Below are positions 1 through 64,000 of a DNA stretch of 64,000 bases, piece by piece; the first letter of the stretch is position 1; each line of letters begins with the position of its first letter. Source of the stretch: Utricularia gibba (Eukaryota > Streptophyta > Magnoliopsida > Lamiales > Lentibulariaceae); contig NEEC01000026.1 of assembly GCA_002189035.1 (NCBI GenBank), positions 496,001 to 560,000 on the forward strand, in the 5' to 3' direction. The notes beneath the pieces were generated by a model, which saw only the letters and a list, made by a program, of their open reading frames with translations, had not been told where the DNA came from and did not search any database. Position numbers and translations under genes: made by a program.

Positions 1-437
1 ATTGTTTCTCTTGTGATTTACGCCTCACAACCTTTTGTCTTATAGGCCTCTTTTCTTCTTCAATACTTGGAGAAGATTGCAAAGGTGCAGTAAGTTTCTC
101 ATTAAATCTAATTTTCAAGCTCTCTTTCAAACCTTTTCCAATGGTATAATTTGTTACCTTGCAAAGAAGGCATATACTTATATGTGATAGAAATTGATAT
201 CAACAAAATAATAAAAGTATATGTACCGACATCCATTTCTGCTCAAAACGCAAAACTTCCCAACATTTAATACAAATCTTTCTTTTTTTTCATTTTTGAA
301 TAGCTCTAAAGCTTGGAGTTTGAAATCGTATTCATTGTAGCCATTATCTTTTATCGACATTATTCTATTGATACAACCTTCGAATTTGCTAAAATTACAA
401 CTTAGAGTATCACACTTGTGCGTTATTATATCCATGC
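1..437 (-). pseudogene. NAM-associated C-terminal domain gene, broken, runs off the left edge
   Basis: Two minus-strand coding blocks resemble the plant 'No apical meristem-associated' domain found in many transposase-derived or L10-interacting-type proteins. The first block (about 435 to 226) reads SKFEGCINRIMSI and ALELFKNEKK in one frame. After an A-run near 282-290 it continues in another frame as CWEVLRFEQKWMS, followed by a GTACAT donor-like site. The second block (about 157 to 1) follows a TTTGCAAG acceptor and contains the basic tail EEEKRPIRQKVVRRKSQEKQ, which fits the RP-x-G-x-K-x-AKRK tail of the family. The frame change in the A-run means it is broken, or has a homopolymer error. 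No function can be assigned beyond the domain, whose members often look like domesticated transposon relatives. The gene's 3' end lies outside the window. Confidence 0.55.
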
Positions 438-1040
438 TTTAGACAACGATATGCAGAGCTTCATTATTTCCTTTTTGTGAGTTCCATATATTGAATTCTT
501 ACTAACATTTATCCAAGTTGAAAAAATGATCAATTTATCTTATCACACCATCTCTGAGATTGTAATCTTCTAATTGTTCATTCTATAACAAAAGAATCAT
601 ACTGAAACATTTTGAATATATACAATATAAAAAAGAATAAAGTACAACAAATACTAAACAATAATCCAACTACACACTATACTCCAATTATACTAGATGA
701 AAAAAATTTATTAAAACTAAGAATTATGAATTCCTCTTTCAACTCATGCTAGAATGGTTTTTTATGGGAAAAAAAAAGAAAATCAAAGGAGAAGTTTGTC
801 CTATAGTAACTAATGGTACATCCACATATTGATACCCAATTCAACCTAGTTGTAAGCAATCTGTCAAAAGCAATCAAAACATTGCTTGGTAAATCGGGTG
901 AAAACTTGAACTACGTACATATATGTTTTTAAAAAATGGTAAAGCCAACAGACATATAAAAATCAGCAAAGACAACAAAAATCAGCAAAAATCATACAAA
1001 AAACAGAGCATGCCCTGCCAGAAACGAATAAGAAAGGTGC
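438..1040. other. AT-rich stretch without a recognised gene
   Basis: No coding frame or repeat copy recognised. It may hold the 5' exons or the promoter of the broken gene to its left, but no exon could be placed. Confidence 0.4.
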
Positions 1041-1553
1041 TGATGGGGTGTAAATCGGGCGAAGATAATCGGTTCCAGAAAAAGCTGCCAAGGAAGTTTT
1101 GAGGAGACAGTGCCTGCCGACAGACCGGTGTGTCAGAAACCTGCAGCGGCGGCCGTATGGCACAGTCTGAAAAGCAGCCAAATTACGGCAGAACAGGCGT
1201 ATGATACCTGGAAAGCAAGGCCACATAGCAGGTGCAAAAGTAACCGACACCCGCAGGGGCAGAGAATCGGCTAGGATGGCTTCCCCTATAAATAAAAGGG
1301 GCCATAACAGGAAGGGGGGGGGGGGGGAACCTCCAAATCTGTATCATCCTTAATCATCTCCATCTAGTAAACATTTTTCTCCGGTGAGCTCCGTCAGCTC
1401 CGTGGTTTTTCCGCCTCACGGTGGTTTCCACGTAAAAAATCCCCATCTATCTTCGCTGCATCCAATCAAACCGAAAAGACGATAAAAAAGAAAGCGACAC
1501 CACCAACAACAGGAAATCGGCCTAAACCGGCATACCGATTTTCGCCCTTAACA
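1041..1553 (+). mobile_element. Solo LTR, family A (Tat-type Ty3/gypsy)
   Basis: The segment starts TGATGGGGTG and ends CCCTTAACA (TG...CA). It is flanked on both sides by GGTGC (1036-1040 and 1554-1558), a perfect 5-bp target-site duplication. A TATA-like box (TATAAATA) lies at 1287-1294. Copies of the same LTR occur at 34616-35135 in the same orientation and at 54199-54714 and 60399-60704 in the opposite one. The last pair brackets a Tat-type element with a primer binding site, which fixes the sense direction. No internal region follows, so this is a solo LTR left by LTR-LTR recombination. A G-run sits at about 1312-1327. Confidence 0.9.
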
Positions 1554-1764
1554 GGTGCAGAAGAGATATTATGCAGGGAAAAGAATGTAAAATGGACAGG
1601 AAGAGATTCAATGTACCTGGAAGGAGTTTGAAGACAGCAACAAAGAGATCCAAAGAAATTGAGCGCAAAAGTATAATTCGAGTAATTTGGATGAAGAAAA
1701 TTAGGGCACAAATTCAGGTTTTTTTAAGTCTCATTTCACAAGAATTTAGAGCAAAGAGATCTTA

Positions 1765-2900
1765 TCCACAAGTAATTCTACGAGCACATAGAAACTGTCG
1801 AAGTAATAAAATAAGATCTTATTCAAAATAAAAACTCAAGAAGACCGAAAACAAAATAAAGATTTGGTTTTAAAAACAATAGAAAAAGTGGCTTTGTATC
1901 TAGGATCCATTTAACTCAAAACTCGCCGGTATCTGTGTATGTAAACCTTGAGAACTAGTTTATTTGTGCAAGTTCTAAGGGTGTTATTCTAAAATAGTGC
2001 TACTCGGTGATCATTATAGCATTATCCCTCGTTTAATGGGATTATAGAATCAATCATGCCATAAGATACATTTCACCTCTTGTAATAATCGGTATTTTCA
2101 CCACACCCAAATCTAACACCTACACCTCATACCTTGCAAAGAGATTAGACAAAATGTATCTTACATTGCAAGGTATGAGGTGTAGATATCCAGTTGAGCT
2201 CTTCTCCTTAGGTGGTTGAAGCTAATCCAAGATTCTCTCACATTTCCTTGGGTTATGTGGTACTAAAGAGGACATTAGTAAAGAAAACATTGCAAAAAAT
2301 AGAATCAAACCTCAAACAAATATTGAAAAACATGGTAAATTACTCACACGCATAGGACTCGCGCAAGTAAGGCTTTACCACAGATCTTTACTTGCTAATG
2401 CCTACATGGCCAACTTGACTTTAACATGAAAATAAATTAGAAAATAAGAAAAATACAAAGGAAAAGTGGTCCAAAGACATCTTTAATGGTTGAGAGATTG
2501 GGATATTTATAATAGAGAAGATTCGAGTCTTCATGTTAAACTTGTTTGATTGGCTTGGATATGATTTTTATCCAAATCTTTTATCTAAATCTTTCAAGAT
2601 CATCTTCAAATCTTCATCTTATTCACAAATCTTGTACCAAATGTTTATTCTTTGATTGAGTCTTGGACTAAGATTCGTGACCCATCAAGTTCATAATTTG
2701 ATGAGTCTTGATTTCTCCTCAAAATGATCCAAAAATGTTCTAAAAATCCGTAAAATACATTTTCTTTCCAAAAAGATGAAGTAGTGAGAAAGATGTAAAA
2801 TCATTTGAAAATAACAAGAAAATGAAATCTAAGGTAAGTAAAACCAATACTCAAGCTTAATGAAAGAATATATTTTAGAATGACACAAAATCACCTATCA
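1765..2900 (-). mobile_element. LTR, family D, probably a 3' LTR
   Basis: Reverse-strand copy of a long LTR whose sense end begins TGATARGTGATTTTGTGTCA, here at 2900-2881. It shares blocks with 7390-8075 (same strand) and with 44513-45623 and 47029-48222 (opposite strand). A purine-rich GTGTGGGGAAGT on the minus strand (2912-2901) lies immediately upstream of the LTR start, as a polypurine tract would, so this is likely a 3' LTR with internal sequence to its right. The 3' limit near 1765 is approximate. Confidence 0.75.
2120..2185. repeat. Perfect 20-bp inverted repeat inside LTR-D
   Basis: The arm CTACACCTCATACCTTGCAA at 2120-2139 is matched by its exact reverse complement at 2166-2185, with a 26-bp loop. 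The other family-D copies carry the GAGGTGTAGGGGTT side only, so the second arm appears to be a local inverted duplication in this copy. Confidence 0.85.
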
Positions 2901-4130
2901 ACTTCCCCACACTTAGATATTGCTTGTCCTCAAGTAATTGTTTAAGATATTTTCCTCCAAAGTGATAACTTGGAAATAGATCTAAGACTAGCAATATGCA
3001 TGAGTCATCCAATAGCATACTATTCACTAGCTCCCCTTACATATAACTATTCCTCACACATGTTACTCAATATGCTCAAGAAAAGAAATTCATAAGAGGA
3101 ATGTGAGGTGAAAAAGGTTTGCTCAATACCTGAATATAGGGGAGTAAGTAAACTTGCGCAAGTGATCCATTGGTTTTAGCAAGCTTACACAATCATTAGA
3201 CCTTTTTCTTGGGTTATAATGCAACAAGAGCTTGGGGTAGGTGGGAAATTCAGTTGGAGGCTTCATATTATGGGCGATAAAAGGTGAGCATCCATCAAAC
3301 AATTCTATCATGCTTGTTCTTTGATTTTTGTACTCCAAAAAACTCCTCTTTAGGTTTTGTGACTTGCTCCAGCCTTTCAATCTCTTTTCTCTCTTCTTCT
3401 TCTTATCTTATTTTTTTCTTTCTTTCTTTTTTTTCTCTTTTTTTTTTCCAAAATCTATCTCTCTCTTGGATAGGATGTTATTGAAAATCCCTTCATAAAT
3501 TATTGAGATAGAGTTTGATCGATGAATTGAAAATTACTCTCAACTTTTCTTCTTTTGTAATAGAGCTCTTGATTCTACAACTTGCACAAGAACCCAAACA
3601 AAACTATTCTCCGGATGCTCAATCCTTGGGTCAAGAGAAATTGCAATAGACTATGATTGTAGAAACGGATTTGGCTTCTAGTGTGGTGATCCAAATAAAA
3701 GGTTTCAAGCCAAACGGGGCTTACTAAGCAGATTCAAGGTGGGATATTGAGAATAAAACAAGACAAATCCCAATGCCTTAATCCCTTTACACAAGAACAA
3801 GCCCATGATCGTGCTACATTCAGGTCACTCATAAATAAAAGAGAATAAAAATAGTCTCCTCACCAAGAAACTAGGGCCATGTATCTTTTGCAAGGAGCAC
3901 AAAATGAACAACATGCCAAAGAAAACCTCAGCAAGAAGCATACCAAAATTCTAATGCACAACAACTATCTTGAAGGAATAATACCTATAACAAAAGTTTA
4001 AGTTCAAGCAAAACATCAAATGTAAGTAAATGAAATCACATTCCATTTGAAGAGAAACAAGAATAATACTTCTCCCTCACACTTGAATAAGAACTTAGTT
4101 GCAAAGATTGAAGAAATCTGACCTGGATAA
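2901..4130 (-). mobile_element. 3' internal non-coding part of the LTR-D retrotransposon
   Basis: It starts with the polypurine tract at 2901-2912. It also carries the motif rendered on the plus strand as CCCCACACTTAGATATTGC plus a following CCTCAAG, which I recognise as recurrent beside 3' LTRs of plant Ty3/gypsy elements. No pol domain is readable. A C/T-rich tract lies at about 3384-3450. The right limit is uncertain. Confidence 0.5.
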
Positions 4131-5137
4131 CATATTCTACAAAGTGGAATTTTTTTCATTTGGACACCCTATATAAGTTTCATGATATGTACATTTTCAT
4201 GGTCATTCATATCAGCCTGCTCGCAACTTTTGAATGCAAAAATCTCATTGTGCAAGTTGCAATGCTACTTGCACAAGCATTTGAGCATATATCAAAACTC
4301 ATACGAAAATTCAGATCTTATCTCTATAAAAACATCTCTCAATAAATTTATATATATAAAAAACAGAAACTACTCTAAAATATAAAGATTTATTCCACTC
4401 AAACCTATTTTATTGAAAGTAAATAAAATGAAATGAATGAGCAAACCAACTTGTTTTTTAATGGTAACAAGTAAACTATACCTTGGTAAAAGATTAGGGT
4501 GGTTAGTATGGAAATATGTGAAACTGAACAGCAAACCTTTTGAATTTTCCACAAAGCTTCTTCCATTTTCTATTACTATAGAACTTATTTCGAAAGAGCC
4601 TCCTGGTCAAATCACAGCAATTCTTGATTTGAAATTTCGCGCAAAGAACTAATGGTTTGAAGAGAGCTAAAAATTCATCACCTTTTATGCATCTCATCTT
4701 GCATAAGTGCCATGCTTTTTTTTGCTCTTTGTACAACTCAAATTGAAAGCTCCCGCGCAGGGGATCAATGCATGGAATTGTGATTGAAGCTTCCTTGAGT
4801 TGCTTAATTCTACAAAAGAAATATTTGTAAAAAAAAAAACATATTCTTCAACTAAATCCTTACTTGTAAATTGTGTTCATCTTCCTTCAAATCATCGTCT
4901 GTAAAACTGAGACCTTTGAACCTCCTCTTGAAATGTGTCTTGAGCGAATAATTTGTCATTGTGGTCCTCACAAAGATATGCTACTTGCAAATGTTCATGT
5001 ATAACAGTATCCGCTTCTAAAGATTGTGAAAGGCCAAGGATATGCAATGATGGAACTCCATCTTCAGTTTCGATATCCTTGCATTGGGTGGGGGTCTCTT
5101 CCAATTGACATAAATACTCTAGTGTGCAGATGGCTTT

Positions 5138-6419
5138 TGATAACACTGTTTTTATGGTGTTTTTATATATGTTTTTAAGTGTGTTTTGTAGGGTTAAATG
5201 TTGTTTAGGGTGCTAAAATGTCTTCTTTTGTGTATTTGGACTGTTGAAATATGTTTATTGTGAAAATTGGCTCAATTGGCAACAATTGAGCTGAAAACTC
5301 TAATATTTCGTCTAGTCTATGTTTTAAGTCTTACCAGGGTAAGAGCTAGTACTACAGCAACGTACTTTCCGCATTGAAAAGTCAAAAGGGTACAGAAAAA
5401 GCTGTGCAAAAGCCACTTTCGCCGAAAGTAGCCGCCCTTCTGCAAAGATAAGATTTGGAGCAGGATCTCTCTTCTAGAAGCTTGAGGAAAAGACAAGACT
5501 ACCCTTACTTTTGAGCTGCAAAAGGCAAAATGAAATGAGAGAAGAAAGAGAGTACACTGTGCACGCAGAGTGCACAAACAGCCAACAGGAGCATGCAGGA
5601 GCGAGGAGAACGTCGTTTCTCCGGCGAAAGTCTCCGGCAACCTCCAGATCTACGTGTCTACACCAACCTTTTCGGCCAGAACTTCGATTTCTAGTAGATC
5701 TCCAGCCCACAGAAGCATCCTGCAACTTTTATTTGCGCATTTTCTGCACTTTCATTTCTGCGAGAACCTGTTATCATTACTATTTTCGTTTCTATGCTTT
5801 CTGCTGCTTTTCGGTACCTTGCTGTGAACGGGAAACTCGTTGTAGACTTGCCTTAGTTTATAAACATGTTTCTGTTTAAGCTTTTCACATTTTCTTTTAA
5901 GCTTAATATGCCATTTACTGTTCCTGCGCACGCATATTCTGTTTTTGCACACTCTTACTCTGTTTTTAAGCATTTTTAAGCTGGGTTTAAGTTTATGGGC
6001 TCTTTTGAGTGACACAAGAGCCAGACCTTGGTGTAAAACCCAACCAAGTTACTTTTATTTTATGTTTTTTGCACCTTAACTTTAATTTCAGTGCCCCTTT
6101 CAACCCTTCAATTCGTTTATTTCAGTCACTGTTATTTTAGATCCTACCCGCATTAGAACTAAACCCCAGGAAACCCCCTGTTTTCAGTAAATGCAATGAA
6201 CTTCGAGAAATTATAACCATTCCTTGTGGAACCCCCCTGTTTTCAGTAAATGCAATGAACTTCGAGAAATTATAACCATTCCTTGTGGATTCGACCCTTG
6301 CTTGCCACACTACATTAATTCCTGTGATTTGTGTAGTAGAATAGCTAGGTTATAAATTTCTTTTGATGCGTTGAATGTGCTAGACCGCAACATTTAGCAA
6401 CCCATTCCAACGTTCATCA
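5138..6419 (+). mobile_element. Solo LTR, family B
   Basis: It starts TGATAACACTG and ends GTTCATCA, matching in reverse the ends of 42428-43124. The flanks are GCTTT (5133-5137) and ACTTT (6420-6424), a 5-bp target duplication with one mismatch. It includes the common plant LTR segment CCTTGTGGATTCGACCC near the 3' end. No internal element sequence adjoins. The open frames at 5317-6015 lie entirely inside it and are not treated as genes. Confidence 0.85.
6175..6290 (+). repeat. 59-bp tandem duplication within LTR-B
   Basis: Two nearly identical units of period 59 (CTG at 6178 and again at 6237) cover the TTTTCAGTAAATGCAATGAA and ATTATAACCATTCCTTGTGG segments. The other family-B copy has a single unit, so this is a recent slip or duplication after insertion. 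Confidence 0.9.
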
Positions 6420-7389
6420 ACTTTCAAATCATTCAATTGATCTGCCAGCATTTGATTTTTAGTGGTGAGTTGCTGCAACTTGTTATGCACTTCCTTCATC
6501 TGATCTGAAAAATCTTTTTTTCGTCTATTTAATTTGCTCAAATAATCATTTGTTCATTTGTTATTGTCTCTCAATAACTTGACTCAAAGTAACTCCAAAA
6601 GATGGGCATTGAGGTTGACTCTAACTCAAATTTTAGTTCTGTTTGTTGTCAACCTGATTCCCATGACTTTCCTTTTGCAAGTTAACTATGAGACCTTATG
6701 AATTTTTCCTCTAATTCTTCATCTGCAGAATCAGATGATGAATAAGATTGAAACATTGTGTATTGCTGGTTTCTCATCCTCCCATCTTTTTTGTATTTCG
6801 CATCGTCACAATGAGATTTGTTGACAATCCTTTATGCAGTTTATTAATGATTTGTTGTTAGAAGTGTGTTTTGCTTTTTCGTTCTAGCTTGCACAAGTGT
6901 CAATTGATACCTATTATACTTGCATGAAGGTTTCAATTTTGAATATAATATCAAAAGATTTACCTGACGCTCATGTGATTTGTGCTTAGGAATGCATCTC
7001 CCAGCATGTGATTCTTTCAAGCCCGCATCCTAGAATCTACACCAAAGGATTTCAACATTGAAACCCACTCCGTTCTTCATCATATTGCCCTATAGACCAG
7101 TTCTTTGATCTAATTTGCCCATTGATCTTCCCAAATTCAAGATTAAAGGTTATATCTCGATCAATTCTCCACATATCTACACAAACAAAAGGTGAACAAA
7201 AATGAAACACAAGATTTATTTTGATCTTTTTTTTAATTTGGGAAAGGTTAGTTGCTTGTGCAAGTGCACAAACAAATAAAAACTATGAAAATAATAGCGA
7301 AAAAGAGAAATAATAAGAAACAAAACCAGAAAAGAAAATCTAAAGGAATACAATTCCATGAGAACGAAATCAAAAACTTGATTGTAATT

Positions 7390-8075
7390 TTGCAAGTGCA
7401 TAGAAGCTGTCAAACTAATAAAATAAGATCGTATTCACGGAGAATTGTTATTAGAATTTTATTTTCAAATAAAAACTCAAAAATATAGAAGAAAAACAAA
7501 TGTTTGGATTTAAAAACAATAAGAAAAATGGTTTTAGACCTAAGATTCACCTTACTCAAAACTCGTCCATAACTGTGTGTGTAAATTTTGAGGATTGATC
7601 TGCTTACGCAAGTTTTGGGAGTGTTATTCTAAAATAATGCTAATCAATAACTGTCATAACATTGTTTCTCGTTCAATGGGTTTAAAGAATCAACCACGCC
7701 ACCAAAGCCATTTCACCTCCTGTAATAACTCATGTTTTTCCCACACTCAAATCTTTTATCTAAATCTTTTAAGATCATCTTCAAATCTTTATCTTATACA
7801 TGAATCTTAGACCAACACTTCATCCTTTGACCTAGTCTTGGACTAATTTCGTGGGCATCAAGTCCATAATTTGTTGGGTCTTGATTTCTTCTGAAATTGA
7901 TCCAAAAATGTACTAAAAATCCAAAAAAATACATTTTCTCTCCAAAAAAATCAAAGTAGTGTGAAAAATGCAAAATCAATTAAAAGTAACTAGAAAGTGG
8001 AGTCTAAGATAAGTAAAATCAACAATCAAGATTAATAAAAGAATATATTTTAAAATGACACAAAATTACTTATCA
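7390..8075 (-). mobile_element. LTR-D fragment with internal deletion
   Basis: It matches 1765-2900 on the same strand: AATAAAATAAGATCGTATTC near 7420, GTGTTATTCTAAAATAATGC near 7622, and the terminal TGACACAAAATTACTTATCA at 8056-8075. About half a kilobase is missing at about 7753, where the CCCACACTCAAATC block joins directly to TTTTATCTAAATC. No polypurine tract adjoins its start. Confidence 0.7.
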
Positions 8076-8550
8076 ATGAGTTCAACAAAGACAACTAATG
8101 ATTTTCTTAATAATGCATCCAAAGCCTACTTTGAGCTTAACTCGATTTTTTTTATAAAAAATTGCAAATCAAATGCAATAAGCAGTAACACAATGAAAGG
8201 CTCTGTGAAAGAAGATTGGAGTCAAGTTGTTTCCTTTTGTTATCACAGAATCTTTTCATTTAAAAAATTATGACAATGATTGATGATAATGTTGATTTTC
8301 CTTATTCATATACAAAGAATCGATACACTTGAGCAATTAAGAATGTCAGAAATGGGTTTTTGTTACACTCAAGAGCCATCAGGTGTTATTTATCAAGGTT
8401 TTGTGATCTTGAAAATGTCCATGACTTGCTTTGTATCTGCATCCATGAACTACGTCAAATACATAATTTATATAAACAAGTTATTATACAGCATCCTAGT
8501 ACTCTGAATCATTCCATGGGTTCTGCGAATGTGGAAAGCATAGCAAGAGA

Positions 8551-9285
8551 TCAGTGTGTGGAAAATGAGTAATTATGGGGCATTTGGTTTACATTTTTGA
8601 CAAAGATATCTAGTTTAAATCCAGCCATTCCGATGAGGATGTAAACTGGAGCTTCATAGTTGTTGAAATGGTGCATTTGCGAGCATATGTTCTTGTAAAT
8701 GGTGCAAGTTCTCTCATAATTGTGAACATGTCCTTCTAAGACAAGATCAACCTTGTAGGTCAACAATAGTGGTTTCACAACCAAGACAAAGTTTGGGTAA
8801 ACACTATTGTTGGGAAGAAGTGTGTCCTCCACGGCTGATGTGTAGAATGGCATGTGCTTGTTTGAAAAAAAAAACAATATTCATGAATGGGAAGAAGTGT
8901 GTCCTCCACGGCTAAAGAGTATTGCCAGTTTTTGTAGTCTTACGCTTGGAAGACAATCCATGGGGTTGTAGTTCAGTTCACCAATGCCAAGTCATTCTTC
9001 ATCCACTTATACCGCAACAATGCAATACAAGAGAAGACAATGATAATGTGCCAAATTTTGATAGAGGTTGGAGATGGTCAGGTGAACAAGAATTCTAAGC
9101 CTGTGGTCCAATCATGCTCAGTTGATATGCTGAGGTGCCCGTAAAGAGGACTGTTGGGTTTAGCAAAGGATATGCTGTTGGAGGTCGCCCAAACACAAGG
9201 AGTATTATATCCTCCACCAAAGAACATTGCCTTGAGATCGGTTCTTATGTGAATGGTGTGAAAAAGTAGCACTGTTGTGCATCGT
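8551..9285 (-). pseudogene. Purple acid phosphatase fragment (PAP27/nucleotide pyrophosphatase-like)
   Basis: The minus-strand block 9272-9090 reads IRTDLKAMFFGGGYNTPC and SISFAKPNSPLYGHLSI, which fits the N-terminal and fibronectin-like part of large plant purple acid phosphatases. The block 8877-8551 reads PLLLTYKVDLVLEGHVHNYE followed by RTCTIY and PVYILIGMAGF, the C-terminal metallophosphatase part with the GHVH metal-binding motif. The whole central catalytic region, including the other metal ligands, is missing, and the linking stretch (about 8880-9070) is out of frame. A short stretch (GAAGTGTGTCCTCCACGGCT) occurs twice, near 8816 and 8892, probably a break-point duplication. This is a dead, internally deleted copy. 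In intact relatives the enzyme is a secreted or organellar phosphoesterase. Confidence 0.75.
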
Positions 9286-9289
9286 TCTA

Positions 9290-11780
9290 AGGTGCATTTT
9301 TCTCCACCCTAGTCGCTGCTCAATTATTCTGTTATGTTCTACAATCATTTTTTTTCGAAGAATTAATGGAAAATCAATTGACGGTTTTAGGTGTCTTAGT
9401 TTTTCTTGCCAATCAAAATTGTAGTTTTCGTTAAATTTTTTTATATCTTTTTTACTTATCGTTAAAACAGTTTAAAAAATTATGTATGATAAAAAATCAA
9501 TTACAAACATAAATTATGGTATAAGTCAGGTCCATATCAAATCTCATCCCTTCCACCATCATCGCATAGGGACATGGATATTGGTAAATGTCCCACTTTC
9601 ATATCCCGGAAAAAATGAGTATTAGCCAGCCAGTCATACCTAAAAATTGTAACTCAAAATGTCTTTCCTAAATGATCCATTGACCCTAAAATGTGTAAAT
9701 ATGTACGTAAATAGGTAATATAATCATACTTCGGACATAAGGCTCTATTTAAATGTTTATTGTTTAATATAGTTTATAATCATAGACTCAAAATGTAACA
9801 TACATTGTACATACATATACTATACTAATCCACAACTAGAAAATAAGCTATGCTACTACACATACATTTGTACGACTCGGGGAAAATTTGATTGATCACT
9901 GAACCTCTATTGACTCCATTTATCCCATGAAATAAATAAAAGAGTAGTGATACTTTTGAGTTTTTAAACATGTCAAAACCATAAAACATAGTAAGAAAGA
10001 ATAAAAAGTTAATAAAAGAAACTTTAAACACATTGAAAGTTCTTATAACTATTTTTTATCATTTTTCATAGCCGTCTAGCCAACATTGTCATCAGAATAT
10101 CAGATGAGACATAAGATGCCCTTGCTCATCGTTCCACGGTTAAGAGACCATATTTACAACTTTCATAGCCATCTAGCCGTTTGGGATTTGCTACTAGACT
10201 CAAAAGAGGGTTAATCACATGGGATGGGTTAAATTGAAGGATTTACAACAACAGAGACATATTTACAACTTTCATGCTAAGCGTACATCCAAAATCACAA
10301 CTAGTTGAACTATAATCAAGGACCAACATCAGTCACATAAATTGCATAAAAACAAGTTTCAAAAGCAATCATGTCACTTACCTTGACTCTTTAAATTCCA
10401 AACGACTTTTAAATCACCTTTATTCACCTTAGGTATCCTAACCTAAAAGTTCAAAAGTTAGATAAGCTATACATGTAATGTCTTGGCTAGAAAAAAAAAC
10501 CATATTCATATTTTTTCTAATTTTCCAAATCAACTTTTCTTCCTCACCTTTTCAAAACTAAAAAATAAGTGAAAATCCATCATATAAATCCTCTTTTACA
10601 CCTCATTTTTATCTTGCATGCAATATGAACATGTGACACCACCTCATAGTTACATTTTGATATATCTGATTGACATGTATTTAAAACTTGAATACTTCCT
10701 ATTTCTCTTTACTTCCTCCAGATTATGACCTCCAACATTCAAAACATGAACACAAGATGCTACATATCTGAAACAATGTGAATATAGCTGATGGAAGGAA
10801 AATTATAAAGATGTCGTATGTCTAAAATTTTTTCTCATCAAAAGATATTTATAAAACTGAACTAGCATTTTACAGTACACTCACAAGAAAATAATGCAGT
10901 GGTGATAAGTTCAGATCGATCCACAAGAAACAAACGGTTTTCAAATGCTAGTCCTATGTGCAAAAGAGATTAAATAAGGGGGTTTTGTTGGGTAGTTGTT
11001 TTCTACTGTAAAGAAATTATTAAAAAAAGCATAAGCACTATAATGTACATTTGTGGTGGTTGAATTTTTGTATAAAAGAGCAATTAATGTACATGCATGA
11101 TTGCGGATACTTGAAATTAGGAGTCATTACAGATTGAATGCAAAGTATACATGTAGAAATATATGAAACCCAAAACAAATCCAAAGAAAAAAATAAAGAT
11201 TCATCATAAATAATGGAACCCGAAAACAAGAAATTTAGCCACGAACGATCATTACAAAATAGGAATTAAACGTGACTAAAATTCTTCATCATAAGGAAGA
11301 GTAAGATTAATAATGCAAAGCAAAGTCAAAGAGTATGAAAAGCTTCTTCTAGATACTCGCATCACCCTCTAAATCCTGCAATCCAGTTGTGCAGGTCATG
11401 TATATTACTTAATTTATTGCATTAAGTTGATAGTTATAATCATTATTTTTTCTGTCAAATACAATCTTGCCGTCACGTTATATCTCACCATTAAGTTTCC
11501 ATTCTTCTGTCAAAACCATTGAATCGAGATGAACCAAAGAATAGGTGTAAAGGATGAACCATCCCTAATTAAACGTTATATTGACACAACATCAATAGCG
11601 TAACACCTTTCTCCTAATTTATCAATCTAATACCCTAATGTTTAATTATTATAAAGTAGAGAAAGTTAAAAACTGAAAATCAAAGTCCTTAAAACTTCAA
11701 TCCTCACATCATAACTCACATTCGTAGCAAATTCTCATCCCACCCTCAGCACATGCAACTCAACATAGTTTATACTATGA
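9290..11780. other. AT-rich intergenic stretch
   Basis: No gene recognised. The phrase CATATTTACAACTTTCAT occurs three times (near 10149 and 10257, with a variant near 10066), showing a decayed short repeat. The segment near 10900-11030 resembles LTR-type sequence but could not be placed in a family. Confidence 0.4.
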
Positions 11781-12110
11781 CCCATGCAACCCACGCTCAT
11801 AATAAATTTCCTCTCCCCTTCTCCCATTACATCATTACAATATATAGGTGTATGTTATGAAATAATTAATGTTGACATCAATTTCCAATCTCCTCTCTCA
11901 ATACATACATGCATAGGTTATAACATACCTTACATCTATAGCAAATTGTCGCTTTCCCTCTCCCATTCCACCCTCTATGGCGCATGGATTATATGTTTAG
12001 GGTTTGAATGTAACTTATGGCATAATTAATGTTGACATCAAACTCTCACCCCCTTCCTCAACACATATGTGCATGAATTCTTGATTCCCCTCTCCCATCC
12101 GACCTTCTAT
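11780..12110. repeat. Diverged tandem repeat, period about 160 bp
   Basis: The core ATAATTAATGTTGACATCAA recurs at about 11861 and 12021. The flanking blocks (CTCCCATT/CTCCCATC, CATACATGCATAGG/CACATATGTGCATG) recur at similar spacing. Two to three units, clearly diverged. Not coding. Confidence 0.65.
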
Positions 12111-13145
12111 CACGTACGGCGCCTGGATGATCCCATATGATTTTTTTGTAAAAAAAGAATGATAAATTTAATAAAAATTATACTATATTTTAACACAATG
12201 AACTATATTAATAATTTTGTGTTTGTAAATAATTATTTAAATTACGTAAAATTCCAAATAAAAAATATAATCATTTAACTCACATAATTATTTTCTAACA
12301 ATAATTACCATATCCAAATACATGTAGACAATATTGACGTATAACTCACATATGTATATCCAAAAAGATCAATTATAATAAATATATATAAAAATAATTA
12401 AAAATAAAAGAATTAAAAAAAATTATTTAAATTGATTTGAAATTTCAAAATCAAATATATTAAATATTGCAGAATGTTACACAAAAAATAAAAAGATATT
12501 TGTTAATATAATAATATTATAAAATTCTAAAAAAATAAACCTTATGCTAATGTAATTGAAAAACAAATGCCATTTGATCCATATACGAATTATATGACAT
12601 TCAACAATGTCAAATACAGATATTAAAAACTGATACTAAAAAATTACCAATACTATTAATAATTTTAAATTTGGAGGTGTATATAGGACTACAAATAGCC
12701 CTGTCTCTAGTTTATAATAATTAGTAAAAATAGCATATCCAATTTTTATTGATGTAATTGATTTACATTATTTGATATATCGGGATTATGTAATCTCCAA
12801 TATTTTTTCATTCAAACATTTTTTTGCGTTTCCTCAAATTTTCAAATGCAGCATATTTGAGTGTCATTGTTTTACAATTTGTTAAAATTAATCCCCATCT
12901 ATCTACTACGGCTGATTGTTGGTTGTCTACTATCACCACTCATTACACCCTCCCGTATAGAGGTGCGATCGTTTCAAGTTCTGATTCAGTTTTGGGATAT
13001 GATCATCCGTATAGTTTTGGTTGAGTTCCTGATACTTGGAATCCCAGAACCATTGGTTCTGATCTGTGCGAAATTGACTCAACTGATGGTTCCAAACCAT
13101 GAACTTCACGATTCAGTTTAAATATTCAAAAATTCCAAATATTCA
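12110..13145. other. Very AT-rich stretch
   Basis: Long A/T runs and no supported gene. The short open frames near 12824-13121 have no recognisable domain. Confidence 0.35.
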
Positions 13146-13310
13146 ATAAATGTATATAAAAACATAAAAATGATCATGTTATTTTTTTTAAAAAGTATTA
13201 TCAAACCGAAAATATTTATAAATGTATATGAAAATACAAAAATGGTCATGTTGTTTTTTAAAAAAAATATTACCAAACCGAAAATATTTATAAATGATTA
13301 TGAATAAATT
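13146..13310. repeat. Tandem repeat, period 72 bp
   Basis: AAATGTATAT at 13148 and 13220 and AAATGATTAT at 13292 mark units spaced exactly 72 bp. Each carries a version of CAAACCGAAAATATTTATAA and GGTCATGTT. About two and a half units. Confidence 0.8.
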
Positions 13311-14139
13311 ATTGGGCTAATATTATAAAATTGGAGTGAAATTAAAAAATATAAAGTGTATTAACTGATTAAAAAATTATTAAAATATCAAATATATATA
13401 TGTTAAAATTGCAACTCCTAGCTATTGGCATTTGGCAACAGCTAATGTATGTAGTGTGCTATCTGCAAACTCATTAGACATCACATGGTTTTAAAACTAT
13501 CCATTGATATTATTTTAATAAAAAATTATTTATATATATTTTATAGATATCATTTAGTTTTATACTACTCTCTTTTATTGCAATCATCACTCACAGTAGC
13601 AATAATTTTATATCTACTTCTACATTTAATTTGTGCTTGGAGGTAATTTCAAATTTCCAATTCAAACATTATTGGTGAGCCGTGCATGGTAACAGTTTTA
13701 CATTACAGTTTGCTACTAGTAGTATGTTTTTTTTTTATTTTTTGCAGAACGGATGAGTCCGGTTTACAAAATTCTTTTCAAGCTTCTCAAATAGATTCTA
13801 TTATAGCTTGTGTTTTCGAAAATGATAGAAAATTTATTTTTGGGGAAGAACTTCAATTTTCACAAGATCTTGAATGTGGTCCACTACCCCCAACATGATG
13901 AAAGACTTGCAGCCATTGTTGTAAGTAATACACTTTCAAAAAGGATTGAAGAGCCAATACATATAAAAGTCATGTTAGAGAGAAACATAATGATAAATTA
14001 CCTTAATCTTATCAAACTAAATTATATTTAAAGAATGATAGTAGTATCAAATTATCCAATTTTTTTCAATTGTAAACTTTTTCAAATTAATGTGGTATGT
14101 TATTTAATACAAAAAGAATTTCCTTTGTCATTAGTTGAA

Positions 14140-15480
14140 AAACCATCTTTTGATGATGGTGGGAAAAGTTGCAATAATGAAAGATATTGTTATTACATGT
14201 TTTTGGATAGATAATTGTTAATGTATACAAAAATGAATTTTAGTTTTTCAAGAATGACCATCACCGCATAATAATTTTTCTACTACAAAAATCATAAAAA
14301 GAGTCACGGCATTTTATGAAATTTCTAATATGATTTTTTCTATTTATATGGATACATCTACGAACACAAATACCATTGAGATTTTGAAAAAGAGTATAAA
14401 TCCTATGTTAAATAGTATTTTTTTTCCACACTAGTTGCACTTGGGATAATTTAAATTTGTGTGTTCAAAATGATTTGAAAGAATGTGAAATTTTTTTAAC
14501 TTATAATGATGATTTAGTTAGTACAATTAAAAGTATACCTAATAGAAGAAATGATTTTAAAAGGATTTGTCCAAGTATATGAAATTCTATATCTGATATA
14601 TTATAGTTTTTGATTCCTTGTAAAATGTTCTTATTGAATTTTGTGAATTTTTCAGGAGTTATAATTTTTTAACTCAATTTATTTTTAAAAAAAACAAAAA
14701 AGTATAGTGAATTTATTTGAAAAATTTTGACCTAGTACAAAGATTTTGAATAGTATTTATTATTCATCTTCTCAACTAGTGCTATCATATATTTATAAAA
14801 TTTCGTTTGTATTTTATGATCATCAAGGCGATTGTGATTGAAATACTTTGATGAAATCCTACATTTGTTTTTTATTGCACTGATTTTGGATCCCCGGGTT
14901 AAATTTCGAGGTGTGAAAATTTTACTTGAATGAATTTTTGAATCTTTTAATACAAATGATGTTAATCTTCCTATTAAAAATTGTGAAGATATCAATGTAG
15001 ATACTAATAATATTTTATGGTTATGTATTCTCTTTATGCTATTAGATATAGTGATCGAAGTGTTCTTATTCCTGAAACTTGTAATAATTCGATATTTGAC
15101 AGTCACAATCCGATAGACATTATTTGTAGGAAATATGGCTCATTTATTTCATCTTCGTTAAATTATGTTGCTCAAACCACATTGTATAATAATAGCCTAA
15201 TTGTTGAGGGTGTTGATGATGATAAGTTTAATATCTTAAGTTGATGAAAGACAAATTCTACTACTTACTCTATTTTGCATCGAATGGTCAAAGATCTTCT
15301 AACAACTTCAACGTATAAAATTGCATCCGAAAGTGCTTTTTGTGTAGGAGAATGAGTTCTTAATCGCATGTGTTCCTAATTGAATGCAGAGACTTTAGAA
15401 GCATGCATTAGTCTAAAGGAATCAAACGTTGTCTTCGAGTTTAAGTAAGGATGAAATTGAGGACTCCTAATTCAGAAACA
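14140..15480 (+). pseudogene. hAT-family transposase remnant
   Basis: Broken plus-strand blocks follow the order of a plant hAT (ricesleeper-like) transposase. Near 14430-14580 there is a C-T-W-D-NLNLCVQNDLKECE block followed by IPNRRNDFKRIC, the usual 'CxxHxLNL' region. Near 15016-15240 an open stretch includes DSHNPIDIICRKYGSF. Near 15320-15420 there is the dimerisation tail ASESAF, then LNR, then NAETLEACISLK. Stops and frame changes occur throughout and the N-terminal BED finger is not seen. Intact relatives cut and paste DNA with 8-bp target duplications. The element ends were not found. Confidence 0.7.
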
Positions 15481-15489
15481 TTGTGTTAT

Positions 15490-17800
15490 CCATGAAAACT
15501 GATTATTTGTAACGGAATGTTTAATTCATAGTTTTAATAAATAGTCGCAGTCGTACTTCCCAGAATCCCACATGAGCTGATGTTTGCACTCGGTTACCTA
15601 GAAAATTATCCTAGCCCTAGTCATGCAAACTAGAAATTTTGTTATTTATGCTCTTTTTATTTTATAATTTATGTAATGCATGACTTAATTTATTGTTAAT
15701 ATTTTGAATTTTTTATAATTTTTATTTGCGAATATGTGTTGCAAATACAAATAATTTTCATATAAGCTATACATGTGATATGTATATACTCAATATAAAA
15801 AAACCGTAAAAGTAAAAAATATATATTCGTAGGTTCATACAACGGACCATATGGATGCCTCGAGGATGCATTTTTGCATTTTTGTTGTCCACAATAGCGG
15901 ATCTGGGTACCTCATAAATAATTAGACTAATTATTTGCAACATTGGGTCCCAAATCCTCTTATAATAATTCAAAAACTAGAATTACGCTCTATATTTGCT
16001 TAATTATAACCGAGCGACTCTTCCCACCTGAAAACAGTGGTAATTATTGTCGAAAATCTGTCAATTTAATGTAATCATTATGCCATATGATTAACCTATA
16101 ATTTGGTTAATAAAACCGATTTTGTCAAACCCATAAAAAATATAACATGTTTATGATGACACACATTTTCTCTTAATTTTATATTACAAAATGGTAATGT
16201 TTTATTGTGGTTTAGGTTAGGTAAATGTGGTTTTTCATGTTTATGTGTGTTTATGTTAATTTTATGTGTTTATGTAGAAAAGTGGACTAAATCCTTTGCT
16301 TTAGTCCACTACCTTTGTTACTAATGTTTGACTAAGTTTAGCAGGGAGATTGGCAGCAAAATCAGACTCACAAATGTGTGGAACAAGTAGAAGAGAGCGC
16401 AATATTTGAAGAGAGACAAAGATCACTATTCTACCGCTTGCAGTCTGCAAGCTCAGGGCGGGAACAATGCTGGTGTCAGGAACAATGCAATGGAGTAAAG
16501 GAGGGGAGATATTTTTCGAAAAAGGGGGACAGAGTGGGGAGAACACGGAGAGGAGCGCAGAATGCACGCAAGGGGGCTTCTCCCCCAACGCAAAAAACAC
16601 TAACCAGAAGAGGGGAAGACGAGCTTCACCCTCAAGAATAGCATCAGAGCCCAGTCCAGCGCTACTGTTCTAGGCCATGAACAGTAGCAACCGGGCAACA
16701 GAACAATCTTTATTTCCTTTTCGTTTTCTGAACGTTTCGATTTTCTGTATCTGACTTGCTTACAATGTTTCTGTTATTTTTGCCACATTATCTGAATGAA
16801 ATCATGTTTTATTTTCCAAGTATGCGTAGCTAAATCTTTAGAAATGCCTTAATTTAAAGCGTGGTGGTATGAATCTAGGGTTAATGAGGAAATTTATCTT
16901 TGTCTCTTAGTTCTTATTTCTATCATTCCATGGGTTGACGTAAGGAGGGAAACAAGTAACTTCTCAACTAGGATGCTTGATTTAGAGGTAGACCAATAAA
17001 TCAAGGCGGGAGCAGTAGATGTTAGTCCGAGGTAGAACCAATAGAACTAAGTAAACCTAGTTCTATACACTTTGTATGCGAGTAGACCTAATTGTAATAT
17101 TGGTGATAATATTGGGGACTAGGTTAGCCGAAAATATGATGAATGACTTGGGTAAATTTAGGTTGTTTGAAGTTATGAGTATAGGGACACGGTAAATTAA
17201 ATTAGGCACATTCGCATCGCATCACCTACAGACCATTAGGGCATCTTCGTATTAGTTTGTGTTAAAATTAGTATCTATTATCTTCAGCATTGAGACCTGA
17301 TCTTGTTTACTAAACTTGTTTACTACTATTAGTTTGAGTTTAGACTAAGACTAACTGTTATTCCGAATCATGCATCTACTGAAATACTCAGCAAGTACAA
17401 GCTCTTTGTGATTAACCGTGAAATCCATTATATAAGTTTTCTAAATTTGTATTTTGTGTAGATTAGGGACCATAAATTTATTTGATATGGAAATTTGCTT
17501 TTATTACAACGACATTGCTAAAATTTCTGTTTATCAATCTGCCACTCCTAGTCCCCGTATTGTTCACACTGTTACTGAAAACAACCCTTGTCTCCAATTA
17601 TAAATTTTCTTACTGCTTGCTCCAAACCGAAAGCTACTAAGCATGCCACTCATCCTCTTTCTAATATTGACTAAATTAAACAAGGTAAGTGCTTTATTAT
17701 TCATCATGGGTTGCTGAACTATGTTTCAAATTGAAATACCCAATGAGAAATTGAAGCAATTTCTCATTCAATGTTTATGAATGTTTGTAGATATAAACTT
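15490..17800. other. Repeat-derived intergenic DNA
   Basis: 16900-17400 contains blocks such as GAGGTAGACCAATAAATCAA and CTAGTTCTATACAC that resemble, in reverse, the 23750-23890 part of family E, so an old opposite-strand LTR-E relative is likely. The GC-richer 16330-16680 segment has open frames but no domain. No gene supported. Confidence 0.4.
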
Positions 17801-18112
17801 CTAAGAAATTGCTTTTTATCTCGATTTTTTATGCATAATTTTATAATTCACATACGAGTCTGACATCCATCGTGATTGCTTATCGAGGTTTGGCACCTGC
17901 AGCCATCGCAACTACAAGGTTTCGTATGTACAGTAAATGCATGCATTCAGGCTGCTGCCCGCCGTTGTCACTCGGGGAGGGTAGCAGTTTCACGTGGATT
18001 GAAAATCTTCCTTGCTTTTTAAGCAGCACCCACTACATTCATTGGCTACAGTTTGTAGACCCTTACACTAACCAGGGTGCCAACGACAACGCAATATCCC
18101 CAGAGGTCCAAG

Positions 18113-21100
18113 TCACATCCTCCTACGCCTAGTCGAAGCAATAGTGATCCTGTTATCCCGCAGCATATTCAATTTGGGAGCCAACAGGCGTGTGTACCGA
18201 TCGAAGTAGAGGATCTGCTTCATCAGAAGAGCGAATTCCCGAGGAAACCTCAGGCCGTATGACTCACTAACTCGAACCTATGCATAAGAGCCACGATGAG
18301 CCGAAGTTAAAGGGCAATGCTGCAGCAAGCCCTACAAATTCAACATGAACAATATGCCACGTCCACATGTCACGCTAAGTTGCAGACATATAGCATCTTA
18401 CCAGATCAAGAAAGAGTGCGCTCATTTGTCTTTCATCAACAACAACATTTGCGGTGACAGCTGTTGCATTTGTTCTTTGTTCGCTGGCTGTTGCGACAAT
18501 TATTTCCGCATCCAAGTTCTACACCAATAAAGTGGTAACCATTGTGATACAGAGAATATATTGCACTCACATACTTCAAACTTCTGAAGCAGAAAAAACG
18601 TGAGAATGATCGACTGTTCTGTAAGTCAGACAAGAGTTTGGCACCTCAATGCCTGAAAGTCAAGATTCGGATTCATGAAATGAAGGCAGCACCAACCTGT
18701 ATCGAGGTGAATATATTCTCCAGATCCTTAGAAAAGGCTCGAGAATCTACATTTGTGTTTGTGGCTCCCATATCAATCAACGACGATGCCATTAACTCAT
18801 AGTCTTCAGCTGTTAAGGACCCAAGGAACAAATCCATTGCAGCCCATGTTTTTTGAGAAATTCGTCCAACAATTCCTGTTAAAATAATTCCAGGCTCACA
18901 TTTCATTTCCTCAAGCTAGAGGCAGCATATTTGACATAACTCAGAAAACAGAAAAGGGGACAAAGAATCAAGGATAAGGGAATATCACATACCAAAATCC
19001 AGGAACCCGATCCGGCCATCCTGTAATAACCATAGGTTTCCAGCATGTACATCAGCATGAAAAGATTCGCATGCTAGCAAGCTACCAAACCTGCCAAGAA
19101 GTGAAACATCACGAACAATGAAATGAATGAGTTTGAGTTTAGAATCGAGTCACTGTTCTCAATAATGATACTGAATCCTACCAGACATTCAGAGCAGTTA
19201 TAAGACTCGTCTCTGGGTTTGGAACAAGGTTGTTCACTGAGTTTAGGTCTGTGAGAGGAACACCATAAAGTCGCTCCATTGTGAGAATCCGTTTTGTACT
19301 GTACTGATGATAGATTGTTGGGGCAGTGGCCTGGCCCATCAGCCCCATTGCTTCCAAGTATTTCCGAAAGGACTCGACATTTGAAGCCTCCTTGTTAAAG
19401 TCAACCTCCTCAAGCATCGATCCCCTTATGTCTTGGACAATAGAAGCCTGTAATTGATCCCTTTACGCCACATGAAATGATTCAACCCTACAGGAGAAAA
19501 TTCCAAATCCAGCATATTTCTGAAAGCTACTAGCCAAACATAAATTCAGAACAAACACCAGAAGCAAGTGTGAGCCAAAGTGGAACGACTGCATTATATA
19601 TCAGGAATATTGTAATCACCAGAGATGTACGGCTGAGTTCTGGGCTCAAAAATTCCAAGATGCGTGCTACAATATACACAAAGTTTAAATCTGCCACCAA
19701 GATATCTTCTATTCCAGGTTTTAGAACCTTTATAACTACATCCTCTCCAGTGTCTCTTAACCTTGCAGCATGGACCTAAACAGCACATCCAAATGAAATC
19801 ATCAAGAAAGCATGCAAAACAGCATTCCTAATACTAAACTAGCATGCAAATCTGAATGCTTGAGAGAGAGAGTGCGAGAGGAAAATATATTGCATACCTG
19901 CGCTATAGAAGCAGAGGCTAACGGTTCAGGATCAATAAATTCAAAAACTGAATGTATCTGTTCCCCTAACTCTGCACGCAATATTGCCTGAATGTCTTGA
20001 AAAGGAACTGGTGGGGCTCTATCAAAACAATACTGGAACTCCTGGACATACTCTGGTGGAAATACAGTAGGCGTGGAAGCTATGAACTGAAAAAGAAAAT
20101 TAATCTACTCACTGGATCAGCAAAGTATACACTGGGAGATAGAATGCAGAGAGTGAGCAATTAAAAACATAAAATCCATCTGTCTTCTATTTTATATAGA
20201 AAAAGAAATGAGAAAAAGATACAGGGCAGCTGAATTATCCTTTGACACCTTAGGGATTACAGAAAATGATGCACCACAAACCTGGCCCAGTTTGATGTAT
20301 GTTGCTCCCATGCTTTCAAACAATTTCCGCAAATAAGATGGTGACAACAATCCATATTGCAATTCCACAGGTAATCCCCTGGGCGAATTTGCTACCTTTG
20401 AATTAAAAACAATTATATGAGCAAGAATTGTTTTAAGTCAACCATACAGAGTTGCTAACAGGAAACTCCAGCTTGATTAATCACATATTTAATTTAAAAC
20501 ATGTCATGCCCTGATGCGAACATAACAAGAAGGTGGATAGGAACATCAATACCTTATAAACATCTGAGAGCCACTCACGGCCAACGCCGACGAATGCTTG
20601 AATACCTTGAGCTAGTCGAATGGCACCACGAGGACCAGTGCTGATGGAAGTTTGCACAATATCTTCGAGAAGTTTCGGCAAGTTCTGAATATTATCTGGA
20701 GCCATGTAATAACCACGGGAATATAAACTGGAAAAGTTATATACTGCCTAAAGATAAACATAGTACCCATCATCCAACATAAAAAAAATTAAATTGTATC
20801 AACATGAGAAGGACTGCACAAGCACTATACTATACCGCAGTTTTTCATCACTGAATTAACAAAGATCGTGCAAAAAGCCAGGCTCCTAACAAAATTAACA
20901 ATCATGCTGCTCATGAAAAGAAAGGGAGAGATGGCGAAGGGGACGGACTGAGAAGTGAGACCTTGGAGTGTGATCATTACCTTGAATACGAGCGGTGAAG
21001 ATGTCGTGCGACTGTGAGTATCGCGCACAGACAGCATATTTAGGATTGTATCGTTTGAGGATGCTTTTCGATATGCATATGGAAATCGGCACCTGCAAGC

Positions 21101-21236
21101 ACATGATCAGAGGCACCAGCATGAACGCACGGAAGCGCCAACACTATCCCTAAAGAATGCGTAGATATAATCTCTATGCCTGAATCAAAGGAAAGGAGCC
21201 GTAAGGGGCTCCTCTGAGCATAGAAGCTGTTGCCAT
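18113..21236 (-). CDS. ABC1K9: ABC1-family atypical kinase (ABC1K9-like, plastid)
   Basis: The ABC1/ADCK/UbiB atypical kinase gene rebuilds into 11 exons on the minus strand: 21236-21180, 21092-20981, 20695-20553, 20395-20282, 20086-19898, 19775-19620, 19447-19182, 19090-18993, 18875-18697, 18518-18402 and 18277-18113. All phases agree, giving 531 residues with the stop at 18113-18115. Family landmarks in order are ATYIKLGQ (KxGQ helix), the alanine-rich loop SASIAQVH, the ATP-binding lysine in [18 protein letters not shown], catalytic [10 protein letters not shown] and metal-binding GFLDFG. Nothing catalytic is missing. The closest relative I know is Arabidopsis ABC1K9 (At5g05200), reported in plastoglobules; the Ser/Thr/Ala-rich start ([15 protein letters not shown]) fits a transit peptide. 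The first intron would use a GC donor (CAG|GCATAG), which is the least certain junction; all others are GT-AG. Plastoglobule ABC1 kinases act on prenylquinone metabolism, but the substrate here is unknown. Confidence 0.93.
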
Positions 21237-21686
21237 TTCGATTCTTCCGCAATTCGTCTAGAACCTCTGGGGGAAGGAGAATGATGCAGCCTATTCGTAA
21301 CCAGCGAAACGAATTTCAGCTTGTTGAGAGAGTCTAGTTCGCTTGTCCGTCGTGGGATTACATGGTACACAAATCAAGGCGACTGAAATGCAAGGTACCA
21401 CGCGTCGTATTCACTCAATATCTCGTCGTTTAGGATTTTGGGCTGGCAGGTAGACATGAAAAATGCTACTTTCGGGGCCCAACAAAAAAGGCCCATTTCG
21501 GCACGTACATCACAGGCCCGTTGAGTAAGCATCAACTTCAAGAAAGACTGCCTGCCACATGATCAAAATCCAGGGCTCCAAACCATGAAAACCAGCTATA
21601 AGGCGAAGATAACCATTAACAGGCCAACAGCAAGTGTGTGGAACACCAAAAAATGTGCTCGGAATTCGTGCAAGCTGTATAAAATA

Positions 21687-21796
21687 CCTGATGTTTTGCA
21701 AATTATTTATAAAATACATAATGTTTTACAACAGATAAATTAAAATAGTTTTAGAAATTAGTATTAATATTTTTAATAAAATTTTGTATATGAATT

Positions 21797-21840
<44 letters not shown>

Positions 21841-22306
21841 TAAAAATTATTTATTTTGATGATTATTATAATATAATAATTTATAATTTACTCAATTGTA
21901 AAGAAACAAGATATTATTTTATTGTAAAGTTGCATTTAATATTATAACTTTTGAGAAATATATATTTTGTAAATTAAAATAGTTTTATAAATTAATTTTT
22001 TTAATGAAATTTGAAAATATTTTCAATCAATTGATGAAAATTGAATATTGATCTATTAAAAATGAATAAGACTTTTAGATTAATAACTATTTACAAATCA
22101 ATTTATTTTTTAATACTCTTTTATATTCAAAATCACTCGTTTTTAATATTTTATATAATATTAAATTAAAAATTACATGTATTTTCATATAGTGTAATTA
22201 TATAAAAAATCATTATGAATTTAAAATTTGGAAACTATATATATTTTGCAAATAGTTTGCAAAATATCATGTATTTTGCAAACTATTTGTAAAACATCAT
22301 GCAGTT
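21687..22306. mobile_element. AT-rich MITE with terminal inverted repeats
   Basis: The left end (21687-21735: CTGATGTTTTGCAAATTATT, then TATAAAATACATAATGTTTT) is a diverged reverse complement of the right end (about 22256-22304: TATCATGTATTTTGCAAACT, then ATTTGTAAAACATCATG). The right terminus itself folds into a near-perfect palindrome (CAAATAGTTTGCAAAATA and its complement). The interior is almost pure A/T and non-coding, and the length is about 620 bp. A target duplication was not clear. It lies just upstream of the kinase gene. Confidence 0.65.
21804..21837. repeat. (TA)n microsatellite
   Basis: About 17 TA units in a row, inside the MITE. Confidence 0.95.
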
Positions 22307-23308
22307 TTCAAATGGGTTTCTCCATGTGGAGAAATCCACCGGACCCATGGAATTTGCATGTTTTTTAGAGTATTACCCGTACATTTGGTGGCTTGTTGCA
22401 TTGGAAATCAACAAGTGGATAATCCAAAAAGCCTGGAAAACCGAGAGTACTCATATATTACAAAGAAAATTTCCTCTATAAAAAATGGAAGAAAGTTTGT
22501 AAGAGTTACAAGAACTCAATAGTCTTAATTTGAACAGAAGCTTATAGATGCTCTCCTCGCAACAAAGTTGATTCTTGTATTCTTTTTCTTTGTTCCTCAT
22601 TGTTACAGAGTTTATGAAGTTTTTCAAATTTTTAATAGAAATTCTATAACATTAAGCGGTTTAAAGATGTTATTATGGAAAGGAAAAGATGAAAATTGGT
22701 AACTTAGAAAACAGGAAAACTATGGATGATAACACATCATCAAGAAGAAATCCACTAAAAGCTCGAAGGGAATACAAACAAAGTTGACTTTGAAAATTAC
22801 AAGAACTCATGAGATGCCACTCCATTATGGAAAGATGCGACTTCCCATTTTTTTTGTATTTTTCTGACATTATCTTCTATTAGTAGCACAATATTCCCTT
22901 ATTTTGGGGATAAGGCTGTTGAGTCTCATCAACCTATGTGGGAGATGGCACCATAGCTCTTGGACTGGATTCAAGAATGAGCGTTATAACTTTAACGATT
23001 TTTCTTCTGATTTTTTGAAAGTTTCCATACCATTAAATGTGCCAAAGAATTAGGAAAGCAAGGAAAGAAGAGATGATATGATAACTTGCAAAACAATGAA
23101 AATTGAGGGTACTCACATACAATAAGAAATAGCTTTTCACTAAGAATGAAGAGTACTCACAAGTTCTTGATTACAAGTCAAAGTGAAGAAAACCTGAAAA
23201 TTTATATGAAGAAATAGCTCCCCCTTTTCTCTAACATCCGCTATCTCCTCTAAGAATGAATAGGATTGAAAAAAGGTGAGTCTTTCCCATTTTAGTTTAA
23301 GTGATAAA
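22307..23308. other. No recognised feature
   Basis: AT-rich, with short open frames but no domain. Nothing supported. Confidence 0.35.
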
Positions 23309-24168
23309 CGGAAATTTTTAATATCGTTGTAAAAGAAAACAAATCATCGTATCAAATAAATTTATAATCTCTAATCTCATAAAATATAAATTAAACATAA
23401 ATTGTATAGTGGATTTCAGTGTGAATCACAAGGAGCTGATGCTTGCAATGTGTTTTTTCAGATGTAGAATTTTGAGTAAATTGTACTTAATCTAAGGTCA
23501 AACTAATAGTGGTATACAAGTTTGTGTATACCACTAATAGTTCATTAACTAAGATCAGATTTCAATGTAGAAAGTAAGAATTACAAGTTTTATGTAAAAA
23601 ATAACACTATGATATTTCTAGGTGGTTTAGGTGATGTGGTATTCAAGTTTCTACCCAAGTCGTTTCTCATATTTTTGGTTCATTCAATTTTAATTTTATC
23701 ATTCATTTTACACATAGATCTACTCGCATGCTAAATATGTTGAACTATGTCTACCTAGTTCTATTAATTCTACCAAGAACTAATACCTATTGTTCTCATC
23801 TTAATTCATTAGTTTATCTCTAAATCAAACGTCTAATTTGCAATGATGTTTGCTCCATCCCTTAGGTCTACCTTAGTAATGTAGAAATGAACTGCTAAAG
23901 AACAAAATCATAAATTACTTGGAAATCCTAAACCAAATCACTCAACCTATTTGATTTGTTGACATTAACACTTTTGGTAACTCGATGGATTAAACCTTCT
24001 TAGATCCCAATTTTCATTACATTGATTTCCTTCAGTGATATCCTTGGTTATCCTCCACTCCTTTCTATCATGCATCATGCTCAAGAGCTACCACGTTATC
24101 CTGTCTATTTTTTCATAGTTTGTCTTCTGCATCGTTTCACCTCCTGAATCCACTTCTATAAATAGCTC
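23309..24168 (+). mobile_element. LTR-E fragment
   Basis: It starts TGATAAACGGAAATTTTT, like the LTR-E at 51850. It shares the GGATTTCAGTGTGAATCACA/AAGGAGCTGATGCTTGC segment near 23410 with the 51960 region. Its 3' part is cut off where the next copy begins. Confidence 0.6.
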
Positions 24169-25053
24169 TGATAAATGAAAAATTTAGCAAGTCATTATAA
24201 ATTGAAAATTCTCCTATCAAATAAAATTTATAAATCTAAGGAACACTCAATAATGAAAGAATTACGAGCATAGCAATATGTGATGCATTTAGTGAATGTC
24301 ATAGTTGAAAGATTTAGTATAAGTTAGGACTAACAATTTTGCAATAATATGCAGAAAGTCAGAAACGGGTAAAAACATATCTTTATTTAAAATTAAGCAT
24401 GGTGATGCTTTGAGACTTCCAGACACTTCATACTTATCACTAAAATCATCTTACCTAAATCACAAATTATTCATCTAACAAGCAAAAGTTAAAATCTACT
24501 TAAACCCTTGTTTTCCCCTAATATTTGGTCTATCTCTAATTATGATTGTTTAAGATGAATGCCACTAACTTCCCCTCCTGGATCTATCATAATTTGTTAA
24601 GAAAATGGTGTGATTTATGGGTAACAAAATCAAAAGAACAATTACACTTTATTTTCCTTTGGTCCCAAGGCACTATTAGGTGCTAAGTTACTCATACTAA
24701 GAGAAAATAAAACATTTTTATAATATAACATGAACATCATCTTTGTTTCACAACTTATTAGCATGAAAAGAAATAAAAACAAAAAAATAAACATTAACTG
24801 AATTGTAAATAGTTTGCACAAAAAAGGTTAAAACTACTCTCAATTAAGAGTAATATTTTTCATAAGCAAAGGAAGTATTCAAAAAGAAGCTTCGATTCTA
24901 GGTCGTCTCTGTTGTTGTTCTTGGTTCCTGTGATTTTTTTCTTCCCAATGTCCCCCTCAATTTTGTGTTGCATCCTCTTTGAAGAGTAGGTCCCCCTCTG
25001 TTTCTTCATTATGTCAAAAATATCTCTTTTTGATCTTCTTGGGGTTTTCCGAT
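24169..25053 (+). mobile_element. LTR-E fragment, second copy
   Basis: It starts TGATAAATGAAAAATTTAGC, then AAGTCATTA and CTCCTATCAAATAAAATTTA, all shared with 51850-51910. Later shared blocks are CTTGTTTTCCCCTAATATTTG and GATCTATCATAATTTGTTAA (24500-24600), plus the pyrimidine-rich block near 24950. It ends where antisense-ORF sequence of a Tat element begins. Confidence 0.65.
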
Positions 25054-26130
25054 TTGGGGATAATCCTCATTTTGATCATGATTGGCGGTCGTCTTTCGTT
25101 TGCGTCGCGCCTCCATTAGGGTGTAGTGGATCTTCCCTGTTGATCCTCCCATCCCAAAGTAAAACCTTTCACCTCTTATCGGCCTTCTACCGAATCTTGT
25201 AGAGTCATAGACCTTAATGCTTAGAGAATGGTTTGTTCAATACGAGTCTTAGACCTTAATGCTTTCGAAGGAATCTCGGAGGAATTTTGGCATCCTTGAT
25301 CACGACCGGGACAGGCAATGATTTGATTTCATTATTCCTCCCTCTTCTAATCTCCCTTCGATTCCGACCACTGGTTCCTAAATCTTCAACCCAGCCCCAA
25401 ACTCTCAAGAGAAAAAGTAGGTTTAAGCAATGTGTTCACAAAAATGAAAAGGTAGTTAGGTCTATTTCCTGGGAATCCTACCACCTCGCTTTTTAACCGA
25501 TTTGTTATTTCGGTTCGTAGCTAACACAATGGTGAAGAAATGATCTTTGCAAGCTGCTACTAAAGCCCATTTTGCCATCGAGATGCGTGAAGCTCGGGAG
25601 GCTGTTGTGCATCATTTTTTTAAGGTAGGTTTTCCTATCATGTTTACTTTAGTTTTCTGATTCGGGTTTTTACTCGGGTTTCCTTTCAGACAGAATCTTT
25701 GGGTATTGAATCAGACGACACTATCAATCTCATGGATGGAGACAAGGGTGCCAAACCTCTACAATTCGGGATCCAACTTTGAGTACTAAGGAGATGCTGA
25801 GAAGAACCGATAAGGGGAAGGAGAAACTACTGCTTTCTTCTAAGATCAGGTTGCTCCAAACTCCTAAGGTGCCTATCGGTTTGTGAGGCTTCTGCATCAG
25901 CACCTCCTTCTGCTGCTGCCAAGGACTCTTCGACCTCTTCAAGTCAAATTCCCGCCAAATCGCATGCAGCTTTAGATGCGATGGTTTTCCATTCTCCAAT
26001 GTTTCTAAAAGAATCAGTATTGGGAGGCATTTGGTAGGTTTGCTCTACCTAATGCTTTGCAATTTATCATTTATCTTTTAGGGAATATCCCTCATATGGC
26101 AGCTAGCTCAGGAGCGTGAGGGTTTCAAAG
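25054..26130 (+). pseudogene. Middle part of a Tat-element antisense ORF (PF04195-like)
   Basis: Plus-strand blocks match, in the same order, the better-kept copy at 56289-58452. GDNPHFDHDWRSSFVC and APPLGC (25054-25140) match the DNPHF and HDWWSSFVWVMPPLGFW part. A block near 25287-25460 matches the segment with 'GRSRDPHWP' through the basic 'KKKKRVKAIVHK' part. A final GIW near 26030 matches KGIW before the next intron-like boundary. Stops and frame changes are frequent. It is adjacent to the family-A LTR at 26161 but no primer binding site lies between them, so it belongs to a different insertion from that LTR. Confidence 0.6.
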
Positions 26131-26160
26131 CTCCAAGCTATCTATCAACTTTGAGAAAGG

Positions 26161-26694
26161 AGTTGTGGTTGAAAATCGAATTTATTGAAGATGATTGATT
26201 TCTGGGTTATCGGACCAATTTGTTCATGTCTGATTTGTGGATAAATGAAATGAAAATAGATGAAAATTTTTACATGGAAACCGCCAATGGACGAAAAAAC
26301 CATGAAGTTGGGAGAGATCACTGTAGAAATGAGTTTCATTAAAGATAAGCAAATAAGGGTTACAAAGTAGTGGGAAGGATGTTCACCCTCTTTTCCTTCA
26401 AACCTTCCCCTATTTATAATGGAGGTTGCACCAACAGAATACTGTTGATGTCAACCACTTTCTACACCTGGCGACTATACGTGTGGTCCTATTGACACAT
26501 AACTACCGAGTGTTTTGAGGCTCCAATAATTCAGCTACCTTTTAGATTCTGCCAAAATGACCGTTGTTGCTTAGTTCTGAACCTCATCAATCTGTTTTCC
26601 TGTTGTAATATATTAGAATTGTCTGAAAACTCTTCTAAGCTGATTTAATCTCCATGTGTCATATATTGATTTAGTGCCCCATCATTCTGCCCAT
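26161..26694 (-). mobile_element. Diverged 3' LTR, family A
   Basis: On the plus strand it begins like the reverse of family A (GTTGTGGTTGAAAATCGAA against TGTTAAGGGTGAAAATCGG). It has ACATGGAAACCGCC against ACGTGGAAACCACC and the CCCCTATTTATAA box, and ends ATTTAGTGCCCCATCA at 26694. The purine-rich AAATGGGCAGAA lies immediately upstream on the minus strand (26706-26695), equivalent to the polypurine tract beside the 54199-54714 LTR. Confidence 0.7.
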
Positions 26695-26899
26695 TTGATT
26701 GTCAATATTGAAACTCGAGATAAATCAGCCAATTAAAATCAAGAATACTTCAATTTACACTATGTCAATTTCTAACTTGTGATTCTCCCCTGATTTAGAA
26801 TAGCCTCCTGTCACGTGTTGCTCCCAAGGCACACTGTGTTTTCCCGTCCATAATTTCGTCGCTTCGTCTTCCATGTCATTTTGTCTTCTAAGTTATTCC

Positions 26900-26908
26900 C
26901 TATAAATA
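26900..26908 (+). promoter_or_regulatory. TATA-like box before the antisense ORF
   Basis: CTATAAATA precedes a pyrimidine-rich stretch (CCCCCTCCATACTCCTTC) and then the antisense ORF. The equivalent copy has CTATAAAT at 54925. Placement suggests a promoter for the ORF opposite to gag-pol; this is inference. Confidence 0.45.
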
Positions 26909-27189
26909 ACCCCCTCCATACTCCTTCTATGCCTTTTACTGCGTTGTTTTCATCGTCTTCTAGAGTTTCAATGGTTGCCATTCTCCATACACTGTCATCG
27001 GAAAACCTAACATACTTTGCAAAGTTTCCAGGTACCCATCTGTCCCTTTTCAGGAAAACTTCTCAAAAACTCCTAATTTACCCTTTGACCCATGTTTTTG
27101 ATTTCTACTCCCTACTAGGGTATTTCACCTTCTCTAAATTCACCTTTGTCTTTGGTTCGGCTGTGTGAAAATGGTTAAAAGAGTTAGTG

Positions 27190-27660
27190 AACTAAATATT
27201 TCTTCCAATCAATACCAATATTCGGTCCCTAACGAGTACATCCTATAATAGCTCATTTAGCTTTCCAATCCTGATTGTGTATTTTGAAAGCAGTCTTCGA
27301 TTTCCTCTTCATCCTATAATAGTTCATTTTCTTCATACTTTTGTGATTCTACTTTACTGCCTTGCTCCTAACTTTATCATCTGTTTCACTACCTTTGTAT
27401 TTTACTTTGATGGCATGGATCCTACCATGACTTTAGTGGACTTCCTCCAATTTTTTAAAATAGTGGTCTGTAGAGCAAAGTCTCCGATGTTTATGGGGGC
27501 ATCTTTGAGAAATTCGGGTATTCTCGATCACCTCCACAATAACCAACGGCCTGATTTCATTTTTTCCGGCAATGTCGATTTGACATTGACTTCCCCCATC
27601 CGTTCTCCTTCAATGCCTTCTTTGTACTCTCTCACTTTTCATTTGATTGTTTGTGAATTA
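27190..27660 (+). pseudogene. N-terminal part of a Tat-element antisense ORF (PF04195-like)
   Basis: YFESSLRFPLHPIIVHFLHT, then LYCLAPNFIICF and GMDPTMTLVDFLQFFKI match the 56441-56640 copy residue for residue over most positions. The shared core 'FES-LRFPLHP' is the mark of the Pfam 'putative gypsy type transposon' domain (PF04195). The 3' remainder is lost, with hAT sequence starting at about 27735. It lies about 0.5 kb from a family-A 3' LTR, the same layout as at 54.2-58.4 kb. Confidence 0.7.
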
Positions 27661-27734
27661 AGTTATAAATTTTATTTGATAGGAAAATTTACAATTTAAC
27701 AACGTTGTAATATTTTTAGTTTATTAAAAGGTAA

Positions 27735-29850
27735 TGCTATTCCCTATAGAAAAGCACCTTTGGATGTTGTTAAACAAATAGAAAAATCACTAGATGCAGA
27801 AACTAGTGCTTTTATTAAGAAAAGACAGAGTGGTATTCGTCATTTTGTTGAAAGCATGGAGGATATTGATGTGCATTGTATGGGACATATGGAAGAGGAA
27901 AATGTTATGGCAAAAAGGAGTGGCATTAGCATGAGGGGTTCAACATCAACATCTACTATAAAACAAACAACTTTAACCAGATTTTGGTCCAGAAGAGAAG
28001 CGACAACTAGAGCTCAAATATTGGTTGCTAAATTTTTTTATGACACTTGTATTCCAATCAATGCGGTGAATTCTCCATATTTCAAACTGATGTTTGAAGC
28101 TGTGACTGCAATTATCATCAGCTTCGTGTTCAAATACTTAGGAATGTGAAGAAAGAGCTTGAATTGTGGATTGATGGAATTCGAAGTGCATGAAAAAAAA
28201 TAGGTTGTACTATCATGGTAGATGGTTGGACAGATACATAATATCGAACATTGATTAATTTCTTAATTTATTGTCCTCGAGGTACAATATTATATCGATC
28301 TATGGATGCTTCAGATATATATAAGACTAGCTCAACATTATTTTATCTTTTTAAAGAAGTTGTGGAATGGGTAGGATCCAAGAATGTTGTGCAAATCATC
28401 ACTAACAATGCAGCTAATTTTGTTAGCTCAATGAAATCTATTTTCCTTTTATTAGTTGGTCACCATGTGCAGCACACTATTTAAATCTTATATTGAAGGA
28501 TATTGGACAATTATCTTGTGTGAAAACCGAGGTTGGTAATGCATTAGTGTGTATTAGATTTATCTACGATCATGGTGCATGATTAGCTTGGTTGAGAAAA
28601 CAACAAGGTTAGAGAGAAATAGTAAGACATGGAGAAACTAGATTTGCGTTAGTATTTATTGCACTTAACAGTCTTTATAGGCGTCATGAGAATCTGGAGA
28701 TTACTTTTTTATTTATTTGATGTAAAGTAGTGTATTGAATTATTAAAATATTTTTTATTGAGTTTCAATATGCTTCATTATGCTTTTTCAAGCTCTTTGC
28801 TGTAATTGAGAATTCACATAGTCAAAAATAGGAAGAGACAAAAAAGGGAAGGAATTCAAGAAAATTGTGTTCAATACAAAATTCTAGAATGATATTTTGA
28901 TTATTATAATGATTATGGAGCCTTTGATTAGGCTTTTACAAATGGTTGATGGGGATCACAAGCCATCTTTAGGATATGTTTTTGATGGGATACGCCAATG
29001 CAAGAAGGCAATCAAGGCAACATTTATAGGAGAGATGAGGTTTTATGAACCATTTATTAGTTAAAATCCTCGATTTCAATATGATCCTTTGCATAAAAAT
29101 AAATAAGATAAGGTGCTTAGAGAGGTGATTGATGTTGTTACAAAAGGACAAGAGAGCAGGGGCGGACACAAGCGGGGGGGGGGGGGCATCGCCCTCTCCA
29201 GAAAAAAAAATTTTAGGTTAATTTTTTTAAAAATTTTGGAAATTTCAACTATTTTGATTGAGTTTCGCAAAAACAAAAGAAATAGATTAGAATAGACACG
29301 AAACTGGAGCGTATTTGATTGTATTCATACAAAAAAAGAAATAGATTAGAATATTAATGATTAAATGATCTTGTATATGTGCAGTATAACATGAAATTAA
29401 AAGACAGATACATTTCATATGATTTACATTTAATATATGTGTGATGATATTCGTCATTGATTTGTTATGAATTTCTAAGTTTCATTTGTGAATTTTTATG
29501 TGTAGTTGGGTTAACAATCACATAACATGTGATCCAATTGATGTTGAGCTATTGGAAATGATAGACATATTAGTTATTGAGGATCCAAGTGATGCATTTC
29601 TTGATTATGAAGAACTTGAATGCATGATTTATGAAGATTTAGAGGCTCCTGTATGTATTGATGGAGATGGTGAAGAGCAAATAGAAGGTATGATATAAGT
29701 ATTCGATATATATTTTTTAAATAAATCATAATATATATTATTATGTATGTGTTTGAATTGATAGGAGAAAATATTCACATGGATTTGGATTACACGTCAT
29801 TTGGACACATTGAGATATGCAATGATGATGAAGACTTTGATGAAGCTTCT
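27735..29850 (+). pseudogene. hAT-family transposase (DUF659 type), broken
   Basis: A nearly continuous block at 27757-28140 (IRHFVESMEDIDVHC, then TTLTRFWSRREATTRAQILV and FFYDTCIPINAV) leads to GCTIMVDGWTDT near 28203, the DUF659 catalytic-core signature. An open stretch at 28251-28484 (VGSKNVVQIITNNAANFVSS) follows, then near 28500-28690 LKDIGQLSCVKTE and RHGETRFALVFIALNSLYRR, then near 28937-29140 VDGDHKPSLGYVFDGIRQCK. The acidic tail (DPIDVELLEMIDIL, 29520-29690) closes it. Stops and small frameshifts separate the blocks. The BED zinc finger that normally starts these proteins is not visible. This is the most complete of the DNA transposases here, but it is inactive. Confidence 0.8.
29157..29300. 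mobile_element. Possible small insertion starting CAGGGGCGGA
   Basis: CAGGGGCGGA at 29157 is followed by a G-run, GCATCGCCCTCTCC and A/T-rich DNA. Many plant non-autonomous hAT-like elements begin this way. It interrupts the hAT transposase between its VVTKGQES block and its acidic tail. The opposite terminal repeat was not found, so the right limit is a guess. Confidence 0.35.
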
Positions 29851-30250
29851 TAATTTAATTGTATCAAATATTTAAGAAAATATTTCTATGTTTTCAATAT
29901 TTTGAACCATTAAATCATGATTTTATTTTGATATTTTAGAAAATATAATTAAAAGCTAATGAATCCGATTCAACCCATTTGAAAAAGGGTTTGATCCAGA
30001 ATCATAATAAAATGGTTCAATGGGTCTAACTCAGTTTTTAAAACACTGGAAATAAGGTGAAATGTGGGGTAGATGGAAGCACAATTAAAATAAAACAAAG
30101 TATAAATTGCATGAATGGTTTTTAAATTATGGAAAGAGGAGTTATTTGTTATTTTACATAAAAAACCACTAAGCCCATTTTTTTCCAACATCTTATGATC
30201 TTTCTAAATAAATTATATTAATGATTAAATACTAACTACGTTTTGAACAA

Positions 30251-30535
30251 TCAAATACTTTTATCAAAATCTAAATAAAATATACTTTTAGCAATTAAAT
30301 GTGGCGGCTGCAAGTAGCCGTGTCGAAGGAGAGCGGTGGTAGAGTAAGCTGCAGGGTCGGGCAGTGCTTCAACTGCTGGGAATTGCACGACAATGTGATG
30401 ATTGTGACTAATAAGGGCACACGGAGCTCGAAATGATATGTAATCCTGCCGTTTCATTTTCGACTCAGCAGCCTTCAGGATTTCCCTTTCAAAAGATTGT
30501 GTTGGCGATGGCCGTGGTTCTGTGACGTCCCCCAC
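30251..30535 (-). other. Coding-like open frame of unknown nature downstream of MED31
   Basis: A 94-codon minus-strand frame contains SFEREILKAAESKMKRQDYI and VVQFPAVEALPDPAAYSTTA. Amino-acid use looks protein-like and the local GC is higher than the flanks. A second short block (LERMNDLVAQNAYNL) occurs near 30820. I recognise no family. It may be a gene remnant, or sequence in the MED31 3' flank. Confidence 0.25.
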
Positions 30536-30900
30536 TCACTCTCGGTAATCTCATGGGGGATACATATTTCTTCTACACCCTGCAACATGTTCATGGTAAA
30601 ATCCTCTCGTTCCTTTCTTCAAAGATGGGAGAAACTGCACAGGCAACTGACGCGAATATCCTCCCCCTTCTTCTTTCATGTGTGAAACTCTTCTTTAGTC
30701 ATGCTATTCTAAAAAGTTGTTTACACGAAGGCATTTTGTGGAAGGTTGCCCCGGAAGTCAGCCACTTGAGATAGTAAATGTGGACTATTCTGAACTAGGT
30801 TGTAAGCATTCTGAGCTACAAGATCATTCATTCTCTCAGACTGCAACAAGCAAGCTACGACGTTCTGGGTAGGAAAAACCACACAAATAGCGCATTGAGC

Positions 30901-31899
30901 TTACTTCCTTTTTCTCCTATCAATCGCAGGATTTCTGGGATCGTTCTTCCCAAGAAGAGTTCCTGGGTTGACTCCAAACTGCATTGATAATGGTGCTTGG
31001 GCAGCAACTGGAGAAGGAAGTGGAGGAGGAGGAGGTAAAACAGCATCAGCAGCTGTAGATGTCAGTGATGGAGGTGCCACGGAAGACGGTGCTACATTAT
31101 CTGATCCAGGAGGTGGTTTTGGCAATATGTGCTTCAACCTGTTATTTCTGTAGTTTTTCCAGAAGTAAAACTGTTGCCTGTGTGCCAACTCCTACAGCAA
31201 GAGACAATGAGTAGCACCACATCCCAGCATGGAATTTAACAAACAGAATATTGTAAATCGTGAATTTAAGACCTTGTTTGCCGGATGGGCCATAGCACTA
31301 CGGAAGTTTGGATTTTGAAGAAGCTCAAGAAAGAACAGGCAATGGGGTACCTAGAAGCATAGGGCACCATAAGAAAATACAAACTTTGAAATGTATAAAC
31401 ATGGCAAGCTCCAAAGATTCACACAGAACAAGGCGCATGATCCAGAAAATTGCAAGGCATGTAAGCCCGAAACAGCGGAATGAAATAGAATTGCAATAAC
31501 ACCTCTCACATTATAAACTTTATATACTCAGGCCTTTGCCAATACTGGAGATATCTGAGGTACCCAATGAACGCCTCGTCTTCAAGGTACCGATTCTGAG
31601 CCAAATCTAAAGCGACAAGATTTAAAATAAAAAAAAGCGCCATATATGATACAAGAGAAACGCAAAATTGGTGCGTACAATGTATATACGTAGGATTCGC
31701 AAGGCACTGAACAAACTCGAGCTCCAACAAGAACCGTTGGCGGCCATCGTCAGGATCCTTATACACACATCTGCTTCTGAAATTTCATCAAAGTTAATCG
31801 TAGGAAGTTGAGTAATCAATCCAACTACATCAGAGAAGCATACAAGGAGGGAGGAGCAGCTTCTTTCACGGGAGTATCTTGAACCCGATCGAAATCCAT
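30901..31899 (-). CDS. MED31: Mediator complex subunit 31 (MED31/SOH1), with an apparent 1-base frameshift
   Basis: The exons on the minus strand are 31899-31844, 31776-31679, 31606-31510, 31350-31273 and 31191-30901, all with GT-AG borders. They encode MDFDRVQDTPVKEAAP, then the Med31 core DPDDGRQRFLLELEFVQCLA, NPTYIH, YLAQNRYLEDEAFIGYLRYL, YWQRPEYIKFIM, ELLQNPNFRSAMAHPANK and ELAHRQQFYFWKNYRNNR, followed by LKHILPKP and a Pro/Ala-rich plant-type tail ending RRKRK. MED31 is a small subunit of the Mediator middle module, bridging activators and RNA polymerase II in the nucleus. The conserved MYPHCL at the exon 3/4 junction lacks one C: the run at 31344-31347 has four bases where the motif needs five, so exon 4 shifts frame. 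Either this copy is disabled or the homopolymer is miscalled. Everything else is intact, which favours an error. Confidence 0.92.
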
Positions 31900-32195
31900 A
31901 TACTCCTCCCTAGGTTACAGATGACAAACTGAAACCTCCCCCAAACTTCGACTTCGGCTTCGGCTTCATGGGCCGCCGTCCATACCACCCCATGCTTATT
32001 GAGCCAACCTTCTAAATGGGCTTCAAAATGAATAATCCGGCCCATGAATTTATAATAATAATAATGGTTGTTTTGATAATTTAAAACAGTATATATAATT
32101 TCGACCAACATAATTTTCATTAATAATATTTTTGACTATAGTGCACTATTATAGTTTATAGAATTAATTTTTAAACTAATAATTATAAATCTTTA

Positions 32196-32305
32196 TGATG
32201 GGGTATAAATCAGTTGAAGATAATCGATTTCTGAAACGTTGCTGAAAGGAGTTCTGAGGAGCTAACGCCAGCCGACAGACCGATATGTGTCAGAGATCTA
32301 TTGCT
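32196..32305 (+). mobile_element. Family A LTR fragment
   Basis: TGATGGGGTATAAATCAGTT followed by GAAGATAATCGATTTC matches the first 110 bp of the LTR at 1041. The rest is lost. Confidence 0.75.
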
Positions 32306-32485
32306 GATTCATTATAATATAAGGGGATGATAATTAACACATTAGATGACACTTACTAAGAATCGGGATAAGTAGGAAGATTCTATTGCTTCTATTGTAA
32401 AAATTTATGAATATAGTATAACATGTATATATCGTATTTTGTGCAACCTTTTTGTATACGTAACATTGGTCACAATATGGGCATC

Positions 32486-33837
32486 TGATGCGTGTAGTTT
32501 CCACAATAAATTTTAATATTTTTAAAACTCGTAAAACACAAAAGCGTAGTATGGGTGTCGAACACAGGGAGTTGTTTTTCAATAAAAAGTGAGGTACACC
32601 GAATACAACTGTCACGATTTGTAGACGATTTTGGAAGTAAAAGGTGTGAGAAATGTAGATGATGAAACTCGAGTAAGAGGACAAGAGGGTTTTAAACAAA
32701 CAACAGAAACAAACATAAGCGATAAACCTTAAAAAAAGTGAATATTCTTGGGTTTGGAATCCTGCCCAACTACATTTGTTGTGTCTTCACTCTTCTCTGG
32801 TTTTCTCGAGTACTCGGTTATAGGAGTAAGGAATTGTTTATCCTCCCTTACACTCTCTTGCAAGAAGGCATGAGAATAGCTCGATGTTGCTCCTCCTTGG
32901 ACGAATGTGAAAATAAGAGGTCCTACTAGCATACCCTCACGATTGAATTGCGTGCGTGTGCCCAAGTGTGGCCAATGACCAATTGAGTTTAGATACAAGG
33001 TCACTATCTGTCTATTGATCATGAGGTACGGCCACAGACAAAACGTTGTCTTCCTCTTGTCAAGGGGGCCTGAGTTGGTGCTTTCGACCTTGCTCATCTT
33101 CAAAACTCCCGAGTATTAATCAGCTAACAATGAATCTTGAATAAGGGGACTATTACAAAAAGACTGTAACATAGATGCATGAAGACATACGGAACCCATT
33201 TAGATTCAAAGAAGATATGAAGATAAGCTAACGAAACATCGATCTGGGAGTATCCCAACCCAAAACAGAAGTTATTAACCGTGAACTGCCATACAAACTA
33301 AAGAAAACGAAAACAGATTTTAGAGAGAAGCTAGAGGAAAATCCTCTATAGAGAGAAACAAAAGTCTAGACTAAATTGAAAGTTAATTGTTCAATGTCTG
33401 AACAGAACTTAACTTCAATGAGAGCCTGAGTTTTTATGTCCTTATGGTTCTACTGGACTTGGGGTGACTTGCAAGGAAGCTTCCGTTCTGACACTGGTAT
33501 GCTAATGATTTCGCCTGTAAAAAACTCTTGTGTCCCTCATGTCAACGCTCATGATTAGGCGTCTACAATCTTTCGAAAATCAAGAGGATGTCAGCTCGAG
33601 AAGATCTAATTTCTCGCCATCTACTGCCCTCTTTTTCTCACTTCCTGCCACGTGTGTGTCTCTGGAAAAACTTAATTAAAAGTAGCAAGAATATTAGATA
33701 AAAATACAAGATTTAGGATAATTAACTTAAACTAGATAAAAACCTAAATCTCATATTATAGACTCCTAATTAGACAATTTTAATTACATCTGGACATAAA
33801 AACAACATAAAAGAAAGTGAGAAAATGACACTTAACA
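32486..33837 (-). mobile_element. Solo LTR, family C
   Basis: On the minus strand it starts TGTTAAGTGTCATTTTC at 33837 and ends ACACGCATCA at 32486. The flanks are GCATC (32481-32485) and ACATC (33838-33842), a 5-bp duplication with one mismatch. A 124-codon open frame (33103-32729) contains FTFVQGGATS, HAFLQESVRE and QFLTPITEYS. It is homologous to the open frame at 55761-56069 in another copy, but it lies wholly in the LTR. Confidence 0.85.
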
Positions 33838-34087
33838 ACATCTCGAATGCATCCAAACCTACATCAGATCCATTGTGAACTAAAGAAATTGCTTCTATCA
33901 TTCTATGATAATAGATAAACTATTAAATAGATACAGAAGAACATAAGAATCACTCAACTATACACAAAATTCATATACTCGATCATATCTTCAACACTAT
34001 CATCTCTTAACTAACCATAAAATTCTAATGTGGGACATTGCATTTGTCATTTTTATTATATTTTTTAACTATGGATATAGATGTTTT

Positions 34088-35400
34088 TGTTAAGTGTCAT
34101 TTTTTTATATATTTATCATGTAATTTTATGTGTTAATTTAGGATTGAGTTACCCAATTAGGGCTGATATTAAGAATTATTATATTTTTGTTAAAAAAATT
34201 ATTATATATTTTGCTATTGTGTTTTTGTATATTGTCATCCAAAAATTACAAGAAACAACATTGGAGTGTGACCAGAGACTTCCAATTGAAAAGACTATCA
34301 TTTTGTAAATTGTGTGCAACCTAGATCCATGATAGGTAGAATACAGACAATGCCCATTGTACATGCCTTATGAAATGCTTCAGGTTGCTGTGATGCTTAG
34401 GAAAATTAATTACATGAGTGGAAAAGCAAAATACGCAATGGAAATAGAAAGAATGAAAGAAAAGGAGCAAAGACTGAAATGCATTTTGGAATGTGAAAAA
34501 CTCACATTTGAACATTGTTCCTACTTTTTTTCTTCCACTCCACCATAGGGGCGAAGAAAACTTTTTATTTCCATTTTCATTTTTGTTTAGATAGTCATTC
34601 ATGGCTGATGGGGTACAAGTCGGTTGAGGATGATCGGCTTCCAAAGGGGTGCCGAAAGAAGTCTTGATGGGATAACTCCTGCCGGCAGATCGATATATGT
34701 TAGAGAGTTGATAGCGGCGGTATGGCGTAGTCTGAAAAGTAGTCGAGCAGGCGACGATCGCCTGTAAAGTAGGATCGAAGTACAAACATAGAAAGGCAGC
34801 CGACACTTGCAGAACTCATGATCCGCTCAGATCGACCCCCCTCTATAAACAGAGGAAATCATAACGGAAGGGGGGAGAGACCCCAAAGCCTCCCAACAGC
34901 TTGTATCATTTTCTTGATCACCTCCGTCTAGTAGAAATCCTTTCCGGCGAGCTCCGACAGCTCCGTGGTTTTCTCTGTCTTCCGGCGGTTTCCACGTAAA
35001 AATCTCAACCCACCACCTTTTCCGTTGATTAAACGGAACGTAATCATGAAAAATATAATTAGGTGCGGAATTTCCCGGCTGTACCTTTTACCCAAAAATC
35101 GATCCCACCCCGAACACCGATTTTCACCCCTAACAATGCTAGACTTTTTTTAGTTTTCAGGAGGTAATGAAATTTTTATCAATGTCTTGAGCATAAATTC
35201 TCTCTTATTCATTGATTTTTTTTTTCTCAATTTTTCATACTTTCACAATGTTATAGTCTTTCTATAATGCTTGTTAGTCATGATCTATGAACAGCCAGTC
35301 ACTACTCGCAAATTTTGATATAGAGCAAGGTGAATAGTACCATCTACAACCTTATTGGTTTAAGAAAAATAGCAAATTGTCTATGACTGAGATATTTCAT
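34088..35400 (+). mobile_element. LTR-C copy, split by a family A LTR
   Basis: The 5' part starts TGTTAAGTGTCATTTTTTTA at 34088. The later part resumes after the family A LTR at about 35140 with AGTCTTTCTATAATGC (near 35250) and ACTACTCGCAAATTTTGATA and GAGCAAGGTGAATAG (near 35300). These match the CAGTCTTTCTGTAACAG and GATTTTGGAGAGGAGCAAGG part of 54970-56288. The 3' end is missing, and another LTR-C begins at 35419. Confidence 0.65.
34616..35135 (+). mobile_element. LTR, family A, solo, inserted in LTR-C
   Basis: It starts TGATGGGGTACAAG and ends CCCCTAACA. It matches 1041-1553 along its length, including the CCTCTATAAACAGAGG box and the CCGGCGAGCTCCGACAGCTC segment. The flanks ATGGC and ATGCT agree at only three positions. 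It splits an LTR-C copy and so postdates it. Confidence 0.85.
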
Positions 35401-35418
35401 TAATAGATTGATAGTGAC

Positions 35419-36728
35419 TATTAAGTGTCATTTTTAGTTTATTATTACATATTATTATGTGTTAATCGAGTGTTAAGTCGCCCAGTTAGGAATTATATTG
35501 ATAAGTAATTGATGTTTCTAGAAAAATCTTATTTTTCTATTTTTTATATATTTTCTTTGTCTTTTTCGTACACTTTGACCGAGATATATCAAGAGGTAGT
35601 CATGGAGTGTTGTAGGAGTATTGTAGAAGGTCAGACTCTGACTTTTCGTACCTTGCACGTGACATGGAATAATTGTGAGCGAAAGACTAACACTGGTCAA
35701 GGCTCCTAACTTACGGCATGTCAGAGTTTTCAGCAATGATTGGGTGTTAACTTGCACGCAAAGAAAAGCTACAGGTGCACGCAAGACAAAAGAAATTATG
35801 GGAAAAGGACCAAAAGAAGTTAATGCACGTGGGGAGTGATATAAAATCAACTTAGAACACTTATTTTTGGACTTTTCGATCTTATTTCGCACTTGTCTTT
35901 GTACTTAGAACTTTTGAGTTCTTGTTCCCCTCCAAGGAGGAAGAACACTTAGTTTTCAATTTCGTTTCTATTTTCATGGCCCTTTGTGGCTAAAACCCTT
36001 TAGTTTTTTAGTAGATGAAGTTTCCTTCCAAGTCCTAATCAATACACTTGGCTCTTCGCTGAATTCATTTTGGATTTTGCATATTTCCACGCATCTTGTT
36101 GCAGTCTTTCTGTAACGACTCCTAGTCATGGTCCATGAGTAGCGGACCACTCCTCACGGATTTTGGTGAAGATCAAGGTGAAGAGCATCAAATCCAACCC
36201 TACCGGTTCGAGGGAAGTAGCGGATTGTTTGTGGCCGAGGTACCCCGACAGTGGACGAGTAGTGACCTCGTGGTTGCCACTAGTCATTGGCAATAGTTAG
36301 GCACACATGTGCAATTCGGTTTTGAAGGTAATTGATGGCAATTCTCTTGTCTTCTTAATCGTCCAAGGGGAAATCACATGAGACTATTCCTACTTGCCAA
36401 TCAGAGTGTAAGGGAGAGTAGGCTATTCCTTGCTCCTATAACCAGCTATTTGGAAGAAATCAGTGAAAACCGAGGCAAGGATGGACAAAGGAAGGAGATG
36501 GAATCTCATTCCCAGAAACAGTGTCTCGTAGTCAAGACCCATCATTTAGGTTGTAACTTTTATTTTTGCATCTCAAAAACACCCTTTTGCAAAACTGTGA
36601 CATTTTGTAAAAGTTTTCTACAAAACACTTTTCACGAAAACAACTCCCTGAGATCAATACTCGTACTATGCTCTTTTGTGTTTTACGTTTTATATATTTA
36701 AAATTTGTTGAAGAAACAACACGCAACA
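35419..36728 (+). mobile_element. Solo LTR, family C
   Basis: It starts TATTAAGTGTCATTTTTAG (first dinucleotide mutated from TG) and ends ACACGCAACA. The flanks GTGAC (35414-35418) and GTAAC (36729-36733) form a 5-bp target duplication with one mismatch. The homologue of the LTR-C open frame is degraded here, although LANQSVRESRLFLAPITSYL remains near 36390. Confidence 0.8.
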
Positions 36729-37094
36729 GTAACCTCGTACCAAGGCAATGACACATTGTTTTCAATGTTTTAAAATTAGAAAGCACGTGATATTATGTTA
36801 TGAAATTAAGTATTTTATTCTAGATTAAAACTAAATTATGGATTTAGTCTCAATCTTAATTTAATCCCTTTCCTTAGTAATACAACATGTTTTCAAGAAG
36901 TCAAATGGCGAGGAGCCAAAAGTCAATTGTCCAGGAGTAGAATGATCAAGAAAAAAGGTAGGTCATGGGTTGAACTCACTAGGTCAAAAATGAATTGTCT
37001 GACTTGATGGGTATGGGTTGACGGGTTGGACAGGCTGACCCATCTTGGGTCATGGGTTGACACAGGTTGGCAGTTTTGAAGTTGTTGATGTTTA

Positions 37095-37425
37095 GGCATC
37101 GCAATGACATGCTTGTGGTGCCTAGAAGACATTGAAGCCTTTTGATGTCCACGCACCGCAATGGCATGTTTATAATGTCTGAAGGACATTGAAGTCTCTT
37201 GATGTACAGACACTACAATGGCATGTTTATGGTGCTTGGAGGACATTGAAGCCTTCTGATGTCCAAGCACTGCAATGTCATGTTTGTAGTATTTGAAGTA
37301 CATTGAAACCTCTTGATGTACTAGCACCGAAATATCATGTTAGTGATGCATGGAGGACATTGAGGACTTTTGATGTCCAGGTACCACAATGGCATGTTTG
37401 TGGTGCCTGGAGGGTATTCATATAC
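37095..37425. repeat. 57-bp tandem repeat, six units
   Basis: The landmark RNAATGNCATG occurs at 37101, 37158, 37215, 37272, 37329 (GAAATATCATG) and 37386, exactly 57 bp apart. Each unit carries GGACATTGAAG(C/T)C and TTGATGTCC or TTGATGTAC. Because 57 is divisible by three, open frames run through it on both strands (134 codons on the minus strand), but the translation is a 19-residue HK-rich repeat of no known family. Sequence rich in GGGTTGAC/GACCCGTC motifs flanks it on both sides in roughly inverted order (36960-37080 and 37490-37610), so the array may sit inside a larger inverted-repeat element. Confidence 0.9.
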
Positions 37426-38059
37426 ATTAAAGAGATTAAAACCCAACGGTTGAACAGCCCAACTCTTCTTGATAGACCATATTATAGGCCCATTTTGGCT
37501 GACCCACCAGGTCGACCTGTACCCATGCACCTTTGACCCGTCTTGTACCTGTTTTGGATGGTTATGGGTAATGAGTCGGACCCGTCACAGGTCAACCCGA
37601 TGGATATCCAAATCAACCTGTATTTGTGCCCAGCTTTACCAAAAATGAAGAATGGATAAATACCAAATCTTGAGTGACACAATGGAGAGATTTAGAGTTT
37701 TGTAAAGCAAGCAAGGAGAGGAGAATCACCGAAAAATAACAAACGAGACAAACTCAAGAACTCAATTTATTTTCAAAGATTTTCTCTTTATCAAGAACAT
37801 TAATCTTTGTTAGGAGTAGATTGCAAGATCAATTTAACTTTTCATTTTAAAACTATTTACATGACTGCTATTGGAAACATGTTGTTGATGTTATATCACG
37901 AAATCATGTTACTTCTTCGTACTATGAATAGCTAAGTCCCATGTGGTGCCTTGGAGTTGAATGGAACGCGTATGCTCATTGTTCATTAGATTATACCAAT
38001 CGTATAATCACTCTAATTCCACAGCAATCTACATCACATTCACAAAGAAAATAATGTTG

Positions 38060-39000
38060 TAGTGGCAAGTTCATAACTGTAATGACACATAATTTTGAGT
38101 GCTTCAGAATAGGGAAGTGATTAGTATTATGCTATAAAACTTGGAATTTTATTGTATAATTCTACGTTTTTGTGATTAGCGACAATATTTGCATTTTTTA
38201 CTCTTCGTTGACGATTTAGTCCCAATCTTAGTTCTAATTGTTTCCTAAAGCAATGCAGCATATGTTAGCAACCCAAATTCAAAGGAGCCGAAGGAGAACA
38301 GTGAAGTTGCAAAAGATATGGACAAAAGCTGAATGAAGTACAACCAAATCCCAAGGAGAAGAAAAAAATAGAGGATTTTTGGAATGATGAGAAGGAGAAA
38401 ATATCTCCCAATGGGAGATCACACCACAGACTTTTAAGGAGGAGATCTGGAAAAAGACTTATGGGAAGAACGAGAAAGACAACCGAGGAACGAAGCTTAC
38501 ATTTGAAGATTGCCTTTTGTTTTTCAAGAACATTACTCCCGGCCAGGAATAGCTTGCGACATTTTTAACTTTCTGCTGGAATTTTTAACGTCCAGTTCTT
38601 GTTTGTTTTATGGTTATCAAACTGTAACATGGATACAATGTGGATGATGTTTTATGCTCTAGTTTTATTTACCTTCAACATGAGTGACTAAATACACGTA
38701 ATGGCTTGAGTTAGAAGGAGGTGTACATGATTATTACTTGTTAGATTAAAATAGTTTGATAATCAGACCATGTTCGTATCAAACTAGGATAGACCGAGGA
38801 AGGGAAGTAATTATGTTCATCATAAACAATCTCACTAGAGGTAGATCAAAAGTTAGAAAAATCAATAGTTTAGTTAGACTTGAATCTATGTATTGTTAGA
38901 TGAATGATTATCAAGCTAGGTGGTTAAGTGAAATAATAATCATGTCACTTCTAGAAGCCTCATGGTATTGCGTTACCCTAATCTTTTTAGTAGTCAAATC
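38060..39000 (-). mobile_element. LTR-E-related sequence, reverse orientation
   Basis: Blocks such as CAACATGAGTGACTAAATAC, TAGACCGAGGAAGGGAAGTA and CACTAGAGGTAGATCAAAAG are diverged reverse complements of family-E segments near 52270-52440. The boundaries are approximate. Confidence 0.45.
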
Positions 39001-39233
39001 ACCTGTTATTTCTAACTACACTTCATCCTAAACCTGCCTTACATAATTTCCAACCATGATAAGAAAACAACATGCACCAACTTTCACACAACAAGCACAT
39101 TACTCCTTGTGTTCTATTGTGATCCACTATGCTTATAAATGTATTTGATATTGAATTTTCAATTTTAAATGACATTGTAAATTTTTTGTTTATTATTGAT
39201 CCATAGGGAGCAAATCGGTTTTGAGTTGTAAAC

Positions 39234-40873
39234 ACTGATAAAATCCTCTACTCAATCTATATACTATAAAAATTATGATAAGATTATAATGTGAGATTTT
39301 TCAAGAAATTTTGTTCAAGTTAAAAATTCTCTGGCCAAAGTATTTGTGAAATGAGGATATTACAAATGCAGATAAGCTAACACGCGTTGAGTTCCACAAA
39401 TTGTTTAGACAATGGTTCTTACGATTGATCTAATGGGATTATTAGAAGCAATATATGAGTGTTGAATAGAAAATTGATGCACTAGACGACTCATCTTTGA
39501 GATGCCACGATGGGATGCTAACCAAGTGTTAGTACCAACACCTTGAATATGATAGTTGTGCAAATAAAATTAGACTTGAAGTCAGCAAAGTTATCTTAAT
39601 CTTAAGCTCACATTTTTGCTCATTACTAATGAGAGTCTAATCATAGCTTGCCTAGTATGGATTGGAGATAGTTGATTGATCAATAAAGAATTCATTACTT
39701 ATGTTAGCTATAATATCTTATCTCAAATAATTGCATCAAGCCTAATAGTAAGTAATTGGCCCAAGTTAATAACACTCAAAGAATTTAAGTAGGTCATTGA
39801 ATATTAGTGCTGAAATGCAATTATAAGTTTGATATAGCAGAAAGACACATGCCCATGTTTTGGTATCGAATGAGATATAAATATGATAAAAGTTATTCAT
39901 TGCATGGTGGGTGGTCATAAAAAGACTCAATTAGTTCACCTGATTATTCTTACATCTTGGGGATCATGATGTGTTACTAGACATCACTTATGATCGATAA
40001 TAATGGATTGAATTAATTATGAGTTAATTAATAAATTCATTATTACGGCCTTGATTGAAGAAGACTATAGGATCATACATGATAGTCAATTAGTTCCCAA
40101 ACTCTTCTACAAATGAAGAATTCAAGTTTATCTTGACTATTCTCTAATTTTTTTGTCTACCTCCAATTAGATTTGTTTATGATGAATATCATTATTTTCC
40201 CATCTTGGATCTATTATGGTTTGTAGAAAAATAGTATGAGTACTAAGCTAATGTAGTCTAATAAGGAATAACCATGCACACTCCCTTCTACCTCAAGGCA
40301 TTACATGTGTTTAGTCACTCATGCTTAAGTAAAATGAAACACGTTCATAATATACCAACCAAAACATGTTCATGTCACAGTGCAACTATAAGGAAAGAAA
40401 CATAAACAAAAACAGAAATCGTACATAGTTCTCACAGAAAGTTAAAACCACTCCCAACTAGGAAAAATGTTCCTAATAATAAAAGGAATGTTTAGAGGTA
40501 AGTTTGGATCCTGGTTTTTTCTTCTTTATTTTTCATGGTTTTTCTACAATTTCCTACTAAATCTCCTCCCCCTTCATTATGCGAAAAATCTTTTTTTTTA
40601 ATCTTTTTGGAATTTAGTGTTTCTCCTTTTGTCCCCTTTTCATGTTGCCTCCATTGTACACTTTTCAGCTAATAAGGATTGGCATTGCTGACATATGCTG
40701 CACTGTTTAAGATAATGATTAGAACTAAGATTGGATTTCGTCCCAATTAAGAATAAAAGATGCAAGCAATGGTGCTAGTCACAAAAATGCATAAATATAC
40801 AATAAAATCTGAGTTTTGTAGAAAAATATTAATCATTTTTCTATCCTTAAACACTCAAAAATATGTGTTATCA
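39234..40873 (+). mobile_element. LTR-E-related sequence, long copy
   Basis: CTACCTCCAATTAGATTTG, CATCTTGGATCTATTATGG and CATGCTTAAGTAAAATGAAAC (40160-40340) parallel 52255-52445. The end ACTCAAAAATATGTGTTATCA at 40853-40873 matches the family-E terminus at 52969. At about 1.6 kb it is longer than the 1.1-kb reference copy, so it contains extra or inserted sequence. Confidence 0.55.
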
Positions 40874-41093
40874 CTTTCTCTTTCATTCTTTCAAAAATTC
40901 GTAATCTCAAACCTAGTGTTCGAGTACTTCGTGGGCTCAAAATATTTATCCCTTAAGGATCCTCACTAAGTTCTCCACAAAATGGGTTTTATTGGACCAT
41001 AGTGATAAGTGAAGGTTGGAGTTGGAATCTTTGCACATTGATGGCAGGTGCAGCAATTAGAACCATGTTTCCTCATGTGTTGAAAATTATCAC

Positions 41094-41525
41094 CTAAAGG
41101 GATTTCATCCAAAGGATCAATAGCAAGTCTCTTCTTGCACGGTGATTTTTGGCTTGCGTAGGCGGTTCCCTACATGTTGGTTCTAGTCCTTCCTCTTCAC
41201 TAGATGCTTCATCAGCACGCAAATTCCTCCTAGGCATCCACTTTTGTCTCCCATGATTTTTCCATTCAGGATTTTCTGTGAATTCGTCTCTCCTCATGAT
41301 GAGGATTTTGATTATTGTGTCAGTTTACTCCATCATAACACGGTCTTCTCCTTTCCATCTTAGAGGAGAGTTCATCCCTTGCCTTGGTGTTCGTGTGTTG
41401 CTATTCTGCTCTAGGTCAATTGGGGAACTAGCCTTCTGCCAAAAAAAAGTTTGCTGAATGGCCCTATATGTAAATTCTTGGCTATTTAGCCCTACTTTTT
41501 TGTAGGTATTAGCTAAATAGCCCAA
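41094..41525 (-). other. Coding-like remnant, unidentified
   Basis: Two minus-strand open stretches follow one another: 41525-41325 with SSPIDLEQNSNTRTPRQGMN, and 41297-41094 with RRNLRADEASSEEEGLEPTC and KNHRARRDLLLILWMKSL. They are charged and protein-like but match no family I know. An 11-bp inverted repeat (GGCTATTTAGC 41480-41490 and GCTAAATAGCC 41512-41522) lies at the right end. Confidence 0.3.
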
Positions 41526-42339
41526 TTTTTAATATAAATAAAAATAATTAATTATTATTTACAAAAAATAATAATAGAAAATCAAATATATATTTTATAT
41601 ATATTTATTTATTCATTAAACTTTATGGATAAACAATGTGCATATGTATGCGAAAGGCACACAGATGTGGGTTATCCATAACCTATGTCTGTGTGTATCA
41701 ACTGCATTTTTTAATTTTAAAATTGTAACGGATTTGATACTTAGAAATTATTTGAATCAAGTGTATATTTTTTATTCGAAAATTATATTAAACTCGATTT
41801 TTAGGTGTTATTTGAATTGAAATGTTGATGATGAATTGAACCCACATAATTTATAAATAAATCAGGTGATCATTGAACCAAAAACATTTTATGAATAAAT
41901 AAGTTGGAGTCATGTGGATTGCATTACATTGCACGACCCCAAATGAGAAAAAAATATTAATGTATAAAGAAATATGCCAATTTAATTGTTTCCCTTGCAA
42001 TTAAAATTTTCAGTTCCCTAAATAACAAAAATGCTTGTCGTCAATGAACAACACTTGTTGATGGATTTTAATTTAGGTATTTTGAAAGACAAATACACCC
42101 TTGCTTTGATTTAGACTATACACCCTTGTTTCAAATATTGTTTTAATTTTATATTCCATGGATTATACTTTGAAAAATGAGGATGAGGAGATTCTAACAA
42201 TATATCGAGATGCTTGTTGCTGCAAGCATGTAATATATTGAGATATTTTATTGTCGAAATCGTTTCCTCCTTGGTCATGGTAAACTAGATCATTTTATTG
42301 ACGAATGCATAATAGGCAATTGTAGACTATACATTGAAA
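41526..42339. other. AT-rich stretch, no gene seen
   Basis: No domain or repeat family recognised; probably flank of the Harbinger element to the right. Confidence 0.35.
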
Positions 42340-44091
42340 AATTTTGAATAAAAAGAGAGATATACATTCAACTACGTCAACATCTTTGCTCCATGTAAGA
42401 TTTAAAAACCTATGTGAATGTTAGTGTTGATGAATGTTGGGAATGGTTTGCTAAATGTTGCGGTTTAACACATTCCATGCATCAAAAGAAATTTATAAAC
42501 CTAGCTATTCTGTTACACAAATCATAGGAATTAATGCAGTGTAGTAAGTAAGGATCAAATTCATAGGGAATGGTTGCAATTTCCTAAAGTTTATCACATT
42601 TACTGAAAACGTGGGGGTTTTCTAGAGGTTTAGCTCTAATCCGCATCAGACATAAAATAACAATAGCTGAAATAAATGAGTTGCAGGGATGAAAATGCAC
42701 TGAAATTAACGTGAATTTGCAGAAAACATAAAATAAAAGTGACTTAGCTGGGTTTTACACCAGGGTCTGGCTCTCATATCACTTAAGAGAGCTCATAGGC
42801 TTAAACCCAGCTTTAAAACGCTTAAAAACAGAGCAAGGGATTGTAGGAACAGTAAAAAGCATGCTAAACTTAAAACCAAACACGAAAAGGTTAAACAGGA
42901 ACATGTTCATAAGTTGAAATAAGGTCTACAAGTATTTCTCGTTCACGACAAGGTACAAGAACATAGCAGAAAGTATGAAAACAAAGACAGTAACAGTAGC
43001 AAGTTCAACATTGAAATGGAAGTACAGAAAAATGCAAAAGTAGATAATTGCACACTAAACAACATTTGATCATAAAAAACACAACTAGAAACATCTATAA
43101 AATACAATAAAAACGATGTTATCAAGTGTACATGAGCAAGTGGATACATTCTTGTAAATGGTCAGAATTGTGCAAGGAGTGAGGCAAAGTGTATCATTGA
43201 TGCATCAATCCTTTCATCGTGTGCTTTGAGCGACTATGAAAATATCTTGTGACTTGATTAAACCACATTATGTGCAACATGTAACTCACCCGTACATAGC
43301 CACTAATGGCATGTACATGCCTTACCTTAAGGTATTCATTCCTAAAAACTTAGTGAGCATACTATATTAAAAGGTAAAGTTTTATATTAATGAAATTGTT
43401 GATGCTTTGTAGGATTGCATTATTGCAAATGATGGAACCACATATAGGCAACCATATCAGCAAAAAAGAGGCTTCCATTCATTGGGCACAAAGGAAAGTT
43501 AACTCAAAATATACTCACTACATGTGACTTTGACTTATGTTACATTTATGCACTGGTTGAATGAGAGGGATCTGCCCACTATGCCCGTATCTTACAGAAT
43601 GCTATACATAAACACAACTTTCCAGTGGCAAATCTAGGTTAGGAAGTTTTCTTAAACTATTATATACATCATACATTTAACTAGTTGTATTTTAGGAAAA
43701 TATTATCTACAAGATGCGGGATATGCCAACATATTTGGTTTCTTGGCACCTTACAAAGGAGAAAGATTTCACCTTGCAGACTTTGGTGCTATGGATAGTT
43801 TTAGAAGTCCCAAGGAAATATATAATCGAGTTCACTCTTTCTTAAAATCATGCATTAAGAGAATATTTGAAATATGGAAGAATCGATTCCAAATGATTAA
43901 CAACATTCTAGGAAAACTAGTCTCGAGTGATACAGAAGGCCTTGGTTCTTGAAACAATGGGTATACATAATTATATCATGCGTAATGATGATGAAAATGA
44001 CATAGAATTTGAGCTTGAGTTGAAATCCACTAGTGATGGTGAAATAAATTGCTTAGCAGAGGATGCCAAATATTTCAATGATAATGGATAA
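42340..44091 (+). pseudogene. PIF/Harbinger transposase, interrupted by a solo LTR
   Basis: Coding sequence reads YVNVS up to 42427, then, after the LTR at 42428-43124, continues VHEQVDTFL. MHQSFHRVL and KISCDLIKPHYVQHV (43190-43285) follow. Further blocks are DCIIANDGTTYR (43412), HYARILQNAIHKHNFP (43580-43620), YYLQDAGYANIFGFLAPYKG (43700-43755), SPKEIYNRVHSFLKSCIKRI (43810-43870) and LETMGIHNYIMRNDDEN (43950-44000). These follow the DDE nuclease of plant Harbinger transposases in order. The first two acidic residues (DGT and DAGY) are present; the third, normally E in a VIERTFG-like motif, is K here. Stops are present. Inactive. Confidence 0.8.
42428..43124 (-). mobile_element. Solo LTR, family B, inside the Harbinger transposase
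   Basis: On the plus strand it runs from TGATGAATGTTGG (reverse of the LTR end) to CGATGTTATCA (reverse of the LTR start). The flanks are AGTGT at 42423-42427 and AGTGT at 43125-43129, a perfect 5-bp target duplication. It is shorter than the 5138-6419 copy, with internal deletion of the promoter-side half. Confidence 0.92.
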
Positions 44092-44512
44092 ATGAACATA
44101 GTCTGAAATAAGATTGCATCATCAATTTGGAATGATGCTGAAAGATATTGGTGATGGCGAAACTTTTATATCCTGCATATGCTAAAAATGTTATTTCACA
44201 ACCAATTGATCCAAGCCAAACATTTGATGTTTTAGAATTTAAATGGGGTATTTGTATGTTGTTTTGCATCATAAAATGTTGTTTGTGAAGCAAAATATTT
44301 TATAACCTTGTATGTTATATAATGGAAAACCGTGTGACATTCACTTCTTATGATCACTGCTAATGTTTTCCATCTATTCTTTGCATCACAAAGCAAAAAA
44401 TGACTCAACACCAATGAACCAAAGCAGTTGCCACAATGAAAAATAAAATCATATGCTTCTTATTCTGCAGATAAAAACAATGAAACTCTGAAACTAATTA
44501 TTCTCAACATAT

Positions 44513-45623
44513 CTAATAAATGATTTTATATCATTCTAAAATATGTTTTTCCATTACTCTTAAAGAGTATTTTTACTTATGTTAGATTTCTTTTTCTCAT
44601 TACTTTCAATTGATTTTGCATCTTTCACACTACTTTGATCTTTTTGGAGAGAAAGTGTATTTTATAAATTTTTAGGGCATTTGTGGATAAATTTGAGGAG
44701 AAATCAAGACCCACGAAATTATGGACTTGATGGACTACAAATCTCAGCCCAAGACTCGATCAAACAATGAAGATTTAATTCAAAATTCGTGGATAAGATA
44801 AAGATATGAAGATGATCTTGGAAGATTTGGATAAAAGATTTGAATAGAAGATCTTATCCAATCCTATCAAACAAGCTCAATACGAAGACTTAGATCTCTC
44901 TCAACCATTAGAGACATCTTTGACCACTTTTCCTATTTTCGTGTCTATTTTCATGTTAGAGTCGAGTATACACGTGTAGGCGCTTGCGGGTGAGGATCTG
45001 CAGTGAAGCCTTGCTTGCGAAAGTCATGCATGTGTAGCTGTTTTACTATGCTTTTCAACATTTAATTTGAGGTTTAATTCTGTTTTTCACCATGTTTTTT
45101 TTACCAACGTGCTCTTTAGTATCACATAACCCGAAGGGAGTGTGAGAAAATCAAAAGTTGGCCTCAAACATCTAAGGAGAAGGTCTCAATCGGACATCGT
45201 TGATAAGACACATTCTATCTAATCTGTCTACGAGGTGTCAAGTGTAGAGGTTAGATTTGGGTGTAGGGAAAATACGAGTTATCACAAGAGGTGAAATGGC
45301 TCTGGTGGTATAGTTGATTCTATAATTCCACTAAACGAGGGATGGTGCGGTCAACGAGTAACACTATTTTAGAATAACACCTCCAGAACTTGCGCAAGCA
45401 GGTCAGTTTTCAAGGTTTACACACACAAGTTTGGGCGAGTTTTAAGCAAGGTAGATCCTAGATCCAAAGCTAATTTTCTTATTGTTTTTAAAACAAAATC
45501 TTTATTTTATTTTTAGTCTTTTTGAGTCTTTGTTTGGAAAGAAAATTCCATTAACAATTCCATGTGCATATGATTTTATTTTATTATTTCGACGGTTTCT
45601 GTTCAGTTGCATAATCACCATCA
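44513..45623 (+). mobile_element. LTR, family D
   Basis: The 5' end is decayed (AATGATTTTATATCATTCT against GTGATTTTGTGTCATTCT). Later blocks are CTACTTTGATCTTTTTGGAG, GTGAAGCCTTGCTTGC, GTATCACATAACCC and TATTTCGACGGTTTCTGTTC, ending AATCACCATCA. It shares all of these with 47029-48222. No pol sequence adjoins. Confidence 0.75.
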
Positions 45624-45629
45624 ATCTCA

Positions 45630-47028
45630 TCTAATTAAATAAGATACACATAGAAGCAAACCAGTAAAGAAGCATGATTACCAAGTCTGAAGAAAATAGA
45701 TTTCTTATAGATTTTTGGGCAAAAATCAACTTTTCAATTGCCAAGCCCTAATTGATCACCTAGGAGGTATAAAATTGAAAAGGAATACAAGATAAGATAG
45801 AAACATACAAAGACAAATGGATGACATCCGTTTACAGTTTCTTTTTTTTTTATTCATTGAAAAAGTTAAAGAATAATTTAATTGAAAAAAGAGTAATTTT
45901 ATCTTTTTAATCATTTAATTAAACAAATTCTACAATACAATTTTATCATTCCTAAAAAAACTAGCTTTACAATCTATAAATGGATTCTATTCATATAATC
46001 TCAAAATTGATTATATTTTACATAATCTAAATAAAAAATTTAAAAAATAAAACAGACCCTAACTCTTTCAGACCAATTTAAGATTTTCACCAATTGTCCT
46101 TTTGTGATTGATAGTTATAAAATACACTTGAGAAGGAAGACAATGTAAAATTGAAAAATAAGAATTCATATTAGATGTTTAATAAACATAGTAGAACGAT
46201 GTCAAATGTAAAAGGTTGCATAAACATGAGTTCACCTAACATCTTTATCCAAAAGATGCTTATTCACACATGGTACGGCTCAAAAGTATAAAAATGTAAA
46301 AGACACAATAGAACAAGATGCCAAGGATGTCATCATGATACCATGTATGTTGGATAAAATATATCTTTTGTGGATCATTCCATTGAATTAGATTCAAATC
46401 ATCTATCTAGAGTATGAATTTTACTTCTTGTTGGGTCACATTATCTCATTTTCATGTTAATGAGCTTTTCTTCCAGTCTAAATCTGCATATCTTGGGTTT
46501 ATGTTTTATTAGCTCTCAATTCATTTCAACATTTAAAATACTTTAAATATTCATAAAATTCAATTCGTGTTCAAAAAAATTAAATGTAGATGCAAAATTC
46601 ATTTATAAAAAACGAGAATGTGGAGGCTGTTAGTGAAAAATGATCTTAAAGAATTATGAAAAATTATGATCACTCATCAAGCCACATTAATGTTATGAAA
46701 AATTACTAAACCTCATAACACTAGATTTCACTGCTTTCATGCATAAATTATATTATCATCTCTATCAAACACACTCTTAGGATATAGTCTACATAGCTTA
46801 TTTTTTAAATTAAAAAAAATTATGACTTTAAATAGAAGTTAAAATTATTTATTACAGAATCAACTAACTAAATTATTCATAACTTCTACTCAAACTTATC
46901 TTTAACTTCTAATTATTTTAAATTTGTTTACATTTTTACTTAAAACTCAACTTATTTTATTAGTTACGTTTATCTTACTTATTAAAATAAGTCACCAATT
47001 TATTTTAACAAACAACTTTGTTTACAAT
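45630..47028. other. AT-rich spacer between two LTR-D copies
   Basis: No readable coding domain, although it lies between two LTRs of the same family and orientation. If it were the interior of one element it would be a non-autonomous one of about 1.4 kb; a primer binding site was not seen just after 45623. Confidence 0.35.
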
Positions 47029-48222
47029 TGATAAGTGATTTTGTGTCACTTATATTTGCGTTTTTTAAGACTAACTTAGATGAGTTTTGTATTCATTTTA
47101 TCCCACTTTACCTATGTTTTTTGAAGAATTTTATATCTTTTATACCACTTTGATCTTTTTGGAGGAAAAGTATGTTTTGTGATTTTTCGAAACAAATTTG
47201 GAATAATTTGGAGGATTTTCGAGTTGATCTTGATGGAGGCAAAGATTTCGTCTATCCAGACGAAGACTCGATCAAAGATTCTCGAATAAGATAAGATTTG
47301 CATCTTATCTTAGAAAATTTGGATCTTATCCTAGAAGATTTGTATCAAATCTTAGAAGATCCGGATAGAAAATTTGATGTGAGCCCATCAAGAAAGCCCG
47401 ACAAGTCCCTACCATTATATAAAGATCCAAATGGAAGATCAAAAGGAGAGTCAGTCAAGTGTAGGTGACCAAAGAGTCAATTTAGGGTTTAGAGTTGAGT
47501 CTAGCATATATTGGATTCATTTCCTTTCGTTTTTCATCAACTTTTGTTGTTTAGAGTCAAGCATGCGCGTGTGAGCGCTTGCGGCTGAGGATCTGCTGTG
47601 AAGCCTTGCTTGCGCAAGTTCTGCACGTGTGACTGTCTTACTATGTTTTACAGTATTTAATTTGAGGTCTGATTCTGTTTTTCGCAATGTTTTCTTTACC
47701 AACGTGATCTTTAGTACCATATAACCCTAATGGAGTATGGTAGAATCAAAGGTTGGCCTCAAGCACCTAAGGAGAAGGGCTCAATCGGACATCATTGGTA
47801 AGACACATTCTGTCTAATCTGTCTGCGAGGTGAGAGGTGTAGGGGTTATATTTGGGTGTGGAGAAAATATGGGTTATCACAAGAGATGAAATGGCTTTGG
47901 TGGCGTGGTTGATTCCATAATCCCACAAAGCAAGGGACGGTGCTATAATGGTTACCAAGTAGTTATATTTTAGTATAACACCCCAAAGCTTGTGCAACCA
48001 TATCAGTTCTCAAGGTTTGCACACATACAAGGGCAAGTTTCAAGTAAGGTGGATCTTAAATCAAATGTCACTTTTCTTATTATCTTCAAAACCAAATCTT
48101 TCTTTTATTTTCAATCTTTTTAAATCTTTGTTTTGAAAAAAAAATTCTAATAACAATTTCATGTGGATACAATCTTATTTTATTACTTCGACGGTTTTTG
48201 TTCACTTGCAAAATCACCATCT
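47029..48222 (+). mobile_element. LTR, family D, best-kept copy
   Basis: It starts TGATAAGTGATTTTGTGTCA and ends near CAAAATCACCATCT. It contains CATTATATAAAG near 47413, a likely TATA region, and GAGGATCTGCTGTGAAGCCT. It matches 44513-45623 directly and 1765-2900 in reverse. It lies 219 bp upstream of the first MUTYH ATG considered. Confidence 0.8.
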
Positions 48223-48440
48223 GTTATACACCAAATCTGAATGAAATTGAAAGACACTTGTTTCTTTATGAATAAATAATAGTTTATGTACACCATAATT
48301 ATTTATTTAGATTATATTTATCTAATAACTTCTATTTATAAATTAAATAAAATTTACGAAATCAGTGGTGGATTATACCCTTAGTTAAGCAGGCCCGCAT
48401 GAATTCGACCCAAATCAAGGTATTCCATACCCAGTTTTGA

Positions 48441-50873
48441 ATGAGAGTCATCCACAGGCCCCCGCTGCCTAATCCATGGCCCACGCTCTCGTCTCCTCCA
48501 CACTTGGCGGAAAGTTTTCATACAACCCTTCAACTCCGACTCACCGGCGTAACTGACCGACGCCTGGGAACACCGGTTGAATTTGTTCTCATTATGAAGA
48601 GATGCATGAAAGCATCTTCTGGAGAAAATGAGTATACGGAGACTGTGGACATCGAAGACCTTAATTTTAACGGGAATGAAGCCGTGGAGATTCGTGCTCG
48701 TTTGCTGGAATGGTACGACCAAAATCGGAGGGACCTTCCTTGGAGAAAACCCATTGCCGCGGGGGAAGATGGGTCTAGTGAAACAAAGGCCTACGCAGTT
48801 TGGGTTTCTGAGATGATGCTTCAGCAGACAAGGGTTCAGACTGTCGTTCAATATTACACTCGATGGATGGAAAAGTGGCCAACCATTCATCATCTTGCTC
48901 TGGCTTCGATTGAGGCATTGCCTTTTATTTTTATTTTTTTGAACTCTTCGTTGAGACGTCTGCTTTGAGTACTTCTGATATTCTTGTTCTCACTTGCTAC
49001 AGGAGGTGAATGAAATGTGGGCAGGCTTAGGCTACTACCGGAGAGCAAGGTTTTTGCTTGAGGTCAGCGTCTAAGTTGCCTGGAACACCATTATTGCTTT
49101 GTTCTAATCGAGATTTGTAGATTTTTTGTGCACCTGGATTCGAGTGGCGACTGGATGTACCATTATGTATTAAAAAGCGAAATCCACGCTTTTGAGATTA
49201 TATTGGCAGTTTGTCATAGTTTAACTACTGATTTTGTGATTGTGCAATACAGCTTGAAAGTTAAGTCCGCCGCATTATGTGGATTCATTCTTTTGATTTT
49301 CCAGTCACATTCCTCAGATTTTACACTGTCCTGAATTTCTTTCACTTCCAAAAGAATGATCACTTATGGGTCGTTTTGCATCTCTTGGATGTTCCTCATC
49401 GACAAGCTATGCTATTTTTGGGGCCTGAGAGCTGCCACTTATGCCAGGGAGCGAAAAAGATTGTTGAAGGTGGGGGTGAGCTCCCGAAAACATCAGCTTC
49501 TCTTTATATGGTAAATGGAATTGGAAAATATACTGCAGGAGCCATTGCATCCATTGCCTTTGGCGAGGTTAGCTCATTGCATTCTGTCCATCCTATTACG
49601 TGAGAGACCTAAACTAGCAATTGTGCTATTCTGACTTTCAGGCAGTCCCCGTCGTTGATGGAAATGTAATCCGGGTGATTGCCAGGTTAAAGGCTATATC
49701 AGACATTCCAAAAGGATCAAGGATACTCAAGAATTTTTGGTGAAATTTTTTTGTCTGTCTGTTTAACTTGTAGACATTTTCAATTAGCTTTTACGGCTGA
49801 ATGTTTTTGGGCGGGTTTGGGGTGCGTGTGTGTTATACAGGAGACTTGCAGGAGAGTTAGTTGATCCAATGAGACCTGGTGATTTCAACCAGGCTATTAT
49901 GGAACTTGGTGCGACAGTATGCACTCCTAGAAATGCCAGCTGCTCCACATGCCCAATATCGCATCAGTGTCGAGCATTATCTCTTGCCATGATGCACGAA
50001 TCCGTGCAAGTGATTGACTACCCTCTGAAAGTACCAAGGGCCAGGCAGCGACATGAGTTCCGTGCAGTTTGTGTCGTGGAAATTGTGGAGGAAGGATCTC
50101 AGTGTGACAGCAGATTCCTTCTTGTGAGGAGACCAGATGAGGGTTTGTTAGCTGGTCTTTGGGAATTCCCATCGGTTCATGTAGAGAAAGAAGCTAAACC
50201 GTCATTGAGAAGAAAGAAGTTGGACGAACATTTGGTTCAGTCATTTGGTCTGGAGAGTGAAAGATCACATGAGATGGTTTCAAGGGATGATGTTGGGGTA
50301 TGCGTGCATGAATTCTCTCACATACATCTTACAATGTATGTAGAGCTCATGATTTTGCACGCAAGAGGTATGATCTCCACTTCTGAGCCGTTTGTATTTT
50401 CTGATGGCATGAGACAAATTGAATTGAAGATTACTTCTTTCCTATGCATATTTCTCATCCTCATATACAGTTACTTGGTTCTCAACTTGGTTTTCTTTCA
50501 AGGTGGAATAGGTGCTTCACACAAAACGAAAGAAGATGGAACTATGATTTGGAAATACGTTGACAGTGGTACTCTTCCCTCGTTAGGGCTGACTTCTGGC
50601 GTGAGAAAGGTGACTCTACTTGTTTTGGAAATACGTTTTCTTTTGGATTTATTTGTAAAATGACACTCGGATTGGCATAGCAAGGTACCCTTGTAGTTGC
50701 TATTTCACTCAATAAAATGGGCATTGCTTCTTCGATCACCTCAATTTCTTATGTGGGATGTGGTGTCGGTGTGGCAGGTCTGCGACATGATTGAGAGATT
50801 CAAGCACCGAGGTTGTGATCCAGCACCAGTCAACACAAGGAAGAAGAAGAGAAGGGAGTTCAGGAGAGTTTAG
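48441..50873 (+). CDS. MUTYH: Adenine DNA glycosylase (MutY homologue)
   Basis: Seven exons: 48441-48914, 49003-49062, 49448-49567, 49642-49739, 49841-50367, 50503-50609 and 50778-50873. Phases agree throughout, giving 493 residues. The enzyme removes adenine opposite 8-oxoguanine in base-excision repair, in nucleus and probably organelles. Visible landmarks are LPWR, catalytic-Glu helix VSEMMLQQTRVQTV, WAGLGYYRRAR, helix-hairpin-helix VNGIGKYTAGAIASIAF, VPVVDGNVIRV with the catalytic Asp, PGDFNQAIMELGA and the C-x6-C-x2-C-x5-C iron-sulfur cluster (VCTPRNASCSTCPISHQC). A Nudix-like C-terminal domain reads FLLVRRPDEGLLAGLWEFPS. A basic tail (RKKKRREFRRV) ends the protein. A later ATG at 48594 would give 442 residues; the upstream 51 codons could be an organelle signal or untranslated. 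Intron 1 begins GC rather than GT (GAG|GCATTG). No defect was seen. Confidence 0.95.
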
Positions 50874-51849
50874 CCGCCACCATTTTGACGTGTAGTTGCA
50901 AGTGTAGATTTTGATCAACAGTAGAAGATGATGCATCCCACCTGCCCTCTTCGTTCTGGAGGTTGATGCTGATTGCTTTTGAAGGCTACCTGTGCCCATA
51001 TATAGTGTGAATGGGAAGATGATAAATGGTCGACTAAAGCCTTCGTTCTCCGTTTTGTAGTTCTCCGCAACCCGTCATATAACAAAGTCGCAATTACGGC
51101 ACGCTGCCTAGCAAAGTCGATGCACAGAATCTCTTTGCTTTTGATTAATTAACAAACGGCACCTTGGTACCAATACTCCCCGAATTCGATGATTCGGACT
51201 TCAAACATAATTAATTTCACAAATTATATATCCTAATCATATTTAATCTCCACGATATGCATGTCAAATATATTTAGCTCTTATTATTTAAAAACCAAAT
51301 ATGTTTAGACTTTTTTTAAAATAAGTATTTTAAAAATAATTTTATTATCAAATACAAATAATTTGTATTTCAAGAAATTTAAAATATAAAAGGCTTTTCA
51401 TTTTTAAAAAGTTTAAAAAAATATCAATTTCTAATTTTAAAAAACACTTGTAAATAATTTACTTTCAAGAATACTTATTAAATAGAATTTTAATATTCAA
51501 TATTTTAAAATTCTGGTATAATTGACATTCATATTAAATAATCCCAATTGTGTTTTATTTTGAAAATCTAACTCTCTCCAAATTTTACCAAACTCTTGTC
51601 CATCCCTATTGTCGATGCATTAAGAAGTGGAACCTAAGGGACTGTGGGATTCATGCTAACATGAAACTATTTAGAAACTGTTCCCTCAACAAACGTTATT
51701 CCAAACCTCCAACAAATTTGGGCTATCCATATAAATTTCTATGGTCCCATGAATTCTTAGTTGTTGAGGGAAAGTAAGCATTTTTTGAACTTTATTGATC
51801 ATTTTTCTAGTATTGTTGGGTGCATTATTTAAAGTCCTAGTTTAGTACA
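50874..51849. other. MUTYH 3' flank and AT-rich DNA
   Basis: The first 250 bases are GC-richer and probably the 3' untranslated region. After about 51200 the DNA is AT-rich with no gene. The short open frame at 51550-51777 has no domain. Confidence 0.4.
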
Positions 51850-52969
51850 TGATAAACGAAAAATTTGTGCAAGTCATTAATTTGCAAATTTCTCCTATCA
51901 AATAAAATTTATAAACTTAATTCACATCAAATCATATGAAAAATATGAGCATAGTGGACTAGGGTCAAACACAAGGAGCTAGATGCTTGCTATATATGAA
52001 GGTCAATGCAAGGAATCAGTATTACATTGGTAAATTTGGTCTTAACTAGAACTAAGGTAGAATTACGATGAAATGCAGTAAAGAAAAGTAACAAACTTGG
52101 GACTCGGTGGTTTCTAATATGAAATGGATGATGTCTTGGGACTTCTAGGGGATGTATGATTATCACTAAACACGCTCACACAAACCATAAATCATACAAT
52201 TAACTCACAAGGTCTAGGTTTACCCGGAATCTTGTTTTCCTCCTAATTTTTGATCTACCTCTAATTAGGGTTGTTAAGTTGGGTTTCACTACTTCCCCCT
52301 CCTAGATCTATCCTGGGTTGTTAAGGAAGTGGTGTAACTTATGGTTGATTAGATCTAAAGATTGATTAGCACATCTATCCCCCTTTCACCCCAAGTCACT
52401 CTCTAAGTACTAGGCCACTCATGCTCAAGATAAACTAAAATAAAAAGAAAACATCATCCACAATGTACTCATCCCTCAATTGACTACCAGAAAATAAACA
52501 AGTAGGAAACTTAAAAGTTCAACAGAAAGCAAGAAAATGTCGCCAGCTATTCTTAGCTAAGAGTAATAATCTATCGAAACAGAAAATAGTTTTGAAACTA
52601 CAGTTTCGTTCATGTTCGTCTTCCTCCTTCCCCCCCCCTCCCCCCAAAAAAGAATTGTCGTGAGTCTCCAATGAGAGAAATCTGCCTTCTCTCTCCATCT
52701 TTTCCCCACTTTTTGTCCAAAATCTCCTTTTTTCCTCTTCTTTGGATTTTGTGTGTACTCCTTTTCAGATTTCTATCTCATCCTCTACCATCACCTATTC
52801 ATATTCGGCTCCTTGGGATTTGTGTTGCGACCTGCACTGCATTGCTCGAATAAAACTATTATTACGGTACATATGTACAAAAATATAAAACTAGGCAGTA
52901 AAACTAAATTTTTGTAGCACAATATGAATCTTTTCTATGTACTTAATCACTCAAAAATATGTGTTATCA
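51850..52969 (+). mobile_element. LTR, family E, reference copy
   Basis: It starts TGATAAACGAAAAATTTGTG and ends AATATGTGTTATCA. Internal blocks GGTTTACCCGGAATCTTG, CTCCTAGATCTATCCTGG and ACTAGGCCACTCATGCTC recur at 24.5 kb and, more diverged, at 40.2 kb. The flanks GTACA and GTGTA agree at three of five positions. No pol sequence adjoins. Confidence 0.7.
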
Positions 52970-53944
52970 GTGTACATAAAAAGTTTATCATGTTTAAGAC
53001 TTTGGTAAAAATGAATGTGGCTTGACAATCAAATGCTTGCATATTAATAGTTGGGGAGAATTTTATTCTTCCCCTTTTAAAACTTATCTGTTACAATAAG
53101 GAATCACATACCAAAAGACTATTCTTCATTCTTGTTCACAAAATGGTTTTGAAAAAAGACACTATAGGAGCATAATGTCAATGGCACATTGCCTTGCCTT
53201 CTATTAAAGAAGTACTTTACAAATCTCTTTTGAGCTGAGGCAGTGGTTATGGTAGTTTACCTTTGGAATCAACTTTCCAATTAAGCTCTTGAAGAAGTAA
53301 CGCAAATGGAAAGTTGAAAGACTCAACTCCATCTTGCAGCCACATGAAGTTGTTTTGCTTTGTGGCATATTATCTAGCAACAACTTGTAAGGTTTCTCTC
53401 TACCATCGTCCATTACAAAAACAACAGAATTTAATTTTTTTTTAAAAAAATAAACTACAGATCTTGAAATACAACATATATCAGATATAATATTACTTAT
53501 AGTATCTTTTAACGGACTTTATTGAATACAACATATATCAAATGATGGAATACAAACTATAGTATGTTGGAACACAACATATATCAAATGTGAAGCACTT
53601 TATTGATAACTTTTTCAAAGCCACAAAATGTTGGTTGATTATCGAAAATCCTAGAAAAACCGAATTTTCCATATAATCTTTTATAGATATTTGATAATAT
53701 ATCTAATCAAATCTCCGTAAATATCTTATCTTACAAAAATCAAACAAGTATATATATTCAAAATCTTATCTATATCCAATCTTTTATTTTGAGTTTAGTA
53801 AATATTAATCTCAAAATAATTCTATATTTCATTTATCCATTTTATTAATTACATCTTACATAATTTTATCATTCTATTTTATATTGAAAAATAATTTCAC
53901 TATTGTGTGTGACACTACAAGTTTATTCAATTAATTTTATAATA
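52970..53944. other. AT-rich stretch left of the Tat nest
   Basis: No LTR of the outer Tat element could be recognised here, so its 5' end seems to be lost. A minus-strand coding-like fragment (NNFMWLQDGVESFNFPFALL, about 53350-53280) is of unknown origin. CAACATATATCA recurs three times between 53470 and 53590. Confidence 0.35.
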
Positions 53945-54198
53945 ATTTCGACCAGAATGTCTGCACTAGAAGAGGAGATGTTCTGGCCGACATTGATCTA
54001 GCATTGAAGAATAGTGTGGAAAGAGCTACGAGGACCCTGCACTTCACTTTGATCCCTTCTCGGATGAATTGATCTGAGAAGAGCCCGAAAGGGGATTCAA
54101 GGTCCCCGATGGAGTGCCCACATATAATGGGAAGGGAGACCCTATATCTCACGTGACTGATTTCGACACGAGGATGGCTACGGTCCGGCATTCGGAAG
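53945..54198 (+). pseudogene. gag N-terminal part of the outer Tat-type element
   Basis: Plus-strand frames give DPFSDELI, then GFKVPDGVPTYNGKGDPISH and VTDFDTRMATVRHSEV, the usual start of the Tat/Retand gag core. Reading stops at 54198 where the reversed family-A LTR begins, and the expected continuation (LFTCSLQKGAKIWF) is found at 60705. One frameshift lies in the upstream part. Confidence 0.65.
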
Positions 54199-54714
54199 TG
54201 TTAAGGGTGAAAATCGGTATACCGAACTCGACCGATTTTCGGGTTACAAACGGTATCGTTTCTTTCCATCGTCTGCTCAGTTTGATTGGATGAAATGGAA
54301 ATATGCAAGAATTTTTTACGTGGAAACCACCGTGAGGCGCAAAAAATCACGGAGCTGTCGGAGCTCGCCTGAGAAAATATTTACTAAACGGAGATGGTGG
54401 AGAAAGGTATAGATTGAGAAGCTTAGGATCGAATGCCTTCTCCCGTCATGATTCCTTTTATTTATAGGGGAGGCTAGTCTAGCTTATTCCTCACCTCTGC
54501 AGGTGTCGGTTACTTTTGTGCTTTCTATGCGACCCAGCTTTTCAGACATCGGCCGCCTATTCCACCGTGATTCGGCTGCTTTTCAGACTGTGTCAGATGG
54601 CTATCGCTGTCAAATTTCCGACACATATTGGCCTGCTGACTGCGTTATTCTGTCAAGGCTCCTTTTGGCAGCCTTTCAAAATCCGATCATCCCCAACCGA
54701 TTTACCCCCCATCA
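54199..54714 (-). repeat. 3' LTR of the nested element (family A)
   Basis: The plus strand reads TGTTAAGGGTGAAAATCGG ... ACCCCCCATCA. It contains the reversed TATA region (TTTTATTTATAGGGG near 54467). Compared with 60399-60704 it retains about 100 bp near its sense 3' end that the other lacks, and about 75 bp at the outer end. Confidence 0.9.
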
Positions 54715-54726
54715 TTCAGCCCCTCT
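54715..54726 (-). other. Polypurine tract
   Basis: Minus strand AGAGGGGCTGAA directly precedes the 3' LTR (TGATGG...). It marks the plus-strand DNA priming site and supports the minus orientation of the element. Confidence 0.65.
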
Positions 54727-54924
54727 AATTTATCGACATTGACCTTTCCAAGGTAAGTCGATGGATCAAAAATATCACTATATCGATTTCTGGCTTGCCG
54801 CTTTTCATGGGTTAATCTCTAGCCGATTTGTGTGCCACACATTGTCTCCCATGCATGCCACGTCTTTTCCCGCTCATTTTGGGCATCTCGAGCGTTGCGT
54901 CGTTTTGCCTCCCGAGTACTTTCT

Positions 54925-54932
54925 CTATAAAT
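54925..54932 (+). promoter_or_regulatory. TATA-like box of the antisense ORF
   Basis: CTATAAAT is followed by a C/T-rich leader (CGCCTTTCCCGTCACTTCTC), as in plant promoters, on the strand opposite to gag-pol. The equivalent box occurs at 26900. A family-C LTR inserted at 54970 now separates it from the ORF. Confidence 0.5.
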
Positions 54933-54969
54933 GTGCGCCTTTCCCGTCACTTCTCTCCTTTGCTTCCTT

Positions 54970-56288
54970 TGTTAAGTGTCATTTTCTTATTATTTCTTAG
55001 GTTGTTTTCATGTTTAAATGTGATTAGAAGTGTCTAATTAGGAGTCTATAATGTGAGATTTGGGTTTTTATCTAGTTTAGAGTAATTATCCTAAATCTTG
55101 TATTTTATCTATTAATTTTACTAGTTTTAATTGAGTTTTTCTAGAGGCGCACACGTGACAGGAAGTGAGAGAAAGAGGGCATCAGATGGCGACAAATTGG
55201 ATCTTCCCGAGCTGACATTCCCTTGATTTCCGGAAGACTGCAGACGCCTAATCATGAGCCTTGACGTGCAGAACACGGGAGTCTCTGACAGGCGGCATCA
55301 TTAGCAGCGTTAGACGTTGCTTGCAAGTCATCCCAAGTTCAGCAGAATCATAGGGACACGAAAGCTCAGACTCTCAATGAAATTCAGTTCTGTTCAGACA
55401 AGTTTAGTTTATTTTCAGTTTAATTTTTTTCCTTTTGTTTCTCTCTCTAGAGGAATTTTCCTCTAGCTTCTCTCTAGAACCTTGTTTCGTTTTCTTTAGT
55501 TTGTATGGCCGTTCGTGGCTAGAAACTTCTGTTTCTGGGTTGGAACACCACTAGATCTATGTTTCGTTAGCTTATCGTCACATTTTCTCTGAATCCGAAC
55601 GGGTTTCGTATGTCTTCGCGCGACTATGTTGCAGTCTTTCTGTAACAGTCCCCTTGTTCAAGGTTCATGGTTAGCTAATCACTACCCGCGGATTTTGGAG
55701 AGGAGCAAGGTGGAAAGCACCAACTCGAGCCCTTTTGGCAAGAGGAAGACAACGTTTTGAGTGTGGCCGTACTTCAGAATCAATGGACAGGTAGTGACCT
55801 CGTATCTAGACTCATTGGGTCATTGGCAAGACTTGGGCACACGCGCGCAATTCGGCCGTGAGGGTACGCTGGCAGGACCTCTTATTCTCACGTTCGTCCA
55901 AGGAGGAGCAACATCGGGCTATTCCCGTGCCTTCTTGCAAGAGAGTGTAAGGGAGGGTAGACAATTTCTTACTCCTATAATCGAGTACTCGAGAGGACTA
56001 GAGAAGAGTGAAGACGCAACGAACATAGCTGGACAGGATTCCAAACCCCGGAACATTTACTTTATTTAAGGTTCATCGCTTACGTTCATTTTAGTTGTTT
56101 GCTCAAAACCCCTCTCATTCCCTTACTCAAGCTTCATCATCAACGTTTTTCGCACCTTTTACCTTCAAAACCGTTTACAAATCGTGACAGTTGTATTCGG
56201 GGTGCCTCACCTTTCACTCAAAAACAACTCCCTGTGTTCGATACTCAATTCCTGATATTCAATTTTGTTGTGGAAATGACACGCATCA
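54970..56288 (+). mobile_element. LTR, family C, inserted in the nested element
   Basis: It runs from TGTTAAGTGTCATTTTC to GACACGCATCA. No matching 5-bp flanks are seen (TCCTT and ACGGT). It contains a 102-codon open frame (55761-56069) with TFVQGGATSGYSRAFLQESV, shared with the copy at 32729-33103. Because it splits the nested element it is among the youngest layers here. Confidence 0.8.
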
Positions 56289-58452
56289 ACGGTCTAGTGA
56301 GATTGATATCCCCTCTCTCCGCATCCGATACTCAATTCCTGACGAGTATATTGTCTCCCATGCACGGGATACCAAAATCCCTTGGGGGTTAGGTGAGAGC
56401 CCGCTTCTTCCCTTCAGCTTACCGATTCCCATAGCTTATTTTGAAAGCGGTTTACGGTTTCCTCTTCATCCCCTGATCGTCCAATTCCTATATACCATTA
56501 CCGTATCGCTTTATTGCCTCGCCCCTAATTCCATCTTTTGCTTCGCTACATTTTTAGTCTATTCGGCTGGTATGGATCCGGCTATGACTTTAGAGGATTA
56601 CCTCCACCTTTTCAAAATTCCTGTGCGAAAAGTGAAATCCCCCATGGATGGTCGTTCTCATTTCCAGTTCCGCCGATTCGAAGATAACCCTCACTTCATT
56701 GTGAAAGCTCCCGACACCCATCATGATTGGTGGTCCTCCTTTGTCTGGGTGATGCCTCCCTTAGGTTTTTGGTGGAACTTTCCGATTAATCCCCCTAGTC
56801 CCTTCAGAGTGAAACTCTCTGATGTGTATCGATCCTCATCCAAATTTAGAGAGGCTTTGTACGAAAGGCTGAGTCGAGGCTCCTTTTGATTCGAAACTTG
56901 GGCCCTCATGTTTTCGGGTGAATCGATGAAGAAGTCCGGCATTATCGGTCGTTCTCGTGACCCCCATTGGCCAGATATCGTGCCCTCCGAGAGCACTGGT
57001 TTGCCAACTCCTCCTTTTGGCCCTTCTTCGAGTCCCCGACTCATCCCGGTTTCCTCCCCGAATACCCAAAGTGCTCAACCCGTGGCCCCCAAGAAAAAGA
57101 AAAGGGTTAAGGCAATCGTCCATAAACCTTCGAAAAAGCAAGGAGGTAGTTAGGTATTATTTTTCCAACTTTCACATCCGGCTCGATGCCTTACTGCTTT
57201 CCCGATTTTTGTCTTGGAGAATTCGGTGATGGCTCGCTTTTCTGCCGAAATGCAGACGATGCAGGAATTGGAAGCGGTTCCTCCCGTATGGGCTTATCTT
57301 TCACCTATCGGCCACTGCGGGTATTCGACTTTGATTTTTTCCAATTTCCCTTTAAGGTTGATCTGCCTGAGGTCTCTCCGAACACCAGCGATCGCCCTAC
57401 TGAGGAGGATCAAATAACGGGACTCTCCGGGGCTCAGGATCCAACTCTCTCTCCTTCGATCGGAAAGGGAAAAGAAAAGATACCCCCTTCGCCCGATTTC
57501 ACCGAAGCACCGGCTCACGACATAGGGCTCCCTTCGCAGGTGCCTCCACATCGGTTCCCACAATGGAGCATAGGGGGACCCTGCTCCAATAGAGGTAGAA
57601 GACGATCCAGTGCTTCCACCGTCTTCGGTACCGGCCGAATGTTGGATGAAGCCGTGTCGAGTCTTCCGGATGTTCACCCGGAAATAATACTCAAGGGGAT
57701 TTGGTAGGTACTGATCCTTTACCTTCTTAGCATCGTTCATAACACCTTTCCAACTTAGCAGTTTTTTGTTAGGCCTTGACTTTTGGATGGGGATTGGCCA
57801 AGAAAGTCGAGTCTCAACCTGGGGAGGTTGTTCGGCTTCAAAAGCAGGTAGAGGCTCAAGATGCCAAGATCAAGTTTATGGCCGAGGAAGGGAGTTCTCT
57901 GTGGAGTATCTTGGGAAAGCGTGACCGCCAGGAGGAAGAGTTACGGAATGTGATTGACTACGCCCAATCTGAGAGGGAAGGCTTCAAGGTTAGACTCGAA
58001 GAGACAGAAGTCGAATTAAACGAGGCCAGAGATCGCATCGCGACTTTGGTGGCCGACTTATTAAATCGGGAGGCATCTCGGCAAAACCTTCTGGATGATT
58101 TCGTCAACTCAGCATGCTTTTCGTAGTTTTCCGATATCTACGCGAGGGACCTGATCGGTTTGCTCCTCTATCGGCAAAAGCGTAAAATCAGCCGAGAATT
58201 TGGGCTACGATCATAGACCCGCGTTTTGACAGGGTCGATCCCTTGAGGAAAGACGAGAACATGCAAGATGTTATCGCCGATGTGTACCCAGCTCCTGAAT
58301 TTGGATCCGAAGCAGAGCGGGAACGACTGATAGCACTCATCCAGGCGAGAATCGGACGAGAGAACGAGGCCAAGCTACGAGCGAGGCTTCGGGGGCAAAT
58401 TGGCCCCTCGGTCGGTTCTAACAACGATCCTTCTCCTCCGCCTGAAATTTAA
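56289..58452 (+). pseudogene. Antisense ORF of the Tat element (PF04195-like, coiled-coil tail)
   Basis: The plus-strand ORF lies opposite to the element's gag-pol. The first block (56400-56889) holds the 'putative gypsy type transposon' domain: YFESGLRFPLHPLIVQFLYT, GMDPAMTLEDYLHLFKI and WWSSFVWVMPPLGFWW. Following blocks in other frames are GRSRDPHWPDIVPSE to PKKKKRVKAIVHKP (56908-57153, ending basic), an acidic Pro/Ser-rich region ending PEIILKGIW (57186-57707), a coiled coil with VRLQKQVEAQDAKIKFMAEE and LEETEVELNEARDRI (57776-58126), and a final charged block (58243-58452). Intron-like joins are plausible, for example before the coiled coil. The function of this protein is unknown. Decay is milder than in the neighbouring remnants. 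Confidence 0.65.
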
Positions 58453-59559
58453 TTTCTTTATCTTGTATTTTGCTGAACTAATGTCTTTGTCCCCGGTTCC
58501 GGGGTTTTTGAATATTTGGGATCCCGGTTTGGGATTCTTCTTTCTGATCTACTTTACTCCAGTTTCCTTTACTGATATTTACGAGTTGCATGAATCGCCA
58601 ACTCTCGGTCCGGGCTTTTCACTCGAGCACCCCTTATAATCGTGTGATTGTCGCTGAAGGCATAACTCGGGACCTTCCATGGCTTGAGTTATCTTCTTAA
58701 TCCAAAAAAGGCACTTTTGGGAAAGTCCCATGCCTTCGAGGTATTTGCGTATCTTCTTTGAGTACGATTACCACATGGGGGTTTGAGAACACGGGTTTTG
58801 TATGGAGCTTTTTCGGGGGTTTTCCGGCACCTGTGTGAGCAGTTCGAAGAGACCGGTGTCCGAGTTATATTAGGGTTTACCCTTATTATTGGAGCTTATG
58901 CTTGAGAGATCACATGTTTTAGGAGTGCTCATAACGAGGCTTAGATTTGGGGGATTCGCCAAGGCTTTTGTGACCCGGGAAAGGGGTGTCTTTTCGCCAA
59001 CCCTTTGGTTGGGCTTTTTATTTTGTTCTGCCTTAGTATTTTCTTAAACGAGCTGAACCGCTGCTAGGGAAGTACACCAAGACCCTCGGGTTGGGTGACT
59101 TCCCCAATCCGATTGGGCTCTCTTCTGGCCGAAATCCCATTGTGTTGAACATGGGCGGTGGGTGCCCTTGCCGACTTGAGATTCGGCAGTAAGGTTTGAA
59201 CTTAAGGGCTTTTTCGGGACTTACGCGGACGATTTTAAGAAACCGGCGCCCGAGTGGTATCAGGGCTTATCCTTATCACTAGCGCCTGGGTTTAGAATGC
59301 TGTAGGTATATGACGGAGGTGAATATGTCGGCCTATTCGGTGATATTCCCCTTGAATGACAAGGATCCCCGATTTTGATCTATTGTGCCCAGTAGAGGGG
59401 GGCATTGATTTATGAGGTTTTCTTGGGCGTATATGACATGGCCAGGGCTTACGGTTTTAGAATGGAGGGGCTTGCCTGGTCTTATTTGACTCGGCCAAGA
59501 CTTGTAAAGTTTTTAACTCGTCTCCGCTTTGGAGGAATTGCTTTCCGCTTGCATACTTT
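58453..59559. repeat. Non-coding spacer with diverged direct repeats
   Basis: Segments at about 58800-58905 and 59205-59290 share AAGA(G/A)ACCGG(T/C)G(T/C)CCGAG, GGG(T/C)TTA(C/T)CCTTAT(T/C)A and a following AGCTTATG/AGCGCCTGG. Around them TTTTTCGGG, CTTGAGTT/CTTTGAGTA and PPT-like runs recur. No coding frame is convincing. It lies between the antisense ORF and the integrase end of the nested element. Confidence 0.5.
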
Positions 59560-60395
59560 GACCAAGAGGGTACCGAATTTAGCAAGAACCTGCGATAAGG
59601 ATTGGTATTGAACCGGTTGAGCGTAGAATCTCCTCATATGGGACGCATTCCATAATCTCAAAAACTCCACGCCATCTAATCATTCTAGACGATAAGCCCC
59701 CTTTTTCGATTACGCTCAAAATCCGATAAGGGGCCTCTCCAACTGCGATCTAGTTTGCCTACATGCCTTTGTGGCTGGATGTTTCGGAGCACCAGATCTC
59801 CTTCCGAGAATTCCCTTGAGGATACCGACTTGTCGTAACTCTTTTCTATTCTTTCCGGATGAGCCCCTAGTCAGCCATGAATATTCTGCCGTTTTTCTTC
59901 CAGTAATTCCAACTCCTGTTTTCGTAACAGAGCGTTATCCTCCTTGTTGCAGTGTTCCACCCCAATCCAACAGGACTGCCCACGACCCTCCGAAACCTTT
60001 GAGTTTGGCTTTCATTCATTCTCTGATGTTTATTCAAGAGGGCATCCATTCTCCCTGTCCATTCCTGGCTCCTGAATGATTTGGTTTCTATGTCCGGGGA
60101 ATATTCTGGAATCAAGGGTTGCTTTTTCACTTGTCGTACAGTTTCCGGTGTCCCCTCCTATGCTTTGAAGTTCAGGCCCGAGGGTGCCCTAAAGTCGGGG
60201 AGGATTTCCGTCACCAGGGGGGACCTCTAACTGCTCCCTGCTGTTGGCCATAAGACTGGGGTTTTGCATGCCGGTGCTCCCTTCGTGGACAGAATTCGCG
60301 GCCGTTTCATTTCCTCCCGTGGTTGATGTTTGGTGAGCGACCTCTATGGATTTCTCGAGTGGGACTGTGGAACGTGGCCCCATGGTGGGCGCCAA
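59560..60395 (-). pseudogene. gag start fused by deletion to integrase C-terminus
   Basis: From 60371 the minus strand reads a gag-like start (MGPRSTVPLEKSIEVAHQTS) through a Ser/Thr/Asn-rich leader and, after a frame change, EWTGRMDALLNKHQRMNESQ. From about 59955 it becomes the integrase C-terminal part: LLRKQELELLEEKRQ, then KSYDKSVSSREFSEGDLVLR and GKLDRSWRGP, with GAYRLE and the W-N-ASHMRRFY tail near 59630. All of gag core, protease, reverse transcriptase, RNase H and the integrase core is missing. Several stops are present. Confidence 0.75.
60378..60394 (-). other. Primer binding site
   Basis: Minus strand TGGCGCCCACCATGGGG begins 5 bases after the LTR end (TTAACA|TTTTT). TGGCGCC-type sites are typical of plant Ty3/gypsy elements. 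The priming tRNA is not identified here. Confidence 0.8.
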
Positions 60396-60398
60396 AAA

Positions 60399-60704
60399 TG
60401 TTAAGGGCGAAAATCGGTATACCGGATTGGAAACCACCGTGAGGCGGAAAAACCACGGAGCTGTCGGAGCTCGCCGGAGAAAATGTTTACTAAACGAAGA
60501 TGATGGAGAAAGGTACATATTGGGAGGCTTGGGATCGAATGCCTTTTCCCGTGATTCGGCTACTTTTGTGCCTGCTATGCGACCCTGCTTTTCATACATC
60601 AGCCGCCTGTTCCACCGTGCTTCGGTTGCTTTTCAGATTGTGTCAGACGGCCATCGCTGTCAAATTTCTGACACATATCGGCCTGCTGGCTGGCGTTATT
60701 CTGT
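60399..60704 (-). repeat. 5' LTR of the nested element (family A), doubly deleted
   Basis: The plus strand begins TGTTAAGGGCGAAAATCGG and matches 54199-54714, but lacks about 100 bp after ACCGGATTGG and the terminal 75 bp. Homology stops at GCGTTATTCTGT (60704) and gag of the outer element resumes. Confidence 0.85.
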
Positions 60705-63700
60705 AAGTTGTTTACTTGTTCACTTCAGAAGGGAGCCAAGATCTGGTTCAAACCGTTAGAGCAATGCAGCGTGGGATCCTATCGGGAGTTGGTGCTACTC
60801 TTCACCACTCAATATGCTGTTAATATCAAAGCCCCACCCTCAAAGGCAGCGTTGTATTCCATTCGGTACGACCACAGAAGAGAAAGCTTAAGGAAATTCA
60901 TTGACCGATTCAACTGTCTGGCACATACGTCCAGCTGGATTTGAAGGAAAGGGTAGAAATAATGAAGCGGGCCTTGGGAACATCAAAGCTGGGTCAAAGT
61001 CTATCTAAATCGCCACCGAAGAATCTCGGAGAATTGTTACGGAAAATCATGAAGTACATCCAAGTTGTCGACGATCTCAGAGCCGAGATGAAAAGCTGCA
61101 TAGAGATCCGCCCGGCCTCACACCAAGAAGTGCAACCTATCTGGCCCCTCGACCGAATAAACGCCGTGAAGTATATCAGGTGGAACCAACCAGAACCAAG
61201 GCCTATTGCGAAATAAATAAAACCATGGGACACGACACCATCAACTGCTGAATAATGAAGAGGATGATCAAGCAATATCATACTGGTGGCGGAATGAGCA
61301 ACGCAATATGGAATCCCACACAGACGACGGAACGAAAAAGGGGACATAGCGGACAGACGGGAAGCGAGGGCAGTCGATACTCGAAGTTCCCCCCGAAACC
61401 AACAGGAGGAATCCGGCGAGCTAGTGAAGTCTCAAACCATGAAGGGGACCAAGATTGACCGGAAAGTTCAAGAGAGGCGAACCGAGAGCAAGGATATGCG
61501 GGAGCACCAAGGTGACGAGGATCCTCATCGATCAGGGGTCTTCCTGCAACATTATGAAAAGGGAAGTTGCCGAGCTACTGGCGTCCTCTAAAGAGGGGAT
61601 ATCCGCCTGGTCCGTATGGAGTTATACGCATTCGATCAACGGGCTATGCAAACTGTTGGGAAAATAAGCCTACCCGTGATGTTCGGTGCGGCAGGGCGAA
61701 GCCGAACCGAATGATTAGAATTCCTTATCCTAGATTCGGAAGTCTTGTATAACGTGATCCTCGACCGACCCGACATCAACCAATTCGGTGTGCTACCCTC
61801 AACAGTGCACTTGAAAGTGAAATTCCCAACATCTAGGGGAATCTACATGCTAGATATCGACCAATCAGCCGCTTAGTCTTGTTATGTGTTCTCTTGCTGC
61901 GACCCCTGCACAAAGAAACCAAGAGTAATGGTGGTGGAGAAGGAACCCCGGGAACCTCCCAGGCGAGCCATGGAACCAGTGGGGTATAAATCCTTGCAGC
62001 TCATACCGGGAGATACACATAAGGCGACCTGCATTGGCACCAACTTGAACGCCGAGTTTGAAAAAAGGTTAGGGGAAACCCTAAGGAATAATGCCGATAT
62101 TTTCGCCTAGACTGCTGCAGATTTTGTAGGAATCGATCGATCTGTCGATGAGCATCACATCGATACCTATTCGGGGGCAAAGCCGATTCGGCAAAAGCAG
62201 CGGCACTTCTCTGAAGAAAAATGCCGAATCATCAAGGAGAAAACAAAAGAGCTTCTGGAAGCCGGTTACGTGAGGGAAATCCAATACTCGGAATGGGTAG
62301 CCAACCCGATCGTGGTCCCCAAACCCAGGGGAAAATGGAGAATGTGTGTCGATTTCACCGATCTCAACGCTTGTTGCGAAAGGGATTCCTATCCCTTACC
62401 AAAGATAGACAAGTTGGTGGACGCCATTGCCAGGTCCCGTTTCCTGAGCACCATGGATGCCTACTCTGGGTATCACCAAATTTTCATCGCGGAAAAGGAC
62501 CATCCAAAAACAACCTTCTACACCAAAGACGGGGTTTACTGATGGGGTGACCTATCAGAGATTGGTAAACAAAATCTTTTCCTCCGAGATCGGAACTTCA
62601 ATGGAGGTGTATGTGTACGATATGATCGTTAAGTCAATGAATGAAGAGGATCATTTGGCATATTTGACCTCCTGTTTTTCCTTGTGTCAGTCATACGGAT
62701 TAAACCTCAACTCATTGAAATGTTGCTTCGGAGTGCAAAGTGGAAAATCCCTTGGACACTAGAGGGATCGAAGCTGACCTCGAGAAGATTAAGGCGATAT
62801 GTGAAATGCAACCCGCATGGAACATAAAGGAATACCAAAGCCTTACGGGTAAACTGGCAGCCCTCAGCCGTTTCATATCGCGGTCAGCCGACAAGTCGCG
62901 TCTTTCTTCAAGGCATTGAGAAAGGGAAATGCATTAGAATGGAACAAAGACTGTCAAGTCGCTTTCGAGAAGCTCAAAGAATATCTCTTCTTGCCTCCGC
63001 TTCTAGTTGCCCTGAGGGAAGGGGAGCCCCTAGGGCTCTACCTGTCAATATCCCCCGTTGCGGTAAGTGCAGTTCTGACAACTATCTCGGGAGATAAACA
63101 CTTGCCAGTGTATTATGTGAGCAAGGTCTTGCTGCCAGCTGAAACTTGATACGCAGTGATAGAGAAGTTCATCTTGGCTCTAAAAATAGCGGCCACCAAG
63201 CTCCGATCATATTTCCAGGATCAACACATCGTGGTATTCACTAATCAGCCCCTGAAGAGTATCCTATCTTGACCAGAGATTTCTGGGGGGTCGCAAAATG
63301 GGCGGTCGAATTGAGCACGATGGATATCGAGTTTAAATCGAGAACATCAATCAAGGCCCAACCACTTGCCGACTTCGTGGTCGAAATGACCCGGCCTATT
63401 GACCATGTATGTTGACGGTTCAACATGCAATGGGGCTGGAGGAGGCATAGACATATGGACTCTGGATGGGAACACATTTATATCATGGTAAAATTCTTGT
63501 TCCCCGCCTCCAACAACGTGGCCGAATATGAAGCCCTGGTAGAAGGAATGAAAATTTCCAGGGAGCTCGAAGTCGCGGAACTTTCAAGGAGTTCACCTAA
63601 TCCCATGTTGCGCAAGAAGAAAACGGACCCGTGGATAGTCTCTCCAAGTTCGCCGCAGGGTTTGACAGTCTGGTTGCAGGGTTCACCGTCAGTAACCTTG

Positions 63701-64000
63701 CGGGCAGTGAATCACATTACTCAGCAACCAGGGAACGACATCTCATCGCAACTGAACCTTTTCGAGGATTGGACATTACCCTATATTCGATACCTTCAAA
63801 GAGGAGAAACACCACCCAAAAAATCGGAAGCCAGACGGTTGGAGGCCAGAGCGAAGAGATATACGCTGGTGAACGGGAATCTTTATCGCAGATCCCTTGA
63901 CGGACCCCTATTGAAGTGTATAGGGAAGGAGCACTCTCAAGAGCTTATAACTGACTTGCATGTGGGAGAGTGTGGCGCTCATGTTGGCGTGCGATCCTTA
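60705..64000 (+). pseudogene. gag-pol of the outer Tat-type Ty3/gypsy element, runs off the right edge
   Basis: Order of domains: gag core (LFTCSLQKGAKIWFKPL, SVGSYRELVLLFTTQYA, 60711-60950), a zinc-knuckle remnant (MGHDTINC, near 61225), protease (VTRILIDQGSSCNIM, 61515) and reverse transcriptase (YSEWVANPIVVPKPRGKWRM, 62284; LSTMDAYSGYHQIFI, 62440). The catalytic YVDD-like box reads EVYVYDMIVKS near 62607, so the first Asp is replaced by Tyr. RNase H follows (WNKDCQVAFEKLKEYLF, 62941; RSYFQDQHIVVFTNQPLKSI, 63206), then a second plant-type RNase H (TMYVDGSTCNGAGGGI, 63400) and the integrase zinc-binding start (YTLVNGNLYRRSLDGPLLKC, 63862, with HVGECGAH at 63959). Frameshifts and stops are frequent, for example at 62541. 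The double RNase H is characteristic of the Tat lineage. The element is inactive. Confidence 0.88.

Follow-up and report, generated by a model that had tools for sequence, protein, structure and literature searches.

The feature under study lies in a window of 64,000 nucleotides (the whole stretch of DNA that was analysed) and is very probably a dead Ty3/gypsy copy of the Retand type (Tat clade) carrying the remnant of an antisense accessory gene; this high confidence concerns the identification of the gene and excludes its function. The gene, with a PF04195 (Transposase_28) domain, is located on the plus strand, opposite the element's own genes and beside its 3' LTR. An antisense PF04195 ORF between pol and the 3' LTR is a hallmark of the Retand lineage and is found in the window element; the element has lost both RT, whose phylogeny defines Retand members, and aRH, the archaeal-type RNase H that marks the Tat clade, and its assignment to the lineage is based on the antisense TRP28 gene together with the ends of pol in relatives. 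What the window holds is a pseudogene, carried by a dead element from which most of gag-pol has been deleted. The family comparison comprised about 24 gene copies from the same genome (assembly of 100.09 Mb, 516 contigs), and, judged on the genome-wide copies, the signals of a gene exceed chance.

The inserted element and its host

The minus-strand element spans 54199 to about 60707 (Table 1). Paired TG...CA LTRs with adjoining PBS and PPT identify it as an LTR retrotransposon, and its orientation, proposed in the initial annotation, is borne out by the LTRs, the polypurine tract, the PBS-like site, the gag start and the C-terminus of the integrase. The length of the left LTR was set at 516 bp because solo copies elsewhere in the genome, which match only positions 3-516 of the query, stop there. 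The LTR pair shows 89.3% identity over 308 sites (K2P 0.118); no target-site duplication is seen at the inserted element, the outer edge of the right LTR being truncated. The PPT-like tract adjoining the left LTR, TTCAGCCCCTCT on the plus strand, is locally conserved among relatives, with a pairwise identity of 0.72 versus about 0.6 in its surroundings. Of gag, the inserted element has retained nothing beyond the start; its pol has been largely deleted, with loss of RT, RH and the greater part of the integrase.

Table 1. Features of the inserted element and of its antisense gene, in window positions.
Feature	Positions	Strand	Basis
3' LTR (left copy, 516 bp, TG...CA)	54199-54714	-	direct repeat with right copy
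Polypurine tract, AGAGGGGCTGAA in minus-strand reading	54715-54726	-	sequence
Conserved putative core-promoter block of the antisense gene	54853-54969	+	alignment with distant copies
TATA box CTATAAAT	54925-54932	+	TATAAR position conserved in relatives
Insertion of a foreign, high-copy repeat unit of about 1.28 kb into the leader of the gene	54970 to about 56245		junctions versus L032-L034
Remnant of exon 1, coding for the TRP28 module and its conserved WWSSFVWVxPP motif	56290-57145	+	PF04195, dN/dS, alignment A1
PF04195 Transposase_28 domain	56434-56619	+	28.3 bits, E 2e-4 for one genome
Basic, NLS-like block PKKKKRVKAIVHKPSKKQ towards the 3' end of exon 1	57088-57142	+	sequence; conserved in family members
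Intron A remnant; donor retained, acceptor deleted	57146-57212	+	comparison with relatives
Exon 2 remnant: variable linker, frameshifted, terminating TAG 57705-57707	57213-57707	+	comparison with relatives
Intron B, 65 nt	57708-57772	+	18 modelled relatives
Exon 3 remnant; TAA at 58450, internal TAG 58124-58126 and frame change	57773-58452	+	dN/dS, heptad pattern
Coiled coil in exon 3	57773-58123	+	heptad pattern, shuffle p = 0.006
Conserved C-terminal segment of exon 3	58207-58449	+	dN/dS
End of pol (integrase C-terminus), convergent with the antisense gene	59852-59582	-	tblastn to at least 12 family copies
gag N-terminal start	60383-60192	-	sequence and translation
PBS-like site, TGGCGCC..., read from 60394 downwards beside the right LTR	60378-60394	-	sequence
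5' LTR (right copy), outer edge truncated	60399-60707	-	direct repeat with left copy

The element is inserted in gag of a related element on the plus strand; the pieces of this gag are located at 54078-54197 and 60705-60941, and the second piece gives a PF03732 match of 35.7 bits. The RT of the interrupted element is found at 62111-62542, and over 99 residues its integrase region shares 75% identity with the pol end of one relative of the family, L045. Judging by this likeness, the target of the insertion was a member of the same lineage as the inserted element. The interrupted element (gag, RT and integrase region; 60705-63988 to the right of the insertion) is itself riddled with stops. An aRH-like stretch can be recognised in it by eye at 63390-63580, where Pfam gave no match. 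Upstream of the two elements, plus-strand pieces at 48441-50663 resemble a gene for an adenine glycosylase of the MutY type (NUDIX_4, 52.5 bits). The window also contains a 300-bp direct repeat, 85% identical, at 44956-45255 and 47551-47850.

The antisense gene in the window and in its family

The initial annotation had described a long plus-strand ORF with a PF04195-like domain and a coiled-coil tail. The domain stands: the genome search gave a plus-strand match of 28.3 bits, above the curated cut-off of 26.2 bits, a borderline score, as the isolated ORF reached 26.0 bits, just below that cut-off. Elsewhere in the genome PF04195 exceeds the cut-off at no fewer than 129 places, and other subfamilies reach 47.9 bits. 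The single long ORF does not stand. It is ruled out by stops and introns, the domain, the basic block and the coiled coil being distributed over separate exons in three frames; the longest plus-strand frame of the gene, of 233 codons, is terminated by TGA 56887-56889, which together with the TAG triplets of exons 2 and 3 makes up the three stops. The basic block and the heptad-patterned coiled coil noted earlier are both present at the positions given in Table 1, and both are conserved across the family.

An intact gene is not what the window holds, since the ATG has been lost, stops have accumulated, the acceptor of intron A has been deleted and a foreign repeat occupies the leader, where it separates the promoter from the gene. 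Among the copies scored, about 40 near-complete genome copies of this repeat are 87-95% identical; about 230 bp of the leader present in relatives are absent from the window copy. Part of the same repeat also adjoins the gene copy in L059, and a solo LTR is one candidate class for it. Most family copies, the window copy included, carry stops, and some have open exons.

Alignment of the family maps two introns, of 73 and 65 nt, with conserved GT and AG borders. The donor GT of intron A is present in all 24 aligned relatives and its acceptor AG in 20 of the 23 that are readable, with a length of 73 nt in 13 of 18; for intron B, GT is found in 17 and AG in all of the 18 modelled relatives, and 14 of these have the 65-nt length. 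A genome-wide search with the pattern of the exon 2/intron B junction returned 40 intron-containing matches, the window included, versus none for the exon-joined form. The exon-joined pattern of intron A gave six imperfect matches, none of them at family loci, and the test for intron loss rests on intron B for this reason. Exon-joined copies are not expected if new copies are templated by the sense genomic RNA, since introns in antisense orientation cannot be removed from it by splicing.

In 12 or more relatives the TRP28 gene and the end of pol face each other tail to tail (3' to 3') on opposite strands (the extracted relatives extend only as far as the pol end), and in L037, L043, L044 and L045 this opposite-strand pol end is open. 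Such recurrence marks the antisense arrangement as a trait of the family and no accident of the window copy.

Selection was assessed by pairwise Nei-Gojobori dN/dS. The ratio near 1 named in the initial annotation as speaking against the gene is not what exon 1 gives in the claimed frame, where the median over 297 copy pairs is 0.128 (interquartile range 0.10-0.17) versus 1.3 and 1.4 in the shifted plus frames and 1.2 and 1.6 in two minus frames; with synonymous sites near saturation (median dS 1.2) these figures are rough, and the contrast between frames is clear. The minus frame that shares third positions with the claimed one gives 0.21. For exon 3 the in-frame values are 0.130 in the coiled coil and 0.172 in the tail, and the out-of-frame ones about 0.9-1.5; the linker exon 2 is weakly constrained. 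A sliding scan along the family finds strong constraint only in exons 1 and 3, with about 0.65-1.0 in the leader and the downstream DNA. Substitution patterns of this kind show codon-level purifying selection on the antisense frame in the family.

The TATA box and C/T-rich leader pointed out by the initial annotation are present, and the TATA is conserved in position across relatives: 17 of 23 copies have TATAAA or TATAAG at 253-289 bp upstream of the ATG, versus a mean of 0.57 and a maximum of 4 in 500 rounds with shuffled segments. The block of about 120 bp around it is the sole stretch between LTR and gene that can be aligned in the distant copies L038, L039 and L043, and identity is raised at about -365 to -281 relative to the start codon of L033. 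A donor-like CAG|GTA site in the leader of 13 of the 23 copies (0.17 expected) suggests a further intron there. Judged by this comparison of copies, the antisense gene would have its own promoter and be spliced.

Proposed product, its role and alternative readings

According to the reading favoured here, transcription in the family would start from a TATA promoter that belongs to the gene and adjoins the 3' LTR on its internal side, and would run through the C/T-rich leader, probably with its leader intron. The body of the gene would consist of exon 1 (TRP28 and basic block), the 73-nt intron, the linker exon, the 65-nt intron and exon 3, ending with the coiled coil and the conserved tail, tail-to-tail with pol. 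RNA polymerase II would transcribe the antisense strand into a distinct mRNA that is then spliced, and the introns would persist through transposition because genomic RNA holds only their complement. The protein, of roughly 680 residues, may form coiled-coil multimers that act in the nucleus on chromatin or on the DNA of the element, and may help the element in trans.

The predicted product comprises, in order, TRP28, the basic block PKKKKRV, a variable linker, the coiled coil and the conserved tail. We take the basic block to resemble the SV40 signal. The TRP28 module reaches past the Pfam model, which has 69 residues, as far as a WW(S/T)SFVWVxPP motif, common to subfamilies that are just 20-28% identical. 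A first AlphaFold model, of the family exon 1 (alignment A1), was poor (pLDDT 54.8), and a Foldseek search with it gave no match. The second, built on a broader TRP28 alignment, was good for residues 1-150 (blocks mostly 74-93, pTM 0.74); searched with Foldseek against PDB and viral libraries, it gave no match below an E of about 0.8, its best VIA-align hit, an ORC chain with Z 2.7, was at noise level, and a profile search of PDB sequences gave no match. These negative searches do not prove a new fold. In line with the arguments of Vicient (PMC11963269, PMC7264820), the product would most likely be a nuclear, multimeric accessory protein associated with DNA or chromatin, a binding role that the initial annotation had suggested from the basic block and the coiled coil. 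As to what it does, regulation or anti-silencing is the most likely role, put forward tentatively, and import or targeting of the preintegration complex comes next.

Antisense transcription could instead matter as RNA, pairing with genomic RNA and feeding small RNAs that regulate the element, a role proposed in a review (PMC7264820) as compatible with that of a protein. As the main explanation this is improbable, for third positions vary where the protein is kept, and this in one frame only and in exons only; splice sites are conserved, and gene and pol converge without overlap, so that an RNA overlap would need read-through. Introns, a promoter signal of its own and the opposite orientation also make the gene resemble a captured one, be it a fragment of a host or foreign gene in a single copy or an unrelated gene hit by a retrotransposon. 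This is very unlikely, and for the family it is refuted by copy number and conserved position, since over 20 diverged copies have the same gene at one and the same place with respect to the LTR and the end of pol; moreover, PF04195 was not found outside transposable elements according to PMC11963269. Chance ORFs with a chance TATA in decayed repeat DNA, suggested by a frame broken at several places within the window, are refuted at the family level by a dN/dS of 0.13 with its frame controls, by the TATA count against the shuffled maximum and by a PF04195 score above the cut-off, which leaves them a negligible probability.

Codon selection in one frame, introns that make sense only in the antisense direction and a conserved TATA together argue that antisense TRP28 genes are independently transcribed, spliced and translated.

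Other subfamilies and known Retand genes

The genome has about five further TRP28 subfamilies, whose identity to the window family is roughly 20-28%. They have a donor-like G|GTAA 91-97 nt past the WW motif, and several of them an acceptor-like AG directly before the ATG. Loci with such signs of splice sites are L002, L004, L006, L014, L016, L020, L022-L025, L028 and L030. Three groups have a charged, coiled-coil-like frame downstream; in the other subfamilies the heptad test was mostly not significant and the coding scans were too noisy for the mapping of exons. Since signs of splice sites are seen on either side of the TRP28 exon in several of these subfamilies, a spliced gene throughout the lineage is a fair hypothesis: the chances are about even that the antisense TRP28 ORF and the separate antisense coiled-coil (Smc-like) ORF of Retand elements belong, as exons, to a single ancient gene that is spliced and has a promoter of its own. 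If this is true, a retroelement could carry an intron-bearing gene indefinitely because the gene is antisense to the genomic RNA.

That additional antisense ORFs occur in Tat elements, as partly pointed out in the initial annotation, is established knowledge (PMC11963269, PMC7264820), and an antisense TRP28 gene with its own promoter belongs to an already known kind. Antisense TRP28 genes were found in 97% of Retand clusters, as a characteristic of the lineage, and some clusters also have antisense coiled-coil (Smc-like) ORFs; the TRP28 proteins of Retand elements were predicted to bind DNA (Vicient 2025, PMC11963269). In an earlier survey Transposase_28 was reported in 23% of Retand elements (Neumann et al. 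2019). Nearly every Retand element with recent activity has an antisense TRP28 gene. The window gene is like those of PMC11963269 in its PF04195 domain, its antisense orientation and its position between pol and the 3' LTR; unlike them, it has decayed to a pseudogene, and its element has lost most of gag-pol.

Maize Grande gene23 is described in a review (PMC7264820) as antisense, with its own promoter and a nuclear product. By that description it resembles the window gene as an antisense gene in the 3' internal region, a likeness drawn from the description; promoter and nuclear product are reported for gene23, whereas their putative counterparts here, the conserved TATA with its block and the NLS-like block, are read from the DNA. 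Silene Retand ORF4, antisense and with a Transposase_28 domain, is a likeness of the same descriptive sort in a different plant, and its expression is reported as weak and ubiquitous (Kejnovsky et al. 2006, through PMC7264820).

No mention of a spliced gene joining TRP28 and a coiled coil was found in the literature considered, in which Grande is covered through a review. In PMC11963269 the ORFs are listed singly and introns are unmentioned, whereas here TRP28, the basic block and the coiled coil appear as exons of one gene. The intron map points to spliced antisense mRNAs and to one larger protein instead of separate short ORFs. What is new relative to the known systems is one predicted spliced gene that unites the TRP28 domain, the NLS-like block and the coiled coil under codon-level selection.
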